From the NCBI GenBank assembly GCA_040755755.1, contig JBFLZW010000055.1, positions 62,001 through 126,000 on the forward strand: a stretch of 64,000 bases of DNA, in the 5' to 3' direction. The stretch is from a bacterium (GTDB lineage: Bacteria > SZUA-182 > DTGQ01). Numbering within the stretch: the first letter of the stretch is position 1; each line of letters opens with the position of its first letter. The notes beneath the pieces were generated by a model. The model was not told where the DNA came from. It searched no databases and saw only the letters and a program-made list of their open reading frames with translations. Both the position numbers and the translations under genes were made by a program. Shown in pieces: positions 1 to 64,000 of this stretch.

Positions 1-1479
1 ACCTTGAGGGAGCAGACCATAGGCAGAGGATTACGGCTGCCCTACAGGCAACGAACAGGGTACAACAAGGTAGATAAACTCACGATTGTAGCCCACGATA
101 AATTTCAGGAAATAATTGATGAAGCCAATAAGCCGGATTCTATCATCAGACGGGAAAACATTATAGAAATTGACGAGCAGGAAATAAACCAGAGGAAAGA
201 GGTTATCACTTCGGTTTCAAACATCGAGGTAAAACTTGAGGAGGAACGGAAGAGGATTGAAAGTATTTCACAGCCTGAGCAAAAACAGAAAGCTCAGATC
301 AACCTGGAAGTGCAGAAAAAGATTCTTGAGACTCTTCCGAAACTCAACGATAAGGTAAGCAATATCAATGAACTGACAAAAGCGGAAATTAAACAGATTG
401 TCGTTGAGAAAATAAGAGAGAGAATATATAGCGAGCCGCAGCAAAAACTGTTCGCTGAAGAAATTGTGAAGGAGGCTGAGGCAGCTTATGAAACTGTAGT
501 AGCTGACTACATTCAGAACATGATCGAAATTCCAAGAATCATGATCCAGCCAAGCGCACGGATACGCGCAGGATTCCATGATTTCGACCTTGATACGAAA
601 AACCTGAATTACCAACCCGTATCAGAAGAAATTCTGAGAAAAACCCTTCGTGAGCAGGAAGATGGCCTTGATATTATCACAGGACGGGGAAGAATTATTT
701 TCGATAGTCCTGAACACGTTATCGTGAATGAGCTTATTGATTATCCAGAAGTGAACTATGATGCCCAGGCAGACTTATTGTTCAAACTGGCAGGGCAGGC
801 AGTTGAAAAATTCAAGACCTATCTCGATGAAGATACCGTAACCAATAATGTTGTCCCAGCTCATAAGAAAGAGATTGGCCGATATATTTACTCGCAGTTG
901 ATGCAGCATTTTTACTGTGAAAAGATAGGCTTTGAGAAACCTATCGTAAAACCATTTACCAAAATAGAAGAACATAATTTTTCAAAGGATACCCAAGATA
1001 GTATCTATCACTATACACAGACCATTACACCTGCCAGGGATATCCCAAGGAAGATATTCACGGGTTTTACAAAGGCTTGTCATAGGTTCTATAAGTTTGA
1101 GTCTAAACCTGAAAAAGACTTCGCTATTATCCTGGAGCAGGATAAATCCGTATTAAAATGGCTGCGGCCTGCCCCTAATCAATTCCGTATATACTGGAAA
1201 CCCACAAACCAGTACCATCCCGATTTTGTGGCAGAATCAAAAGATACAATTTACTTGATCGAAACAAAGAGAGAAGCAACCATCGACTCGAGAGAGGTTG
1301 AGGGAAAAGCCCAGGCAGCCCTTGAGTATTGCAGGTATGCAACAGAATTCACCACCCAGCACGGAGGGAAGCCCTGGAAGTATATTCTGATTCCAGATAA
1401 TGCCGTGATGACCAATATGAGCTTTGATACTATGGTAAGGTGCTACGAGTACCGCAGAAATGATGAGAAGTTACCATGA
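1..1479 (+). CDS. Type III restriction enzyme Res subunit, C-terminal part
   Basis: This is the 3' part of a gene that begins before the window; the reading frame is open from base 1 and 492 residues are visible. It opens with QTIGRGLRLPY, which matches helicase motif VI of SF2 type III restriction subunits. Near the C-terminus HPDF followed by YLIETKRE fits the PD-(D/E)XK nuclease core found at the end of Res proteins. The enzyme would use ATP-driven translocation and cut DNA as part of a Mod-Res complex. The mod gene is not visible and would have to lie further left. An in-frame TTG at base 4 is not a plausible start because the helicase domain is missing. Family assignment is confident; activity is unknown. 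Confidence 0.85.
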   Translation, partial: TLREQTIGRGLRLPYRQRTGYNKVDKLTIVAHDKFQEIIDEANKPDSIIRRENIIEIDEQEINQRKEVITSVSNIEVKLEEERKRIESISQPEQKQKAQINLEVQKKILETLPKLNDKVSNINELTKAEIKQIVVEKIRERIYSEPQQKLFAEEIVKEAEAAYETVVADYIQNMIEIPRIMIQPSARIRAGFHDFDLDTKNLNYQPVSEEILRKTLREQEDGLDIITGRGRIIFDSPEHVIVNELIDYPEVNYDAQADLLFKLAGQAVEKFKTYLDEDTVTNNVVPAHKKEIGRYIYSQLMQHFYCEKIGFEKPIVKPFTKIEEHNFSKDTQDSIYHYTQTITPARDIPRKIFTGFTKACHRFYKFESKPEKDFAIILEQDKSVLKWLRPAPNQFRIYWKPTNQYHPDFVAESKDTIYLIETKREATIDSREVEGKAQAALEYCRYATEFTTQHGGKPWKYILIPDNAVMTNMSFDTMVRCYEYRRNDEKLP

Positions 1480-1533
1480 ATTCACTATTTCCAAGAAAAT
1501 CTGAAACTTGGTGCACTCACCGATGCTGGATGT

Positions 1534-1596
1534 GAGCGTAATCATAAATAAGGGAGAGCCAATAAAAATGGGAGGTACATCTATGCTGTATTTATG
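1534..1596 (+). repeat. Chimeric remnant of a duplicated antitoxin/HEPN locus
   Basis: The first half (about 1534-1566) nearly matches 2366-2399, which leads into the small antitoxin-like gene. The second half (1566-1596) is identical to 2701-2731 inside the HEPN gene. The roughly 300 bases that separate these two segments downstream are missing here. The simplest reading is an old tandem duplication followed by an internal deletion. No coding capacity remains. Confidence 0.6.
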
Positions 1597-1603
1597 CATT
1601 TGT

Positions 1604-1661
1604 TTGGGGTCAGCCCTTGACATTTGACGTTCCTGTTAAAAATGTCAAGGGCTGACCCCAA
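1604..1661. repeat. Perfect 22-bp inverted repeat (REP/MITE-like palindrome)
   Basis: Arms at 1604-1625 and 1640-1661 are exact reverse complements separated by 14 bases; the arm core reads GGGGTCAGCCCTTGACATT. The element sits between the restriction gene and the toxin-antitoxin genes. Palindromes of this GGGGTCAG...TTGACATT type occur in other bacterial genomes beside REP-associated tyrosine transposases; that link is from general knowledge. No transposase is visible nearby. Confidence 0.7.
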
Positions 1662-1744
1662 GTGGTACAAGTGGTATGAGATGGAGGAAAAATGTTATGA
1701 TAAAGGAGCTATAAATGGGCAGACTACAGTATAGGAACTGATGA

Positions 1745-2053
1745 ATGAAATCGCTTGAAAAGATTATGAGACAATTATCCTTGGGTCAGTTTGAATTTAG
1801 CCGGCATGCTTTCAAGCGAGCGGTTGAACGCAATATCAGCGAATTGGAGATAAAGTGGGCCGGAGGACATGCGAGAATCATTGAAGATTATCCTGATGAT
1901 AAATACTTTCCGAGTTGTCTGCTGTTAGGATTTACGGAAAATGGACGTCCACTGCATATACAGGTATCGTATGTTGATTCAGACCTGGTCAAGATCATCA
2001 CAATTTATGAACCGAATAAAAATGAGTGGATTAATTACTCAAAACGGAGGTAA
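1745..2053 (+). CDS. DUF4258 family small protein (putative toxin partner)
   Basis: The 102-residue product has the DUF4258 pattern: an N-terminal FSRHAFKRAVERNIS helix, a central CLLLGFTENGRPLHI strand pair and a C-terminal LVKIITIYEPN strand. Proteins of this family are often encoded directly before a YgiT/MqsA-type zinc-finger protein, as here (4-base gap), and are treated as toxin-like members of type II toxin-antitoxin pairs, related in layout to MqsR/RelE. That role is inferred from context. Its start at 1745 lies four bases after another ATG that gives only a five-codon frame. No strong ribosome-binding site is seen. Confidence 0.75.
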   Translation: MKSLEKIMRQLSLGQFEFSRHAFKRAVERNISELEIKWAGGHARIIEDYPDDKYFPSCLLLGFTENGRPLHIQVSYVDSDLVKIITIYEPNKNEWINYSKRR

Positions 2054-2057
2054 GATT

Positions 2058-2288
2058 ATGTTTCGATGCCATGTATGCGGCTCAACTGAGGGGAAAGAAG
2101 ATTTTGTAAACGAAATGTTTCAGATTGATGATAAGCCTGTACTAGTTGAGCACATTCCAGCAATAGTTTGTTTGCGTTGCGGAGAGGAAACTTTTAGCCG
2201 TGAGACAACAGAAGAGATTCGGCGGATGGTTCACGGAGAGGCAACGCCTGTAAGGTCTATTTGTATGGATGTCTTTACTTTCGTGTAG
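2058..2288 (+). CDS. YgiT-type zinc-finger protein (putative antitoxin)
   Basis: This 76-residue protein carries two CxxC pairs (CHVC at residues 4-7 and CLRC near residue 40), as expected for the zinc-binding N-terminal domain of MqsA/YgiT-like antitoxins. It lacks the helix-turn-helix domain of full-length MqsA, so it is the short form usual with DUF4258 partners. The ATG at 2058 follows an AACGGAGG ribosome-binding site that overlaps the end of the upstream gene, so the two are probably co-translated. A longer in-frame extension back to 1941 would overlap the DUF4258 gene and is not supported. Function as antitoxin is inferred. Confidence 0.75.
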   Translation: MFRCHVCGSTEGKEDFVNEMFQIDDKPVLVEHIPAIVCLRCGEETFSRETTEEIRRMVHGEATPVRSICMDVFTFV

Positions 2289-2393
2289 ACCCGGATTTGA
2301 TCTTTAGTGGTTTCTACCCTTGTCTTTGCTGGGATCTTTGCACTGTTAACAAATAATATAAACATGAGCATAATCATAAATAAGGGAAAGCCA

Positions 2394-2618
2394 ATGAAAG
2401 CAAAAGTCATTCATACTACTATCAGTAAGGAAGGGGTTATTCACGTGGTAGCCCCCGATTTACCACCCGGTGAGGTGGATATTATTGTTTTGCTTCACAA
2501 TTCTGATGTTCCTCAACCTCCTCACATAACAGACATCCGGCAATTACCGTTCGGTGGTTATAAGGCAGGCTGGCTGGCTCCCGAACAACTCCGGCGTGAA
2601 GCCATCTATAAGAAATGA
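2394..2618 (+). CDS. Small antitoxin-like protein
   Basis: The 74-residue product begins MKAKVIHTTISKEGVIHV and ends with LRREAIYKK. A short N-terminal beta-rich segment plus a C-terminal LRRExIY tail is a layout seen in small antitoxin-like proteins encoded beside PIN or HEPN toxins; I do not recognise a named family with certainty. ATG 2394 was chosen because AAGGGAAAG lies just upstream; an in-frame ATG at 2364 would add ten residues. It lies ten bases before the HEPN gene, so the two may share a transcript. Part of its upstream leader is duplicated at about 1534-1566. Confidence 0.55.
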   Translation: MKAKVIHTTISKEGVIHVVAPDLPPGEVDIIVLLHNSDVPQPPHITDIRQLPFGGYKAGWLAPEQLRREAIYKK

Positions 2619-2628
2619 GGAGAAAAGC

Positions 2629-3019
2629 ATGGCTCAAAATCCTGACGAATGGCTAAGGCAGGCTGATTATGACATGGATAATGCTATAGTTTATGTTTAG
2701 AAATGGGAGGTACATCTATGCTGTATTTATGTGTCATCTATCTATAGAAAAGGCGTTGAAAGGGCTATATACTCAAAAAACCGGCAACCTCCCACCAAAG
2801 ACACATAATCTGCTTTATCTTGTTGAAAGAATTATGATCCAACTGCCTGATAATTTATACGATTCTCTCTTTACCTTAAGCAGGTTAAGCGTTCCTACAC
2901 GCTATCCAGATGACCTTCAGAGAATGCTCAAAGATTACAATGAAGCAAGAACAAGGGACATAATCGAACGAGGGAAGGAAGTATTACAATGGCTCAAGAT
3001 AGAGTTTATGAAGCGATAG
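2629..3019 (+). pseudogene. HEPN-domain protein, frameshifted
   Basis: The reading frame starts MAQNPDEWLRQADYDMDNA, the usual start of a HEPN-domain protein, but runs into a stop after 23 codons. The rest of the domain (MFRNGRYIYAVFMCHLSIEKALKG and onward) continues in the +1 frame from about base 2691. Removing one T near 2690 joins the two parts into a normal protein of about 129 residues; total length 391 bases equals 130 codons plus one. The gene overlaps the MNT gene by 31 bases, as is usual for HEPN/MNT pairs. Either a true inactivating insertion or a sequencing error. Confidence 0.75.
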
Positions 3020-3324
3020 GATTTTTAGAACAGTGCCTGAGAGAGAGAGGACTAACTATCTCAAAGATTATTCTCTTTGGTTCTCAGGCTAAAGGGAGAG
3101 CTACTGAAGAAAGTGATGTGGATATTGCGATCATTTCGGAGGATTTTTCAAACAAAGACATCTTTGAAAGAGCGATCTTGACCAAAGATGCTGAAATTAT
3201 GACTATGAAAAAATTTATGCTGCCTCTCGATATTATCACCATGACGACGAAAGAATTAGAAAGTGGGACCTCGATTATGAGCGAGTATGTCAGAGATGGT
3301 GAAGTAGTAATGGAGAGGGTCTGA
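2989..3324 (+). CDS. MNT-type nucleotidyltransferase (HEPN partner)
   Basis: The 111-residue product has the minimal nucleotidyltransferase signature GSQAKGRATEESDVDIAI at about residues 30-47, with the GS and two Asp residues that bind Mg-ATP. In HEPN/MNT modules the MNT protein is the antitoxin; in some studied systems it adds AMP groups to the HEPN toxin. It starts inside the end of the HEPN gene, which implies translational coupling. Since the HEPN frame is broken here, the antitoxin may be a leftover. Family identity is clear; activity in this strain is not known. Confidence 0.85.
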   Translation: MAQDRVYEAIGFLEQCLRERGLTISKIILFGSQAKGRATEESDVDIAIISEDFSNKDIFERAILTKDAEIMTMKKFMLPLDIITMTTKELESGTSIMSEYVRDGEVVMERV

Positions 3325-3704
3325 ATGATACACTCAGGGAGATAGACAGGCATTTAGACTGTATGGAGGAGGAGACGCGGTAGCTACTTTGGAGTGCGGA
3401 TGCCACAGGGGCTCCCTGCGTAAGAGGCCGCTTTCCTGGCACACAGCATATCCTGGCATAACAACGCCAAGGAAAGCGGTGTCGTGCCACCGCAGTCCAA
3501 AGCGGCCACCCCATACTGTGGGTACCGCCGCAGTTGATAATAATTAGCCGCGTATTTAAGAAGGCCTTCACTGAGCACAAACTTGGCTTCTGTAAGTGCC
3601 ATTCCACCTAACCTCCCCTGCCACAGGGGCTCCCTGCCTCAAGGGGAAGGGATTGGATAAGCTTACCATCCTCAATATGGGGAAGCTATTTTGCAAAAGC
3701 TCCC
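3325..3704. other. Intergenic region with palindromes and a dispersed repeat
   Basis: No convincing gene is seen. The stretch holds a CCGCTTTCC/GGAAAGCGG inverted repeat (about 3428-3478). It also has two copies of a CACAGGGGCTCCCTGC motif (about 3400 and 3622), the second within a CCCCTGCC...AAGGGG hairpin at 3615-3645. A related copy of the latter is at about 58651-58683. Small frames across it have no recognisable content. Confidence 0.5.
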
Positions 3705-5081
3705 TTACTCCACCCCCTCCACCGGCAGCGGCTTCCGGTCCATATCCTGTGGTATGGGCACACCCATCAGCTTGAGGATGGTCGGGGCAAGGGCATGGAT
3801 GTCGAAGCCGAGTTCGTTTATGCTTTTCCCTTTCAGGTAGAAGAAGGCATCATCATAGGTGTGCATCCCGGTCAGTTCGCTGCGGCCAATCAGACTGGCC
3901 TGGTCGATATTCCCTTTCAGGTCATATCCGTCCCTGGGAATGGCCACCAGGTCTGCGGCCTGAGCCAGATACGGGCCGTGGTAGATTTCCTCCCTGGTCA
4001 CCACTTTGCTTAGAATTGCCTCCCCACTTGCCGGATCTTTCATGTCCATGATCGCCTCGGCAAGCTGACGGCGGACCCGCTCATACTCTTCGCCCGGCTC
4101 TATCCGGCCGCAGAATTCCCTGCCCCGCACGTTAAGAAAGATCCTGCCCGGAATCAGGCTGTAGGCAGTGGTATCAGGATGCATCTCTTTCAAAGATGCG
4201 GCCTTATCGCTGGTGAATCTGAGCCACCCTTTCTCCTTGAGCCACTGATTGACATAAACCTCCTGCCTGATGGAGCAGAATCCGTGGTCAGACAGCAGGA
4301 TAAATTCCACGTCAGGATTCGGTTCTACAAACCGGTCGTGGATTTCACCGACATAGCGGTCTATCTTCTGGTAATAGCGGGTAAACTCAGGGCCAAACTG
4401 AGGGTCTTCTTTTTCCCAGTCATCCCAGAAAAAGTGGTTGATCCGGTCGGTTTCCATGATATGCACCTGAAAAAAGTCCCACTCCTCCTGCTCAAGGAAG
4501 TACCTGGCCGTAGCCACTCTCCGCTCCAGGGCCACGTGCAGCTCCTCAAGGAACTTTTTCCTGTCCTTCCTGGCCAGCCAGGCATCAACGTCGATCCGGT
4601 AGTCCAGCTCCTTGAGCTTGGGGACGATCGAGGCCGGATAGGCGGCCTTGTCCAGCCTGGTGGCCAAAAAGCAGCCGATGAGAATCCCGTTCACCGGCTT
4701 TGGCGGGTAGGTAACCGGCACATTGATCACCGTAACCCGCTTTTTAGCCTGGCTCAGAATCTGCCAGAGCGTCGGAGCCTGCATGTTGATTGCCGTAGGG
4801 ATGAAGGGCTCGAAGGGGTTGGGCTTGCGGTCGATGAATCCATAGATATTGTGCTTGGCCGGATTTTTGCCGGTCATAAAGGATGACCAGGCCACCGACG
4901 AGATGGTCGGGATAACCGACCGCATCCGGTGAAAGGCCCCCTGCTGAAAGAGGGCCTGCATTCTGGGAAACTTGCCTGCATTTCTCGGACTTGTCAGGAA
5001 GGTATAGGGAACGCCGTCAAGTCCGATAACCAGGACCTTTTTTTTCTGTGCGCCTCCATGTGCTTTCTTTATCCAGGCCAT
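3705..5081 (-). CDS. Alkaline phosphatase superfamily phosphodiesterase/sulfatase-like protein
   Basis: The 458-residue protein has the alkaline phosphatase superfamily fold markers: metal-binding Asp in VIGLDGVPY, a nucleophile region TISSVAWSSFMTGKNPAKHNI, the second metal motif LLSDHGF and a late GMHTYDDA histidine. This fits the type I phosphodiesterase/nucleotide pyrophosphatase branch; the substrate cannot be read from sequence. There is no signal peptide, so it is likely cytoplasmic. It starts one base after the APS kinase stop and so belongs to the same transcript as cysC and sat. That context suggests work on a sulfated or nucleotide-linked compound such as PAPS/PAP or a sulfated glycan; this is inference. 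Confidence 0.8.
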   Translation of the reverse strand: MAWIKKAHGGAQKKKVLVIGLDGVPYTFLTSPRNAGKFPRMQALFQQGAFHRMRSVIPTISSVAWSSFMTGKNPAKHNIYGFIDRKPNPFEPFIPTAINMQAPTLWQILSQAKKRVTVINVPVTYPPKPVNGILIGCFLATRLDKAAYPASIVPKLKELDYRIDVDAWLARKDRKKFLEELHVALERRVATARYFLEQEEWDFFQVHIMETDRINHFFWDDWEKEDPQFGPEFTRYYQKIDRYVGEIHDRFVEPNPDVEFILLSDHGFCSIRQEVYVNQWLKEKGWLRFTSDKAASLKEMHPDTTAYSLIPGRIFLNVRGREFCGRIEPGEEYERVRRQLAEAIMDMKDPASGEAILSKVVTREEIYHGPYLAQAADLVAIPRDGYDLKGNIDQASLIGRSELTGMHTYDDAFFYLKGKSINELGFDIHALAPTILKLMGVPIPQDMDRKPLPVEGVE

Positions 5082-5082
5082 A

Positions 5083-5751
5083 TCAAATGTATCCTAAATC
5101 CCGCAGCCGCTGCTTGACTTTCTCCTCCTCCTCCTCAGTATAGATTTCCCCGGCAGCATCCTCTTCGATATCGCTGTCGCCTGCAGCCAGAGCCGGGATG
5201 TATCCAAGCTCCATCAATTTGGCAAGTACCTTGGCCGTACTTTCTTCAACCGATTCCCGGTGCGTCTCCACGGTTACTTCCGGATTCAGCGGATCTTCAT
5301 ACGGGTCGGAAACTCCGGTATAGTTTTTGATCTCACCGGCCAGGGCCTTTTTGTATAAGCCCTTGACATCCCGCTCAATGCACGTCTCGAGCGGGCATTT
5401 GACGAAAACCTCGACAAAGTCTCCGATCTCCCGGCGGTTGTAGTCGCGGACCTCCCGGTAGGGGGAAATGGCCGAAGCAATGGCAATGACACCATTCCGG
5501 GTCAGGAGCTTGCAGACAAAGCCGATCCGTTTTATGTTGATGTCCCGGTCCTCCTTGCTGAAACCCAGTCCCTTGCTCAAATTCGTGCGGACCACGTCGC
5601 CGTCCAGCATTTCCACCTTGAGGCCCCGATCCCGCAAAGCCTGCTCAACTTTCTGCGCTATGGTCGTTTTTCCCGCTCCGGATAAACCGGTAAACCAGAG
5701 GGTGAATCCTTTTTGCTCCATATTATTGCTGTATACCCCTTGGCATCCCAT
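5083..5751 (-). CDS. cysC: Adenylylsulfate (APS) kinase
   Basis: Phosphorylates APS to PAPS, the universal sulfate donor. The P-loop GLSGAGKTT appears soon after the start, followed by the family motif [22 protein letters not shown] and [18 protein letters not shown]. The C-terminus goes beyond the usual kinase by about 30 residues with an acidic EEEEE stretch and ends RLRDLGYI, a tail shared with the small protein at 7105-7335. The ATG at 5751 is preferred because GAGGAGG lies ten bases upstream; the earlier ATG at 5760 is too close to that site. It follows sat by 82 bases and precedes the phosphatase-like gene by one base. Confidence 0.9.
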
Positions 5752-5833
5752 GGATATCATGCCTCCTCAGTTGATTAAAATCAGTTTTTCGCTCATTGCC
5801 GTTTGAATTCTTATTGCTGTGCTTCTGCTAACT

Positions 5834-6991
5834 TTACTGCTGCTGTTTTTGCCGCAGTCCTGCAATTAAAACCTCGGCTACTTCCTGCCGGGTAAATTCT
5901 TTGGGCGGAATCTCACCCCGGCTCAGCATTTCCCGGACCTTGGTTCCGCTCAGAAATACGTGATTGCTGCTGTCGTGGGGGCAGGTCTTGCTGGAAGCCA
6001 TACCTCCACACTGTTTGCAGTAGAAGGCATGCTCAAAGAAAAAGGGCGTGATCTCCAGCTCCTGCGGCTCGAATTCCCGGAAGATATAGTGGGCATCATA
6101 GGTTCCATAGTAATTGCCGACCCCGGCATGGTCCCGGCCTACGATGAAGTGCGTGCAGCCATAGTTTTTGCGCAGCAGGGCATGGAAGATCGCCTCCCGC
6201 GGACCGGCGTAGCGCATATTGACCGGCATGACCGAAAATATGGTGCGCTGCGGATGATAATACTTACTGACAATGACTTCATAGCATTGTATCCGGATAT
6301 CGGTCGGAATGTCATCGCTTTTGGTTCCCCCGACCAGGGGGTGAAGAAGAAGCCCGTCAACCACTTCCAGGGCACATTTTTGCAGATACTCATGAGCCCG
6401 GTGGACGGGATTGCGGGTCTGGAAGGCGACTACCGTATCCCATCCCTTTTCCTTGAACAGGAGGCGGGTCTCACGGGGAGACAGGTTATAGCGGGCATAG
6501 GGATCGGGCTGTTTTTTCACCAGATCGATCCTGCCGCCCAGCAGAACCTCACCCATGGAATAGACCTTCCTGACCCCAGGATGCTTATCTTCTGTAGTTT
6601 TAAATACCTGCCGGGCCAACTGCTCCCGGTCATAGGAATATTTATCCTCAAGGTACATGATCGCGGCAACATCACCGGCGGGATCGATCAGGGCAATCTC
6701 GGAATCAACCTGCAGCCGGTCCCCCATTTCCTTTTCCACATCCAGCATGATGGGAATTGTCCAGGGCAGGCCATTCGAAAGCCGCATGGTATCGACCACA
6801 CTCTGAAAATCCTTTTGGTTCATGAACCCTTCCAGGGGACTGAAGACCCCCTGGGCGATATTTTCAAGGTCAGTCAGGGTATCCTGACCGACAGTAACCC
6901 TTGGCAAACTCTGTGCTTTCTCTCTGGCCGCCTCCCGGGCTGCACCATCCAGGACACGGTTAATTAACTTTCCTCCATGAGGTTTAATCAT
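5834..6991 (-). CDS. sat: Sulfate adenylyltransferase (ATP sulfurylase)
   Basis: Makes APS from ATP and sulfate. The 385-residue protein carries the catalytic QTRNPVHRAHEY loop near residue 195 and GRDHAGVGNYYG near residue 290, both diagnostic of homo-oligomeric Sat. Cys pairs near the C-terminus (YCKQCGG and TCPHDSSNH) resemble the zinc site of prokaryotic Sat enzymes. AGGAGA precedes the ATG. With cysC directly downstream and no reductase genes in view, the pair most likely makes PAPS for sulfotransfer or assimilation, although a dissimilatory role cannot be excluded. Confidence 0.93.
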   Translation of the reverse strand: MIKPHGGKLINRVLDGAAREAAREKAQSLPRVTVGQDTLTDLENIAQGVFSPLEGFMNQKDFQSVVDTMRLSNGLPWTIPIMLDVEKEMGDRLQVDSEIALIDPAGDVAAIMYLEDKYSYDREQLARQVFKTTEDKHPGVRKVYSMGEVLLGGRIDLVKKQPDPYARYNLSPRETRLLFKEKGWDTVVAFQTRNPVHRAHEYLQKCALEVVDGLLLHPLVGGTKSDDIPTDIRIQCYEVIVSKYYHPQRTIFSVMPVNMRYAGPREAIFHALLRKNYGCTHFIVGRDHAGVGNYYGTYDAHYIFREFEPQELEITPFFFEHAFYCKQCGGMASSKTCPHDSSNHVFLSGTKVREMLSRGEIPPKEFTRQEVAEVLIAGLRQKQQQ

Positions 6992-7104
6992 TTCTTTCTC
7001 CTAAATAGCCTGAGTAAATGAAGGTGTTGGGTATCTCTTTTCTACCTTATGTATCGCTGATGGAGCGCTGAAGTATCGAGCAAATTCGCCCTGGCCGGGA
7101 AATT

Positions 7105-7335
7105 CTATTTGATATACCCAAGGGCCCGCAGCCTCTTTCGAATAAGTTCCATCTCCTCTGAATCTATCGACTCTTCCTTTTGCAGCTTTCCCCCGGCTAC
7201 AATGTCCCGCATCACATAGACGATAAATTCTGTGGCACTGCTGAAGCCCGTGCCTGAAATCAAGGTCTTGACTTCATCGTATAATCGCCGGGGAATTTTT
7301 ATCGTAACTTTATCCCTGCTATCTGCTGAGTTCAT
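7105..7335 (-). CDS. Ribbon-helix-helix-type small protein with LGYIK tail
   Basis: A 76-residue protein. Residues 8-45 (VTIKIPRRLYDEVKTLI through FIVYVMRDIV) fit a CopG-like ribbon-helix-helix fold: one strand and two helices. The C-terminus is acidic then ends KRLRALGYIK, closely matching the end of APS kinase in the same group (QRLRDLGYI). It lies 113 bases upstream of sat on the same strand and has a GAGGG ribosome-binding site. A DNA-binding role regulating sat-cysC is possible. The shared tail suggests instead, or as well, a docking or localisation signal. Both are inference. Confidence 0.65.
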   Translation of the reverse strand: MNSADSRDKVTIKIPRRLYDEVKTLISGTGFSSATEFIVYVMRDIVAGGKLQKEESIDSEEMELIRKRLRALGYIK

Positions 7336-7454
7336 CGGTTTTTTCCCTCACCTGTTATGACACTCACATTAGGGTTCTGATAAGAGTGCTTATAGTGGGA
7401 AATGATACCATGCTCACGGCCTGCTGTCAAATAAAAGGGGAAATATTTGCCCCG

Positions 7455-9116
7455 TCAAACCTGCTCCCTGATACTGGCGACCTGCCGGGCTACGGTTTCC
7501 ACGGCATCCAGGCCGGTCCAGGGGCTCATGATAAACGACTTGATGGCTGCTATCGGGGGCCGGTCATCGTAGCTTGCATACCGGTAGGCATCCGTCCAGG
7601 ATAACAGGACGCCTTTCCCGGCCATCGCGCGGTCATGGATGCGTTCAAAGATGCCGCGATTATAGGTATTGTGCTCTTCAAGCTGCCTGCGGTATTTGGG
7701 GTCGGTCTGCTCACGCAGGAAAGCCTCGTGCGGATCAACTCCATCAGGATAAACCCGAAAGAGAGTAACCGGACCGTAGTTGTAATCATTGAGCACTTCG
7801 ACAAAGGGATAATTCTCCAGCCGCTCCCGCAGCATCTCAGACATTTCCACCACGTGCCCGATTATGGTCCGATACCCCTGCTTGCCAAGAAGCCTGATAT
7901 TAGCCAGGGCAGCCAGGGCACTTGCTCCTGAGCGTGAGCATTCCAGGGTAAAAATCCCCGGATTATAATGGCCGAAACGGTAGAGGTAAGGCATCTGTTC
8001 AGGATCACGGCTCAGGAGGTTCAGGTCATTCCTGTTTTTGACCACCAGCGCACTGGAAAGATAGGGTGCATAGCCGGTTTTATGAAAGTCGATACCAAGA
8101 CTGTCAGCCATTGACAAGGCACTGATCCGCTGGACTGAGTCACGGAGCGAACGGAGTGTCCGTGCACGAAAGCCGAGAGAGTTGGTTTGAAAGTCATAAT
8201 CGCGAAAGGCCAGCCATGCCCAGCCGATAACCGAATCGGCATGGACATGCGGCGGATGCTCCAGGTTATACTCAGCGGCCAGTTGATCTCTCAGATGGAC
8301 GATGGCGGCCAGATCATCGATCCCGAACGCATCGGTCGTGCCCAGTGTGGCGATAATGGCAGCGATCTTCTCTCCATGCTCGAATGCGCGGCGAAGATAA
8401 TTTTCAAGATCGATCAATGACATCTCATTATTTCCGGTTGATGGTATCGGCACTACATTTCTGGTGCCGATTCCCAGCCAGCCGGCAACATTGAGCCGCG
8501 TGTAGTGCGAAGCTTCGGAGGTCACGATCTTGACATCCTCACGCACTCCGTCATGCATGGCCCGGCCGCCAAAGAGCTTTTCAAGACCCATCTTGCAGCC
8601 ATAGAGGATCGTGCCGGTGCCGCCGAAGGTGAAGACGCCGCCAGCCTGCTTTGAATCATAGCCGATAAGGTCGCAGAGCATGGCAATGGCCTGGACTTCG
8701 GCCTCCGCGAACCGGCCCGAGTATTCATCGGAGAGGATGTTTGGATTATAGATGGCGCTGGCCATAAAGGCCATGATGCTCGGCATGGTCGGCGGAGCAA
8801 TGACCTGGGCCTGACAGTTCGGATGTGCCCAGATGATCATACTCTGGCAGTAATCGGCCAGAAGCCCGGTCATCTCTTCCACTGAACTGATCTTTTCCGG
8901 AAAACCCTTTTCGAAACTGTTCTCATACCGCCTCTCCTGCTCCAGGCCCAGAATCGGGGCCGCGGACTTGAGACTGTCAATCCGGTCGAGAAAATTGGAG
9001 ATCGTATGAACGAAGTAGCCATCCATGATGGGATTGGATGTTGGCACGGGGAAAAAGGTTTTCAGTTGTTCAAGAATATCAGCATAGTGCTGCCATGCTT
9101 TTGGTCCATTGGGCAT
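7455..9116 (-). CDS. PLP-dependent group II amino acid decarboxylase
   Basis: The 553-residue protein fits the pyridoxal-phosphate decarboxylase family of glutamate, tyrosine and aromatic amino acid decarboxylases. The Schiff-base lysine lies in SLGIDFHKTGYAPY (about residue 345), the ring-contacting Asp in HVHADSVIGWAW, and a glycine-rich FTFGGTGTILYG binds the phosphate. The substrate is not predictable; a glutamate/aspartate or aromatic decarboxylase are alternatives. It reads in the same direction as the sat group but with a gap of about 120 bases, so a separate unit is likely. Confidence 0.85.
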   Translation of the reverse strand: MPNGPKAWQHYADILEQLKTFFPVPTSNPIMDGYFVHTISNFLDRIDSLKSAAPILGLEQERRYENSFEKGFPEKISSVEEMTGLLADYCQSMIIWAHPNCQAQVIAPPTMPSIMAFMASAIYNPNILSDEYSGRFAEAEVQAIAMLCDLIGYDSKQAGGVFTFGGTGTILYGCKMGLEKLFGGRAMHDGVREDVKIVTSEASHYTRLNVAGWLGIGTRNVVPIPSTGNNEMSLIDLENYLRRAFEHGEKIAAIIATLGTTDAFGIDDLAAIVHLRDQLAAEYNLEHPPHVHADSVIGWAWLAFRDYDFQTNSLGFRARTLRSLRDSVQRISALSMADSLGIDFHKTGYAPYLSSALVVKNRNDLNLLSRDPEQMPYLYRFGHYNPGIFTLECSRSGASALAALANIRLLGKQGYRTIIGHVVEMSEMLRERLENYPFVEVLNDYNYGPVTLFRVYPDGVDPHEAFLREQTDPKYRRQLEEHNTYNRGIFERIHDRAMAGKGVLLSWTDAYRYASYDDRPPIAAIKSFIMSPWTGLDAVETVARQVASIREQV

Positions 9117-9305
9117 AATGCCTCATTCTCCTTAAAAAACAGTGATCAGTGGTCAGTGGTCAGTAAGAAACTGAAAACTGATAACTCAAGCGTTTTTCAC
9201 TCTCTCACTCTCCAACACTCCCACTCCTCTGCTTTTCTCTGTGTTTCTCTGTGCCTTCTGTGTCTCTGTGGTATCCTTTGCCTTTTGTCTTTTATCTCTT
9301 GCCTT
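9117..9305. repeat. Intergenic simple repeats
   Basis: Contains a GATCAGTGGTCAGTGGTCAGT run (about 9141-9161) and a CTCTGTGT/CTCTGTGG-rich tract (about 9235-9275). The first motif recurs in other gaps of this window, on either strand, near 19925, 47600, 53520, 58725 and 58800. No gene is seen. Confidence 0.6.
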
Positions 9306-9983
9306 TTATTCGGCCACAGTTCCATCCAGGTAGTGTTTAAACCAGCGGGTTGCCAGCCGTGCAACTTCCTCCAGTTTGCCGGGCTCCTCGAAGAGATGGG
9401 AGGCACCGGGAACAATCACCAGTTCTTTTTCTCCTTTCAATTCAGTATAAGCCTGCCGATTCAGGAGGATAACGGGCTGGTCCTTTCCTCCGACGATGAG
9501 CAGAGTAGGCACGCTTACCTGCGACAGCACAGGAGAGGCCATGTCAGGCCGGCCACCTCGTGATACCACTGCACTGACGGCAGAGGAACCAAGGATGGCC
9601 GCCGCCCGGAGTGCAGCCGCTGCTCCGGTACTGGCACCGAAATAGCCGATCCGCATTCCCTGAATTTCCGGCCTCGCTTGCAGCCACCGGGTCGAGGCAA
9701 CCAGTCTCTGAGTCAACAGTTCGATATCAAAGCGCCTTTCATAGGCTTCATCTTCCGATTCGGTCAAAAGGTCAAATAACAGGGTGCCGATCCCCTCCTG
9801 GCGCAGCACCGAAGCCACGTAGTTATTGCGGGGGCTCAGCCTGCTGCTCCCGCTGCCGTGCGCAAATACGACCACGCCACCCGCCCTCTCCGGTACCGCC
9901 AGAGTCCCCTTGAGACTCACGGTATCAACAGGGATTGTGACCTCCTTCCCTCCCTGACTTTCTGCCTGGTTATCCCGTCTCAT
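9306..9983 (-). CDS. Alpha/beta hydrolase, dienelactone-hydrolase-like
   Basis: The 225-residue protein has the alpha/beta hydrolase order: oxyanion segment VVFAHGSGSSR, nucleophile elbow GYFGASTGAAAA with the catalytic Ser in GASTG, an acid after LLIVGGKDQPV, and the catalytic His in VPGASHLFEEPG. It resembles hydrolases annotated as dienelactone-hydrolase family or phosphoribosyltransferase-linked hydrolases. No signal peptide; substrate unknown. GAGGAGG lies just upstream of the ATG. It is 62 bases downstream of the debranching-type gene on the same strand, so it may be the last gene of that transcript. Confidence 0.8.
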   Translation of the reverse strand: MRRDNQAESQGGKEVTIPVDTVSLKGTLAVPERAGGVVVFAHGSGSSRLSPRNNYVASVLRQEGIGTLLFDLLTESEDEAYERRFDIELLTQRLVASTRWLQARPEIQGMRIGYFGASTGAAAALRAAAILGSSAVSAVVSRGGRPDMASPVLSQVSVPTLLIVGGKDQPVILLNRQAYTELKGEKELVIVPGASHLFEEPGKLEEVARLATRWFKHYLDGTVAE

Positions 9984-10045
9984 AGCTTCCTCCTCTTCTT
10001 CTGCTATCCCTTGATTTCATGGATGGATCAGTGAACGGCTACAGC

Positions 10046-12259
10046 TCATTTAATAACGATAACTTCAACAGTACCCTCCCGGCGCAGCACAACGACGCCC
10101 ACGTCCTCGACATACCGCCTGATCGAAAGATCGATCGATGCCCCTGCGACCTTGAGGTTTTTAATCTCAACCTCCTCAAGAAATTCCGGCAGAACGGGGT
10201 AATAAAAGCAGACCTGGCCTGCCGGAGCATTGATGGACAGCCCAAGACAGGATTGCAGAAGCAAAAACACCGCGCCGATAGCCCAGGATTGCGGCGCACA
10301 GGCGACAGGGTAGAGAGTCGGGCCTTCGCCCGGTCTGCGGACAAATCCGCAGAACAGTTCCGGCATGCGGTGAAGATCCATGAAGAGGGTAGCGTCAAGA
10401 AGGCCGGCGATGATCTTGGGAATGGATCCATTCAGTTTGTAGCGGGACAGTCCATAAGCAATAAGGGAATTATCGTGAGGCCAGACAGAGCCATTATGAT
10501 AGGACATGGGATTATATCGCGATTCCGATTCAGCCACGGTCCGGATACCCCAGCCGGAAAAAAAAGCGTCGCCAAGAAGGGCCTCGGCAATACGCCAGGC
10601 ACGCTCATCGCTGGCAATGCCGGAAAAGAGGCAATGACCGGCGTTGGAGGTACGGACCCGGCACGGGTTCTTTTTTCCATCCAGAGCAAGGGCATACGTG
10701 GAGAGGTCCTCACACCAGAATGCCTCCTCGAAGCGGTCTCTGAGCGTCTGCGCCTGGTGCAGGAGCATCTCGGCCTTTTCGGTATACCCCAGAACGGAGG
10801 CTAGATAAGCAGCTCTTCGCCTGGCATCGTAAACATACCCCTGCACTTCGCAAAGGGCAATCGGACCTTCGGCCAGGGTTCCGTCGGCATGAAAGACAGC
10901 ATCATGGGAGTCTTTCCAGCCCTGGTTGATGAGTCCTTCGTGGGTGCGGCGCATATACTCCACGAACCCGTCCTTATCCTGGTCGCCATATATATCGATC
11001 CATTCAAGAGCCAGCTCGATATTGGGCCAGATGGATTGAATAAATGCCTGATCCCCGGTCCGCTCATAATAGGCTCCGGCCAGGATAATAAAGAGCGGGG
11101 TTGAATCCACACTGCCGTAGTAGCGGCCAAAGGGAATTTCTCCCAGAGCGGCCATCTCCCCCTTGCGGGTCTCGTGGAGAATCTTGCCGGGCTCGGAATC
11201 CCGGTGAGCGTCGGTTTCCCTGGCCTGTATGGAGGCAAGACAGGCCAGGACTCCCCGGGCAATATCAGGGTTAACCACAAGCATCTGGAAGGCTGTGATG
11301 ATTCCATCCCGGCCAAAAGCCGTGCTGTACCAGGGAACGCCTGCATACGGGTAGAGTCCCTGCGGTGTGGCAGTGACCATCATATAAAGATCAGCCTGGG
11401 AGCGATTCAGCCATTCATTGAATTGCTCATGAGAGGTTTGCACCTTGCAGAACTGGGACCGTATGCCTTTCAGGGACTCTGCTGCCTCAATCCAGGCACT
11501 TTGGTAGGAATGAGGCACAAGTCTGCCTGCACTGCAGGTGCAGCACACCGTCATGAAAACTATGGCCGACTGCTTCGGCTGGAGGCATACCTGAAAGCGC
11601 GCCTCGGATGAGGAGAGCCAATCCGGCCGCGGGAAGAATTCGATGTGCGTCTGCCGGATTATTCCATCGAGGCCCTCATACGAAAGGACAACCCTCGATC
11701 CCTCAACCTGGTCATCCAGCCTCCTGCCCCTTCGCTCCCTGACCATGCCCCGGACTTCGAAAATATCGACAAAATCCGCATCGAAGCACAAAGAAAAACT
11801 GATCCTTACCTCGGTAAGACCATAATTCGATAACCTCAGACGCTCGTAGCTTGCACCCTGCCAGAGAAATTTGGAGCGGAAGATATGTAAACAGCCCCGC
11901 GGGACCACTATCTCATCATTAACCAGAATGTCGAGATTGGTCAGATCTACAGCCAAAACCTCGTTGGTTTCCCTGATAGTCGAGCTGAGAAGCAGAGGAC
12001 GGTTTTTGCCCAGACGAAGCTCCAGGCGGGAGAGAAACCGTGTCCCCTCATGATAGATACCCTGCTCGCAGCTTCCCAGACACAGAATATCCCCATAATG
12101 GTCAAACACGGCAAACGTCTCACCCTGCTTCAGAACCCGCCTGTTTTTTTCAGCCAGGGAAAATGTGGCCAGGATATAAAACTCATCTTCAACATGAATA
12201 TTCTCTTCCAACGGTCCTCCTTCCTGTTTTCCAGCAGCCTCCCTGCATCTTGTGCTCAC
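10046..12259 (-). CDS. Glycogen debranching-type amylo-alpha-1,6-glucosidase
   Basis: The 737-residue protein has an N-terminal beta domain like the GDE N-terminal domain (EGTRFLSRLEL-like motif at about residue 75) and an (alpha/alpha)6 glucosidase domain from about residue 290. Conserved motifs are WYSTAFGRDGIITA, GWKDSHDAV and SNAGHCLFSG. Such enzymes trim alpha-glucans; related proteins act on other oligosaccharides. The start is a GTG whose GTGA overlaps the stop of the glycosyltransferase upstream, so the two are translationally coupled. No secretion signal is seen, so it acts in the cytoplasm. Exact substrate unknown. Confidence 0.85.
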   Translation of the reverse strand: MSTRCREAAGKQEGGPLEENIHVEDEFYILATFSLAEKNRRVLKQGETFAVFDHYGDILCLGSCEQGIYHEGTRFLSRLELRLGKNRPLLLSSTIRETNEVLAVDLTNLDILVNDEIVVPRGCLHIFRSKFLWQGASYERLRLSNYGLTEVRISFSLCFDADFVDIFEVRGMVRERRGRRLDDQVEGSRVVLSYEGLDGIIRQTHIEFFPRPDWLSSSEARFQVCLQPKQSAIVFMTVCCTCSAGRLVPHSYQSAWIEAAESLKGIRSQFCKVQTSHEQFNEWLNRSQADLYMMVTATPQGLYPYAGVPWYSTAFGRDGIITAFQMLVVNPDIARGVLACLASIQARETDAHRDSEPGKILHETRKGEMAALGEIPFGRYYGSVDSTPLFIILAGAYYERTGDQAFIQSIWPNIELALEWIDIYGDQDKDGFVEYMRRTHEGLINQGWKDSHDAVFHADGTLAEGPIALCEVQGYVYDARRRAAYLASVLGYTEKAEMLLHQAQTLRDRFEEAFWCEDLSTYALALDGKKNPCRVRTSNAGHCLFSGIASDERAWRIAEALLGDAFFSGWGIRTVAESESRYNPMSYHNGSVWPHDNSLIAYGLSRYKLNGSIPKIIAGLLDATLFMDLHRMPELFCGFVRRPGEGPTLYPVACAPQSWAIGAVFLLLQSCLGLSINAPAGQVCFYYPVLPEFLEEVEIKNLKVAGASIDLSIRRYVEDVGVVVLRREGTVEVIVIK

Positions 12260-13359
12260 CCTGCCCCATCGGTGTTTTCCTGAATAAAGACAGCCCTGTT
12301 TTGCCTGAGATTGCCTTTCTGCTCAACAGCTTCCCGGGCATCTGTCATCCGCTGATAAAGCTTCAGATAGTCTTTGGCCAGGCGCCTTGCCGAAAAGCGC
12401 TCCTCAAAAACCTGGCGGCATTGCCGGCGGCTCAAGGCTGTGACTTGCCTGGTTGCCGCCACCGCCTCCTCCATTCCGTTCACCAAAAATCCCGTGACAC
12501 CATCGTCGATAATCTCCGGAACAGAACCTGAACGATAGGCGATAACCGGAGTTCCACAAGCCATAGCCTCGATCATTACCAGGCCGAAGGGCTCCGGCCA
12601 GTCAATGGGAAACAGGAGTGCATAGGCGTTTCCCAGAAACTCGTTCTTTTCATGCTCTCCGATCTCGCCGATATAATCGGTCAGAGGATTCCTGAACAGA
12701 GGCTTAACCACATCGTTGAAATAGTCCATATTTGCCAGATCAACCTTGGCCGCAATTTTAATTTCCATCCCGACCCGCATAGCAATCTGAATTGCCCGGT
12801 CCAGCCGCTTTTCAGGTGAGATACGGCCAAGGAAGGCAAGATACTTGCCGTGCTCCTCACGAAAAGTATAGAGGTCTTCCGGCAGACCGTGGTAAATAGT
12901 ACCCTGCCAGTTGATCCAGGGGAGCGGCTTGCGCTGGTTATCAGAGATGGAGACCACAGGCATTTCGCGGAATTCCCGATAGAGATCAAAGAGATCCGGA
13001 ATATCCAGCCTTCCGTGCAGGGTACTGACATGAGGGATCTTAAACCGTCTCAAGGTGGGAAAATGGATATAGTCGATATGAAAATGTGCGATGTCAAAGT
13101 GATCAGCCTCCTTGAAGACCTGCTCCAGCATCAGTACATGATGAGCCATATAGTCCTGGCATTCCCTGTTCAGCCTCAGGGACCGTTTACAGGGAGCGAT
13201 CAGGCGGGCTCTGGTGATTGAATCTCCACTGGCAAAAAGGGTCACTTCATGACCCTGCCGAATCAATTCCTCAGTAAGATAGGATACCACCCGTTCAGTC
13301 CCCCCGTAGTATTTCGGCGGAACGCTCTCAAATAACGGTGCAATTTGTGCAATATGCAT
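12256..13359 (-). CDS. Glycosyltransferase family 4 protein
   Basis: The 367-residue product has a GT-B fold: N-terminal MHIAQIAPLFESVPPKYYGGTERVVSYL with the glycine-rich acceptor loop, and a C-terminal donor-binding EPFGLVMIEAMACGTPVIAYRSGSVPEII, the EX7E motif of GT4 retaining transferases. It is the first gene of a minus-strand unit with the debranching-type glucosidase (4-base overlap) and probably the alpha/beta hydrolase. A transferase coupled to a debranching-type enzyme suggests synthesis and trimming of an alpha-glucan or compatible solute; this is inference. Confidence 0.85.
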   Translation of the reverse strand: MHIAQIAPLFESVPPKYYGGTERVVSYLTEELIRQGHEVTLFASGDSITRARLIAPCKRSLRLNRECQDYMAHHVLMLEQVFKEADHFDIAHFHIDYIHFPTLRRFKIPHVSTLHGRLDIPDLFDLYREFREMPVVSISDNQRKPLPWINWQGTIYHGLPEDLYTFREEHGKYLAFLGRISPEKRLDRAIQIAMRVGMEIKIAAKVDLANMDYFNDVVKPLFRNPLTDYIGEIGEHEKNEFLGNAYALLFPIDWPEPFGLVMIEAMACGTPVIAYRSGSVPEIIDDGVTGFLVNGMEEAVAATRQVTALSRRQCRQVFEERFSARRLAKDYLKLYQRMTDAREAVEQKGNLRQNRAVFIQENTDGAG

Positions 13360-13684
13360 AGCAAAACCTTATCTGATGATTTCCCGATCGCATCCTGAGT
13401 ATTGCTCCATGAATCGGTATTGTCTGGCATTTTCAATTACTCCGGAGGGGAATTACCGGAAGACGGGCCAGGGAAAAGGGCTTTGTGAAAAAGCATTGAA
13501 GAAGCACGGGATAATCTTCGGGAGGCTTTGGAGCTGTTTTTCGAGTGCGCATCCCCGGAAGAAGTACAGCAACGCCTCCATGGGGAGGTTTTCGTCACCC
13601 AAATCGAGGCAGCCGTTGGGAGCTAGACTCAAGATTCCTGAGGGCTCCCTGCCAGCCCTTTCCTCCTGAATCTGTCCCGCCTTA
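13360..13684. other. Gap between divergent genes
   Basis: No convincing gene. A 97-codon frame at 13376-13669 has no recognisable domain and poor composition. A GAGGGCTCCCTGCC segment near 13639 resembles the repeat at 3615-3645. Confidence 0.4.
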
Positions 13685-13713
13685 TTGACAGCCTCTCGGT
13701 TTAACTATATAAT
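13685..13713 (+). promoter_or_regulatory. Sigma70-type promoter for the peptide-binding protein
   Basis: TTGACA at 13685-13690 and TATAAT at 13708-13713 are separated by exactly 17 bases, both perfect consensus. The start codon of the downstream gene lies about 60 bases on. This is the best promoter match in the window. Confidence 0.8.
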
Positions 13714-13772
13714 ATATTAAACCTACTGGCTGCATTATTATCATAAACCAACATTTTTGCAGGTATACATGG

Positions 13773-15392
13773 ATGCACAATAAAAAGCTGCTCATCCTGC
13801 TTGCCTTCCTCATTTTCTTTCTTGGCCAGATACCACACCATCAGTTGCCATGCTGTAATGATAGTAATCCTGCCAAACCTTTTGGAGGCACCCTTACCAT
13901 TGGCCAGATTACCAGACCTGCCACCTTGAATCCTCTCCTGGAATACAGCGGCGTTTCGGCTCAGTTCATTGATATTGTATTTGATGGCTTGATCGATATA
14001 ACGGAAAAAGGCGAGATACAACCATGTCTGGCAGCCTCCTGGAAGATAGGTGATGGAGGCAGGAAGTGGACCTTTCATCTCAGAAAAGGAGTAAGGTTCC
14101 ATGATGGCCAGCCGTTCACTGCCGCTGATGTGGCATTCACTATCAATCTGTTGAGAGATCCTCACCTCAGGAAGGGATATAGTCAATTTTACCAGCAGAT
14201 TACCAAGGTAGAGGCCAGGGATCCATATACGATCGACATTCACCTGATCAGCCCTTCAGCATCTTTTATTTATGGTCTGGTCTTAGGTATTGTTCCCAGG
14301 CACCTTCTGCAGGGGAGAGATATCCACAATACCCCATTTAACTATCAGCCAATAGGCACTGGTCCCTTTCGCCTCACTCAATGGTCTCCTGACAGGCTCG
14401 AATTCGAAGCGAATCAGGATTATTTTCTTGGAAGACCATATCTTGACCGGGTAGTAGTCAAAATATTTCAGAGCCAGGACAGTGCTTTGGCAAATTTGAT
14501 GAATGGGGAGACCGATGCCTTTCAACTCTCTGATTCTGCTTCATATGATATGATAAAAAGGATTTCCTGTTTCAGGATTTACTCTGCCTTGATGCCTTAT
14601 TACTATATTGTGGGATTTAATCTGGCTAATCCTCTCTTTCAGGACAGGAGAGTTCGCCAGGCCCTGAATTATGCAATAAACAGGGAAAGCATCATAAGAA
14701 AAGTTCTGAAAGAAAAGGGAATTGCCTCAGCAGGGACTATCCCTCCCTATTCATGGGCCTTTGATGCCAGGGTCAAACCATTCCCTCATGATACTCACAA
14801 GGCACTGGAATTACTGGCAGAGGCAGGCTGGAGGGATACCGATGGCGACTATATTCTGGATAAAGACGACAAGCTGTTTGAGTTTCAGCTTTGCCTGCCT
14901 GAAGGCCATGATGAACTTGAAGCAGTATCTTTACAAATTATGGACCAGTTATCGAATATCGGTATTTTGGTTAAGGCAAAAAAGCTGCCTCTGGAAATAA
15001 TGAATAACGAGTATCTTTTCAGCAGGAAGTTTGATGCAGCCTTTATGTATATTTATTCTGGCAATGATCCGGATAATAACTATCAATTCTGGCACTCATC
15101 ACAGATCGGGAACGGGTTCAACTTCTTCTCTTACCGTAATCCCAGGATCGATCAATTGCTCGACCAGGGCAGAATCGCCATAGACCAGGAGCAGAGAAAA
15201 GATATCTATTGGCAATATCAGGCCAAGATGAAGGAAGATCCTCCCGGTATATTTCTTTTCTGGCAGGAGTATTTCCTTGGCGTGCATAAACGGTTCCAGG
15301 GGATACAGCTTTCTCCTTATATGGGAGTCAGTGATGGTCTTCGTCTGTGGTATATATCCATGGATGAGCGGCACCCGGATGAAAAATTCTGA
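13773..15392 (+). CDS. ABC transporter substrate-binding protein, family 5
   Basis: The 539-residue protein has an N-terminal signal sequence (HNKKLLILLAFLIFFLG) with a cysteine pair soon after (LPCCND), so it is exported and may be a lipoprotein. The body fits the peptide/nickel-binding (SBP_bac_5) family: NPLLEYSG, KWTFHLRKGVRFHDGQPFTAADV and VRQALNYAINRESII are typical. It would bind oligopeptides or a metal chelate. No permease or ATPase genes are adjacent, so it is an orphan here. A consensus promoter lies immediately upstream. Confidence 0.9.
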   Translation: MHNKKLLILLAFLIFFLGQIPHHQLPCCNDSNPAKPFGGTLTIGQITRPATLNPLLEYSGVSAQFIDIVFDGLIDITEKGEIQPCLAASWKIGDGGRKWTFHLRKGVRFHDGQPFTAADVAFTINLLRDPHLRKGYSQFYQQITKVEARDPYTIDIHLISPSASFIYGLVLGIVPRHLLQGRDIHNTPFNYQPIGTGPFRLTQWSPDRLEFEANQDYFLGRPYLDRVVVKIFQSQDSALANLMNGETDAFQLSDSASYDMIKRISCFRIYSALMPYYYIVGFNLANPLFQDRRVRQALNYAINRESIIRKVLKEKGIASAGTIPPYSWAFDARVKPFPHDTHKALELLAEAGWRDTDGDYILDKDDKLFEFQLCLPEGHDELEAVSLQIMDQLSNIGILVKAKKLPLEIMNNEYLFSRKFDAAFMYIYSGNDPDNNYQFWHSSQIGNGFNFFSYRNPRIDQLLDQGRIAIDQEQRKDIYWQYQAKMKEDPPGIFLFWQEYFLGVHKRFQGIQLSPYMGVSDGLRLWYISMDERHPDEKF

Positions 15393-15533
15393 AGCTTTTT
15401 CAATGTCTTGATTTCCTGAATACTGCCCTGTATACTGGGAATTATATAATTCAGTTTGAAACGTTTTACTTTGGATGATAATTGGTTCAATTTTGATTAT
15501 AAAACTTCCTGGGGGAGGAGAAAAAAAATACCT

Positions 15534-17516
15534 ATGAAAATAAAAACTTCAATCTGCCTGCTCCCTGGCTTCTTATACCTTTGCCTTTGCCTGCTCCCGC
15601 TGCCAGCGAGAGCTGAAAAAGTATGCCAGCTTGAACCCGTTATCGTCTCTGCTGACCGGATTCCCCAGTCCGGCAGCAAATCCGCCACATCTATCACCCT
15701 CATCACCCAGGAAGAACTGGATGAGAAGCGCCCTGGCCGAGTCGATGAAATTCTGCGTGGATCGCCAGGCATTGCCATCAACAGCTCCGGCACTACGGGT
15801 GAAACCATCACCATCCGTTTGCGGGGGAGCAATAGCAATCAGACCCTGGTCTTGTTCGATGGCATGAAAGTCAATTCTCCCTGGGATGGCGCCTACGGAG
15901 AATGGGGAAATACGGACCTGGCAGACATTGGCCGGATCGAAATCCTGCGAGGTCCCCAGAGCGAACTTTACGGCTCGGAAGCCATGGGCGGAGTGGTGCA
16001 CCTTTTTACCAAGGCAGGAAAGGAAAACCGGGGCGCTGCTTTCTCTGTCGGTGGTGGAAGTTTTGGGAACCTGAAGGAATCACTGGAGTATGGCGGAGGA
16101 GGGGAAAAGGTAAATTATCTTCTTTCAGCAACCGTGCAAACAAATTCACAGGGGCAGTTTGATCATGATGCCTATTGGAATAAGGGCCTGACCGCCAGAG
16201 TTGACTGGCAGGCCGCGAATTCTTTGTCCCTCAAGGCAATCTGCCGCTATTGGGAGGCAAAAAAAGAGCTGGCGGTTAATCCGGAAGGCAAAATCTCCTC
16301 AACCCAGTATACTTACTTCCGGGATGAGAAGGGAGTCCGGCGTGACCGCTTCTCTCAGCAGGTTCTGTCTGCTGAAGGGGATGCTGGTGACTTTTGGCAC
16401 TATAAGGTAACCCTGGGAGCTTTACACGACCACTACCGAACAGAAAAGGGAAAATATGCTAAACCTGCGGAACTATCGATCAATGATGTCTCAAGTGATC
16501 GGCTGATGGCCGCAACACAGCTTGATTTTTTCTGGCCTGCCTTACCCGATATTTTAGATAATACCCTCAGTACGGGGCTCGATTATGAGCAGGAGTCCGT
16601 GGATAGCCTTGCCCTGACGGAAACCAACGGTAAGCCAGACAGTAAAAAGGTCATCGATAAAAACCGCCATCAGGTATCCCTCTTTTTCCAGGACCGGCTC
16701 GAAATTCATCCCTTCCGTGACATCCTGACTATTATCCCGACTGCCGGACTTCGCTGGGACAATAATTCGGTCTATGGAGATGTTGTAAGCCCGCGCATCA
16801 GTGCATCCCTCTCTCTTGATCCAACAGGGACTCGTTTTAAGGGCAGTTGGGCACAGGGATTTCGTGCTCCTACCTTCAAAGAATTATACTATCCCCAATA
16901 CGGGAATCCGAAGCTTGAACCCGAACGGAATGACAGCTATGAGGCGGGTGTGGAGCAATCCATTTTTAACGTCCTTACTATCGGATGTACCGGGTTCTTT
17001 ACGAAATATAAGGATCTTATTACCAGAACCCCTTCAGGTTTTTATAATATCAGTAAGGCCACAGCCAGAGGAATCGAAGGGGAATTTATGTATAACCCTT
17101 TCGCGGTACTTGGTTTTCAAGTCTCCTATACCTATCTCGACACAGAGGATGAGGTTCATCACCACGAAATCCCCGAGATGCCGCGGAATACCTGGAAAAT
17201 AGCAGCGGACTACCAGCAGGGCGGATTCTCGCTTCAGCCTGTTGTTCAGATAGTCAGCAGTGAATACTCTCTGGCTTATCTCGATCCACCCAGTTCTTAC
17301 TACGACCTTAAGGGGAATCTGATGCAAAAACATAACGCTGGTTATACACGGGTCGATGTAACGTTCCAGTATAGAATTCCTCCCCGGCTCACATTGGCAA
17401 GTCAATGGCGGTTGTTTACCCGGATTAATAACCTGTTGAATGAGAAGTACTATGAGGTTCAGGGACTTCCTGCACCCGGGATTAATTTCCTGACCGGAAT
17501 TACGGGGACATTCTAA
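15534..17516 (+). CDS. TonB-dependent outer-membrane receptor
   Basis: Starting at the ATG after GGGGGAGGAG, the protein has 660 residues: signal peptide (cleavage after LPLPARA), a TonB-box-like EPVIVSADR, a plug domain (GRVDEILRGSPGI, IRLRGSNSNQTLVLFDGM, IEILRGPQSELYGSEAMGG) and a beta-barrel ending in an aromatic residue (TGTF). Plug features resemble BtuB/vitamin B12 and siderophore receptors, but the ligand cannot be told. A start 78 bases earlier is possible in frame but lacks a signal-like beginning. No cobalamin riboswitch is seen in the roughly 140-base gap upstream. Its presence indicates an outer membrane. Confidence 0.92.
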   Translation: MKIKTSICLLPGFLYLCLCLLPLPARAEKVCQLEPVIVSADRIPQSGSKSATSITLITQEELDEKRPGRVDEILRGSPGIAINSSGTTGETITIRLRGSNSNQTLVLFDGMKVNSPWDGAYGEWGNTDLADIGRIEILRGPQSELYGSEAMGGVVHLFTKAGKENRGAAFSVGGGSFGNLKESLEYGGGGEKVNYLLSATVQTNSQGQFDHDAYWNKGLTARVDWQAANSLSLKAICRYWEAKKELAVNPEGKISSTQYTYFRDEKGVRRDRFSQQVLSAEGDAGDFWHYKVTLGALHDHYRTEKGKYAKPAELSINDVSSDRLMAATQLDFFWPALPDILDNTLSTGLDYEQESVDSLALTETNGKPDSKKVIDKNRHQVSLFFQDRLEIHPFRDILTIIPTAGLRWDNNSVYGDVVSPRISASLSLDPTGTRFKGSWAQGFRAPTFKELYYPQYGNPKLEPERNDSYEAGVEQSIFNVLTIGCTGFFTKYKDLITRTPSGFYNISKATARGIEGEFMYNPFAVLGFQVSYTYLDTEDEVHHHEIPEMPRNTWKIAADYQQGGFSLQPVVQIVSSEYSLAYLDPPSSYYDLKGNLMQKHNAGYTRVDVTFQYRIPPRLTLASQWRLFTRINNLLNEKYYEVQGLPAPGINFLTGITGTF

Positions 17517-17518
17517 TA

Positions 17519-17679
17519 TTACAACGAGACATGGAAGAATGATCTCCCGCAGAGACGCAGAGGCGCGGAGAATGACCAAAAATGACATCCTCTGCGCCTT
17601 TGCGTCTCTGCGGGAGAAATACCAAGTAGCACAGAGATTCCCTCTTTCGCGGGAATGACGTTTTGGAAGTCTCGTTGTA
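17519..17679. repeat. MITE-like element with nested inverted repeats
   Basis: Outer 11-bp arms TACAACGAGAC (17520-17530) and GTCTCGTTGTA (17669-17679) are exact reverse complements. Within lies a long imperfect palindrome (about 17543-17570 with 17589-17616) of the CTCTGCGCCTTTGCGTCTCTGCGGGAG type. No transposase is present. It lies directly between the TonB receptor stop and the histidine kinase. Confidence 0.6.
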
Positions 17680-17777
17680 CTAACTCGACTCGGTCAAATT
17701 AGAGGTATTCAGCGATTAACCATAATCCTCACAAGATATCCACGAAGCTGATTTCTGTCCTGGTTCTCTCCGCCCTG

Positions 17778-19478
17778 GTGCCTCTCCTTATCTACGGGAT
17801 TCTCTCGATCAGGACATCACGAAAAGCCTGTTTTGAATCCGTTTCAGATGGAAACAAATGGGTGGCCATCGGAACGGCTGATCAGATCGAGAACTATATA
17901 AAATATAACCTCTGTATTCTCCAGGGATTGGCAAATAATATTAATAGAATTTACCTGGATACCTGGCAAAAAGAGGTCATTATCAGAAATTTCGTTATCA
18001 ATTTTGCCGAATTCCGGGAGATATCCATTCTTGACCGTAGCGGACTCGAGGTCGCCAGCAGCAGGCTGGAAGAAAAACCACGGGACAGATCAGGTGAGGA
18101 ATCCTTTCAAATAGCCATACAGGGGAGAACCTATTTCTCCGAGGTTTTTATCTCTGACAACCTCGTGCCCTCGATGGTTATTGCCATTCCAATCAACACT
18201 ACCGGTAACATTGAGGGGGTTATTATTGGAGAGATCGATCTTCCCGAGATGTGGGACTTGATCGACAGGGTCAGAATCGGAAATAAGGGAGTTGCTTTCG
18301 TGGTTTCCCGTTCGGGCTTACTCATCGCTCATGGAGATGATGAGCGAAAGCCGGATGTCTTCAGGCAGAAAAATCTGCGGCATCTTCAAATAATCAAAAC
18401 CGTCCTGCAGGGGAAAACCGTCACTCTGACCTATACCAATGATGCCGGTAACGAGGTATTGGGGACCGGCCATCCCATGAAGCTCCTGGGCTGGGGAGTG
18501 ATTGTCGAGCAGCCTGCCGGTGAGGCATTCATGATCGCCACCAGAATGAGCCGGGCCTTATCTGCATTGATAATTCTTTTCCTCGTGGTTATGATTACCC
18601 TGGGGATTATCGGCGGGAAACGGGTAACGGGTCCTATCCATGAGCTGATCGAGGCCACCAGGGTTATCGCTTCCGGGGATCTGAGCAGAAAGGTGATGGT
18701 CTCTTCCCAGGACGAATTCGAGGAACTGGGAAATTCATTTAATCTGATGACCGAGAAACTGGCCGGGCTTCAGGAGGAGATCCGCCTCAATGAACGATTG
18801 TCAATTTTCGCCAGACTGGCGGCCGGCCTGGTCCATGACCTGAAGCATCCGATCAAGAATATCGAAAACAGCAGCAATCTCATCCTGCGGCTCTATGACG
18901 ATCAGGAATACCGGGAGGTTTTCCATAAAACAGTGCAAAAAGAATTCAGCAACATCAACCGGTTTCTGGAAGACCTGCATAACCTTACCCGCCCGGCCCC
19001 TGTTGTTCCTGTAGAGTTACATGTCGAGGCACTCCTCAAGGAAATGGTCAACCTCTACCGGGATGAGACCAGTCAGAAGGGGATTGAATTACGGCTCATC
19101 TGCCAGGCTCAGGATGTGCGGATATCGGCTGACAGGTTCCTGCTTGAGAGAATTATCAGAAACCTGATGACAAACGCCATCGAAGCCATGCCCAGGGGCG
19201 GCCTCCTGCGGATTACCTTAAGCAGGGATGACAGATTTGAGCTCAGACAGGCGATGGCCAAAATATCAATAGAAGATACCGGGGTGGGGATTCCCAGAGA
19301 GCGAATCGATACCATTTTTACCGACTATGTCACCACCAAGAGAAGAGGACTGGGGCTGGGGCTGGCCATAACCAGAAAAAATGTCCTGGAGCTTGGAGGG
19401 AGTGTGACAGTGAGAAGCGAGCCCGGCAAGGGGAGTACCTTTACCCTGGCTTTTCCTCTGGCTGGTGATCATTTATGA
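17778..19478 (+). CDS. Membrane sensor histidine kinase (Cache-HAMP-HisKA-HATPase)
   Basis: The protein senses a periplasmic signal and autophosphorylates. Visible parts: a first membrane segment, an extracytoplasmic Cache-like domain, a second membrane segment (ALSALIILFLVVMITLGII), HAMP, H-box GLVHDLKHPIKN, N-box NLMTNAIEAMP, and ATP-lid motifs DTGVGIP and RGLGLGLAI. The frame shown uses GTG 17778, but this cuts the first membrane helix: KLISVLVLSALVPLLIYGIL is encoded from further upstream. The frame stays open back to a stop at 17700 without ATG, GTG or TTG. An ATT at 17715 follows AGAGGT by 8 bases and may be a rare start. No response regulator gene is adjacent. Confidence 0.85.
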   Translation: MPLLIYGILSIRTSRKACFESVSDGNKWVAIGTADQIENYIKYNLCILQGLANNINRIYLDTWQKEVIIRNFVINFAEFREISILDRSGLEVASSRLEEKPRDRSGEESFQIAIQGRTYFSEVFISDNLVPSMVIAIPINTTGNIEGVIIGEIDLPEMWDLIDRVRIGNKGVAFVVSRSGLLIAHGDDERKPDVFRQKNLRHLQIIKTVLQGKTVTLTYTNDAGNEVLGTGHPMKLLGWGVIVEQPAGEAFMIATRMSRALSALIILFLVVMITLGIIGGKRVTGPIHELIEATRVIASGDLSRKVMVSSQDEFEELGNSFNLMTEKLAGLQEEIRLNERLSIFARLAAGLVHDLKHPIKNIENSSNLILRLYDDQEYREVFHKTVQKEFSNINRFLEDLHNLTRPAPVVPVELHVEALLKEMVNLYRDETSQKGIELRLICQAQDVRISADRFLLERIIRNLMTNAIEAMPRGGLLRITLSRDDRFELRQAMAKISIEDTGVGIPRERIDTIFTDYVTTKRRGLGLGLAITRKNVLELGGSVTVRSEPGKGSTFTLAFPLAGDHL

Positions 19479-19641
19479 AAGTCATGGATATTGTCCGAAT
19501 TCAGTTACACCGAGGGGGAATTATTTGTTTGACGATGTAATCATGAACGTATATATTTATATGAGGGAAAAGACTTTTCAAGAAAGAAGAAATTGAGAGA
19601 TGGATTGAATCTCAAAAAGACGAAGCAAGGGTGGCATCGAA

Positions 19642-19917
19642 ATGAAAAGCACAGAGGCAATAGAATTATTCAATATCTTTTCGGAGACTTGGGGGAAGGA
19701 AAAGGCTCAGGTAGTAGTAAAAGACATTGAGGCAATGATAGACTCCGAAAAGCAAAAGCTGGCCACTAAAGGTGATCTTCGGGAAGTAGAGTTGAGACTT
19801 ACCAAGGAGATAGAGCAAGCAAAATCACGTGTTAGCAAGTGGGTTGTCGGCTGGATGGCCGGCCTTCTGATAGCTCAGACAGGGGCAATTGTCACCATAT
19901 TTATGCTTCTCAAATAA
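19642..19917 (+). CDS. Small coiled-coil protein with C-terminal membrane anchor
   Basis: The 91-residue protein has a charged helical region with heptad-like spacing (residues 25-65) and one C-terminal membrane helix (VVGWMAGLLIAQTGAIVTIFMLL). It resembles short DUF1640/CCDC90-like proteins common in environmental genomes, of unknown role. AAGGGTGG lies upstream of the ATG. Immediately upstream, in another frame, is a fragment reading KKEEIERWIESQKDEARVASK that may be the end of a decayed small gene. Confidence 0.65.
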   Translation: MKSTEAIELFNIFSETWGKEKAQVVVKDIEAMIDSEKQKLATKGDLREVELRLTKEIEQAKSRVSKWVVGWMAGLLIAQTGAIVTIFMLLK

Positions 19918-19936
19918 AGTTGCTCCCAACCACTGA

Positions 19937-22897
19937 TCACTCGCCACTGACCACCAATTGCAGCCCTCGGGGCAGGGATTCGCCAAAAACGAGGCTCTGC
20001 TCCCTGGTCTGGTAATGGCTCACTTCCCGGATACTCTGGATAGCCTGATCCAGAGCGGCCGGGTCGGATTTTCGGCCATGCCCGGAAGATGCCTCCTCCC
20101 TGGCCAGGGAAAGAAATCCGATCACCCGGTTTTGCACCGCATCACTGATGTTCCGGGCCCGATCCGGGGTCTTTCGGGCAAGTTGAGTCAGGGTGAAGAT
20201 TTTCTCATCCTGGGGCAAGTCCCTGGTTTCCAGAAGACGGATAATCCACTCCTCTGCAAGCTCAGCCGGAACCACGGCATGAACGCTTCCGTAGAGTGGC
20301 TGGCGGGCTCCGATCCTTGCCAGTGCCCACAGGTCGGCCCCAAGGGGCTTCCCCTTTGTCAAGCGGTCCAGCACGGTATTTCCCAGCGACTCCTTGCTGT
20401 TTTCATCCAGCCGCTCAAGGCTTGCGGCCAGCCGCCACATCTCGGTCAATTCGTGAGGAGACGGCTTTGGCCCGGAAGGAGCTTTCTTCTGGGGGACCAG
20501 GTAGGGGGATATCTTGCGAAAGACCTCGGTCTGCTGATTCTGATTGAGCCCACCGGCTATCCGGCGATAGAGTATCCATAACTGGGTGCGGATTTCCCGG
20601 TCTTTTACTTCCTTCATCCCCTGAGAAATTACTTTCAGGAGATTTTTTATCCGCCACTCATCCAGAGGATACCCCAATCCCGGCCGGAGACAAAAGCCCA
20701 CCAGGTTCAGCCACCGTGCCTCCTGGAGTGGGGAGCGCCCCCTTTGCCCTGAAAGCCCTGAAAGATCGAGGAGCATTTCACCCATGGTGCGCAGGGTGAA
20801 TATCGGCCATGCCTGGCGGGGAGTTTCGAGCACTTCTTCCATTTTTTTCAAGAGATTATCCGGAGTCACTTTGCCAAGACCCGGAAGCGGCTCTCCGGAA
20901 CCGGAATCGGTGCCGAAGGCCGATGAAAACAGCGGCCTGACTTTTTCCACATCCAGGGCTTCTCCTTCTTCCGCTGCCGCCTCCCGATCTTCCATCACCG
21001 ATGAGACCGGCTTTGATTTTCCCTCTTCCCGGATTCCGAACTGGAGCTTCCACTGCCGGTCTCCATCCCGTGAGACGCACCATACCTCCAGAGTTCCGAT
21101 CTCGGTCAGTCTGGCCCGAAGGTGCACCGGCACCTTGGTGAGCTTGGCCCTGCCCCGCCGCAAAATGGTCTGGATCGGTGGCAGGGGGGTGAACGACTCG
21201 TCCCCTGCTTCCAGATTGACCGGCAGGATATCTCCCACCTGGTCAAGCAGACGGGTGCTTGAAGTATAGAGAGGAAAGCTTACCGGCTCGCCGATCAATA
21301 GGATAAACTCCCTCTCTCTGACTTCGACTTCCTGTCCTTCTTCCATCTTTCGGGGAACCAGGCACAGGGCTTGAGGGGATGCCTCCCCCTCCTTGCCGAT
21401 CCCGATATAGTAGGAGCGTCCGATGCCTCCGCTGATGCGGATGCCTTTTCCCCGCCGGACCTGGCCATAATAGGCGGCCCCATAGGCTACGGAAAGATCG
21501 CCCATCTCATGGGCGAGCACCACGGGGCTCCATGCCTTTATGTCTTCCTCCGCTCCGCGATCCGCCGGGAACCAGCTCTCCATGATCCGAACGATTCTGT
21601 CCTGCAAAAACTTTGGCTTGAGCGCCCCGCCGTTGAAGAGAATGGCATCGGGCCGGGCAAGGTCGGCGGCGGGCTGGCCGGTTTTCTCCCGCAGGTCACG
21701 GATACTGGCCTGGTGCTTTCTCAGAAATGAGGCCAGATGGCGGGACACGGCCGTATCCTGCACATAGGGAAGCCCCCACTCCTGCAATCCCATGCGGGAG
21801 GACTTGACCGGATCATCCTCCAGCCGGGTGATGGGGAAAAAGCCATTCTGGACAATCTCCCGCACTTCCGCTTCGGTCAATTCGTATTTCAGGGTGCTCC
21901 CGATCAGGCGGCTGCTTCTTTCCTGAACTACAATCGGAAAGGAATTCTGCTTATGGCCTTCGGTCAAAAGCGCTTCCTTTGCCCGGCGGCAGCCGTGGCA
22001 GAGCATGGACCACTGGCCGGAATCGAGCTTTCCGGCCTGCCCCGTCAGTTTGACCTCGATATGACGGGCCAGGGCCATGTCGATGTTATCGCCGCCCAGA
22101 ATCAAATGATCTCCCACTGCCACGCGGGTAAATACGGGCTTTCCCCCCTCCTCCTGCACGGTAATGAGGCTGAAGTCGGTAGTGCCGCCGCCCATGTCGC
22201 AAATGACCACAATCTGGCCATTATGCAGGTACCGGTGCCATGAATCGCGGTTCATGGCGATCCAGGCATAAAAGGCTGCCTGGGGTTCCTCGAGAAGAGT
22301 AACTTTGGTGAATCCGGCTTTCTGTGCAGCCTCCAGGGTCAACTCACGGGCAACTTCATCGAAAGAGGCCGGAACGGTCAGGATGATCTCCTGATCCTGC
22401 AACCGGTATTCCGGCCTGCCCTGAGCCATCTGATGGTTCCATGCATCCCGGATATGCTGCAAATAGCGGGAAGATGCCTCCACCGGAGAGAGTTTTTCAA
22501 GGTCCCGTGCTCCACTCCAGGGTAAAATGGCGGCTTTCCGGTCCACTCCAGTATGGCAGAGCCAGGATTTGGCCGAGGAAACCAGCCGCGACGGCACACT
22601 GGCCCCCAGTTTTTTGGCCAATTCCCCTACCACGATGGTAATTTTATCGTCCCAGGGCAGGCGGATGTTTTCCTGCATCAGCTCATGCTGCCCGGCCAGA
22701 TACAGATAGGAGGGGAGCATGGGCAGGGGTGACAGGTTTCCTTCCGAAACCAGTTGAAGGGTTTGAAAGATTTCGATGCTTCCTTCTCCCCCGGCAGCGT
22801 TATCGATATAGGCAACCGCACAGTTTGTGGTCCCCAGGTCAATACCCACGGTAAAGGGGGACCGGGCGGTGGTTGAGTGATGAATAGCAGTGTTCAT
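19937..22897 (-). CDS. Large Hsp70-family protein with long C-terminal domain
   Basis: The 986-residue protein opens with the Hsp70/actin-fold phosphate-1 motif GIDLGTTNCAVAYID and has the phosphate-2 motif VICDMGGGTTDFSLI and a LFNGGALKPKF segment. The C-terminal 400 residues are not a DnaK substrate domain; they match in layout the DUF3731-bearing Hsp70 relatives encoded with a second Hsp70 and DUF2760. It is paralogous to the protein at 25577-27436 over the first 600 residues. trpS lies 12 bases upstream on the same strand. Role as a chaperone is inferred; clients unknown. Confidence 0.85.
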   Translation of the reverse strand: MNTAIHHSTTARSPFTVGIDLGTTNCAVAYIDNAAGGEGSIEIFQTLQLVSEGNLSPLPMLPSYLYLAGQHELMQENIRLPWDDKITIVVGELAKKLGASVPSRLVSSAKSWLCHTGVDRKAAILPWSGARDLEKLSPVEASSRYLQHIRDAWNHQMAQGRPEYRLQDQEIILTVPASFDEVARELTLEAAQKAGFTKVTLLEEPQAAFYAWIAMNRDSWHRYLHNGQIVVICDMGGGTTDFSLITVQEEGGKPVFTRVAVGDHLILGGDNIDMALARHIEVKLTGQAGKLDSGQWSMLCHGCRRAKEALLTEGHKQNSFPIVVQERSSRLIGSTLKYELTEAEVREIVQNGFFPITRLEDDPVKSSRMGLQEWGLPYVQDTAVSRHLASFLRKHQASIRDLREKTGQPAADLARPDAILFNGGALKPKFLQDRIVRIMESWFPADRGAEEDIKAWSPVVLAHEMGDLSVAYGAAYYGQVRRGKGIRISGGIGRSYYIGIGKEGEASPQALCLVPRKMEEGQEVEVREREFILLIGEPVSFPLYTSSTRLLDQVGDILPVNLEAGDESFTPLPPIQTILRRGRAKLTKVPVHLRARLTEIGTLEVWCVSRDGDRQWKLQFGIREEGKSKPVSSVMEDREAAAEEGEALDVEKVRPLFSSAFGTDSGSGEPLPGLGKVTPDNLLKKMEEVLETPRQAWPIFTLRTMGEMLLDLSGLSGQRGRSPLQEARWLNLVGFCLRPGLGYPLDEWRIKNLLKVISQGMKEVKDREIRTQLWILYRRIAGGLNQNQQTEVFRKISPYLVPQKKAPSGPKPSPHELTEMWRLAASLERLDENSKESLGNTVLDRLTKGKPLGADLWALARIGARQPLYGSVHAVVPAELAEEWIIRLLETRDLPQDEKIFTLTQLARKTPDRARNISDAVQNRVIGFLSLAREEASSGHGRKSDPAALDQAIQSIREVSHYQTREQSLVFGESLPRGLQLVVSGE

Positions 22898-22909
22898 GAT
22901 TTTTTGTCC

Positions 22910-23875
22910 CTAATAGACAATGCCGACTTTCTTACTTACTTCTTTCAGGGTTTCCAGGGCAATGGAGCGGGCTTTTTCGGCACCGGTTTTGAGGATCTTT
23001 TTCACGGACTCCCGATCCTCTTCCAAAGCCTTCTTTTTTTCACGATGAGGCGCAAAATACTGCCAGATCAGATCGACCAGGGCTTTTTTTACCTCTCCGT
23101 AGCCGATCCCGCCAGCCAGATACCGCTGGCGAAGCTCTTCGGTCTCCTCTTTGGAAAGAAAGAGTCTGGAGAGCTTGAAAACATTACATGCCTCGGGGTC
23201 CTTGGGCTCTTCCACGCTCTTTGAATCAGTTACGATACTCATGACCCTTTTCTTCAATTGATTCTTTTCAGCGAAGATTTCAATCGTATTACCATAAGAT
23301 TTCGACATCTTCTGGCCATCGATGCCCGGAACAACAGCCACATCTTCGCTGATCTCTGCCTCCGGGATTCTGAACACCTCGCCATACTGGCCGTTAAACT
23401 TGAGGGCAATATCGCGGGTCACCTCCAGGTGCTGCTTCTGGTCCTGGCCTACCGGCACCCTGTCCGACTGATAGAGGAGAATGTCTGCGGCCATCAGGAC
23501 AGGATAGGTAAACAGGCCGGTATGCGGGCTGAATCCCCTGGCGATTTTATCCTTATAGGAATGACAGCGCTCCAGCAGTCCCAGCGGAGTCAGGTTCGAT
23601 AAAATCCAGGTAAGCAGCGTTACCTCATGCACATCGGACTGGACCCAGAAGATCGATTTTTCGGGATCCAACCCCAGGGCCAGAAAAGTCGTAGCCGCAT
23701 CGAGTGTCTGCCTGGCCAGAAGCTCACCATCCACCACCGTGGTCATGGCATGCAGATTGGCAATAAAGCAAAAAAGCTCGTGCTGCTCCTGATACTCGAT
23801 CATTTTTTTCATCATGCCAAAATAGTTACCGATATGAAAGCTGCCCGATGGCTGAATACCCGACAATATCCTCAT
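22910..23875 (-). CDS. trpS: Tryptophanyl-tRNA synthetase
   Basis: Charges tRNA-Trp. The 321-residue length is normal for a bacterial TrpRS. Class I motifs are present: SGIQPSGSFHIGNYFG (HIGH-type) near the start and GQKMSKSYGN (KMSKS) near residue 195. It lies between the three-Cys-motif gene and the large Hsp70 gene on the same strand, 12 bases before the latter, so they may share a transcript. No tRNA-dependent T-box leader is seen upstream. Confidence 0.96.
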   Translation of the reverse strand: MRILSGIQPSGSFHIGNYFGMMKKMIEYQEQHELFCFIANLHAMTTVVDGELLARQTLDAATTFLALGLDPEKSIFWVQSDVHEVTLLTWILSNLTPLGLLERCHSYKDKIARGFSPHTGLFTYPVLMAADILLYQSDRVPVGQDQKQHLEVTRDIALKFNGQYGEVFRIPEAEISEDVAVVPGIDGQKMSKSYGNTIEIFAEKNQLKKRVMSIVTDSKSVEEPKDPEACNVFKLSRLFLSKEETEELRQRYLAGGIGYGEVKKALVDLIWQYFAPHREKKKALEEDRESVKKILKTGAEKARSIALETLKEVSKKVGIVY

Positions 23876-23965
23876 TGATTTATCCTGCTCCTTCTCATCA
23901 TTTACGGTATATGGAGGGATTTAGAGCCCTGCCCTACTGATAAACAGCATACTTCCATAGTTGTT

Positions 23966-24718
23966 TCAGGCCACTTTAAATAATACTGGTGCATGTGGAT
24001 GCCTATACGCTGCTCCAGGCAGTTCATCGTATGTCCTATCGTGAAGGATTCGTCCGGTGAGATGCTTATGAACCCCTCCCCATTGTTTAAAGAAAAACGG
24101 CACATTCTGCTTTTTACATTGGCGTAATATGCTCTCTACCCATTCAATATGCATTAGACGGGCACCTGGACCCGACTCTCCACCCACTATGACCCACTGA
24201 ATCCCTTGAAGAGGTAAATTATCAAGCGGGCCTATGAGCGGCTCGCAAGACAGAAACCGAACGCTGGAAGGAACTTGTATAATATCATCGATGCGATAGA
24301 CAGTACTCTCGTTTTCAATACTAACGCCCATCCAGACATTCTCAGGCCAAGTTAGGAGGTGAGAGATATCCCGAAGGCGTTCACTCCGCTTTGTCAAGAT
24401 CTGGAAAATATGGTGAGGGCAAAGCGCCATGATATTGAATATTTGCTGGATAAATTCAAAGGGTACCTCTTCATGAAACAGGTCGCTCATGGAATTTACA
24501 AAAACCATCTGAGGCTTGAACCATCTCAGCGGCTGCTCAATCAAATCATAATGTAACGTTAGGTTGAAAGCATTTTTATATCGTGCTTGCCCCATAGCTT
24601 GCAGCCTATGTGCCATACGCTCAGCATAGCAGTGCATACACCCAGGACTGACTTTTGTGCAGCCAGTCACTGGGTTCCATGTAATGTCAGTCCATTCAAT
24701 TTTCGATCTTGTAGCCAC
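23966..24718 (-). CDS. Three-Cys-motif protein, phage Gp37/Gp68 family
   Basis: The 250-residue protein begins KIEWTDITWNPVTGC and carries Cys20, Cys27 and Cys30 (Cx6CxxC), the defining three-cysteine motif of the Gp37/Gp68 family, which resembles a radical SAM iron-sulfur site. Other family features include VFVNSMSDLFHEEVP, ILTKRSERL, WMGVSIEN and VIVGGESGPGARLMH. Homologs occur in phages and mobile islands beside TcmP, as here (8 bases apart). The biochemical function is not established to my knowledge. Confidence 0.88.
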   Translation of the reverse strand: MATRSKIEWTDITWNPVTGCTKVSPGCMHCYAERMAHRLQAMGQARYKNAFNLTLHYDLIEQPLRWFKPQMVFVNSMSDLFHEEVPFEFIQQIFNIMALCPHHIFQILTKRSERLRDISHLLTWPENVWMGVSIENESTVYRIDDIIQVPSSVRFLSCEPLIGPLDNLPLQGIQWVIVGGESGPGARLMHIEWVESILRQCKKQNVPFFFKQWGGVHKHLTGRILHDRTYDELPGAAYRHPHAPVLFKVA

Positions 24719-24726
24719 GATTATGA

Positions 24727-25564
24727 TTACTTCCCTAATATATATTGAGCAATTTTCACAGCAGTAGGAGCACCTTTCGGATTAGCAGAGGCAAAACAGA
24801 GAAGGAAGATCGGCACATTCCTTGAGTTACGAAGGGGTAAAGGATTCTGGGCCACCTTTACGAAAACTGTTTCAAGTCGGTTTATAAAGAACTTGCCAAT
24901 CGAATCAAAATCAGCATTTTTCTGAAGGCTGTCTTCAGGACCGAATAAAGTCGTTTGTTTTGGCGTTCGATAAAATGCCTTTTTCCACTCCTCTGTGCCG
25001 AAAAATTTTGTAAGCCGTGCAGCCCAACTATCTGACGGCGGTTGATTTTTTGTCAAAAGCCGGTTCACCGCTTGTCCAAGTGGGCACAGGATCCATAAGT
25101 CAATTGCTTTAGTGTGTGCGATAGCATCAATCGTTTTCCATTCGACCTGCATTCCATAAGGGTCAAGGAAAACCACAGCACGGGTAGTTCGCCAATTTTG
25201 CTTCTCGCACCAGGACTGAAGAAAGCTATTTGCTTCCTCCCGAACTATGTCTATTCTGTTTGCCTTTTGGGGAAACTGCTGACGCAAGGATTCCAATCCC
25301 ATGACAAAATCTGAGCTGAGTTCGACAAAAATATATTGATCCATCCTCCTCCTCTTTATCACTGAAGAGGGAAATAGTCATATCCGTATCTTTTAATTGA
25401 GTGCTGCGGTATCCCGTGCCAGCAAAAGCATCAACATAAATAGTCTTATAATACGAAGCATTTTTATTTCCCTTAAAAATCGTCATGTAGGCGACCAGAT
25501 ATTTCTTTACTCGACTGAGCTTTTCTTCAGTCCAACTCCCGCCAAATTGATGCGACAAACTCAT
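24727..25564 (-). pseudogene. tcmP: Three-Cys-motif partner protein TcmP, frameshifted
   Basis: Two adjoining frames together give a complete TcmP. The first (from ATG 25564) begins HQFGGSWTEEKLSRVKKYL and has the methyltransferase-like YVDAFAGTG. The second contains VVFLDPYGMQVEW, a DPPY-like catalytic motif, and the C-terminus. They are out of register by one base. Removing one T from the T5 run at about 25327-25331 (coding strand) makes the sequence read GSIYF-VELSSDF without a break. Total length 838 bases is 279 codons plus one. The gene starts 12 bases after the Hsp70 stop. A homopolymer sequencing error or recent inactivation are both possible. Confidence 0.8.
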
Positions 25565-25576
25565 GCAGGTTTCCCC

Positions 25577-27436
25577 TTATTCCCCGTAGGGTTTCCTGAC
25601 GGTAAATTCCAGTTTCCAGCGGTTGTGCTCATCCCGGCTGACAAACCACAGCTCCAGGGTGCCGATTTCCGTAAGATGAGCATGGAGACGAACCGGAATG
25701 GCGACTCCTTCCTTTCCTTCCATCGTGAGGTGCGCTTCAAGCGAGGCCAATTCCTCGATTTCATCCGACCAGTTTTCGATCAGCTCTCCAATCTGGTCGC
25801 TCCGTCGGGTCGAGGAGGCGAAAAAGCGAAATTCCGCAGGCTCACCCACGACCAGGCCGAATTCCTGGCCGGGGATCTCCTCTTCGGTCCCCTCTTCCAG
25901 GCCGAAGGGCACAACACACAAGGCCTTGATCGGCGGAGGAAATCCGGGCACGGAAGGCATGGAGGTTTCAATGCCGATGTAGTATGAGCGGGCGGCACCT
26001 CCGCGAATGCGGATACCCTGACCACGGCGGGCCAGACCGTATGAGGCAGCCCCATGAGCCACAGCCAGATCAAGGTTTGTTTCCGGTAACACCTTCAGCG
26101 GATTTCCTCCTTCGGCCTCGATCCAGGAGTTGAGAATCTCGACCAGCCGTTCCTGGAGAAGACCGGCCTTAAAGACTCCGCCGTTAAAAAGGATCGCTGT
26201 GGGATGGATAAATTTTTTCCCCGGATTTTTCTCGCGCAATTGCGGGAAATTCTCCAAAGCACCAATCTGTGCCCCCAGGAAACGGGCCAGATGGCGGGTG
26301 ACCGCGGCATCGGCGGCATAGGGTAATCCCCATTCCTGAAGACCCACGGCCCGCTGTGTTCTGGGGCGGTCTTCGGCACTGCATTCCGGGAAAAATCCCT
26401 CAACCAGCACCGATTCCACCATCCGGCGGCTCAACCGGCTGCTCAGCGTGCCTCCGATCAGACTGCTCCCCCGTCCGGGGATGGTGACCGAATATTCCTG
26501 GCAGTCGGGATCATTCAGGATGGTCTCCTTGGCCAGACGGCAGTTTTGCCACAGGATGCGGTTCTGCCAGGTATCGAGGCGCGCCGGTGCGCCTTCCTCC
26601 CGCATTTTGTTCTGGATAGCCACAGCCAGAGCCAGGTCCATGTTATCGCCGCCCAGAAGGATGTGCTCACCGACAGCCACGCGGTTGAGGACCAGCGCTC
26701 CGTCTTCCTCAGCGACCGCGATCAGGCTCAGGTCAGTGGTTCCTCCTCCGATGTCGCAGACCAGAACAAGATCGCCGACTTTCACCCTGCCCCGCCATTC
26801 CTCATTGGCGTGGATCCAGGAATAAAAGGCCGCCTGCGGCTCTTCCAGCAAAATGGCGTTTTCCAGACCTGCATCCCGGGCCGCTTCCATGGTCAGCTCC
26901 CTGGCCACGGCATCGAAGGAGGCCGGAACAGTCAGAAAAATCTGCTGATGTTCGAGGAAATTCCCTGGATCGTCCTCGCCTTTTACATAATTCCAGGTTT
27001 CCCGGATATGCTCCAGATAGCGCCGTGAAGCCTCAAGAGGCGATACTTTTTCAACCTCGGCCGGACTCCCCCAGGGCAGAATCGGGGCCTTCCGATCCAC
27101 TTCACCGTAGCAGAGCCAGGATTTGGCCGAGGAAACCAGCCGCTGGGGCACCTCGGCCCCCCGTGTCCTGGCCAGCTCACCGATGGCAAAGGTGCGCTCC
27201 GCATCCCAGGGCAGAGCCAGGCTTCCTTTTGCCAGCTCATACGATCCGGGCAGATACAGGAATGAGGGCAAAAGGTTTCGGTACTCCACTGCTCCCTCAT
27301 GAACCAACTGGGGAATCTGAAGATAGTGAACCTCGTAATTACCTTCCCTGACCGAAGGGTCTGCGGTATCGACAAATCCTACCGCACAGTTGGTCGTACC
27401 CAGGTCAATGCCCACAATATACCGTGAATCTATCAT
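25577..27436 (-). CDS. Hsp70-family protein
   Basis: The 619-residue protein has GIDLGTTNCAVGFVD at the N-terminus and VCDIGGGTTDLSLIAV near residue 225, the two phosphate-binding motifs of Hsp70 ATPases, and then a short C-terminal domain ending in a LTEIGTLELWFVSRDE segment shared with the larger paralog. It belongs to the Hsp70-like pair that accompanies DUF2760 in many bacteria. DUF2760 lies 48 bases upstream on the same strand. No DnaJ or GrpE gene is nearby. Confidence 0.85.
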   Translation of the reverse strand: MIDSRYIVGIDLGTTNCAVGFVDTADPSVREGNYEVHYLQIPQLVHEGAVEYRNLLPSFLYLPGSYELAKGSLALPWDAERTFAIGELARTRGAEVPQRLVSSAKSWLCYGEVDRKAPILPWGSPAEVEKVSPLEASRRYLEHIRETWNYVKGEDDPGNFLEHQQIFLTVPASFDAVARELTMEAARDAGLENAILLEEPQAAFYSWIHANEEWRGRVKVGDLVLVCDIGGGTTDLSLIAVAEEDGALVLNRVAVGEHILLGGDNMDLALAVAIQNKMREEGAPARLDTWQNRILWQNCRLAKETILNDPDCQEYSVTIPGRGSSLIGGTLSSRLSRRMVESVLVEGFFPECSAEDRPRTQRAVGLQEWGLPYAADAAVTRHLARFLGAQIGALENFPQLREKNPGKKFIHPTAILFNGGVFKAGLLQERLVEILNSWIEAEGGNPLKVLPETNLDLAVAHGAASYGLARRGQGIRIRGGAARSYYIGIETSMPSVPGFPPPIKALCVVPFGLEEGTEEEIPGQEFGLVVGEPAEFRFFASSTRRSDQIGELIENWSDEIEELASLEAHLTMEGKEGVAIPVRLHAHLTEIGTLELWFVSRDEHNRWKLEFTVRKPYGE

Positions 27437-27484
27437 GAAAATCCTCCTGAAAAAGCTTTGCCGGCTATTGCCTTATGGTAAACT

Positions 27485-27994
27485 TCAAGTTTTTGCCCTT
27501 CTCGGCTCATTCTCTTCCGGTGGCTTGATAACCTCTACTTCAGCCGGGGCGATCACCGATGGGTCCTGGCCCTTCGGCAGATCAGGCAATTTTACCTTAC
27601 AGGCCCTCCAGCCGTGATGTTTCAAGATTCCGGTAAAGGGCGGATCCCCGATCACATATCCACTCAGCCGAACCACGGAAGGGTCGATTCCCTTCTCGAC
27701 GGTCACCGTGCTCCCCTCCGGCTCTTTCCTGATCGGCTCAACCGCGAGGATATCATCCAGCGCTTTTTTACACCCTTCATGAACTGTCCTTACCGCCGCC
27801 CCTATCTGGTAGTCAGAATAAGCGGAAATATCTTCCTGAAGAAAGTCGATCAGACGACCTTCCCGCTGCAGAAGGGAGAGTATCTGAATTCCCTCTGGGG
27901 GGGCTCCGGAAAGAATGCTGGAGATCCTCTTTGCCATTTCATTATTCTTGAGCACGGTAAAAAAGCTTTTGAAAGCCAAACCCAAGCTCCCCAT
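27485..27994 (-). CDS. DUF2760 domain protein
   Basis: The 169-residue protein fits DUF2760, a family regularly encoded just before two Hsp70-like genes. Typical features are an N-terminal LAFKSFFTVLKN helix, LLQREGRLIDFLQEDISAYSDYQIGAAVR in the middle, and VRLSGYVIGDPPFTGILKHHGWRA. AAGGAGG precedes the ATG. It is the first gene of the minus-strand unit. Its role is unknown; conserved linkage suggests it works with the Hsp70 pair. Confidence 0.85.
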   Translation of the reverse strand: MGSLGLAFKSFFTVLKNNEMAKRISSILSGAPPEGIQILSLLQREGRLIDFLQEDISAYSDYQIGAAVRTVHEGCKKALDDILAVEPIRKEPEGSTVTVEKGIDPSVVRLSGYVIGDPPFTGILKHHGWRACKVKLPDLPKGQDPSVIAPAEVEVIKPPEENEPRRAKT

Positions 27995-28213
27995 CGATCG
28001 CCTCCTTGATTTCTTTATAAACTTGAACTTTCACCAAAGTCTTATAATTGTCGGCCGACAAAATTAAAAATCCCTTGATGTTTATTCTTTGATGGTAATT
28101 TCTCACCCATTACCGGGGCAAACACAAAATTATACCATAAAAAGAGAAAGAAAGGGAGAGGGGGAAAAAGGAGGTATTGCAATACAGATAAGTCCAGGTT
28201 ATTATACACAATA

Positions 28214-28232
28214 TATACATAATTTATGTATA
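28214..28232. promoter_or_regulatory. 9-bp perfect palindrome in AT-rich gap
   Basis: TATACATAA and TTATGTATA flank one central base. The surrounding 27995-28373 gap is AT-rich and lacks a recognisable gene; it separates the divergent DUF2760 gene and a small membrane-protein frame. The palindrome could be an operator, but no regulator is identified. Confidence 0.35.
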
Positions 28233-28373
28233 TTAATGTTACTATCTTTACATATGAAGAAAGTTGCTGTATACTATGCGAAATAAATTCCCATCAAGGA
28301 AACGCCTGAATAAATTTAACACACATAAGCTATCACTAACCATAGATGAACTATTATTTGGAGGGCATTAAAT

Positions 28374-28517
28374 ATGAATAAAAACTTTCTCTTCTTCTTT
28401 CAATCCGCATCTCTTTTTACCCTCTGTATGATCAGAAAGTGTGAGTGGAGCGCTTACTCTCTTACTTTGACTATCATCACCATTACTCTGATGATCCTGA
28501 GCTTTTTGGTTGCCTGA
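28374..28517 (+). CDS. Possible 47-residue membrane peptide
   Basis: An ATG follows GGAGGG by seven bases and opens a 47-codon frame with a C-terminal hydrophobic stretch (LTLTIITITLMILSFLVA) after a Lys/Cys-containing turn. Small single-span proteins of this size are easily missed. No family is recognised. It converges on the membrane protein gene at 28541. Evidence is limited to the ribosome-binding site and hydrophobicity. Confidence 0.4.
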   Translation: MNKNFLFFFQSASLFTLCMIRKCEWSAYSLTLTIITITLMILSFLVA

Positions 28518-28540
28518 TTGAATAGGCCATCGCCCTTTTT

Positions 28541-29152
28541 TTAAGGAGCGAGGACCTCAATCAGGCCATGAAGAATTTCCGGGATAGTGAATCCCATCTT
28601 GAGAGGAATGACAAAGGTCAGGAGCATTGACAGGAAAATGATGAGCAGGGCAATAATGTCCGGCTTTTTCACCCGGAAAGGTCGCTCATCAGTTTCAATA
28701 CGAGCATTTTCAGCCAGTTCATTGCTGAGGTGGACCACACAACTGCTGGCTTTTACCGTTCCAAAAACACGGGGCATCATCTCGGCTGTTTTAATCAAGC
28801 CCTCGAATTTGAAAATCCTCAATACTCTGGCCAGATACAATTGCGGATTCGCTACGGCAAAAGCGACCGAATGATGGGAGACGACATCAATGCACAGGCC
28901 GATGAAGAGAAACGTCAGGTCCAATTTGCAATGGGACAGGGCGATGAGAATGTCCATTCCCGAAAATCCGGCGGAAATTTTTGTTCTCTTGTAAATCTCC
29001 AGAACAAAATGAGCCATCACCCAGACGGCAAAGTAAAACAGACCGCAGGTTAAAGCGATAACAGCCGCTCCCCCAACATAGACAATAAGAAAGAGTTTTC
29101 GCGTGTCATGAGTAATGGCAAAAAGTTCCACATTTTGTCGTATCCATTCCAT
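28541..29152 (-). CDS. Hypothetical multi-span membrane protein
   Basis: The 203-residue protein has three clear hydrophobic segments: about residues 21-50 (LFLIVYVGGAAVIALTCGLF onward), residues 78-95 (LTFLFIGLCIDVV), and a C-terminal IIALLIIFLSMLLTFVIPL. AGGAAAAGC precedes the ATG. I do not recognise a family. It stands alone between a small frame and nth, so context gives no function. Confidence 0.6.
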   Translation of the reverse strand: MEWIRQNVELFAITHDTRKLFLIVYVGGAAVIALTCGLFYFAVWVMAHFVLEIYKRTKISAGFSGMDILIALSHCKLDLTFLFIGLCIDVVSHHSVAFAVANPQLYLARVLRIFKFEGLIKTAEMMPRVFGTVKASSCVVHLSNELAENARIETDERPFRVKKPDIIALLIIFLSMLLTFVIPLKMGFTIPEILHGLIEVLAP

Positions 29153-29624
29153 GCTTTTCCTGGCCCTCGCTGATTCTTAAGCTGTTATCATGAGCAGGCA
29201 TTTTCCGCTGCCGGGAATAGTTTTATTTTCAGCAAGAACAATACCACCGCGACCATTTCTCATGGATAATTTGATGAGTGGCTGAAAGATCAGGAAAAAT
29301 CTGGCAGGATTACACTCAAGTATGGGGTGATAGTACCGGGGACCAGGAGAAAATATATGGCCTGTTGCATAAAAATTTGTCTAAGATAAGGTCATAAAAT
29401 TTTGTTGCCTGACATTTTTCTGATAACCCACGTGTATACCGGGGAATCTGATTTACTGCTTTCAGATTCCCCAAAGAAAATAGAATAAAAGCTTACCCAG
29501 TATATTTTTCGACCTCCAATTGAAAATCCATCGGATATAATTTACTGATACCCACTCCACAGGAGATGTGCTCCTGTATGGCCGCAAGCTGCCCGGCTAC
29601 TTGAATGAAACAGGAAAAAGCCGA
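29153..29624. other. Gap with an 11-bp hairpin
   Basis: No gene is seen. GGGGAATCTGA (29441-29451) and TCAGATTCCCC (29462-29472) form a perfect stem with a ten-base loop. It lacks a T-tract on either strand, so it is not a standard terminator. Confidence 0.4.
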
Positions 29625-29653
29625 TTGACAAGGGCGGGCTGATTGTTTACTAT
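29625..29653 (+). promoter_or_regulatory. Sigma70-type promoter for nth
   Basis: TTGACA at 29625-29630 and TACTAT at 29648-29653 are 17 bases apart, 21 bases before the nth start codon. Confidence 0.6.
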
Positions 29654-29673
29654 ATCCTTCATGGGGTAAGCTT

Positions 29674-30324
29674 ATGAACACAAACTCTGCCGAATCAGAA
29701 CGGATCAGCGAGATCATTTCCATTTTAAAATCGACCTATCCGGAGGCCAAAACCGCTCTGCGGTTTTCTTCACCGCTTGAGCTGCTCATTTCCACAATCC
29801 TTTCAGCCCAGTGTACGGATGAGAGGGTAAACAAGGTCACCAGGACCCTGTTTGCCAAATATCCTTCAGCCAAAGCCTATGCCAGGGCAGACCTGGCGGA
29901 GCTGGAAGAGGATATCAGGCCGACCGGCTTTTTCCACAATAAAGCCAGAAACATCAAAGCCTGCTGTGAGCACCTGGAGGAAAAGTTTCAGGGGGAGGTT
30001 CCCAACCGGCTTGAGGACCTGACTCAATTGCCCGGTGTAGGACGTAAAACTGCCAATGTGGTTCTTGGTAATGCCTTCAACATTCCCGGCCTGGTGGTAG
30101 ATACCCATGTCAAGCGGGTGGCGGGGAGGCTTGGTCTTACCAGCCAGAAAGATCCGGATAAGATCGAGCAGGAATTGATGAGCATCATCCCCCGTGAGGA
30201 GTGGATTCAGTTCTCCCACCTTCTGATATTTCATGGCCGCGCAATCTGCAAAGCCCCCAAACCCTCATGCCCCATCTGCCCGGTTGCAAGACTTTGCCCC
30301 TCTTACTGTAAGTGGAGCCATTGA
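29674..30324 (+). CDS. nth: Endonuclease III
   Basis: A base-excision-repair glycosylase/AP lyase that removes oxidised pyrimidines. The 216-residue protein has the helix-hairpin-helix LPGVGRKTANVV with the catalytic Lys, the catalytic Asp in VVDTHVKRVAGRLGL, and the C-terminal 4Fe-4S ligands in CKAPKPSCPICPVARLC (Cx6CxxCx5C). Length and motif order are normal. A promoter lies just upstream and the gene appears to be transcribed alone. Confidence 0.96.
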   Translation: MNTNSAESERISEIISILKSTYPEAKTALRFSSPLELLISTILSAQCTDERVNKVTRTLFAKYPSAKAYARADLAELEEDIRPTGFFHNKARNIKACCEHLEEKFQGEVPNRLEDLTQLPGVGRKTANVVLGNAFNIPGLVVDTHVKRVAGRLGLTSQKDPDKIEQELMSIIPREEWIQFSHLLIFHGRAICKAPKPSCPICPVARLCPSYCKWSH

Positions 30325-30504
30325 TGCGCTCTATTGTCAGGGCACCAGGATCACCCTGCCGATAAGGAAGAGGGGTGAGATGACAGAAAGAGAGCACCTT
30401 GTGCTGAGGGAGGTTATTTTCCCATAAGATTCTTCCTCATCAATCGTCATTTATTATAAATTTAACCATCCAGAAATTCGTCCCCCCATTATTCAATATA
30501 TCGT

Positions 30505-30530
30505 TCACTGATGCAGTATCATTGCAGTGA
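30505..30530. promoter_or_regulatory. Dyad TCACTG-N14-CAGTGA upstream of the peptide cluster
   Basis: The half sites at 30505-30510 and 30525-30530 are exact reverse complements, with partial symmetry continuing inward. It lies about 40 bases before the start of the first gene of the radical SAM cluster and could be an operator. No matching regulator gene is visible. Confidence 0.4.
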
Positions 30531-30571
30531 TGATTGAAACATTCAAACTTACCTGTCAGGAGAACAAGAAG

Positions 30572-31531
30572 ATGAAACATTCTTCGCTTCAAGGCCCGCC
30601 CCCTGCATTCCGGCCAGAGCAGGAAAATTATCGCCTCCGCCTCCGGTTCGAGTATGGTCCCCTGGATGACGGAACCTTATGGGTACGGACCCCCAACCGG
30701 GGGCTTTTCCATGTAGACTGGCTGACTCTGCGGCTCCTTCTGGAACTGAACGGGGGAAGAACGATATCAGGGCTTGCTCAAAAATACAAAGTTGAGCAGC
30801 AGGAATTATACTCCCTCCTGACGAGTCTTGAGAAAGAAGGCTCGATCGTCCCGGCCAGACAGGGGAAAATCACCATGGGCCGTCAATGGGACGACATTCA
30901 CCTGTTACCCTTTATCCTCCTCTTTCTGATGCTTGCCGCTGTCCAGGTGGAATATTTTCGCACTCTGGCCAGCACGGCCACGCTCAATCACCGATATGAA
31001 GGGCTGCTGATCGGGCTGATCTCCATTGTGCCCATTATTCTCCATGAGATGGGACATTACCTGGCGGCCAGGCCCTATTTCGCCCCCCGGCTGGGTTTTA
31101 CCCGCCTCCTCTTTTTTCCGGCGGTGTATATGGATACTCACCCGGCCTGGTGTCTGCCGCCCAACATCCGGCTGCTCATCAATTCGGCGGGGATGCTGGC
31201 AGACCTTGTCTTCAACACCCTGCTGGTCGTGCTTGTCCTCTGGCATCCTCCACTGGAGTATTATGTTACTCCCCTGCTGCTCCTCCAATACACCCGCTGG
31301 ACCATTATCCTGAACCCCATGGTTAACGGGGATGGTTACTGGCTCTTATCGGATCTTACCAGAAACGTCAACCTGCGGCAGCGGGGGCGCGAGTACCTGA
31401 GAAAGGGGAGATTTCACTGGCTTTCCCTGTATGGCTTGTTTTCCCTGATATTTTCCCTCCTTTCCATAGTGGGTTTGGTCTGGTTCGCTGCCAATATTTT
31501 CGGGAGGATTATCCTTCCTTTCTTTCATTGA
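30572..31531 (+). CDS. PqqD-like/M50 membrane metalloprotease
   Basis: The 319-residue protein combines two parts. Residues about 15-105 (GTLWVRTPNRGLFHVDW through LLTSLEKEGSIV) look like a PqqD-type winged-helix domain, which in RiPP systems binds leader peptides. From about residue 110 several membrane segments carry the zinc-protease motif HEMGH (about residue 158) and a downstream NPMVNGDGYW, the second metal motif of M50/site-2 proteases. The ATG at 30572 follows CAGGAG; an earlier GTG at 30527 is in frame but lacks such a site. It is followed within 12 bases by the radical SAM genes. A role in cleaving the modified peptides at the membrane is inferred. Confidence 0.75.
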   Translation: MKHSSLQGPPPAFRPEQENYRLRLRFEYGPLDDGTLWVRTPNRGLFHVDWLTLRLLLELNGGRTISGLAQKYKVEQQELYSLLTSLEKEGSIVPARQGKITMGRQWDDIHLLPFILLFLMLAAVQVEYFRTLASTATLNHRYEGLLIGLISIVPIILHEMGHYLAARPYFAPRLGFTRLLFFPAVYMDTHPAWCLPPNIRLLINSAGMLADLVFNTLLVVLVLWHPPLEYYVTPLLLLQYTRWTIILNPMVNGDGYWLLSDLTRNVNLRQRGREYLRKGRFHWLSLYGLFSLIFSLLSIVGLVWFAANIFGRIILPFFH

Positions 31532-31543
31532 CAGGAGGTGGCT

Positions 31544-33499
31544 ATGCAGCTTGAATTTTTAAAGGTATTTATCTCCCTCATGGCTGTTGTTGCTCTTGCG
31601 GCCTCGGCCTGCAAGATTCTGAAAGAATACGAGCGGGCAGTAATCTTTCGCCTGGGAAAATTGCGGGGCACCAGCGGGCCGGGACTGGTTTTTCTGATCC
31701 CGCTGATTGACCGGATGCACAGGATTGACCTTCGGCTGGTATCGATCGATGTTCCCCGGCAGGATATTATGACCAGAGATAATGTGCCGGTAACTGTGGA
31801 TGCAGTCGTTTACTTCAATATCACCGATCCGGCCAGGGCCATAATCAGCATTCAAAATATCTATCAGTCCACCTTTCTGATCGCTCAGGCTACCCTGCGC
31901 AGTGTTCTTGGCCAGGTGGAGCTGGATGATCTTCTCAGCCAGCAGGCCAAGCTCAATCAGCAATTGCAGCAGATTATCGCCGTAACCACCGGCCCCTGGG
32001 GAATTGCGATCCCCATCGTCGAAATCAAGGAAGTTACCCTGCCCGAAGAGATGAAGCGGGCCATGGCCAAACAGGCAGAGACCGAGCGGGAGCGGCGCGC
32101 TCTTTTGATCGACGCTCAGGGGGAATATCAGGCCGCCGTGACTCTGGCCAAAGCGGGCGAGATTCTGTCCGGCAATCCCCAGAGCCTGCAATTGCGCTAC
32201 CTCCAGACCCTGCGGCATGTTTCCACCCAGAAAGGCTCGACTATCCTTTTTCCCTTCCCTCTGGACCTGGTCAGTCCCTTTATCGATGGAATACGAGGGC
32301 TTCGGCCAAGGGATGCCAGGGAGGAAGCGGAGGCTGGCATTCAGGAGGAAGAGACTGCTCCCTCCAGTGAATCCACGCTCCCGCAGCGGCAGCCTTCAGT
32401 CCCCCCGTCATCTCCCCAGCAGGTCCGGCTGGCTCAGTACCAGCAAAAGTGGCGAAATGGCCGCCTTCAGCCGCAATACGTACAGTGGCTGAGCACGAAC
32501 CGCTGTCAGTTTCAATGCTCACACTGCGAAACCACCGCCGGGGAGGTGAATCCGCGCGAGCTGACCACCGGCGAAGTCATGAAAGTTATCGATGAGCTGG
32601 CAGATGCGGGATGTGAATTCTTTTCCATAACCGGTGGTGAACCCCTGCTTCGCCCCGATATCTTTTCGATTGCCCGATATGCCCACGAGCGGGGGATGAA
32701 AGTAGGGCTCACCACCAATGGCCAGGCTGCGGAGGATAACCTCATGGCCCTTGAGCAGGCCCGCTTCGACTCGCTGATCATCACCCTGGACGGCTGCCGG
32801 AATACCCAGGACCGCCTGCGTGACAGCCGGGGATCGTATGAGCGGGGAATCCGGACCATAGAATTCTTCCACGATCTCGGGGCCCCCTTCATCGGTGTCA
32901 GCACCATTCTGCTGGATGAAAATATCATGGAGCTTCCCCAGTTGACCGAGGAGGTTTTTCAGGCCGGAGCACACCAGCTCCAGTTGCAGCCGCTCCTTTT
33001 TCAGCATGGACATCCCGTCCGAAACAACCCGCAAGTCGTACAACAAGCCTTCCGGTTTGTCCTTGAAGCCAGAAGGCGGGGATTTTCGGTTGAGCCCGGC
33101 GAGCCGTTCGGATATCTTGGCCCCCTGGATCCTCTGATCCGTGCGAATCCCTTTTTCTGCGGCTGCGGCTGGAACACGCTCTGCATCGACCATGAGGGGG
33201 GAATACTCGGATGCGCGGTTCCGGCGTTCTCCGGCCAGATGGAAGGAAACATCCGGACTGATTCTCTCACCAAAATCTGGGAGCAGGAGTTTGGCAGTTT
33301 CCGCAAAAACCTGCCCTCCGGGCTTTCCGATACCTGCCGGCAATGTCCCCACCTTTCACTGTGCCGGGGAGGATGCTGGCTTTTTCGTGCTCAAGGATTG
33401 AACCCCTGCTTCCTTCCGGAAGCGGAACACGTTTATCAGGAGATCTCGTATGCGCTATATCCTCAAACTGCTGAAGGAAAATCCCCGGTATTACCTTGA
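31544..33499 (+). CDS. Stomatin (SPFH)-radical SAM/SPASM fusion
   Basis: The 651-residue protein starts with a membrane helix and a full stomatin/band 7 domain (residues about 1-255: EYERAVIFRLGKL, GPGLVFLIPLIDRM, DVPRQDIMTRDNVPVTVDA). After a Pro/Ser/Gln-rich linker comes a radical SAM domain with CQFQCSHC (CxxxCxxC, about residues 319-326) and the TGGEPLL motif. It ends in a SPASM domain with CRQCPHLSLCRGGC. I know of no described protein with this combination. AGGAGG lies five bases before ATG 31544. The stomatin part would anchor the enzyme in membrane microdomains, beside the M50 protease. The second radical SAM gene overlaps its 3' end by 50 bases. Confidence 0.85.
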   Translation: MQLEFLKVFISLMAVVALAASACKILKEYERAVIFRLGKLRGTSGPGLVFLIPLIDRMHRIDLRLVSIDVPRQDIMTRDNVPVTVDAVVYFNITDPARAIISIQNIYQSTFLIAQATLRSVLGQVELDDLLSQQAKLNQQLQQIIAVTTGPWGIAIPIVEIKEVTLPEEMKRAMAKQAETERERRALLIDAQGEYQAAVTLAKAGEILSGNPQSLQLRYLQTLRHVSTQKGSTILFPFPLDLVSPFIDGIRGLRPRDAREEAEAGIQEEETAPSSESTLPQRQPSVPPSSPQQVRLAQYQQKWRNGRLQPQYVQWLSTNRCQFQCSHCETTAGEVNPRELTTGEVMKVIDELADAGCEFFSITGGEPLLRPDIFSIARYAHERGMKVGLTTNGQAAEDNLMALEQARFDSLIITLDGCRNTQDRLRDSRGSYERGIRTIEFFHDLGAPFIGVSTILLDENIMELPQLTEEVFQAGAHQLQLQPLLFQHGHPVRNNPQVVQQAFRFVLEARRRGFSVEPGEPFGYLGPLDPLIRANPFFCGCGWNTLCIDHEGGILGCAVPAFSGQMEGNIRTDSLTKIWEQEFGSFRKNLPSGLSDTCRQCPHLSLCRGGCWLFRAQGLNPCFLPEAEHVYQEISYALYPQTAEGKSPVLP

Positions 33500-34556
33500 C
33501 AAGATAAAATATTATCCCCGCAGCGTAGTCTGGGAGCTGACCCTGCGGTGTAATATGAATTGCGCCCATTGCGGCTCCGAGGCAGGCCCTGAGCGTGGCC
33601 GGGAGCTTGACCACGAGGAGGCCCTGGACCTTTGCCGTCAACTGGGCAGGCTGGGGTGCGAGATCCTGACCCTGCTGGGGGGGGAACCCTTTCTGCGGGA
33701 AGACTGGGATGAGCTGGCCCGCTGTCTTGCGGAGTATGGGGTCAAGGTAAATGCCATTACCAATGGCTATCTTATGAATCAGGCCCTGGTTGACCGGATC
33801 AGGAAGGCCGGACTTACCAATGTGGCCGTAAGCCTCGATGGGCTCAGGGAAACCCATGAGAAGATCCGGCGAAAGCCGGGCTCCTTCCAGCGGGTGCTGG
33901 ATGCCTTTACCCTGCTTCGCCAGAATGATGTCTCTTCGGCCATGGTCACCACCGTTTGCAAGGATAACCTGTCCGAGCTGGAACGGATCTACCAGATCGT
34001 CAGGGAAAAAGAGGTGGAAATCTGGCAGTTGCAGCTTGGTGTCCCCCGCGGACGGCTGTGCGAGCACTCCGAGTTTATCATTCAGCCTGAAGATATGCGC
34101 ATTGTTGAGCAATTCGTGCTTCAGGTTCGCCGGGAAGGCCGCATCCGCCTGGATGTGGCCGACAATATCGGCTACTTTGGCCAGCATGAGGAAATCCTGC
34201 GGGCAAACCTGCCCGGACGTCTGCCTTTGTGGACCGGCTGCTTTGCCGGTATGCAGGCCCTTGGCATCGAAGCCAACGGGGATATCAAAGGATGCCTTTC
34301 CATGCCATCCCTCCCGGAATTCATCGAGGGCAATGTCCGGCAGGAATCCCTGGCCGATATCTGGAACAAGCCGGGAAATTTCGCCTACAACCGCAGCTTT
34401 CACACCGGCCTGCTGGAAGGAGACTGCGCGGACTGTGAGTTTAACTATGTCTGCCGGGGAGGATGTAAATCCACGGCCTACTGTTTCAGCGGGTCGATTT
34501 TCAATAACCCCTATTGCCTCTATCGCCTCGAAAAGAAGGAGAAAGAGAGGAGGTAG
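33450..34556 (+). CDS. Radical SAM/SPASM peptide-modifying enzyme
   Basis: The 368-residue protein has CNMNCAHC (CxxxCxxC) at residues 34-41, LGGEPFLREDW, and a C-terminal SPASM domain with GCFAGMQALGIEANGDIKGC and CADCEFNYVCRGGC, enough cysteines for two auxiliary iron-sulfur clusters. SPASM radical SAM enzymes commonly form thioether, C-C or other crosslinks in ribosomal peptides. It overlaps the stomatin fusion gene and ends five bases before the first precursor-like gene, so all are expected to share one transcript. No substrate can be shown, but the aromatic-rich neighbours are the obvious candidates. Confidence 0.88.
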   Translation: MRYILKLLKENPRYYLDKIKYYPRSVVWELTLRCNMNCAHCGSEAGPERGRELDHEEALDLCRQLGRLGCEILTLLGGEPFLREDWDELARCLAEYGVKVNAITNGYLMNQALVDRIRKAGLTNVAVSLDGLRETHEKIRRKPGSFQRVLDAFTLLRQNDVSSAMVTTVCKDNLSELERIYQIVREKEVEIWQLQLGVPRGRLCEHSEFIIQPEDMRIVEQFVLQVRREGRIRLDVADNIGYFGQHEEILRANLPGRLPLWTGCFAGMQALGIEANGDIKGCLSMPSLPEFIEGNVRQESLADIWNKPGNFAYNRSFHTGLLEGDCADCEFNYVCRGGCKSTAYCFSGSIFNNPYCLYRLEKKEKERR

Positions 34557-34561
34557 TCATC

Positions 34562-35203
34562 ATGGCTCATATCTTTTTCGAAAAACTGGAAAAGCGGCGC
34601 AGCACCCAGTCGCTGTATTATGGAGGATTCGAATCCTCCTCCGGCAGCATGGTGCCCAAGGTTTCGTACAAAACGCCGCAATCAACAATCCGTGCTTATT
34701 ACGGAACCTCTGTTCCTGACCAGCGGTGTCAGCCGGACTATGAAATACCCGCTCGCGAAATGAACTATTTATACGGAATATCCCCTCCCCGCTTTCTCTA
34801 CGGAGTGGCCCCTCCGGAAATGCGGACGTATTATGGAGTGTCCATTCCCCCGGCAAGCGAATCATCCTGGACTTTCCCAGCCAATGGCTGGTCTTCCTGG
34901 ACGTATCCCGCTGGGAGCTCATCGTCCTGGCCCTATCAAGGCGGGAGCGGATCATCCTGGAACTACCCGGCAAGCAGCGAATCCATCTGGGGAATCAGCA
35001 GCTTTCTTTCTCCCCTGTGGAATACTTTTCAGACAGTTATCAACTGGCAATTCTCTCCCAAGCAATCAGCACCGTGGGCCGTAAGTCTCTATGCAGTTCA
35101 ACTCCCCGGCCAGAGCATGCTCTCTCAGTCATTTTCTCTTCCGACTGCATCCTATTCAATGCCGAGCTCTACTAATTATTTTCCATCTTGGAATGTTCAA
35201 TAA
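34562..35203 (+). CDS. Putative RiPP precursor 1 (YYG/SSW repeats)
   Basis: The 213-residue protein starts MAHIFFEKLEKRRSTQSLYY, a segment shared with two further genes downstream and likely a leader. Then come five [YL]YG motifs (SLYYGG, AYYGTSVP, YLYGISPP, FLYGVAPP, TYYGVSIPP). A block of SSW repeats follows ([23 protein letters not shown]), then an SPLWNTF segment conserved in the third copy. Aromatic residues recur at near-regular spacing, as expected for a multiply modified core. GAGGAGG precedes the ATG, five bases after the radical SAM stop. An 18-bp perfect palindrome (34622-34639) marks the leader-core junction. Precursor status is inferred from context. Confidence 0.75.
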   Translation: MAHIFFEKLEKRRSTQSLYYGGFESSSGSMVPKVSYKTPQSTIRAYYGTSVPDQRCQPDYEIPAREMNYLYGISPPRFLYGVAPPEMRTYYGVSIPPASESSWTFPANGWSSWTYPAGSSSSWPYQGGSGSSWNYPASSESIWGISSFLSPLWNTFQTVINWQFSPKQSAPWAVSLYAVQLPGQSMLSQSFSLPTASYSMPSSTNYFPSWNVQ

Positions 35204-35364
35204 GCGATATTTCAGTATACCGAATGAGCCGCATTATCTTGCCGTATGACCGATAAGAGAGATTGCAGGATCGACCATGCCTGCAATGGTTCAAGGAGGG
35301 AACCGGACTGGGCGGAAGGATATGCAGGCATGGCCATACCTGCACAGAAAAGGAGATAATCATC

Positions 35365-35675
35365 ATGGCTCATATCTTTTTTGAAAGGCTGGAGAACCGG
35401 CAAAGCACACAGGCACTGTATGGAGGAGAGGATTAAGACTCCCTGCCAACAAGCCCGTCGCTTCTGAGTGGGGAGAATCAAGTTTGTTTTACAGAGCTTA
35501 CCCTCTGTACGGCGTCCAGCCGTCAAAACCCTGGCCGATTCCTGGTGGCGGTGGTTCTTCCGGCAGGATGGGTGGGTTCCTTAGTCTCTGGTGGAACACC
35601 CTGGAAGAATTTTGGGAGCAACGGTACCCCGATCATAGATTAATGTATATGATACACTTCCCTGCCAAAAAGTAA
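35365..35675 (+). pseudogene. Putative RiPP precursor 2, frameshifted
   Basis: ATG 35365, preceded by AAAGGAGA, encodes MAHIFFERLENRQSTQALYG and stops after 23 residues. In a shifted frame that overlaps the end of this leader, coding goes on to 35675 with YPLYGVQP, a PGGGGSSG stretch and FLSLWWNTLEEFW, the last matching FLSPLWNTF of precursor 1. One base change of length near 35425 would join them into a protein of about 103 residues. The leader and its ribosome-binding site are well kept, so a free 23-residue leader peptide may still be made. Confidence 0.65.
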
Positions 35676-35712
35676 TGTATGCAATAACAGCCGAAAGATA
35701 AAATCCGACAAA

Positions 35713-35765
35713 CACTCATGCCCGGGACAGTGGAGAAAAACCGGCTGCCCCGCCGGGCATGAGTG
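35713..35765. terminator. 13-bp hairpin between precursor genes 2 and 3
   Basis: CACTCATGCCCGG (35713-35725) pairs perfectly with CCGGGCATGAGTG (35753-35765) around a 27-base loop. No T-tract follows, so it may be an attenuator, mRNA-stability hairpin or processing site rather than a full terminator. It could set different amounts of the third precursor. Confidence 0.4.
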
Positions 35766-35929
35766 CTGGAAAAATCTTTCCAGCTATCCATTATCCGCTG
35801 GCTCTGAAAGCCTCAAAAAGCACTGTGTCTGACCTTCTATCTTTGTGCTATCTCTGCCTCGAATAAGCTCGAATGGAATACCTCTTGCATTTTCTGAGGA
35901 GGACTTTCCAGCATAAGGAGGCGACCATT

Positions 35930-36547
35930 ATGGCTCACATCTTTTTTGAAAGGCTTGAAAACCGGCAAAGCACCCAATCGCTGTATGCAGGGTATGGAAT
36001 ACCTGCCACTACACCGAGGCTCTATTATGGGATTCAGACCACTGACACGGCAACCTATTACGGGGTGGGAGTGCAGACAACTTCACAATATAACCCTCTT
36101 CTTTACCCATCCTTCGGCAGCTACCCCTGGGGCGGGTGGAGCAGTTGGGGTTACGGATATGGATACAATCCGTATGGATTTGGCAGCTATTCCCTGTTCA
36201 ATCCCATCGCCCTTTGGAATAATCCCTTCACTCCATACGCCTCCCCCTGGGCAAATCCCTTCTCGAACCTGTGGGGCGGCATCAGTAACCTATTCTCTCC
36301 CTTGTGGAATATCTTCGGGGGGCTTTTCGGCTGGCAGTCCTCTCCCTGGTCTGGGTATCCTGTTTCTCCAGGGTCATATACACCCGATCCCGGAGGGGCT
36401 GTAGCAATCTATGCCGCTCCGATCAGCGGTCCGATTGCTCTCTATGCAATCGATCTGCCTTCAACAAGCACGTCTTATTCACCGCCTGGCTCTACCGTGT
36501 GGGCACTCTATGGGATCAGCCAGCCGGTCTCGAGCTGGCCTTATTAA
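35930..36547 (+). CDS. Putative RiPP precursor 3 (YYG and aromatic-rich)
   Basis: The 205-residue protein begins MAHIFFERLENRQSTQSLY, nearly identical to precursors 1 and 2, after an AAGGAGG site. The rest is rich in Tyr, Trp, Gly, Pro and Asn: LYYGIQ, TYYGVG, WSSWGYGYGYNPYG, SPLWNIFGGLFGW and a C-terminal ALYGISQPVSSWPY. The SPLWN block and LYA...LP segment align with precursor 1, while the middle differs, as expected of a conserved leader with a diversifying core. It is the last of the three tandem copies. If it is not a RiPP precursor, an aromatic-rich surface protein is the main alternative. Confidence 0.72.
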   Translation: MAHIFFERLENRQSTQSLYAGYGIPATTPRLYYGIQTTDTATYYGVGVQTTSQYNPLLYPSFGSYPWGGWSSWGYGYGYNPYGFGSYSLFNPIALWNNPFTPYASPWANPFSNLWGGISNLFSPLWNIFGGLFGWQSSPWSGYPVSPGSYTPDPGGAVAIYAAPISGPIALYAIDLPSTSTSYSPPGSTVWALYGISQPVSSWPY

Positions 36548-36799
36548 ATAAGGACGCTCATAGCAGTACGATCACACCTTTTAAAAGTGATCAGCCCCCT
36601 GGAGGGTGGTGTGTTCACAATCTATGACCTGTTCATAATTTTTATGATATTTTCCCGTAATGAATGGAGAGAGTCATCGTCTATAGAGGCAAAATGGTTT
36701 AGATAATGAAATAAAGAAAAAAATCGAAAATTCAGGTAATTTCCTTTGCCCTCCCTTGATAAGAGGAGTTAAACACTCCCATTTATCATCCCCTAGAAC

Positions 36800-36843
36800 G
36801 GGGCCATCAACCCAAAAATTTTGGCCGTTGATGGCCCCTTTTT
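36800..36843. terminator. Intrinsic terminator between convergent units
   Basis: GGGGCCATCAAC (36800-36811) pairs with GTTGATGGCCCC (36827-36838), followed by a T-tract into 36843. A is rich on the opposite side within the loop. It can end the precursor transcript and overlaps the 3' end of the M48 gene on the other strand. Confidence 0.85.
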
Positions 36844-37993
36844 ATTTTTGGGCAGGTTGTTGGGCCTGTTCTACCGCCTCAATCACATACCGGACCGAAG
36901 GAAGTGTCTGGGAGAGGGGTATTTCCCCTTTCAAGTATTTTAGCGTGTTGGTAACGATTTCAATCCGCTCCGGATCCGAAGGGTGGGATTGAAAGATGGG
37001 GAAAAGCTGAGTAATAGACTGGGCGTAGTTTTTATACACCTGATGATACTGCTGAGATTGCCTGTCATGCTGATTCTGGCTTTTTTTGAGCTGCTCTTCA
37101 GCCTGCTGAAGCTGCCGGCGGGCATCGGGAGAATCGGGTCTGGCCTGAAGCTGCCGATAAGAAGCATCATAGGCGAGCTTTCTCTGCTCCAGTTCACGGG
37201 CTGACTGCTGCAAGCTCGAATAGCTTCCCCGAAGCTCTTTTTCCTTCTCCTGCTTCACCTGGCTGGCCTGCTGACTCATCCTGGCAAAAAAATCCTCAAA
37301 GCCAAGAGGGTTATAGCCGGCCCGGTAAGTATACATTACCGCCAGAATATCCGCCTCCCGCTCGTGTCTTCGGGAGTAGCCGGAGGAGAGCGCCTGATTG
37401 GTCAGACCGATCAGTTGATCCGCGGTCTGATTTTGAAAGGCAACATTAGCCAGAACTGCACCAATGGTAGGAAGGAACATTGACCGTTGCTCTCTCTGCA
37501 GGTGGGCCCCGATTCCATGAGCCATTTCATGGGCCAGAATTCCAGCCAGCTCATCGTCGCTCTTGACATAATCAATCAAACCCGTGTAGACGTACAGCAA
37601 TTCTCCGCCGGTATTGAAAGCATTGACCTGCTTGCTTTCGATAATCTTGACCCGGAATGGAATCTGCGGAGCATGAGACACAGCCCTGAGGCGGTCAACC
37701 ATGGTTTGCAGCCTCTTGTTGAGAGCGGGATCGTTATTCAGCCGCTGACCTTCGGTTACCTTGGGATCTACAGCCGCAGCCTGACCCATGGCATCATCCC
37801 ACTGGGCCGGAGCGCGGGTCAATGCTGCCGTCAGATCCTGCGCCGGTTCAAGTCCCAATGAGCTTTTGACCTGCCGGCTCACTTCAGCACAACCAGACAG
37901 GGAAAGAAAAACCCACAATACAAAAATCCAGGTTGCCACCTGGAACCCTTGATAGGCAGTCCTTATTTTCCTCTGAGGCCTTATCATAGCCAT
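36842..37993 (-). CDS. M48-family metalloprotease, lipoprotein
   Basis: The 383-residue protein has a signal sequence ending in a lipobox-like LSLSGC, so it is probably a membrane-anchored lipoprotein of the cell envelope. The zinc site is HEMAHGIGAH (about residue 160) with a third ligand in EREADILAV. This fits the LoiP/BepA branch of M48 proteases that act in outer-membrane quality control. A Gln/Lys-rich coiled segment follows (residues 250-330). It converges on the precursor genes; a role in trimming exported peptides is possible but unsupported beyond closeness. Confidence 0.88.
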   Translation of the reverse strand: MAMIRPQRKIRTAYQGFQVATWIFVLWVFLSLSGCAEVSRQVKSSLGLEPAQDLTAALTRAPAQWDDAMGQAAAVDPKVTEGQRLNNDPALNKRLQTMVDRLRAVSHAPQIPFRVKIIESKQVNAFNTGGELLYVYTGLIDYVKSDDELAGILAHEMAHGIGAHLQREQRSMFLPTIGAVLANVAFQNQTADQLIGLTNQALSSGYSRRHEREADILAVMYTYRAGYNPLGFEDFFARMSQQASQVKQEKEKELRGSYSSLQQSARELEQRKLAYDASYRQLQARPDSPDARRQLQQAEEQLKKSQNQHDRQSQQYHQVYKNYAQSITQLFPIFQSHPSDPERIEIVTNTLKYLKGEIPLSQTLPSVRYVIEAVEQAQQPAQK

Positions 37994-38124
37994 CTCGCTT
38001 CCCTCCCTTATGTTTGTTAGGATTCAGCAGCCAGGAGCTAATATTCTGACTCCTCTAGTATATCGTTACTCTACCATAAAAAAAACGGATCGGTCTACAG
38101 GAAAAAATGCTCTCACCTGGCAAA

Positions 38125-38165
38125 GCAAAAGGGGTGAGCCCGGAAATGAAGCTCACCCCTTTTGC
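38125..38165 (-). terminator. Hairpin terminator downstream of the LYG-repeat gene
   Basis: GCAAAAGGGGTGAGC (38125-38139) and GCTCACCCCTTTTGC (38151-38165) form a perfect 15-bp stem with an 11-base loop. The stem contains T-rich ends on both strands. It follows the LYG-repeat protein gene on the minus strand. Confidence 0.7.
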
Positions 38166-38193
38166 CTTCTCGCAAAAACCGATAGTTAACTTC

Positions 38194-39030
38194 TTATATT
38201 GTCGGAACAACACTCAAGCTTACATTAAATTCTCCCGTGTCAGATTTGAGGAAGAGAGCATCATGGATAAGATAAGTTCCGGTCATGAAAGAGGCGCTGA
38301 CCAGCGTGCAGGTCAAGTCTTCATAATATGTTACCAGGGATACCGGATCGAGGTAGGAGCCGCTCAGGGTAAAGGGACTTCCAAGATATGCGCCAGATAC
38401 ATTGATTGGGATCGGGATCAGTTTATTCAGGAGCAGCCCGGCAGTTCCTGAAACGGTCCTGGTGAGAGTATTATAGACCAGGTTCATATTGCAGATTCCC
38501 CCCTTAAGGCTGATATAGCTGAGCCAGGTACCACTCCAGGTTCCGGTTGGATTGATAAGCCCTCCACCTCCGCCAAGGAGAGTAGTCGTCAGGGTAGTCA
38601 GGGCAGCCGGTGAGCGAACCGGCTCGACCAATGGCAAAGTGTCAGATGCAAGAGGATATCTTCCCAGTCCATACAGGCCTAATCCCAAGCCTCCGTATAA
38701 TCCGTAGAGTCCACCATATAACCCGCTGCCATAAAGGCCGTAGAGTCCACCTCCATACAAACCATAGCCATACAGCCCGCCGTAGATCGGAGAGCCATAC
38801 AGACCATAGAGTCCATAGAGTCCGTAGCCATACAGCCCGCCGTAGATCGGGGAGCCATACAGGCCATAGAGCCCACCGTAACCATACAGCCCGCCATACA
38901 GGGCATAGTCATAAATAGTTCCTAAGGGGACACCATAGTTATAGTAGGCCTGTCCGTTCAGAGGCACACAAACCAGGGCTGTCAGGCAAAAGAGAATAAC
39001 AGCTCCTAACTTCACTTTGGATAACTGCAT
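38194..39030 (-). CDS. Secreted LYG/YGG-repeat protein
   Basis: The 278-residue protein has a signal peptide (VILFCLTALVCVPLNGQA) and then about 100 residues built of GLYGYGLYGLYG and SPIYGG repeats. A 36-bp-scale DNA repeat is visible in the gene. The C-terminal 130 residues are a different, Thr/Leu/Ser-rich beta-type domain. Tyr-Gly repeats of this kind form flexible or aggregating structural regions in known secreted proteins. It has no MAHIFFE leader, yet its LYG units resemble those of the precursor genes 2-4 kb away. Function unknown; a surface structural or adhesive role is a guess. Confidence 0.75.
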   Translation of the reverse strand: MQLSKVKLGAVILFCLTALVCVPLNGQAYYNYGVPLGTIYDYALYGGLYGYGGLYGLYGSPIYGGLYGYGLYGLYGLYGSPIYGGLYGYGLYGGGLYGLYGSGLYGGLYGLYGGLGLGLYGLGRYPLASDTLPLVEPVRSPAALTTLTTTLLGGGGGLINPTGTWSGTWLSYISLKGGICNMNLVYNTLTRTVSGTAGLLLNKLIPIPINVSGAYLGSPFTLSGSYLDPVSLVTYYEDLTCTLVSASFMTGTYLIHDALFLKSDTGEFNVSLSVVPTI

Positions 39031-39490
39031 AATTTACCTCCTTTAAACATAAAATCTTTAAGTATCCAATTGCCTGGATAAATCAAAAGAACTTAAAAGT
39101 AGTCTGCCTTGCCTTACCACCTCCTCTGATTAAGAACGTAATAGTATTATCTTTTCACTCAAACTAGTGCTCAATTGCATTTGGAAATCAAAGGAACATT
39201 CACTATAACAGCGGAAAAAACTCGACTTTGACGTTTATTGCCGAACCCCGGCACGGCCGGAATATTACAAGTTGCGAAAGAGATAAAAGCGAAGGGTTAT
39301 CAGAATCCTGGAGAATGAGTCAACGAGAAGATATCAGTGAGTCTCAACAAGTCAGCAATTCCTGCTAGATCATCAATCTACCCTCCCTCAACATATCGTA
39401 CGGCTAATGTATGGACTATAAATACAGACGGAAATCACCTTTCTCATATTATATACCGCCAAAATATTTCTTGACAAATTTATTTTAGCA
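39031..39490. other. Divergent intergenic region
   Basis: AT-rich, no gene seen. It should hold promoters for the LYG-repeat gene (minus) and pabB (plus). A perfect TTGACA at 39471-39476 lacks a good -10 at the usual spacing, so I do not call a promoter. Confidence 0.4.
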
Positions 39491-41113
39491 GTGGAATCAC
39501 TCTTTCAATTATGCTATGGTATCGAAATGATAATCCGGTCTCTTGATTATTACCTTGAACCTTTCCAGGTGGCCGCACATGTGGCTGAGCGGCCTGACTT
39601 TGCCTTTCTGGACAGCAGCGACCATCAGCATGGGCATGGTCGATGTTCGATAATCGCCCTTGAACCATTTCTTAAATTTTCCTATAACCAGGGGCAAAGC
39701 CAGCTTTCTTTCCTGAGACACACTGATCATGACCGGGACGATTCATCCTCTCAGATCACGGATGAGTTGTTCCCTTTCGACCTGATCAACCAGTTCACGG
39801 GCAGGGCGGGTGACCCATTCGGCACCCTGCGGAAATTACTGGCCATATTCCAAATTCCCGAACATCCAGCTTTTCCAATCCCGTTGGGAGCTTCGATTGG
39901 GTATATCTCATATGACCTTGGGGCGTCTCTGGAAGCAGAGGTACCGCTTCTTGATGGATTCCAGGAATGGCCGCAGATGGAGTGGAGATTCTACGATACT
40001 CTCCTGATCTTTGATCACCGTCAAAGGATTATCACTCTGGTTTCGACCGGCTTTCCCTTCCAGGGAGCACAGCAGGATCAGTGGGCGCAATTGCGGTTTT
40101 CCCGTTTTCTCGCTCTGCTGGAAAAAATTTCGGCTGAGGAAAGGGATTTTGAGGAGAATGGCAGGGATACGGGTAATTCCTTTTCCTTATGGCAAGATCC
40201 TGCTGACCTGCTGGTCAGCCCTCAGAGGCGTGACGTGCTGAGGTCCAATTTCACCGCTGTCTCCTACCAGGAATCGGTCAAAGTTATCAAGGAATATATC
40301 GCCCGTGGGGATGTCTATCAGGTAAACCTCTCCCAGCAATTCTCCTGCGAATCCGAAGAAGCGGGATTCGATATCTACCGGAAAATCCGCCGGGTCAACC
40401 GTGTTCCCTACGGGGGCTATCTTCGGTTCGGTCACCGGGAAATTCTCTGCTTCTCTATGGAGTGCTTTCTGCGGATGGAGGGCAGAAAGGTTCAAACCAG
40501 ACCGATCAAAGGGACATTGCCCAGGGGCAAAACCAGGCGGGAAGACCTTGCCCAGGCCAGGAAATTATGGCAGAGTGAGAAAGACCGGGCAGAGCTTTTG
40601 ATGGTGGTGGACATGGAAAGGAATGATCTTGGAAAGGTCTGCGATTATCACACCGTCCGGGTGGATCGGCTGTTTGAGGTGGAAAAATACGCCACTGTTT
40701 TTCATCTGGTATCGACCGTGAGCGGCCGATTACGACCTGAATTTGATCACCTGGACTGCCTTTTGGCCTGCTTTCCGGGAGGATCAATTACCGGCACGCC
40801 AAAGATCCGGGCCATGCAGGTTATCGCTGAGCTTGAGAAAATCAGGCGAGGGGTCTACTGCGGAGCACTTGGCTATTTTGGCTTTAATCGGATTTCCGAT
40901 TTCAATATTCCCATCCGGACCATCCTCAAGCAGGGGCCACGGCTTTGGTTCAATGCCGGAGGCGGAGTAGTGGCAGACTCAGATCCTTATCTTGAATACC
41001 TGGAAACCCTGCACAAGGTCCGGGCATTTCTGGCCTGCCTGCTGCAGGCCACCAGCCCGGTGCCGGGTGAGATATTCTCCTCAACTCTCAGAGGCGAAAA
41101 AGGAAGCTACTGA
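39491..41113 (+). CDS. pabB: Aminodeoxychorismate synthase component I
   Basis: Makes 4-amino-4-deoxychorismate for folate synthesis. The 540-residue protein contains VNLSQQFS, the PabB-specific PIKGTLPRG with the active-site Lys, RAELLMVVDMERNDLGKVC, PGGSITGTPKIRAMQVI and FNAGGGVVADSDP, all typical of the chorismate-binding domain. PIKGT separates it from anthranilate synthase TrpE. The annotated start is GTG; an in-frame ATG at 39527 would remove 12 residues and gives a more natural N-terminus. No pabA or pabC is adjacent. It overlaps the convergent small gene by 33 bases. Confidence 0.9.
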   Translation: MESLFQLCYGIEMIIRSLDYYLEPFQVAAHVAERPDFAFLDSSDHQHGHGRCSIIALEPFLKFSYNQGQSQLSFLRHTDHDRDDSSSQITDELFPFDLINQFTGRAGDPFGTLRKLLAIFQIPEHPAFPIPLGASIGYISYDLGASLEAEVPLLDGFQEWPQMEWRFYDTLLIFDHRQRIITLVSTGFPFQGAQQDQWAQLRFSRFLALLEKISAEERDFEENGRDTGNSFSLWQDPADLLVSPQRRDVLRSNFTAVSYQESVKVIKEYIARGDVYQVNLSQQFSCESEEAGFDIYRKIRRVNRVPYGGYLRFGHREILCFSMECFLRMEGRKVQTRPIKGTLPRGKTRREDLAQARKLWQSEKDRAELLMVVDMERNDLGKVCDYHTVRVDRLFEVEKYATVFHLVSTVSGRLRPEFDHLDCLLACFPGGSITGTPKIRAMQVIAELEKIRRGVYCGALGYFGFNRISDFNIPIRTILKQGPRLWFNAGGGVVADSDPYLEYLETLHKVRAFLACLLQATSPVPGEIFSSTLRGEKGSY

Positions 41114-41395
41114 CAGCGCCACCATAATAAAGCCTCCTGCGATGTACAAAATAAATGGCAGAGAGAAGCGGTCGATACTTCCCCCTCCCCCCAGAAACAG
41201 CTCTCGATTGGCAATGAATCCCCAATAAAAGCAGAAAACAAAGGAAACCGATAAGCCAAGGCGATATCTTTTCAAAAGCAGACAAAAGGAAATAATGGAC
41301 GTATAAAGCCCCATCTGCCATAAGGGAACCATCAATCTGTTGTTCCAGAGAAAAGCGCAGGGAACATTTCGCAGCAATTCTCCTATCTGACCCAT
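41081..41395 (-). CDS. Hypothetical small membrane protein
   Basis: The 104-residue protein has three hydrophobic segments (GLYTSIISFCLLLKRY, LGLSVSFVFCFYWGFI, LPFILYIAGGFIMVALSVASFF). It lies antiparallel to, and overlaps by 33 bases, the end of pabB. No family is recognised. Continuous hydrophobic periodicity supports a real gene. Confidence 0.55.
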   Translation of the reverse strand: MGQIGELLRNVPCAFLWNNRLMVPLWQMGLYTSIISFCLLLKRYRLGLSVSFVFCFYWGFIANRELFLGGGGSIDRFSLPFILYIAGGFIMVALSVASFFASES

Positions 41396-41711
41396 GCCAA
41401 TCTCCTCGTATTGTTATTAGAGTTAATTTTAGACCTTACTATCCTTATCGGAATCCCTGTCTCTGGTATCGGGGAGAGAGGAAAGGAAGTGAAGTAATCA
41501 AACCTTCTTCATAAATATGGCGTAGTTTATGCATCAAATAGCGACTAAAAGGAGGGCTATGAATCAAGGACCTCAACCTGATCTGAATTAACCAATACCA
41601 TTGGGGGGAAAGATAGGAGATGAACCGCAATAACAACATATTATCAAAGGATAGTTCCTAATACCTCACACATTGCCATTTTTTTCTGTAACAATCGAGT
41701 GGAGACAGGTT
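41396..41711. other. Gap upstream of the CO dehydrogenase gene
   Basis: No gene is seen. It lies between a divergent small gene and the CO dehydrogenase; a promoter is expected but I could not identify convincing elements. Confidence 0.35.
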
Positions 41712-43967
41712 ATGAAAGAAGATAAAAGTTTTATGAGCTTGTTACTGGACATGCTGAAAAATGGAAGTGTAAGCCGACGGAATTTCATTAAACTGGCGAC
41801 AGCATCAGGTATAACCCTTGCCGCAGCCGAAACTGTCATGGCTGCCCAGCCTACCGGATGGAGCTGCTTTGGCTGTCATAATCAGGCACCGTCATCACCA
41901 TCTTTTATACCTGACCAGATCACCGAGGATTTAAGGAAGCATGCAGACAGTCTTGGCATCGAGCTTGTCTGGGATAGAGGTGCTCCCTGCGAATGGTCTC
42001 ATAAAGGAACTGCCGGAGCCGCCGGGCTGTGTTGTTTCCGTTGTCAGATGGGGCCCTGTACTCTGGGAAAAGCTACGGGTGAGGAAAGAGGCACCTGCGG
42101 CGCTACCGCAGACATTATCGCTGCCCGTGATTTAATACGGCGTATTGCCGGGGGTACGGCTGCTCATGTCGAACATGCCAGGGCAGTAGCCAAGACACTG
42201 AAGGCAGTGGCCTTGGGAACGATTTCCGGCTACCATGTTGTAGATGTGGCAAAATTAGAGGCCATTTATACCGGATTAGGTTGCACGGGAGCAAATAAAG
42301 CACTTGCCGTAGCTGAAAAGAGTCTGGAAGACCTGGGAAAAAGCGAGGGAATTCCTGCATGGCTTGAATACCGGGCCAGCAGTGAACGGAAAAAGGTATG
42401 GGCGTCCCTGGGCATTCTCCCGACCGGTGCAGGTGCTGAAATCAGTGAAGCCCAGCACAGGACCCATATGGGTGTTGACGCTGACATGGCCCATCTGGCA
42501 ACGTGTGGCCTCAAACTCGGATTGGTTGACGGATATTGCGGAATGCATATGGCTACCAATCTGCAGGATGTCATTTTTGGTACTCCAGCCCTGACAACTG
42601 CCAAAGCAAACCTTACGGTAATCGAGAGAGATAAGATCAATCTGGTGGTCCACGGTCATGAGCCGATCTTATCGGAAAAGATCGTCGAGGCAGCCAATAC
42701 CTATAACAGCACCAGGCCATCTGTGCCAATTAATGTCGTAGGCATGTGTTGTACCGGAAATGAAGTCCTCATGAGAAAAGGTATTAATGCTGCCGGTACT
42801 ATGGTACAACAGGAATTAGCCATAGTTACCGGCGCGGTAGAGGCAATGGTGGTAGATGTCCAGTGCATTATTCCCAATGTACAAAGGGTCGCCTCACGGT
42901 TTCACACCAAAATAATCACTACCAATCCACACGCCAGGATTACCGGTGCTCTGCATATCGAATTCGAACCGCAAAATGCTGATTCGGTGGCCCGGGAAAT
43001 TGTACAAACCGCTGTTCAAAACTATCGGAATCGAGATCAATCCAAGGTGTATATTCCCGATATTCCTCCCAAGGATATTGTGGCTGGTTTCTCGGTTGAA
43101 CAAATCATTCAGGCCCTTGCAGCCATAAACCCGACCAGTCCCTTGAAACCATTGGTAGATAATATCGCTGCCAATAATATCCGGGGTATCGTTGCGGTCG
43201 TAGGCTGTGTCACTCCCCGTGATACCTACGGTTATCGCCATGTTACCATAACCAAAAGGCTTTTGGCGGAGAACATCCTGGTTGTCGGAACCGGGTGCTG
43301 GGGACATGTGGCTGGACAATATGGACTTCTCACCGCAGATCCTGCCTACCCCGGTGTGGGCGACGGGCTCAAAGCGGTTTTACAGGCGGTAGCAAAAGCA
43401 AATGGGCTCGAAGCTCTGCCAGCCTGCTGGCATATGGGATCGTGCGTGGATAACAGCAGAATCGAAGATGTGGTGAATGCGGTCGCCGGTTATTTAAACA
43501 TCAAGAACAGCCAGTTACCCATAGCTGCCTCCGCCCCTGAATTTATCACCGAAAAAGCTGTGTCTATCGGCACCTGGGCGGTCGATCTTGGCATCTTCAC
43601 CCATATCGGCGCTCAGCCCTATATCAGTGGAAGCCAAAATTTGGTTAATCTTCTGACTGATGGCGTGGAAACCCTTACCGGAGGAAAATTCTACGTAGAG
43701 CAGGATCCTGAAAAAGCTGCCGATACCCTGATAGGTGTGGTGAACGAAAAACGCCGGAATCTCGGCTTGCCGGTGACTGCCTGCAATGGCGATCTCAATG
43801 GAGACAAGCAGATCACCCCGGTGGATGCTCTGATTGCCTTCAAGTGCTATACGGAAGCTAAGCCTTGCCCGGATTGTGCTGATGTAAACAAGGATGGCGA
43901 GGTTACTCCAGCGGATGCTCTTTGCTTATTCCACAAGTACCTCCAAAAACCGAATTGCCTTGATTGA
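41712..43967 (+). CDS. Exported Ni-CO dehydrogenase (CooS-type) with dockerin
   Basis: From ATG 41712 (GGAG just upstream) the protein has 751 residues. It starts with a twin-arginine signal, SRRNFIK at residues 21-27 followed by a hydrophobic stretch and AAETVMAA. The body is the CooS family: LCCFRCQMGPC and GTCGA supply B-cluster cysteines. The C-cluster ligands are recognisable in VHGHEP, VVGMCCTGNE, VVDVQCIIP, VVGCVTP, GTGCWGHVAG and GSCVDNSR, and the EKAVSIG lysine is kept. The last 60 residues carry two dockerin/EF-hand motifs, DLNGDKQITPVD and DVNKDGEVTPAD. Known CooS enzymes are cytoplasmic; this one appears to be exported. No cooC, cooF or acs genes are near. Confidence 0.88.
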   Translation: MKEDKSFMSLLLDMLKNGSVSRRNFIKLATASGITLAAAETVMAAQPTGWSCFGCHNQAPSSPSFIPDQITEDLRKHADSLGIELVWDRGAPCEWSHKGTAGAAGLCCFRCQMGPCTLGKATGEERGTCGATADIIAARDLIRRIAGGTAAHVEHARAVAKTLKAVALGTISGYHVVDVAKLEAIYTGLGCTGANKALAVAEKSLEDLGKSEGIPAWLEYRASSERKKVWASLGILPTGAGAEISEAQHRTHMGVDADMAHLATCGLKLGLVDGYCGMHMATNLQDVIFGTPALTTAKANLTVIERDKINLVVHGHEPILSEKIVEAANTYNSTRPSVPINVVGMCCTGNEVLMRKGINAAGTMVQQELAIVTGAVEAMVVDVQCIIPNVQRVASRFHTKIITTNPHARITGALHIEFEPQNADSVAREIVQTAVQNYRNRDQSKVYIPDIPPKDIVAGFSVEQIIQALAAINPTSPLKPLVDNIAANNIRGIVAVVGCVTPRDTYGYRHVTITKRLLAENILVVGTGCWGHVAGQYGLLTADPAYPGVGDGLKAVLQAVAKANGLEALPACWHMGSCVDNSRIEDVVNAVAGYLNIKNSQLPIAASAPEFITEKAVSIGTWAVDLGIFTHIGAQPYISGSQNLVNLLTDGVETLTGGKFYVEQDPEKAADTLIGVVNEKRRNLGLPVTACNGDLNGDKQITPVDALIAFKCYTEAKPCPDCADVNKDGEVTPADALCLFHKYLQKPNCLD

Positions 43968-43982
43968 TCATTCGGAAAATCG

Positions 43983-44035
43983 GGGGCAGCTACCCCGCTT
44001 TTTAAAAAGCGGGGGGTAGCTGCCCCTTTTCTTTT
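43983..44035 (+). terminator. Strong intrinsic terminator
   Basis: A long stem (43983-44003 with 44004-44026), GGGGCAGCTACCCCGC pairing with GCGGGGGGTAGCTGCCCC, is followed by a TTTTCTTTTT tract. It ends the CO dehydrogenase transcript 16 bases after the stop codon. Confidence 0.9.
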
Positions 44036-44179
44036 TCGTGCTCTCCTGCTGAGAGTCTATCACAAAATGATCGGATATGCCGGTGGAAAATATCCGAAGG
44101 ATGAAGTACAATATATTGTGTGGCAATGAATTATTATCCTATAATAGCAGGATAACCAGACAAAGGAGCAAAGGAGAGT

Positions 44180-45163
44180 ATGCGCTTTCTCAATCCCAAG
44201 ACGGATTTTGCCTTCAAGAAGATATTCGGCAGCAGGCAGAGTAAGGATATTCTGCTTTCCTTCATCAATGCCATGCTGCGCTTCAATCCAGAGCATGAGA
44301 TTGTCGATCTGACGATTATCGATCCTTACCAGGCCCCCCAGATCAAGGGGATGAAGGATACCTACCTGGATGTCAAGGCCAGAAGCAAAGACGGCAGAGA
44401 GATTATCATCGAGATGCAGGTATTGAATGTGGCTGGCTTTGAAAAGAGGATTCTCTACAATGCAGCCAAATCCTATTCCAATCAACTGAAGGAGGGAGAA
44501 GACTACCTGAAGCTCAATCCGGTCATAGCCCTTACCATTACTGATTTTATCATGTTCGAGGAGCCAAAGATTATCAGCAAATTCTGCCTCACAGAAAAGG
44601 ATGATTTCTTCCAGTACCCCAATTCTGATCTTGAGCTGGTGTTTGTCGAACTGCCGAAGTTTAAGAAAACCGAAAAGCAGTTAGCCGATATCACGGATAA
44701 ATGGATATACTTTCTGAAGAAGGCAGGCTCATTGGAGTTAGTCCCGAAAACCCTGGCGGTCGAGCAGCCCATATCCCATGCCTTCCAGATAGCCAATAAA
44801 GCCAACCTGACCCGTAAGGAACTGGATGATCAGGAACGTCGGGAGATGTTTATCCGGGACCAGCGAGGGATAGTAATCAAGGCGATTGAGCAGGGCCTTG
44901 AGCAGGGAATTAAACAGGGAATTAAACAGGGAATTAAACAGGGAATTAAACAGGGGCGACAACAAGGGCTCCTTGAAGCTATCTCTCTGGGGCTGGAGCT
45001 CAAGTTTGGCGAAGAAGGGTCGCAGCTTGTTGGCCAGATCAATAAAATAGACTCGATCGAACAGTTAGAAAAAATTAAGGAAGCAATCAGAACGGCATCA
45101 AGCTGCAAGGAGATAGAAAATTTAATTCTCAACGTCCGGGGCAATAAATCCGTGGGCAGTTAA
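44180..45163 (+). CDS. Rpn-family PD-(D/E)XK nuclease/putative transposase
   Basis: The 327-residue protein begins LNPKTDFAFKKIFGSRQSKDIL and has TYLDVKARSKDGREIIIEMQV, the Asp and ExQ of the nuclease core of Rpn (recombination-promoting nuclease) proteins. Near residues 235-256 it carries tandem IKQG units (GIKQGIKQGIKQGIKQG) encoded by four 12-bp direct repeats (about 44909-44956). Such repeats are usual in this family and can vary in number. Rpn genes are often mobile-like but no ends are visible here. The function in the cell is uncertain. Confidence 0.88.
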   Translation: MRFLNPKTDFAFKKIFGSRQSKDILLSFINAMLRFNPEHEIVDLTIIDPYQAPQIKGMKDTYLDVKARSKDGREIIIEMQVLNVAGFEKRILYNAAKSYSNQLKEGEDYLKLNPVIALTITDFIMFEEPKIISKFCLTEKDDFFQYPNSDLELVFVELPKFKKTEKQLADITDKWIYFLKKAGSLELVPKTLAVEQPISHAFQIANKANLTRKELDDQERREMFIRDQRGIVIKAIEQGLEQGIKQGIKQGIKQGIKQGRQQGLLEAISLGLELKFGEEGSQLVGQINKIDSIEQLEKIKEAIRTASSCKEIENLILNVRGNKSVGS

Positions 45164-45209
45164 ATCAGCAAATAGGTAGTGTGTGGTATTTTGTAGGGGC
45201 AAAACCCCT

Positions 45210-45242
45210 TACCCCCCGCCGGACCAAACCTGGCGAGGGGTA
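45210..45242. repeat. Intergenic hairpin
   Basis: TACCCCCCGCC (45210-45220) pairs with GGCGAGGGGTA (45232-45242) with one mismatch; it follows a GTAGGGGC...GCCCC-type context common in dispersed intergenic repeats. No T-tract follows. Confidence 0.4.
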
Positions 45243-45267
45243 TCCGGGAAAAAGGGCATTTGCTCTA

Positions 45268-46216
45268 TTAATCCATCAAATCCTGATCAACATCAAATTG
45301 CTGCGGGCTCAATTTCTCAGTAGGACTGATACTATCGGGTGAACCGGGTGCCGTTCCAGGAATCACGACCGTAATATCATCTCCATCGGTCTCCGGATAC
45401 ATAATGGAAGCACCAGTAATATCCTTAAGGTCTGTAATAATAGCACCGTCATAATTTTCAGCCAAGCTCTTGGTGAAGCGCAGAACGATCAAATTAAGAT
45501 ACCTTTTAACATTACTCGAGTCTGCCTTATTCCTACCTTCATATATCATAAAGTTGCCGGTCAATTCAATTTCCCATGAACCTATATATAATCTATCGAC
45601 TGCACCGATTGTGCGGTTAATGATGAGGATCCCAAAGTGCTGGTATCAATTTTTATAACCTCACCAATACTATTACCATTGTGAATATAGATGTCTCCTT
45701 TATCATCAGATTTAACCTGGAATGCGTAGATATCGATGACCCAATCGTTATAATATTGTCAATTTCCTTGATTCCATGCGGCTTGACTGTGCCCCGTGGT
45801 AATTCCGCTCCATCTTTATCGAGCACACCCACACGAAACCAGCCGTCCATCTGTGGTCACCTTATAAAGACTATTGGGTTCCGTGGTAACCGCATCCGCT
45901 CCAGCCAGATCTCTGTAACCCGGTGTCTTGTAGCGTATCCTTGAAGAGGTGTTTTCGCTGCCAGCAGCTCAAGTTACCATAAAGGCATGAGCATTTGACA
46001 GATCAAGCCGGTGAATAAGTGCAGCAATTTCATCAGGGGTGTCTGATTCATCCGGGGGGTTTGGTTTATTCGGATCAACCGGTCCAGTCGGGGTGACTGT
46101 TGGTGTCAGAGGTTTTTTCTCATCTCCCCCCCATCGCCACCACCGCACCCAATTAGAATAGCAAGCAACGTTACCCTTGCGATAAATTTGCCGAAATCGC
46201 TCCTTACGATAGTCAT
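45268..46216 (-). pseudogene. Decayed lipoprotein gene with several frameshifts
   Basis: ATG 46216, preceded by GAGGAGGTT, opens a lipoprotein signal (VTLLAILIGCGGGDGG). A G7 run at about 46125-46132 then shifts the frame, after which KKPLTPTVTPTGPVDPNKPN and IHRLDLSNAHAFMV follow. Further pieces, DGWFRVGVLDKDGAELPRG, YAFQVKSDDKGDIYIHNG and IELTGNFMIYEGRNKAD, lie in different frames. The last frame runs to 45268. Together they form one secreted protein of about 315 residues broken by at least three shifts or stops. Family unknown. Either a pseudogene or an error-rich stretch of sequence. Confidence 0.7.
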
Positions 46217-46320
46217 ATTTCAACCTCCTCTAACTAAAAACTAATGATCTCAACCTGTTAATTGCGGCCTATCAAAAATGCCGCATACATCACCTTGAGA
46301 AAACCTGAATATTAATTCCT

Positions 46321-46494
46321 ATGTTCATATATCAATACGGTTTGGGAATCATTACTCTCACAAAAAATGACGGCAGGATCGTTGTAGTCCACTATCATCA
46401 TAGTAATGATACTTTGAAAAGAAAAATTCTGAAAAGTATTATTGACGGGACTCGCTGGACTCAAGAAGACCTTGAAAGATTAAAGTTAATCTGA
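46321..46494 (+). CDS. Possible 57-residue small protein
   Basis: An ATG at 46321 opens a 57-codon frame ending GTRWTQEDLERLKLI, with a plausible hydrophilic helix at the C-terminus and a beta-like start (YGLGIITLTKNDGRIVVVHY). No ribosome-binding site of note and no recognised family. It lies in an otherwise empty 470-base gap upstream of era. Confidence 0.3.
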   Translation: MFIYQYGLGIITLTKNDGRIVVVHYHHSNDTLKRKILKSIIDGTRWTQEDLERLKLI

Positions 46495-46605
46495 TAATGG
46501 AAATGCCTTATAAAGGTTCGCTGTTTATTTCCATCCTTTATCCCGCCCTATTGGGAATAACATAGACAGTCCCTGTCAGCTTACTCCTTGAGGAAAAAAG
46601 ACTTA

Positions 46606-46634
46606 TTGAGTTTTTAGTGAATCTGTGCTATCCT
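46606..46634 (+). promoter_or_regulatory. Likely promoter for era-recO
   Basis: TTGAGT at 46606-46611 and TATCCT at 46629-46634 are 17 bases apart, about 50 bases before the era start. Each hexamer has two mismatches to consensus, so this is moderate evidence. Confidence 0.45.
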
Positions 46635-46687
46635 TGGGCAATATAACACGTTAACTTTTCAGGTATTTCTTTTTTAGGTATATAAAA

Positions 46688-47584
46688 ATGAGCACAGATT
46701 CATCCAAGGCTGGTTACATTTCCATTGTCGGTGCTCCGAACGTGGGTAAATCCACGCTTCTCAACTCACTGGTAGGGGAAAGACTGGCGATCGTTACTCA
46801 CAAGCCCCAGACAACGCGGAACAAGATTCTGGGGATCCGGACCGAAAACGAGGCACAAATGATTTTTCTTGACACGCCGGGAATTCACCGGACTGCCAGG
46901 GCCAAACTTAACCAGCGAATGGTCCGGCGGGCTCTTGAGGCCATAAACGAGGCTGACCTGATCCTGTTTGTAGCCGATGCTTCCAGGCCCCTCCAGCCTG
47001 ATGAAGAGTACACGATCTCGGTCCTTGCGCAGGCCAAGCGGCCGATCATTTTGATTGTCAATAAGATCGACCTTGTTCCCAAAGAAAATCTCCTGCCGAT
47101 CATAGATCAGTACAACACGCGGCTGAAGCCCGCAGAAATCTTTCCCATCTCCGCCCTTCAGGGCGAGAATATGGAAGAGCTCATTCCCAAAATTATCAGC
47201 TATCTTCCTTCGAGTCCTCATTACTATCCTGATGATGCCCTGACTGATCGGTCGACCCGATTTATCGTGGCTGAAATGATCCGCGAGAAGGTTATCCGGT
47301 TGACCATGCAAGAGCTTCCCTATTCCACGGCGGTAGAGATCGAAGCCTTTAAGGAGAACAATCCCAACGGGGTTATCAGGATTTCGGCCACCATTTTCGT
47401 GGAACGGGATTCCCAGAAGGGAATTCTGATCGGCAGGGGAGGAAGCATGCTCAAACGAATCGGCCAGACAGCCAGAGAAGATATTGAACAATATCTTGGC
47501 TCTAAAGTGTTTCTTGAGCTCTGGGTTAAAGTGAGCAAGGACTGGGCCGATAATGAAAAATCTTTGAATGAGCTCGGTTATTAA
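46688..47584 (+). CDS. era: GTPase Era
   Basis: Era binds 16S rRNA and helps 30S subunit maturation. The 298-residue protein has G1 GAPNVGKST, the switch region KPQTTRNKILGI, G3 DTPGIH, G4 NKID, G5 SALQ, and a C-terminal KH domain with ILIGRGGSMLKRIGQTAREDIE. Length and order are standard. recO follows 63 bases downstream on the same strand, a common pairing. Confidence 0.97.
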   Translation: MSTDSSKAGYISIVGAPNVGKSTLLNSLVGERLAIVTHKPQTTRNKILGIRTENEAQMIFLDTPGIHRTARAKLNQRMVRRALEAINEADLILFVADASRPLQPDEEYTISVLAQAKRPIILIVNKIDLVPKENLLPIIDQYNTRLKPAEIFPISALQGENMEELIPKIISYLPSSPHYYPDDALTDRSTRFIVAEMIREKVIRLTMQELPYSTAVEIEAFKENNPNGVIRISATIFVERDSQKGILIGRGGSMLKRIGQTAREDIEQYLGSKVFLELWVKVSKDWADNEKSLNELGY

Positions 47585-47647
47585 CCTCTTAATCTCTTAC
47601 ACTGGCCACTGATCATATGGCCACTGGCCACGCATAAATTTAGGATT

Positions 47648-48400
47648 ATGTCTCTTGAGCGAATCAACGGAATTATTCTTAAAAGTATCAAATACAGCGA
47701 CACTGACCGGATCATCACCGCCTATACGCAGGAGTATGGCAAAATTCAGTGCATCGCCAAAAGAGCACGGAAGCAGAAAAGTAATTTTACCTCCAGTATT
47801 GACCTGTTAACCCATGCCGAGCTGGTGATTGTGAAAAAAGGCGTTCAAAATATCTATTCCCTCCGGGAGGCGGTTATTATCCAATCGTACCATCGTTTGT
47901 ATGATGATCCTCCCCGGCTTTATACAGCCTTTTACATGGCTGAGCTCATAGAGGAGCTGACTCCTGCGGAGGACAGGAAACCGGAAATCCTGGCCCTCAT
48001 CCTGCGGCAGTTGGATATGCTGCAAAAAGGAGAGGATAGAGAAAAGCTCACCCTTATCTTTGAGGTCCGCTTGTTAGCCCTTTTAGGGTACCAGCCGCAG
48101 CTTGAAAAATGCCTGTTCTGTTCAACCCCTCCCGTATCGTCGAAGATCGGGTTTATTCCCTCGATGGGGGGGATTGTCTGTCAAAGCTGCTGCCGGAAAA
48201 AACGGATATCCTGCCCTGACATCTCGCTGGGGAGCCTGAATTTCCTGCGTCAGGCTGTTAAATTCCAATTAGCCAAAACTGACCGGCTTTACCTGACTGC
48301 TGCAAACCGGAAAGAGCTGATGAGCCTGCTGCACTCGTTCATCATGTATCACCTGGCCAAGGAAATCCGCTCCTACCGGTTTCTTCAGATTGGCTGTTGA
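47648..48400 (+). CDS. recO: DNA repair protein RecO
   Basis: RecO helps RecA load in RecFOR recombination repair. The 250-residue protein begins with an OB fold (NGIILKSIKYSDTDRIITAYTQEYGKI) and has a helical C-terminal domain with zinc-type cysteines (CLFC, CQSCC). It lies downstream of era, probably in the same transcript, and ends 15 bases from the convergent rqcH gene. Confidence 0.93.
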   Translation: MSLERINGIILKSIKYSDTDRIITAYTQEYGKIQCIAKRARKQKSNFTSSIDLLTHAELVIVKKGVQNIYSLREAVIIQSYHRLYDDPPRLYTAFYMAELIEELTPAEDRKPEILALILRQLDMLQKGEDREKLTLIFEVRLLALLGYQPQLEKCLFCSTPPVSSKIGFIPSMGGIVCQSCCRKKRISCPDISLGSLNFLRQAVKFQLAKTDRLYLTAANRKELMSLLHSFIMYHLAKEIRSYRFLQIGC

Positions 48401-48415
48401 TACGGAGATGGAAAG

Positions 48416-50209
48416 TTACTGCAAGTCCCTGATGTCGGGCGAAACCAGGATACTGGTTTTTTGGGTCATGACAACGAGGCCGGGTTTGGCTCCTTTCGGT
48501 TTGGAAACATATTTTTTGAAGGCGTAGGCTACGGCTGCTTTGGTATCGTTTCTGGCTTTACTGAAAAAGGCTGCCAGAGAGGCTGCCTGCACGATGGTCG
48601 GGTAGGGAATCTGGGGCAGCCGGTCCGGGTTCCGGACAAGAACATGAGACCCCGCCGCATCCTGGGCATGGAACCACAGATCATCCTTGCGGGCGATCTT
48701 GCAGGTCAGGGCATCGTTACCCCGGTCATTTTTACCAACCAGAATCTCCAGCCCATCGACCGACACATAGCGGCGGATATCTTTGAAGGACAGCTTTTCA
48801 GAAGGCTTTTGGGGACTGGGATTCCTCTGCTCTTCTGATTGAATGATTCCCTCTTCCTGCAGGGCATCTCTCAACTCCTGAAGAACTGCAAGGCTGCTCT
48901 CAGCCGCAACCCTGCTTTGCCAGGAAGAGAGCAAGAGCACCTCTTTTTGAACATCCACAAGGCGCTGCCGGATGATTTCCAGGGATTTTCTGGCTTTGGT
49001 ATATTTTTTATAATAGCCCTGGGCATTCTGAGCGGGAGTCAGCAGCGGATCAAGGGGGATAGTGATGGACGCTTTTTGCTGTGGATCAAAAAGATCCCTG
49101 GCTTCAAGGTGATCCATGCCTTTTTTGATCTGATGCACATAAGCCATGATGATATCACCCTGTTTCCGGTACTGATCTGCCTGCTCAGCTCTGGAAAGGT
49201 CCTCCTCCAGGGCTGATTGCCGTGCCTTTGCCTTATCAAGGGCCAGATGTATCCTTTGAGTGAGATGATCCCTCAGTTCCTGGACGGCGTTCTTCTCATG
49301 CTGGATTTTTCCAAACTGCCTGGCCGCCTGGCTGGCATTTTCAAAAATTCGGTCCGGGAGCTGCCGCCGAAGCTGCTGCTCAAGGGGAAAAGAGAACAGC
49401 CGCATCGTCCCATCCTCTAGGTACAGAATTCCGGGTGAAAAGGTTCCCTTGCGGTAGATGTCCAAAATCTCCGAAAAGGCCATCCACAAGGCCCTTTTGT
49501 GGTCAGAGAGTTTATCTTTACTTTCAGCCCTTTGGCATATTTCTCCAGCCATCAGCAGGTCAAGGCCGGCTATCTTCTGCTGCAAAAAATTCGGCCAGGA
49601 GGCAGTTCCATCATAAGCTTCCAGGAGTTGGGAAAAGCTCTCTTCAGTCAGTGACAAAGGATCCACCTTGGCAGGCTTTGGGGGAAACCGGTAGGCATGC
49701 CCCGGGAGAATCTGGCGATAGCGGTTTTTATAAGCAGGCACATACCGCAGGGCCGCCAGGATCAGCCCCTGATCACTGGTCAGAATGACATTGGCATTCC
49801 TGCCCATGATTTCAAAGATGAGATTTATTTCGGCGTGTTCACCGGAAAAATCCCGCTGGCTGTTATCCAGGTGAAGCCGGAAAATGAGAATACGTTCCAT
49901 ATTGATGACCTGAATTTCGGCAATCACTGAGCCGGTCAGGTATTTTTGGATAAGCACCTGCACCTGATCGTTTTGCTGCCCCCTCGCTTTATTGCGTTCC
50001 TTCTCCTTACCGAAAGGACGCTCTTCCATCAGGTAAAGAACAGGAAAAGCAGGATGGCAGGAGTAATAGAGATAGACTCTGCTTCCGCCCCTTGTCATCA
50101 GGGGAAAGATGATGTGATAGGGGGCCTCCAGCCAGGGTTTACCAATTCTGGCCCCCGTAATTGCAGATTGAAGCTCCAGCCCCAGGGCTTTTACGAAGAA
50201 TGAATCCAT
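48416..50209 (-). CDS. rqcH: RqcH-like NFACT-family ribosome quality control factor
   Basis: The 597-residue protein has the NFACT-N domain (DSFFVKALGLELQSAITGARIGK), a long coiled-coil middle (residues 300-440) and an NFACT-R domain (VSVDGLEILVGKNDRGNDALT, DLWFHAQDAAGSHVLVR). RqcH binds stalled large ribosomal subunits and adds C-terminal alanine tails; older annotation calls this family fibronectin-binding. Full length, no oddity. It stands alone, convergent with era-recO and divergent from the cupin gene. Confidence 0.92.
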   Translation of the reverse strand: MDSFFVKALGLELQSAITGARIGKPWLEAPYHIIFPLMTRGGSRVYLYYSCHPAFPVLYLMEERPFGKEKERNKARGQQNDQVQVLIQKYLTGSVIAEIQVINMERILIFRLHLDNSQRDFSGEHAEINLIFEIMGRNANVILTSDQGLILAALRYVPAYKNRYRQILPGHAYRFPPKPAKVDPLSLTEESFSQLLEAYDGTASWPNFLQQKIAGLDLLMAGEICQRAESKDKLSDHKRALWMAFSEILDIYRKGTFSPGILYLEDGTMRLFSFPLEQQLRRQLPDRIFENASQAARQFGKIQHEKNAVQELRDHLTQRIHLALDKAKARQSALEEDLSRAEQADQYRKQGDIIMAYVHQIKKGMDHLEARDLFDPQQKASITIPLDPLLTPAQNAQGYYKKYTKARKSLEIIRQRLVDVQKEVLLLSSWQSRVAAESSLAVLQELRDALQEEGIIQSEEQRNPSPQKPSEKLSFKDIRRYVSVDGLEILVGKNDRGNDALTCKIARKDDLWFHAQDAAGSHVLVRNPDRLPQIPYPTIVQAASLAAFFSKARNDTKAAVAYAFKKYVSKPKGAKPGLVVMTQKTSILVSPDIRDLQ

Positions 50210-50278
50210 GTACGCCTCACCTCAAGGTTACCAGCACAACAACCTTGCCTTTCTCTGAAAAATTTATATAATAATCCC

Positions 50279-50674
50279 ATGCAAAATATCGAGCTTATCT
50301 CTTTGCCGACCCGAACTGATGACCGCGGATGGGTTATCAACCTGCCGCCGATTCAGGACCTTGGCAAAGCCAATCTGCACATACCGAGCCTGAAACCGAG
50401 GGCTGTCCGGGGGAATCATTACCATGCGCATCACTCGGAAGCAGTGATCATCCTGGGTGGAAAATGCCTGGTAGCCACCCGGAACAGATATACCAATGTC
50501 TGCGAGGAGTTCGTTTATGAGGGGATCATCAAGCAACTGCTTCTGATTCCACCCAATATCACCCATGCTTTCAAAAATATCGGCTATCGCTCGATCTACC
50601 TTGTCTGCTACTGTTCCGGCGAAGGGGCTAGCGATATCCCGGTTCCCAGTATTGCCGATCGAATTCTGACATGA
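50279..50674 (+). CDS. Cupin-domain sugar-biosynthesis-like protein
   Basis: The 131-residue protein has the cupin metal motif RGNHYHAHHSEAVIILGG and a second-half PPNITHAFKNIG, similar to the C-terminal cupin of capsular polysaccharide protein CapF and to WxcM-like sugar isomerase/epimerase domains. It probably binds a metal and a sugar or nucleotide-sugar. The neighbouring gene encodes a membrane glycosyltransferase, which supports a glycan role. Exact reaction unknown. Confidence 0.75.
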   Translation: MQNIELISLPTRTDDRGWVINLPPIQDLGKANLHIPSLKPRAVRGNHYHAHHSEAVIILGGKCLVATRNRYTNVCEEFVYEGIIKQLLLIPPNITHAFKNIGYRSIYLVCYCSGEGASDIPVPSIADRILT

Positions 50675-50720
50675 GATACCATCATATTCGTTTTCCATTC
50701 CAAAGTCCAGGCTCATTGGT

Positions 50721-52052
50721 ATGAATCACCAAAGAACTTTTATTCTGATTGGGCTGCTCTGCTTTCTGGCCGCTGCCGGTATCAGGATAAATAATAATTT
50801 CCGGTTCGCTCCCGCCTGCGGCTATGATGCTGGCGGGCATCTATCGTACATCTATCAACTCAAGGCAGGCTGGGGCATCCCGCTGGCCAGTGAGGGGTGG
50901 TCCACCTTTCACCCTCCTCTTTACTACTTTATCATGGCCGGCCTCTGGAAGCACGTTGGTCCCCTGTTTCCCTGGCCAATGCATATTCTCTTCCGGCTCA
51001 TTTCAACCCTGCTGAACCTTGGCATGGCCGTGCTCGCTGTCATCACCATGAAGCTGATCTGGCCGGATGACTCCTTCCCGGCGCTTCTTGGCGCCTGCTT
51101 TATCCTTTTTGTTCCTCTGCATATCTACACCAGCTCGATGATCGGGAACGAGCAGATGGCGGCTTTCCTGACTTCCCTTGGCCTTGTGCTCCTGGTACTC
51201 TATTATCGTAAGCCCGATCTTTGGATCCATCTGGCCGCTGGCATGGGAGTGATCTGCGGCCTTGCCCTTTTGGCAAAGTATACCGGCGCTCTTCTCCTGC
51301 TGACCATAATCATCTGTCTGATTTCAAAAGTAATCTTTGATGCAGGAAAAAGAAGGAAACATATTTTTGCCCTGGCGGCAGTTCTGATCGGATGCCTTCT
51401 GGTTTGCGGCGGCTTTTATGCCCGGAATATCTACTTATTCGGCCACCCTTTTGCTTTGAGCCAGGATTACCCCTGTGTAGCCGAAGTAATGATCAAGCAG
51501 CCGCCCGGCAGGCGCCGGTGGGTGGATTTTTTCGGATTTGATTTCACTATCTTTCAGGATCCCATTATCCGGAAAGTCAGGGAGGGTGTGGAGTATTCAA
51601 GGTCCCGGTATGTCTGGTCCCTGGTTTACTCGAATTTCTGGTTCGAATCATTCAGCCATTTTTTTCTGGTTCACTGTGACCCCTGGCGGCAGCAACTGGG
51701 AAAGCTGTTACTGGTACTTGGGATTTTTCCAACCGTGCTTCTTGGAGTCGAAGCTGGCAGGGAGAGCGTTGCTACTCTTTGTCATAAGCTCGATACCCCG
51801 ATGTTTCCTCTTGTGGTGCTCCTTTTTCTGAATATCGCGGCCTTTATCTCTTTTAACCTGAAAACCCCTCATTTTTCAGCAGGAAAGGCTTCATACTTTC
51901 TGGCTTCAGGCCTTCCTTTGGCCATTTTCATGAGCCGGGGAATGCAGCAGTGGTTGCTCAGACGAGGCAAAATAGGAAAAGCTGCCGGAATCCTGCTGCT
52001 GGCAGCAATCTTTGGAATTTCCTTTACAACCTTCTTTCTTACACATATCTAA
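50721..52052 (+). CDS. GT-C membrane glycosyltransferase, family 39-like
   Basis: The 443-residue protein has about ten hydrophobic segments and the early loop GYDAGGHLSYI with the Asp expected for GT-C catalysis, followed by STFHPPLYYFIMA. It resembles ArnT/PMT family 39 transferases that use polyprenyl-linked sugars on the outer side of the cytoplasmic membrane. It follows the cupin gene by 46 bases and precedes a small exported protein by two bases. Acceptor unknown. Confidence 0.82.
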   Translation: MNHQRTFILIGLLCFLAAAGIRINNNFRFAPACGYDAGGHLSYIYQLKAGWGIPLASEGWSTFHPPLYYFIMAGLWKHVGPLFPWPMHILFRLISTLLNLGMAVLAVITMKLIWPDDSFPALLGACFILFVPLHIYTSSMIGNEQMAAFLTSLGLVLLVLYYRKPDLWIHLAAGMGVICGLALLAKYTGALLLLTIIICLISKVIFDAGKRRKHIFALAAVLIGCLLVCGGFYARNIYLFGHPFALSQDYPCVAEVMIKQPPGRRRWVDFFGFDFTIFQDPIIRKVREGVEYSRSRYVWSLVYSNFWFESFSHFFLVHCDPWRQQLGKLLLVLGIFPTVLLGVEAGRESVATLCHKLDTPMFPLVVLLFLNIAAFISFNLKTPHFSAGKASYFLASGLPLAIFMSRGMQQWLLRRGKIGKAAGILLLAAIFGISFTTFFLTHI

Positions 52053-52054
52053 CC

Positions 52055-52639
52055 ATGAAGAAAAATCATGATGTGAAAGCTGATCATATCGATTATCCCT
52101 TTTTCTCAGGGCTTTTCATTCTCCTCTGCCTGATGCACACTTGGGCTTTTGCCCAGGCTATTGCCACCTCCCTTCCTCAGCCTCAGCGCATGGTCCATGA
52201 ATTTATAACCCTGATCCTTCAGGGAGATATTTGCACTCTCCTGGACCGGTGTGAAGTTCCACCTCTTCCGGAAACGCAAAGGCGTTCCTTGTTCAGCATT
52301 CCATCCAGAGAGCAGACTTGCAAGCAAGTCGGATTAAGGCTTGAGCGCGATCAACTGCTTCGTGATTATATTGACCGGCTCAGAGAACTGATCCTGGTCT
52401 TTCATCGCCTTAATATCTCCAAAAAATCAACGCTAAATCTTTCCTCCTTCTCTGCCGATTCTCCACATCATTTTATTGCCCAGATCGAAATCAAAGCCCC
52501 TCCCACTCCACTTGCAATTACAATATCGCCTGAATTAGCTGAAAAAGACCTTCTTCTCTCCTTCACCCTATCAGCCGGATATTCTGAAAAAGGGTGGACA
52601 ATTACCCATCTCTCCAAATTGAGAATATTTCCGCTTTAG
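52055..52639 (+). CDS. Exported hypothetical protein
   Basis: The 194-residue protein starts two bases after the glycosyltransferase stop and has a signal-like segment (FFSGLFILLCLMHTWAFAQA). The rest is mixed alpha/beta with no recognised domain. The tight spacing suggests co-translation with the glycosyltransferase, so it may be an accessory of the same glycan step. An in-frame extension to 51950 would overlap the upstream gene and is not needed. Confidence 0.65.
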   Translation: MKKNHDVKADHIDYPFFSGLFILLCLMHTWAFAQAIATSLPQPQRMVHEFITLILQGDICTLLDRCEVPPLPETQRRSLFSIPSREQTCKQVGLRLERDQLLRDYIDRLRELILVFHRLNISKKSTLNLSSFSADSPHHFIAQIEIKAPPTPLAITISPELAEKDLLLSFTLSAGYSEKGWTITHLSKLRIFPL

Positions 52640-52780
52640 CAGATTGCCAGAAAATTCATCAGATTCCTGGGAAATCGATTTATCATTGCATAGACTCTCC
52701 ATGCTTTGATATAATGAGGCGCTGTATTGCAGTTTCTTCTTATTGAAGCTTTGCGAGAAAAGGTTAAAGGTTTAAAGATT

Positions 52781-53497
52781 ATGGATAAGGAAACGAAAGA
52801 CTATATTGATGAGAGATTTATCCACTTTCAGAAAGACATCGTACATCAATTTCATATCATAGCTGAAGATGTCATCAGTAAAGTTCAGATTGTAGCTGAA
52901 GGAGTAGCCTCTTTAAACGAAAAGTTAGACAGGCGAACAGAGGAATTGGATAACAGGATCGATGAAACTCAGGCTATGATGAGCAAGATGTTCAAGCGGA
53001 TGGATAAAAAAATCAACGATAACACCAGGGAAATAAAGGCTCTTAAAACCGATATGCTCAAGCTCGAAGAGCGATTGGATAAAAAAATCGACGATAACAC
53101 CAGAGAAGTAAAGGCTCTTAAAACCGATATGCTCAAGCTCGAAGAGCGATTGGATAAAAAAATCGACGATAACACCAGGGAAATAAAGGCTCTTAAAACC
53201 GATATGCTCAGGCTCGAAGAGCGATTGGATAAAAAAATCGACGATAACACCAGAGAAGTAAAGGCTCTTAAAACCGATATGCTCAGGCTCGAAGAACGAT
53301 TGGATAAAAAAATCGACGATAACACCAGGGAAATAAAAACCGATATGCTCAGGCTCGAAGAACGATTGGATAAAAAAATCGACGATAACACCAGAGAAGT
53401 AAAGGAACTCAGGACTGATGTACTCAGGGTTGAAAGCAGAATGAAAGTAATAGCTGAAAAACTCGAAGGCCATGAGAAGATTGTTCATCAGAGGTAA
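52781..53497 (+). CDS. Coiled-coil protein with 25-residue tandem repeats
   Basis: The 238-residue protein starts MDKETKDYIDERFIHFQKD and from about residue 73 is built of six copies of a 25-residue unit, DKKIDDNTREVKALKTDML plus KLEERL, encoded by 75-bp direct repeats (53005-53450). Copies alternate between TREI and TREV, which suggests that a two-unit 150-bp block was duplicated. The fifth copy lacks three residues (ALK). It is predicted to be a long parallel coiled coil. No membrane segment or known family; function unknown. An earlier in-frame start at 52727 lacks a ribosome-binding site. Confidence 0.75.
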   Translation: MDKETKDYIDERFIHFQKDIVHQFHIIAEDVISKVQIVAEGVASLNEKLDRRTEELDNRIDETQAMMSKMFKRMDKKINDNTREIKALKTDMLKLEERLDKKIDDNTREVKALKTDMLKLEERLDKKIDDNTREIKALKTDMLRLEERLDKKIDDNTREVKALKTDMLRLEERLDKKIDDNTREIKTDMLRLEERLDKKIDDNTREVKELRTDVLRVESRMKVIAEKLEGHEKIVHQR

Positions 53498-53908
53498 AAA
53501 GCACACCTCTTGTTAAGTTATCAGTGGTCAGTGGCCCCAAGGCTTATTCAGTGCCGTAGCTGAAGCACTGCATTTACTCACAATCAATAATGAGAATCCA
53601 AATACAAGAGAGCTGCCCTCTTACACTGCGAACGGGTGAATATTAAGCTTTTATTCAGGAGCCAGAAGTCAGGAGAGGATGATTGCTTATTCTAAATTCC
53701 CACTTCTGACAATTTACTACTCAGTTTCCCGATTACATTGCTAACAAGGTATTACATCTTCTGTGCCCCTTTGTACCTGAATAGTTACATTTTATGCTTA
53801 TTCACCTATAGCCGTGTGCCCCTCTTTTTTAAACAAGTTTTAAGCCTAACTGCGCCCGGCATAAGAGTCCAAAACCAGACCCCAGAATTACCACCAATGA
53901 CCCAGGAG
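53498..53908. other. Gap with GTGGTCAGTGG repeat
   Basis: No gene is supported. A TATCAGTGGTCAGTGGCC motif at about 53520 and CCAGAAGTCAGGAG at about 53652 belong to repeats found elsewhere in the window. Confidence 0.45.
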
Positions 53909-54538
53909 CTACTGCTGATGCAGGTCTTTAGCGCGTTTGAGCTGGAAGAACTCTTCGCGTTCTTTTTCTTCGAGGGTATTTTCGAGGTATTTGATGGTTT
54001 CGCGGTATTCTGGGATAAAGAGGTAGTTGAGGGAGTTGGCGCGGCGCTGGGTTTTTTTAAGCTCGGTGGCCAGGCGAAAGAGAGAGACCTCGATTTCGGC
54101 GAGTTTAGCCAGGCGTTCAAGGCAGAGGCCGAAGCGGTGCACGGCGTTGTCCAGGCTGGGAGAGGTGCCCTGGAAGCCGTACTGGTGGTGTGAGGGAGTT
54201 GCCGTGCGGCTGAAGGCCACCTTGGGGATGGCAACGCCCATGATGCTGCGCTCGGTAACCTTGATTTTCTCTTTTGAAGCAACGGCAAAAGAGGCCCTGG
54301 TGACGCTCTCGGTGCCAAGGACCATGCTTGCCTCCTCCAGGGCGCGGTAGGCTGATTTGAGGCTATCTTCGGCCTCCTTTTTCCATTTCCGCAGCTCGTC
54401 GATCAGGGTCATGACCTCCATGACCAGCACTTCCCGTTTTTGCTCCAGCAGCTCGTAGCCTTCCTGGGCAAAGTCGAGTTCCTCCCTCAGGCGCAGCAGG
54501 TTACTGCGGGTAACAGACAGGTTCAATCGGTTGGACAT
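53909..54538 (-). CDS. atpD: V/A-type ATPase subunit D
   Basis: The central rotor stalk subunit. The 209-residue protein begins [33 protein letters not shown] and ends in a second long helix ([21 protein letters not shown]), the antiparallel coiled-coil signature of V-ATPase D. It overlaps the end of the B subunit gene by 16 bases and is the last gene of the operon. Confidence 0.93.
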
Positions 54539-56055
54539 GGCTCCTCCTCGCTTTTTTCCTCGACGGTAGTTTTGGGGTAATACTTTTGGATCTGGGCCTC
54601 GCTGACTCTGATCAGCTCTTCCATGGGCAGGGTGGCGGCGATTTTCCAGGCCAGGTCCAGGGTCTGGGTGATGGAGCGGTTTTCGTTCTGGCCCTGGCGG
54701 ACGAATTCTTCCTCGAACATTCTGCCAAAGTCCAGGTATTTTTTGTCCCGCTCGGACAGCTCGCTCTCGCCGATGATCGAGGCCAGGGTTTCGACCTTTT
54801 TCACATAGGAGTAGGCCGCATAGAGCTGGTTTGAGATATTGGCATGGTCCTCGCGGGTTTTGTCCGCGCCGATGCCGTCGTTCATCAGCCGCGACAGGCA
54901 GGGAAGCACGTTGATGGGCGGATAGATATTGCGCTTGGCCAGCTCGCGGTCGAGCACGATCTGGCCTTCGGTGATGTAGCCGGTCAGATCGGGGATGGGG
55001 TGGGTGATATCGTCATTGGGCATGGTCAGGATGGGGATCTGGGTGATGGAGCCGGGGCAGTCGATGATGCGGCCTGCCCGCTCGTAGATCGAGGCCAGAT
55101 CGCTGTACAGATACCCGGGGTAGCCTTTGCGGCTTGGCACCTCGCCCTTGGAGGTGGATATCTCCCGCAGGGCCTCGCAGTAGTTGGTCATATCGGTCAG
55201 GATGACCAGAACGTGCATGCCCTGCTCGAAGGCCAGGTATTCGGCAATGGTCAGGGCCGAGCGGGGCGTTACCAGCCGCTCGATGGAGGGGTCGTTGGCC
55301 AGGTTCAGGAACATGACCACCCGCGAGAGCACGCCGCTTTCCTCGAAGCTTTTGCGAAACATCTGGGCCACATCGTTTTTGACTCCCATAGCGGCAAAGA
55401 CGACCACAAATTTCTCGCTCTGGCCGCATACTCTGGCCTGGCGCACGATCTGGGCCGCCAGCTCGTTGTGGGGCAGGCCGCTGCCGGAGAAAATGGGCAG
55501 TTTCTGGCCCCGCACCAGGGTGTTCATGCAGTCGATGGTGGAAATGCCGGTCTGGATGAAATCCTCTGGATAGTCGCGGACCACGGGGTTGATGGGGGCC
55601 CCGTTGATGTCACGCTTTTCCTGGTAGATAGGCAAGGGGCCGCCGTCGATGGGAAGGCCGAGGCCGTTGAACACCCGGCCCAGCATGTCCGCCGAGACCG
55701 GAATCTGGAGCGGCTGGCCCTGAAACCGCACCCTGGTGGTGGAAATGGTCAGGCCCCCGGTGCCCTCGAAGACCTCGATCAGGGCCGAGGTGCGGCTGGT
55801 GATCAGCACCCTGCCGTGGCGCACCTCGTTATTTTTCATCCTGATCTCCACTACCTCGTCAAAGCCGATGCCGCTGATGCCCTCGATGAACAAAAGGGGC
55901 CCGGCCACCTTGGACACGCCGATATACTCCTTGCCGAGAACGCCGCTGGCTGCAATGCCGCTGCAGCTCTCAACCGTGCTGGCGGTGCTTTTGCTTGTGC
56001 TTTCACTTATTCTGACTCCTGACTTCTGACTCCTGACTTCTGCTTTATCGCTCAT
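54523..56055 (-). CDS. atpB: V/A-type ATPase subunit B
   Basis: The non-catalytic nucleotide-binding subunit of the A3B3 head. The 510-residue protein has [26 protein letters not shown] in place of a true P-loop, and the [14 protein letters not shown] region. ATG 56055 overlaps the A stop (ATGA). Residues about 5-15 ([14 protein letters not shown]) come from the AGTCAGAAGTCAGGAGTCAG repeat that is otherwise intergenic, and the conserved domain begins only near residue 37. A longer start 39 bases upstream would overlap A. Core identity is certain; the N-terminus is lineage-specific. Confidence 0.95.
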
Positions 56056-57839
56056 AGGATTGCCATACTCTCCTTTTCGAGCTCTTCCATGCACCGGTCG
56101 ATCTGCTGGAAGAGGAGGTCGAACTGTTCGATGTTGCCGTTGGGGATTTTCTCCTTCATGCGGTTGATTTCATTGACGATTGGAAGCTGCATGACTTTGG
56201 CTATCGGGATGTGGGCCCGGATGACATCGGATGCCCGGCGATAGAAGTGCATGATGGCCCGCAGCATCAGAAACTGCTTGCGGGGCACGGCATACATGTC
56301 CACCTCGTCAAAGGCGCTCTGCTGGAGGAAGGCATTTTTCAGGATGCGCGCCCCCTCGAGGATCAGCCGCTGGGCATCGGGCAGGGCATCCTCGCCGATC
56401 AGTTTGACGATCCGCTGCAGCTTGTAGTCCTGCTGGAGAATCTGCATGGCCTCATCGCGCAGCACCTTCCAGTCGGCATCCACTTCCCTCGTCCACCAGG
56501 CCTGGACAAAGTCCAGATACTCGCTGTAGCTTTCCATGTAGTGAATGGCCGGAAAGTAGCGGGCGCTGGCCAGTTCCTTGTTCAGGCCCCAGAACGAGCG
56601 CACGAAGCGCTTGGTGTGCTGGGTGACGGGCTCGGAAAAGTCCCCGCCCGGAGGCGAGACCGCGCAAATGGCACTGACCGAACCGGTCCTGCCGCCCAGG
56701 GTCTGCACGCGGCCCGCCCGCTCGTAGAACCTGGCCAGGCGCGTGGCCAGATAGGCGGGAAAGCCCTCTTCGGCTGGCATCTCCTCCAGCCGTCCCGATA
56801 TCTCCCGCAGGGCCTCGGCCCAGCGCGAGGTGGAATCGGCCATCAGGGCCACATCATAGCCCATGTCCCGGTAGTACTCGGCAATGGTGATGCCCGTATA
56901 AATGCTGGCCTCCCTGGCCGCAAGGGGCATGTCCGAAGTGTTGGCGATCAGGATGGTGCGCTCCAGCAGCGGACGGCCACGTTTCAAGTCCATGAGCTTG
57001 GGAAAGTCCATCAAAACCCCCGTCATCTCATTGCCCCGCTCCCCGCAGCCGATGTAGACGATGATGTCCGCATCGCACCACTTGGAGAGCTGATGCTGGG
57101 TGATGGTCTTGCCCGTGCCGAATCCGCCCGGTATGCCTGCCGTCCCTCCCTTGGCTATGGGAAAGAAGGTGTCGATCACCCGCTGGCCGGTGATCAGGGG
57201 CTCTTCGGGCATCAGCCGCAGGAAATATGGCCGCGCCAGGCGCACCGGCCAGCGGTGAACCATGCTGACGGCCTGCGGGCCCGAAGGGGTACGAATCTGG
57301 GCCACCGGCTCATCGATGCCGTAGCACCCCTCCCGCTGGATGAGCTCCACCCGGCCCTCAATGGCGGGCGGCACCAGAATCCGGTGCTCAAACAGCGGCG
57401 TCTCCCGCACCAGACCCAGAATGCTCCCCGGCCCTACCTGATCACCCTCTGACACTGCAGGCGTAAAGGGCCATTTTCTCTGCCCGTCAAGGGGCCTGAT
57501 CTTGACCCCCTTGCGGATAAAGCTGCCGCTTCGCTCATGAATGGCCTTGAGCGGACGCTGTATGCCATCATAAATATTGCCGATCAGCCCCGGCCCAAGC
57601 TCGACCGAAAGAGGTATGCCAGTGCCATACACGCACGAGCCGGGTTTCAAGCCCGTCGTGCTCTCATAGACCTGGATGGTGGCCCGGTCCTCATCAAGCT
57701 CGATGATCTCCCCGATCAGCCGCTCCTCCCCGATCTCCACCAGCTCCATCATCTCGACCGAATGTATATCCACCGCCTTCACCACCGGCCCGTTGATCCA
57801 ATCCACTATCCCCACTACCTTCAACTTCATCTTGTCCAC
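56052..57839 (-). CDS. atpA: V/A-type ATPase catalytic subunit A
   Basis: The catalytic subunit. The 595-residue protein contains the P-loop [31 protein letters not shown], and the large bulge domain expected of V/A-type A subunits (residues 110-190). A GTG at 57839 is preferred as start because GAGGAG lies nine bases upstream and the protein then begins [13 protein letters not shown]; a longer frame from 57911 adds 24 residues of non-homologous sequence. It overlaps the B start by four bases. Confidence 0.95.
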
Positions 57840-57922
57840 GTGATATCTCTCCTCTATCCTCCCATAGCCTGGGTCATACTGCCCACCTGGACCATCCACT
57901 CCAACAGCCACGCCTGGCGCAC

Positions 57923-58534
57923 TTATTCGAACAGCAGCCTGGCTGCTGCCGAGCGCATGGTTTCCTCCCTGCGCTGGAAGATGGCCTCCAGGGTATTGTC
58001 ATACTGGAGCCTTCCATCGCTGCGAATGACAATCACACCCCCTTCAGCATCGATGGCCTGCTCAGAGAGCATGAGTCTCTTGCCACTCTCCGCGCTCAGC
58101 TCCTCGAGCACCTTCGGGGTGAATAATCTGCGGTCCCGGCCATTGACCTGCACACTGAACTCATCCCCCTCAAGCCACGAGAGGGCCTCACGGGTCAGCC
58201 TCATCAGAATGGAGGCATAATCAGGATGGCGGGCCAGGGCATATAACTCCTGCCTCACCGCGGAAAGAACATCCTGGAGTATGGCCTCCTTCTGCCCGAT
58301 GATCTCCATGCGGGCCGAAAGCTCTGCCTGTGAGATCATCTTGGCCTTGGCCAGATAGATGTCCAACTGGCTCTGACTGCTCTCGGCCTGCTGCCTCATC
58401 TGGGCCTGCACCCTGACTGACTCCTGCTGGATGGAGGCTGCCTCCTTCTTTGCCTTCTCCAGGATCGCCTCCGCCTCCTGAAACGCATCTTCCATGATTA
58501 CCCTGGCTAATATCTCTCCGTTATTGCTTAACAT
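57923..58534 (-). CDS. atpE: V/A-type ATPase subunit E
   Basis: Peripheral stalk subunit. The 203-residue protein has a charged N-terminal helix (EDAFQEAEAILEKAKKEAASIQQES) and a globular C-terminal domain, as in bacterial V-ATPase E. It lies between F and A, although a 294-base repeat-rich gap separates it from F. Identity rests on structure and position. Confidence 0.85.
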   Translation of the reverse strand: MLSNNGEILARVIMEDAFQEAEAILEKAKKEAASIQQESVRVQAQMRQQAESSQSQLDIYLAKAKMISQAELSARMEIIGQKEAILQDVLSAVRQELYALARHPDYASILMRLTREALSWLEGDEFSVQVNGRDRRLFTPKVLEELSAESGKRLMLSEQAIDAEGGVIVIRSDGRLQYDNTLEAIFQRREETMRSAAARLLFE

Positions 58535-58828
58535 GACCCTCGTGTCCCCTGGTTACTCTGTGTGTGTCCCGGTATGCTCTGTTTCCCTGCCCACGGATTC
58601 CCTGTTCCGCCATGAGAATGGTAAAAATAACCATCACCCCCACCCAGGCTCCCCTGCCCCAGGGGCTTTCTGCCTCAAGGGGGAGGAGAAAGACTGCCTT
58701 TACTAACAACTGAACCCTAATGACTGACCACTGTCTTCACTGGCCACTGACCACTCTCTCTCCTGACTCCCGACTCCTGACTCCTGACTCCTGTCTTCAC
58801 TGGCCACTGGCCACTCTCTCTCTCCTCC
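58535..58828. repeat. Repeat-rich gap inside the ATPase operon
   Basis: Holds a CCCCTGCCCCAGGGGC...AAGGGG copy (58651-58683), two TTCACTGGCCACTGNCCACT blocks (58737 and 58797 areas) and several GACTCCTGACTCCTG units (58763-58791). No gene. The same repeats appear in other gaps, so this looks like an accumulation site. It splits F from E, which are usually closely spaced. Confidence 0.65.
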
Positions 58829-59137
58829 CTACACCTTGATTCCCAGGGCAGAGAGGGCAAAATCCTCCACCGAGCGCTTGCCGGGAAGCGGTCCAAGGCG
58901 GTCAGGAATCTCCAGAATCAGGGCTGCGCCTTTTTTTTGCAGCAGCATCTTATTAATATGGGGCCGTAGCTGCTCAGCCAGCTTCTCGGTGATCAGGCAA
59001 ATGCCGACATCACGCCGCCTGACGGCTCTGCGCAGGGCAGAAAGGGCCTGCTGGGCCGACTCTGCGGCCACCCCCTCAACCCCGGCCAGAGAAAACCCCA
59101 ATACCGTCTCCTTATCACCAACCAGAAAGAATTTCAT
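58829..59137 (-). CDS. atpF: V/A-type ATPase subunit F
   Basis: A small rotor-associated subunit. The 102-residue protein begins KFFLVGDKETVLGFSLAGVEGV and ends VEDFALSALGIKV; the GFSLAG and LITE segments are usual for V-ATPase F. It lies 41 bases downstream of subunit K. Confidence 0.9.
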   Translation of the reverse strand: MKFFLVGDKETVLGFSLAGVEGVAAESAQQALSALRRAVRRRDVGICLITEKLAEQLRPHINKMLLQKKGAALILEIPDRLGPLPGKRSVEDFALSALGIKV

Positions 59138-59178
59138 CGCTCTCCACCATCCCTAAAATCCTTGCATCCCCGCAATCC

Positions 59179-59583
<405 letters not shown>

Positions 59584-59731
59584 CTATGTATACTTTTACT
59601 ACAATCTTATTGTACCTTTCAAAAACCCGTACTAATGCTCACTTTACACTGAAATAGAGAAATATTTGCTGGGGAGTTTTTCTTTTTTGCTGGGAGCTTT
59701 TGAATTGAAAAATCTATTCCGGCATAATAGG

Positions 59732-61711
59732 CTAAATTCGTAATGGCTTATAGATCTCTCCTCCTCCTTTAAAAAATTTGCTGAAAAACTCGTAATATTC
59801 CAGACGAATAATCTGAATAGATACCACCAGACCTTCAATCGCGATTATTCCGATATTGCCTACCAGCATAATCAGCCAGTACCAGAAAATACCCCCTTTC
59901 AAGCCCTGTAATACGTTCGCCAGGGCAAAAACCGCCAAAAAGAGACCTGCATGAGCGAGGGCAAATGCCGAGACACGAATGAAGGAAACTGTGTTTGAAA
60001 GAAATCCGATTACGGTATCACCTACCTCTATCAGGGACTCCATGAGGTAGATGCCTAAATTTTTGGGTAGAATAGGGATCTTTTTCTTAAATACCACCCT
60101 GTTATAGAGGTTATAGAGCGGCTCTTTCAAGAATATGGCCAAAAGGGGCAGAAAAAGTATCATGAACAGATAACCAAAGTTATCCAGAAATTTTCCCGTA
60201 GTCAGGTAGAATAATACCAATCCGACACATCCCCAGTAAAAGACCAGACCCATGATACCGAACTCGCCAAATATCCCTCTCTCATAGTCGCTGTGTTTAA
60301 TCGAATTGATGATGTTTAAGATAAGGGCAATGCTGATTATGATCATGCCGAATCCCACGGTTACTTTCATGAAATAATAGATATTTTCCATGGGATTGAA
60401 CCATAAGGGAGGAATGAGATGCTCAAAGCCGAACACGGAACCATAGAGGAAGCCAAAAATAGTGGACATGATTCCGCATTCCATGATAATCAGGCCGATA
60501 TCCTGCAAATTCTGCTTACTGGATTTTTTAAAGGTAAACAATCCCATAAGGATCAAGGCCAGGCCGTGCCCGACATCCCCAAACATAACCCCGAACATAA
60601 AAAGAAAGCTCAAGGCGAAAAAGAATGTCGGATCCACCTCTTTATAGGATGGTATTCCATATTCTGAAACAAGTTTTTCAAAGGGTTTGAGAAGAAATGG
60701 ATTCTGGAAACAGGTAGGTATTTTGAGAAGGTCCCCTACCTGCCACATGACATTTGAAGAGAGCACGGCAATTCTCACCTGGTGTTTTGTCGCTTCCTGT
60801 ACCTTTTTCTCCAGAACAGGCACTACATCCTGCGGAACCCAGCCGGAGATATGATAAACACGACCAACTTTATCATACGATTTCCCAATTTCGAGAATGG
60901 CGACCGAGAGTAATACTTTCCGGTTTACCTCCTTCAGGCGCTCTTCCAGTTCCTTCTTCACCTTTTCCAGATTCTTCCGGGCTATGGATTTTTGCATTTC
61001 CAATTCCTGAATTTGCCCCCGCAAACTCTGGATACTGGGAACTCTGGAATTCTCATCCTGCCGGGGAATCTCAATTTTCTCAAAATAGGCGCTCTTCAGG
61101 GCCTTCTCAATCTTCTCCCGGTCTTTTCGAGAGCCAAAGGCAAAAACAAGCCGTCTGCTCCCGATCGGGTTTGATGGAAGTAAAAGGTGGTAAACATCGG
61201 ATAAGCTGAATTCCAGACGGTCCATATTTTCCGCTGGTATCAGTCCTGCCGCAACATACAGAAACCGGCATTCATGTATCTGGTTAGTGTCAACACCCGC
61301 AGATGCAAGCAGCTCCAATTGCCTCAGCAATTGCTCTTTCTCTTTCCGTGTTTTTTCCTGGGCTTCAACATCCTTGACCAGACCTGAGATTTCCTTCTCC
61401 AATTTCTGAATTTCCTGGTCAATGACGATAATATCTTTATGGGGATTAACTTCCTCCTTTGAAATCAGGCTCAAATCGTCCGGATTGATTTCGAGCCACA
61501 GGAAAATTCTTTCCAGTCTACCTTTCAACTCTATATACTTACTTAATAAATTGCTGTCCGTATGAGACTCCAGATCCATTTCTCCCACACGGGTCTTTCG
61601 GATATTCATCAAGTGCAGTATTTTCAAGTTGGCAATAATGCTTGTTGTTTTGGCAACATGGTCCTGCGGGACCTGCAAATCAATTTTAGCCATTCTGGCA
61701 AGTCTAAACAT
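59732..61711 (-). CDS. atpI: V/A-type ATPase subunit I
   Basis: The stator subunit that forms the ion path with the K ring. The 659-residue protein has an N-terminal cytoplasmic half with coiled coils (residues 80-280) and a C-terminal half with about seven membrane spans starting near residue 360 (FFALSFLFMFGVMFGDVGHGL). The conserved FGVMFGDVGHG and the late RVSAFALAHAGLFL, which contains the essential Arg, are present. Length is normal. Confidence 0.95.
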   Translation of the reverse strand: MFRLARMAKIDLQVPQDHVAKTTSIIANLKILHLMNIRKTRVGEMDLESHTDSNLLSKYIELKGRLERIFLWLEINPDDLSLISKEEVNPHKDIIVIDQEIQKLEKEISGLVKDVEAQEKTRKEKEQLLRQLELLASAGVDTNQIHECRFLYVAAGLIPAENMDRLEFSLSDVYHLLLPSNPIGSRRLVFAFGSRKDREKIEKALKSAYFEKIEIPRQDENSRVPSIQSLRGQIQELEMQKSIARKNLEKVKKELEERLKEVNRKVLLSVAILEIGKSYDKVGRVYHISGWVPQDVVPVLEKKVQEATKHQVRIAVLSSNVMWQVGDLLKIPTCFQNPFLLKPFEKLVSEYGIPSYKEVDPTFFFALSFLFMFGVMFGDVGHGLALILMGLFTFKKSSKQNLQDIGLIIMECGIMSTIFGFLYGSVFGFEHLIPPLWFNPMENIYYFMKVTVGFGMIIISIALILNIINSIKHSDYERGIFGEFGIMGLVFYWGCVGLVLFYLTTGKFLDNFGYLFMILFLPLLAIFLKEPLYNLYNRVVFKKKIPILPKNLGIYLMESLIEVGDTVIGFLSNTVSFIRVSAFALAHAGLFLAVFALANVLQGLKGGIFWYWLIMLVGNIGIIAIEGLVVSIQIIRLEYYEFFSKFFKGGGEIYKPLRI

Positions 61712-61855
61712 TTCAACTCTCCTAACCCCTCATCCTAGCTCTAAAAAATAGTAACCTTAAGTCTTTTCCTCCCAATTTGGGTTTTTGGTTTGTTTTCAGC
61801 TATCGAAGCGTGACCGTAAAGGCTTTTTCCTTTGAAAATGGTTTATGTCCGGCTC

Positions 61856-62905
61856 TCAGGTTTCCTGATATCTGGTGTTGACCACATAATCGGCGATCAT
61901 TTCTCTTGACAGGTTCAGACGTTTTGCTTCCGTGATACTGATTAAATTCTTAACCTCAATTTCCTTGAAAAACACCAGGTCCAGAACGGTACCGATATGA
62001 AAGGGAAAACCCTGCCAGTTCTTCCGGATCAAGTCCTGCAGATAACAGCATAACTGAGTGGAGCAAGCTTCAGCATCCTTGAGATCGGCCAGTAAAGCCT
62101 TGTAGGGAGTCCCTGCCAGATTGGTGATTACATCTTTTCGATCCACCGAAAAGGCAAGTTTTCTCCGACGCTCAGGCGAGATACGAAAACCCTGCATCAA
62201 CCCGTAATTAAGAATTTCCTCTGGTGAAAAATGGTACACCTCCTTAAATCGAAAGATCCAGGTTATATTTAAAATGTCCATCTGAACACCGAGAAGACTT
62301 CGAACAATGTTCTGTTCCCGGCGGCTGAGGGTAGAGATGATTTTCCATAATTGATTGTAATAGCTGAGATCCAGTGCCATTTCGAGAGGGAAGGTATCCT
62401 TCTCCTCCTCAAAGCGGTAAAGAGCGCTTTTGAGTGGACTGTAATAACTGGTCCTTCGCAACTGGACCAGGAGATCTTCAAGACCTTTTGCCTGAAGCAG
62501 GGTACCAGGAGAAAAACTTCTGGACTCAGGTATCGGCAGCAGAACCTGCTCGCCTTCCTCCCTTGGTTTGTCCTGGCTGATAATCCGCACAATAACCTTG
62601 AGGTTCTCAAGCTCATATTTCTGATAGAGATGCTGGATCAGGTGCTTGCGGCTTCCTCCCAATGAGCGGATGACCTTGGCATAGCAGTCAAACAAGTCCT
62701 GATAGAATACTTTTATCAGGCCATCATACGAGGTTGCAGCCTGGCTGAGATATGGACCGTATGAAGTAGCTCTCAGGCACTCGACCAATCCACTATAGCC
62801 CGAAACACCAAGGAGATTTTCAAAATCGGCCGGGCCAAGCAGTCGGCTCTTTAACGCCCTGAACTTGGCATTGACATAGGAATATTGAAAAGCAGCTCTT
62901 AACAT
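61856..62905 (-). CDS. atpC: V/A-type ATPase subunit C
   Basis: The subunit linking the rotor to the membrane ring. The 349-residue protein begins AFQYSYVNAKFRALKSRLLGPADFENLL and is all-helical, with the LKVIVRIISQDK segment seen in V-ATPase C/ac39 proteins. It is 3 bases downstream of subunit H and 144 bases upstream of subunit I. Confidence 0.9.
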   Translation of the reverse strand: MLRAAFQYSYVNAKFRALKSRLLGPADFENLLGVSGYSGLVECLRATSYGPYLSQAATSYDGLIKVFYQDLFDCYAKVIRSLGGSRKHLIQHLYQKYELENLKVIVRIISQDKPREEGEQVLLPIPESRSFSPGTLLQAKGLEDLLVQLRRTSYYSPLKSALYRFEEEKDTFPLEMALDLSYYNQLWKIISTLSRREQNIVRSLLGVQMDILNITWIFRFKEVYHFSPEEILNYGLMQGFRISPERRRKLAFSVDRKDVITNLAGTPYKALLADLKDAEACSTQLCCYLQDLIRKNWQGFPFHIGTVLDLVFFKEIEVKNLISITEAKRLNLSREMIADYVVNTRYQET

Positions 62906-62908
62906 AGC

Positions 62909-63256
62909 TTAATTATCCGTTCTTACCAGATCCTCGAACAGTCTGCTGCGCAGATCAGCCAGCACTCGCTCGCGGTTCTTCCGGCTATGCTCCCTGATCC
63001 AGAGAAGGATCTCATCCTTTTCCGCAATGATCCTGGCTACCTCTTCTTCTCCTTCCATTTTGAGGCGTTGCTCCAGGGATTCCCGCTCTTTCTGGAGATC
63101 CTCCCGGGTTTTCTCAATCAGCCTGCGGGCATCTGCTCTGGCCTGAAGAACAATCTGATTTCCTTTCTCTTTTGCCTCTTCCAGAACCTTCCCGGCATTT
63201 CTTTCCACTCCCAGCATTTCTTCGATAATGGCGCTGTTCTCAGCTACCCCCTGCAT
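62909..63256 (-). CDS. atpH: V/A-type ATPase subunit H (G-like peripheral stalk)
   Basis: The 115-residue protein is almost wholly charged coiled coil (EEMLGVERNAGKVLEEAKEKGNQ through KMEGEEEVARIIAEKDEIL). This layout and its place as first gene of the operon fit the H/G stalk partner of subunit E. GAGG lies eight bases before the ATG. Low-complexity composition makes family assignment depend on context. Confidence 0.78.
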   Translation of the reverse strand: MQGVAENSAIIEEMLGVERNAGKVLEEAKEKGNQIVLQARADARRLIEKTREDLQKERESLEQRLKMEGEEEVARIIAEKDEILLWIREHSRKNRERVLADLRSRLFEDLVRTDN

Positions 63257-63610
63257 ATGATTGACCTCGCTCTCATGATAAATATTGGTTAACCACCCAA
63301 TCCGGAATACCGAAAAATTATATTTCTCCCCTGGATTTTTCCTCTTTGAAGAGCAAAATTAATGCCTGTGTCATAATTTTTGAACCAGTCAATAAGCTAT
63401 TGAATCTTAATTTTTATTGCTTGAAAGATGTGCCTCTTGTCACAATCAGGGCTGACATGACCATAAATATTATGGACCATGAAGCAGGCTTTTTAGTGGA
63501 GGCTGGAGAGACTGTCATAGAAATTACGGGGGGTATGGAGAGAATATAAAATTTATGATCGAGATCATAAATTTTATTACCAGCTCAAGACAGGGGAAAA
63601 AAGGAAGGTT
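63257..63610. other. Gap between ATPase operon and right-edge gene
   Basis: It should hold the ATPase operon promoter, but none stands out. A 67-codon TTG-start frame (63346-63549) ending in VPLVTIRADMTIN...VEAGETVIEITG has a somewhat protein-like end and may be a remnant; support is weak. Confidence 0.4.
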
Positions 63611-64000
63611 TTAATAACCGCGCTGTTGGTGACCAGAAAGGGATTGAATGAAACATCTTCCCTTCTTGCTGCTGCTTTTCGGTATTCCTAAGCCCCAGGG
63701 ATCTACAATTACTCCTTCATGGCCCGTTTCATTCTGGATATCAGAGTCATGAGCAGGATTATTATCCCTGAGAGTTACGGTGATACTTTGCTTATAGTTT
63801 TGCTTCGGCAGATTAGCGGTATCATATTTCCAGTAATCACCATCTCCGATATCATAGCCGATCTGGGCCAGCCATTGCTTATCATAGTAACGGCAGAGCC
63901 TGGCATGGGGACTGACCAGCATGTTATGAAAGAAAATTTTCAGGGTCACTTCGTCTTCGCCTTCATCATCCAGGCCTTCAATCCGAAACGAAATAAAACC
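63611..64000 (-). CDS. Surface protein C-terminus with choice-of-anchor-U-like domain, partial
   Basis: The frame is open to base 64000, so the start lies beyond the right edge; 129 residues are visible. Features read in order SFRIEGLDDEGEDEVTLKIFF, a GDGDYWKYDTANL Trp/Tyr segment, KQSITVTLRDNN and HEGVIVDPWGLGIP. This order matches the choice-of-anchor U domain found at the C-terminus of exported surface proteins. A short Ser/Lys/Arg tail follows. The anchoring process is unknown. Confidence 0.7.
   Translation of the reverse strand, partial: GFISFRIEGLDDEGEDEVTLKIFFHNMLVSPHARLCRYYDKQWLAQIGYDIGDGDYWKYDTANLPKQNYKQSITVTLRDNNPAHDSDIQNETGHEGVIVDPWGLGIPKSSSKKGRCFIQSLSGHQQRGY

Follow-up and report, generated by a model that had tools for sequence, protein, structure and literature searches.

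Spliceotide clusters of the PlpXY type, known from Pleurocapsa, have XYG motifs in their cores and more than one precursor gene, and the PlpXY splicease excises tyramine at XYG. The PlpX component is a SPASM radical SAM enzyme of IPR026482 whose partner is an RRE protein (PMC11002830). Published splicease sites are XYG, as in the tag PIRPLYGLPI, and leader-independent splicing has been reported (PMC10533398). Further systems that bear comparison are the GDL-motif/DUF1843 peptide systems (TIGR03913), where a radical SAM enzyme accompanies small peptides with PYG or LYA, GeoRSP, with two SPASM proteins and a PqqD-type partner, and the epipeptide (YydFGHIJ/LiaK) and daptide systems, where an M50-type protease lies beside the RiPP gene set.

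A cluster with two radical SAM enzymes and repeated leaders

Within the 64-kb stretch of bacterial DNA analysed here (the window), we find a cluster in which every gene is on the + strand and the first four genes overlap or are at most 12 bp apart (Table 1). Profile matches and coordinates bear out the M50 protease, the stomatin-radical SAM/SPASM fusion, the second radical SAM/SPASM enzyme (rSAM2), the shared leader and the common strand, all of which an earlier sequence-only reading had reported. That reading also held that the gene set fits no described class, which is too strong a statement, since rSAM2 and the XYG-rich substrates fit the PlpXY type. From the sequences, we think it rather likely that the cluster is a RiPP-like system of the spliceotide type, whose leader is new and whose multi-site substrates are about 200 aa long. 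GeoRSP, which shares the two SPASM proteins and probably the PqqD-type partner but has neither the SPFH fusion nor the M50 part found here, had rightly been doubted: with TIGR04303 the scores are 110 and 82, where 400 is required, and neither partner family is among the matches.

Table 1. Features of the cluster, in window coordinates
Feature	Position	Strand	Remark
RRE/PqqD-like N-domain (about residues 16-104) and M50-type membrane metalloprotease (HEMGH, NGDG)	30572..31531	+	
Stomatin/slipin (SPFH) and radical SAM/SPASM fusion, 651 aa	31544..33499	+	
rSAM2, second radical SAM/SPASM enzyme, splicease-like, 368 aa	33450..34556	+	best family TIGR04103
Precursor A, 213 aa, leader MAHIFFEKLEKRRSTQSL, 5 xY[GA][VIT] motifs in core	34562..35203	+	
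Decayed precursor B, leader ORF 35365-35436 and out-of-frame core remnant	35365..35675	+	three-frame translation
Precursor C, 205 aa, leader MAHIFFERLENRQSTQSL, 5 xY[GA][VIT] and W-x-N-P-F motifs in core	35930..36547	+	

A Shine-Dalgarno sequence precedes each start of the shared leader (34562, 35365 and 35930). Of the three tandem precursor genes proposed earlier, A and C are intact, whereas the middle one is a frameshifted remnant: its Shine-Dalgarno sequence is preserved, but the leader frame (MAHIFFERLENRQSTQALYGGED) stops after 23 residues, and what resembles a core (...LYGVQPSKPW...) is in a different frame. The 17-aa leader is new, in contrast to the Nif11 and NHLP leaders of spliceotides, and an NCBIfam search with E up to 10 matched no leader family, these two included. 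Spliceases other than PlpXY may do without a leader of that kind. Its FExLExR stretch, which we take to resemble the LEPR-XLL N-terminal signal, likewise gave no match to that signal at E up to 10.

Together, the seven cores hold 32 copies of xY[GA][VIT], where shuffled sequences hold 3.2 (maximum 10 in 2000 shuffles), and 19 of the longer.Y[GAS][VIT]xxP, for which the shuffles give 0.7. Each core carries 3-5 copies of the former, such as LYGISPP, YYGVSIP and LYAVQLP, the sites being mostly XYG with some LYA or MYA; such long cores with several sites are unlike those of PlpXY spliceotides. The sequence-only reading had missed these motifs.

The splicease-like enzyme rSAM2

The best family for rSAM2 is TIGR04103, which we take to be equal to IPR026482, though its 284 bits are under the cut-off of 725; against the GDL-type family of the TIGR03913 systems it scores 250 bits (cut-off 591.75). 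Its orthologues are 72-80% identical. In our tree, rSAM2 clades with a Nostoc TIGR04103 enzyme and with GDL-peptide maturases, with support of 98/98 for the 20-row clade as a whole but not for the order inside it. The Nostoc enzyme has a Nif11 precursor ending SIALYGLPPELF (...ALYGLPP), and the gene after it is PlpY-like and encodes 71 aa. The GDL/DUF1843 systems, whose radical SAM enzyme falls in the same clade, differ from the present cluster in having another peptide, a C-terminal extension of the enzyme and no SPFH or M50 part.

As a scan of the genome contigs gave three close relatives of rSAM2 and three weak matches, more distant relatives were drawn from plasmids and sampled genomes. 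For seven relatives, with identities of 34-46%, XYG/XYA peptides are encoded next to the enzyme or as part of it. Two PLYGV peptides are found in genome G275 and two PLYGVP peptides with identical leaders in G305, while in G197 seven XYG motifs (DYGVAVP ... LYGVSLP) are in the enzyme's own frame; the peptides at other relatives carry MYGTGV (Agathobacter), PYGAG, MYAAS and LYAAG (Aureibacter) or RPYGPA (Azospirillum). The tandem PLYGVP peptides are accompanied by a second radical SAM enzyme, of ranthipeptide type. No XYG peptide was found nearby for the clade members in G036, G189, G002:C57, G003:C31 and Tropicibacter. When small ORFs with any XYG were sought blindly around radical SAM genes, the clade did not stand apart from generic radical SAM genes, of whose loci 4 of 10 were positive too; the case therefore rests on repeated and duplicated motifs and not on their bare presence.

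A different reading is that rSAM2 targets the tyrosine motif by another chemistry (Tyr crosslinking, beta-modification, epimerisation or decarboxylation), yielding a repeat protein that is modified without being spliced. The chemical diversity of SPASM enzymes, the score of rSAM2 below the TIGR04103 threshold and the presence of related enzymes beside the PYG/LYA-bearing GDL/DUF1843 peptides would all suit such a chemistry; however, the LYG[IV]xP sites of the present cores are close to the proven splice tag (PMC10533398), and the ALYGLPP core stands beside the Nostoc TIGR04103 relative, so we regard this reading as unlikely. Tyramine excision by rSAM2, which we infer from its family and the motif, would most likely remove C8H9NO (-135.0757 Da) at each of the repeated XY(G/A) sites and leave several alpha-keto-beta-amino-acid residues per chain.

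A stomatin domain fused to a radical SAM enzyme

The fusion protein matches PF01145 (E 7.1e-38; Band_7 130.8 bits against a gathering score of 23.6), PF04055 (E 2e-24) and SPASM (E 7e-7), and its residues 21-247 match the human stomatin structure 9oh9 with E 2.6e-60. It shares the SPFH domain with the slipin/stomatin family (human stomatin, QmcA, PH1511), and this domain is about 50-58% identical to free slipins from other phyla, but the C-terminal radical SAM/SPASM part is particular to the fusion. Among the 386 genomes, four carry an SPFH-radical SAM fusion, always in this domain order (the copy in G003 is divided by contig ends), and the other genomes checked have no such arrangement. No such fused enzyme is part of PlpXY. 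Among the papers searched, none links stomatin, radical SAM and RiPP, and a search on SPFH, radical SAM and fusion recovered a single, unrelated review. FtsH is the classical SPFH partner; in G002 and G003 ftsH is divergent to the operon.

Could the main product instead be a crosslinked, cyclophane- or triceptide-like peptide, made by the fused enzyme at W-x-N type motifs, with rSAM2 secondary? In the XYG-type cores, [WY]xNP[FWY] is found 12 times where 0.4 are expected. In G002 and G003 the fused radical SAM enzyme has a stand-alone paralogue, which accompanies a same-leader precursor that has no XYG repeats; the cores beside this paralogue hold 31 PW repeats where 7.2 are expected. Yet W-x-N is missing from precursor A, its enrichment in the plain form is modest (11 against 4.9), and the fused enzyme exceeds the cut-off of no cyclophane family. 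The cyclophane idea is suggestive only, and as an account of the main product we consider it improbable. The loss of 2 Da per crosslink that had been anticipated would fit at best the stomatin-fused enzyme, whereas the expectation for rSAM2 is -135.08 Da per site.

Distribution of the leader and the enzymes

Besides the window, the cluster is found in three relatives, with operon proteins 64-80% identical across three other genera. The leader, the M50 gene, the fusion and rSAM2 occur together in the same four of nine genomes of the phylum and are all absent from the other five. The pattern M[ASP]HIFFExLExR has nine matches in 4 of the 386 genomes, exactly those with the fusion, the M50 gene and rSAM2, while the reversed pattern has none; the MPHIFLESLE gene of G003:C33, missed by the pattern, brings the leader genes to ten. 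The conditions that the sequence-only reading had set for its own refutation were checked as well: no genome that lacks these radical SAM genes contains the leader, but on the contigs of two of the ten leader genes there is no such gene, and the stand-alone paralogue of the fused enzyme has a related leader as its partner too. That the leader proteins are just structural proteins of low complexity, with the radical SAM enzymes acting on other targets, is very improbable. These proteins are indeed long, W/Y/G/P/S-rich and without family assignment, two of their genes are on contigs without radical SAM genes and the operon has no transporter gene. Yet the leader is shared by otherwise divergent cores, the operon is tight, the leader co-occurs exactly with the enzymes in four of the nine phylum genomes and it recurs beside a paralogous radical SAM pair. 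The earlier view, in which the cluster is of RiPP type and one maturation enzyme is linked to the membrane, is supported by the conserved leader, its co-occurrence with the enzymes and the RRE-like domain described below.

The M50 protein and a proposed pathway

The M50 protein matches PF02163 weakly (E 7e-4), and its HExxH and DG motifs are invariant in four orthologues. Identity with the epipeptide or daptide proteases was rejected, the scores of 39 bits for YydH/LiaK (NF058609, cut-off 225) and 44 bits for the daptide HExxH family (NF041824, cut-off 300) being far under the cut-offs; the catalytic motifs are identical, but the present protease differs in its N-terminal RRE-like domain. The sequence-only reading had called this domain PqqD-like. 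No PqqD match appeared in the Pfam search, but the modelled fold is RRE-like: as the model of the whole protein has a pLDDT of 49, which makes its fold search meaningless, the N-terminal domain was modelled alone (pLDDT 75), giving a beta3-alpha3 arrangement. Foldseek places it closest to LynD and TruD, RiPP enzymes that carry an RRE (probability 0.80-0.97, with weak E-values of 0.05-0.2). On the strength of this model and these matches, the domain is probably an RRE. PlpXY needs an RRE; here the probable one is fused to the protease, and no PlpY homologue encoded as a separate gene turned up in searches of the window and of orthologous loci.

We propose that the leader M[ASP]HIFFExLExRxSTQ directs precursors of about 200 residues to the machinery, probably via the RRE-like domain of the M50 protein, and that rSAM2 would splice them at their XY(G/A) sites. 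The stomatin-fused radical SAM enzyme, facing the cytosol on an SPFH ring in the membrane, would modify the W/N/P/S-rich repeats of the same chains. By analogy with the RiPP M50 proteases YydH/LiaK and the daptide protease, the M50 protease probably handles the leader, and would cleave it off at the membrane. More tentatively, the whole may form a membrane-tethered splicing factory, in which a stomatin cage displays some 16 radical SAM domains. These would modify precursors of about 200 residues, each chain also being spliced at several YG sites, and the resulting proteins, containing beta-amino acids, would be assembled and cleaved at a stomatin microdomain and released there, next to an intramembrane protease (and FtsH).

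Implications

Radical SAM enzymes of RiPP pathways are usually regarded as soluble. The stomatin/SPFH fusion would anchor peptide maturation directly at a membrane microdomain, within one polypeptide. With this cluster, splicing would also reach beyond small peptides to long substrates that have several sites and a new leader. The relatives of rSAM2, among them the enzyme with an in-frame tail of seven XYG motifs and the one with tandem PLYGVP peptides, suggest that XYG-directed radical SAM enzymes extend further in sequence space than the TIGR04103 cut-off reaches.

Operon layout and distribution

The operon starting at 30572 is tightly packed: 12 bp separate the M50 gene from the stomatin-radical SAM fusion gene, whose 3' end overlaps the gene for the second radical SAM enzyme (rSAM2) by 50 bp, and precursor A follows after 5 bp. 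The sequence-only reading had three tandem precursor genes here; the leader is indeed common to all three, but the middle copy is not intact, its core remnant lying outside the leader frame.

Features of the operon and of other genes in the window
Feature	Position	Strand	Remarks
M50 protein	30572-31531	+	M50 Pfam match weak
Stomatin-radical SAM fusion	31544-33499	+	Band_7 E 7e-38, Radical_SAM E 2e-24, SPASM
rSAM2	33450-34556	+	Radical_SAM E 1e-28, SPASM
Precursor A	34562-35203	+	
Decayed precursor copy	leader ORF 35365-35436; out-of-frame core remnant to about 35675	+	
Precursor C	35930-36547	+	
Repeat protein	38194-39030	-	signal-peptide-like start, then long LYG/GLYG repeat tract; no family
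CO dehydrogenase/prismane-family protein	41673-43967	+	PF03063 E 1.9e-144; N-terminal Tat-like signal (SRRNFIKLATASG); C-terminal dockerin type I domain (PF00404 E 1.5e-6)
Two Hsp70/DnaK-like proteins, same gene neighbourhood	19937-22897, 25577-27436	-	

The host genome (5.26 Mb) is one of nine sampled from the phylum. Three further genomes, each from another genus (G002, G003, G004), have counterparts of the M50 gene, fusion and rSAM2 at 64-80% identity. The three genes are contiguous on G002:C84 and split in G004 between one contig with M50-fusion and another with rSAM2 and two precursors; in G003 the fusion gene is broken across contig ends. Fusion, M50 gene, rSAM2 and leader are all absent from the five remaining phylum genomes. 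The leader pattern ATG-N-HIFFExLE gave nine matches, in four of 386 sampled genomes (reversed pattern as control: 0), and a tenth leader gene at G003:C33 differs by one substitution (MPHIFLESLE). The proposed co-occurrence of leader and enzymes holds by genome, all four having the enzymes, but not by contig: two of the ten leader genes (G002:C224, G003:C495) have no radical SAM gene on their contig, though both genomes do have such genes.

Elsewhere in the window, the dockerin-bearing CO dehydrogenase-family protein is apparently exported, which would be unusual. The G002 contig with the orthologous operon ends in a YG-repeat secreted protein similar to that in the table (L025, starting near 12306).

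A splicease-like enzyme and its candidate sites

The best NCBIfam match of rSAM2 is the PlpX-type family TIGR04103 (284 bits, below the cut-off of 725), followed by the GDL-peptide maturase TIGR03913 (250 bits). PlpX (IPR026482) works together with PlpY, an RRE protein, to cut tyramine (C8H9NO, 135.0757 Da) out of XYG sites, so that alpha-keto-beta-amino acids remain; PIRPLYGLPI and variants of AVAAGYGVVFP are among the tags tested, and mention is made of a further 27 characterised systems and 939 predicted ones (PMC11002830, PMC10533398).

Seven XYG-type cores contain 32 xY[GA][VIT] motifs where shuffling the cores predicts 3.2 (never more than 10 in 2000 shuffles), 19.Y[GAS][VIT]xxP against 0.7 and 12 [WY]xNP[FWY] against 0.4. 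Examples are AYYGTSVPD, YLYGISPPR, FLYGVAPPE, TYYGVSIPP and SLYAVQLPG in precursor A, and LYYGIQTTD, TYYGVGVQT, ALYAIDLPS and ALYGISQPV in precursor C.

In a tree, rSAM2 and relatives collected by tblastn on plasmids and whole-genome search form a single clade (20 rows, support 98/98) of unsettled internal branching order; generic SPASM enzymes fall outside it, as do the fused enzymes (6 rows, 100/100). The TIGR04103 enzyme of Nostoc sp. C057 (36% identical to rSAM2) has at its locus a Nif11 precursor ending ...GSIALYGLPPELF and a 71-aa PlpY-like gene. Beside other relatives are an unannotated peptide (...FGPVMYGTGVRM) in Agathobacter, three DUF1843 peptides with PYGAG, MYAAS and LYAAG in Aureibacter, RPYGPA in Azospirillum, two peptides with C-terminal ends ...IPLYGVPCRVEPY and ...VPLYGVVCTTEGQ in G275 (44-46% identity), and two peptides MIYLVDPQEAGTINGCILKFCFRMVPLYGVP- in G305 (39-40%). 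Some clade members have no XYG/XYA peptide nearby, and a bare XYG in a small ORF near a radical SAM gene is uninformative. In G197 (45-46% identity; L090 9428-11584) a single open frame joins the relative to a lipoprotein-like tail with seven XYG motifs (DYGVAVP, EYGVITP, DYGVVTP, DYGIAQP, AYGVDLP, EYGVAVP, LYGVSLP), apparently an enzyme fused to its own substrate, although two genes may instead overlap here.

At L091 12036-12421 and L092 12292-12970, unannotated peptides in tandem have cysteine in their middle part and finish in PLYGV(P). They adjoin an rSAM2 relative, an ABC exporter and a radical SAM of the ranthipeptide type, which in L091 is Clo7bot/TIGR04463-like, making these loci candidate dual-radical-SAM XYG systems. 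G112 has two enzymes related to rSAM2, and the lipoprotein-like gene upstream of them (L093 7483-8202) holds two YKGVDFS motifs, possibly an XYG variant.

On G002:C142 and G003:C33 a paralogous system runs stand-alone radical SAM (41-45% identical to that part of the fusion), leader-bearing precursor, third radical SAM. The precursor has the same leader and W/S/P repeats (SSPWNSPW), with XYG nearly absent; its two cores hold 31 PW against 7.2 expected from shuffling. Because the leader accompanies the fused-type enzyme in both systems and rSAM2 the XYG type only, these associations suggest one enzyme per motif type.

The fusion and the M50 protein

The stomatin part matches human stomatin across residues 21-247 (E 2.6e-60). 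In human stomatin, 16 subunits build a membrane cage, and their C-termini meet as a beta-barrel at its narrow cytosolic end (PMC12344292). Since the fused enzyme begins after the stretch equivalent to this C-terminal one (...GSTILFPFPLDLVSPF...), its radical SAM domains would sit on the cytosolic cap. No SPFH-radical SAM fusion occurs in the rest of the 386 genomes or in plasmid records; free slipins are mostly 250-290 aa, and at E 1e-30 the host genome yields none besides the fusion. The classical SPFH partner ftsH is divergently adjacent to the operon in G002 (L025 866-2119, minus) and G003 (L026 2469-3668, minus), which hints that the fusion still works in a membrane-protease setting. The window has nth upstream of the operon instead, and G004 has ATP synthase genes.

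The modelled N-domain of the M50 protein (beta3-alpha3, pLDDT 75) has the heterocyclases LynD and TruD as its best six Foldseek matches (prob 0.80-0.97, E 0.05-0.2). PaaA and MibB rank lower; all four proteins carry RREs. As RRE-bearing proteins head these matches, the N-domain is probably leader-binding, in place of PlpY.

Proposed pathway

Gene content, conservation, co-occurrence, motif enrichment and the XYG peptides near relatives are the observed basis of a scheme in which the RRE-M50 protein would bind the leader and its protease would remove it. From family and motif, we consider it reasonably likely that rSAM2 works at XYG/XYA sites, most likely excising tyramine; more tentatively, the fused radical SAM might modify the W/N/P repeats at the membrane. 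The sequence-only reading knew of no described class of this kind. The splicing part is a new variation on an already known splicease type. Judging by searches confined to open-access literature and sampled genomes, both the leader and the fusion of SPFH with radical SAM are undescribed.
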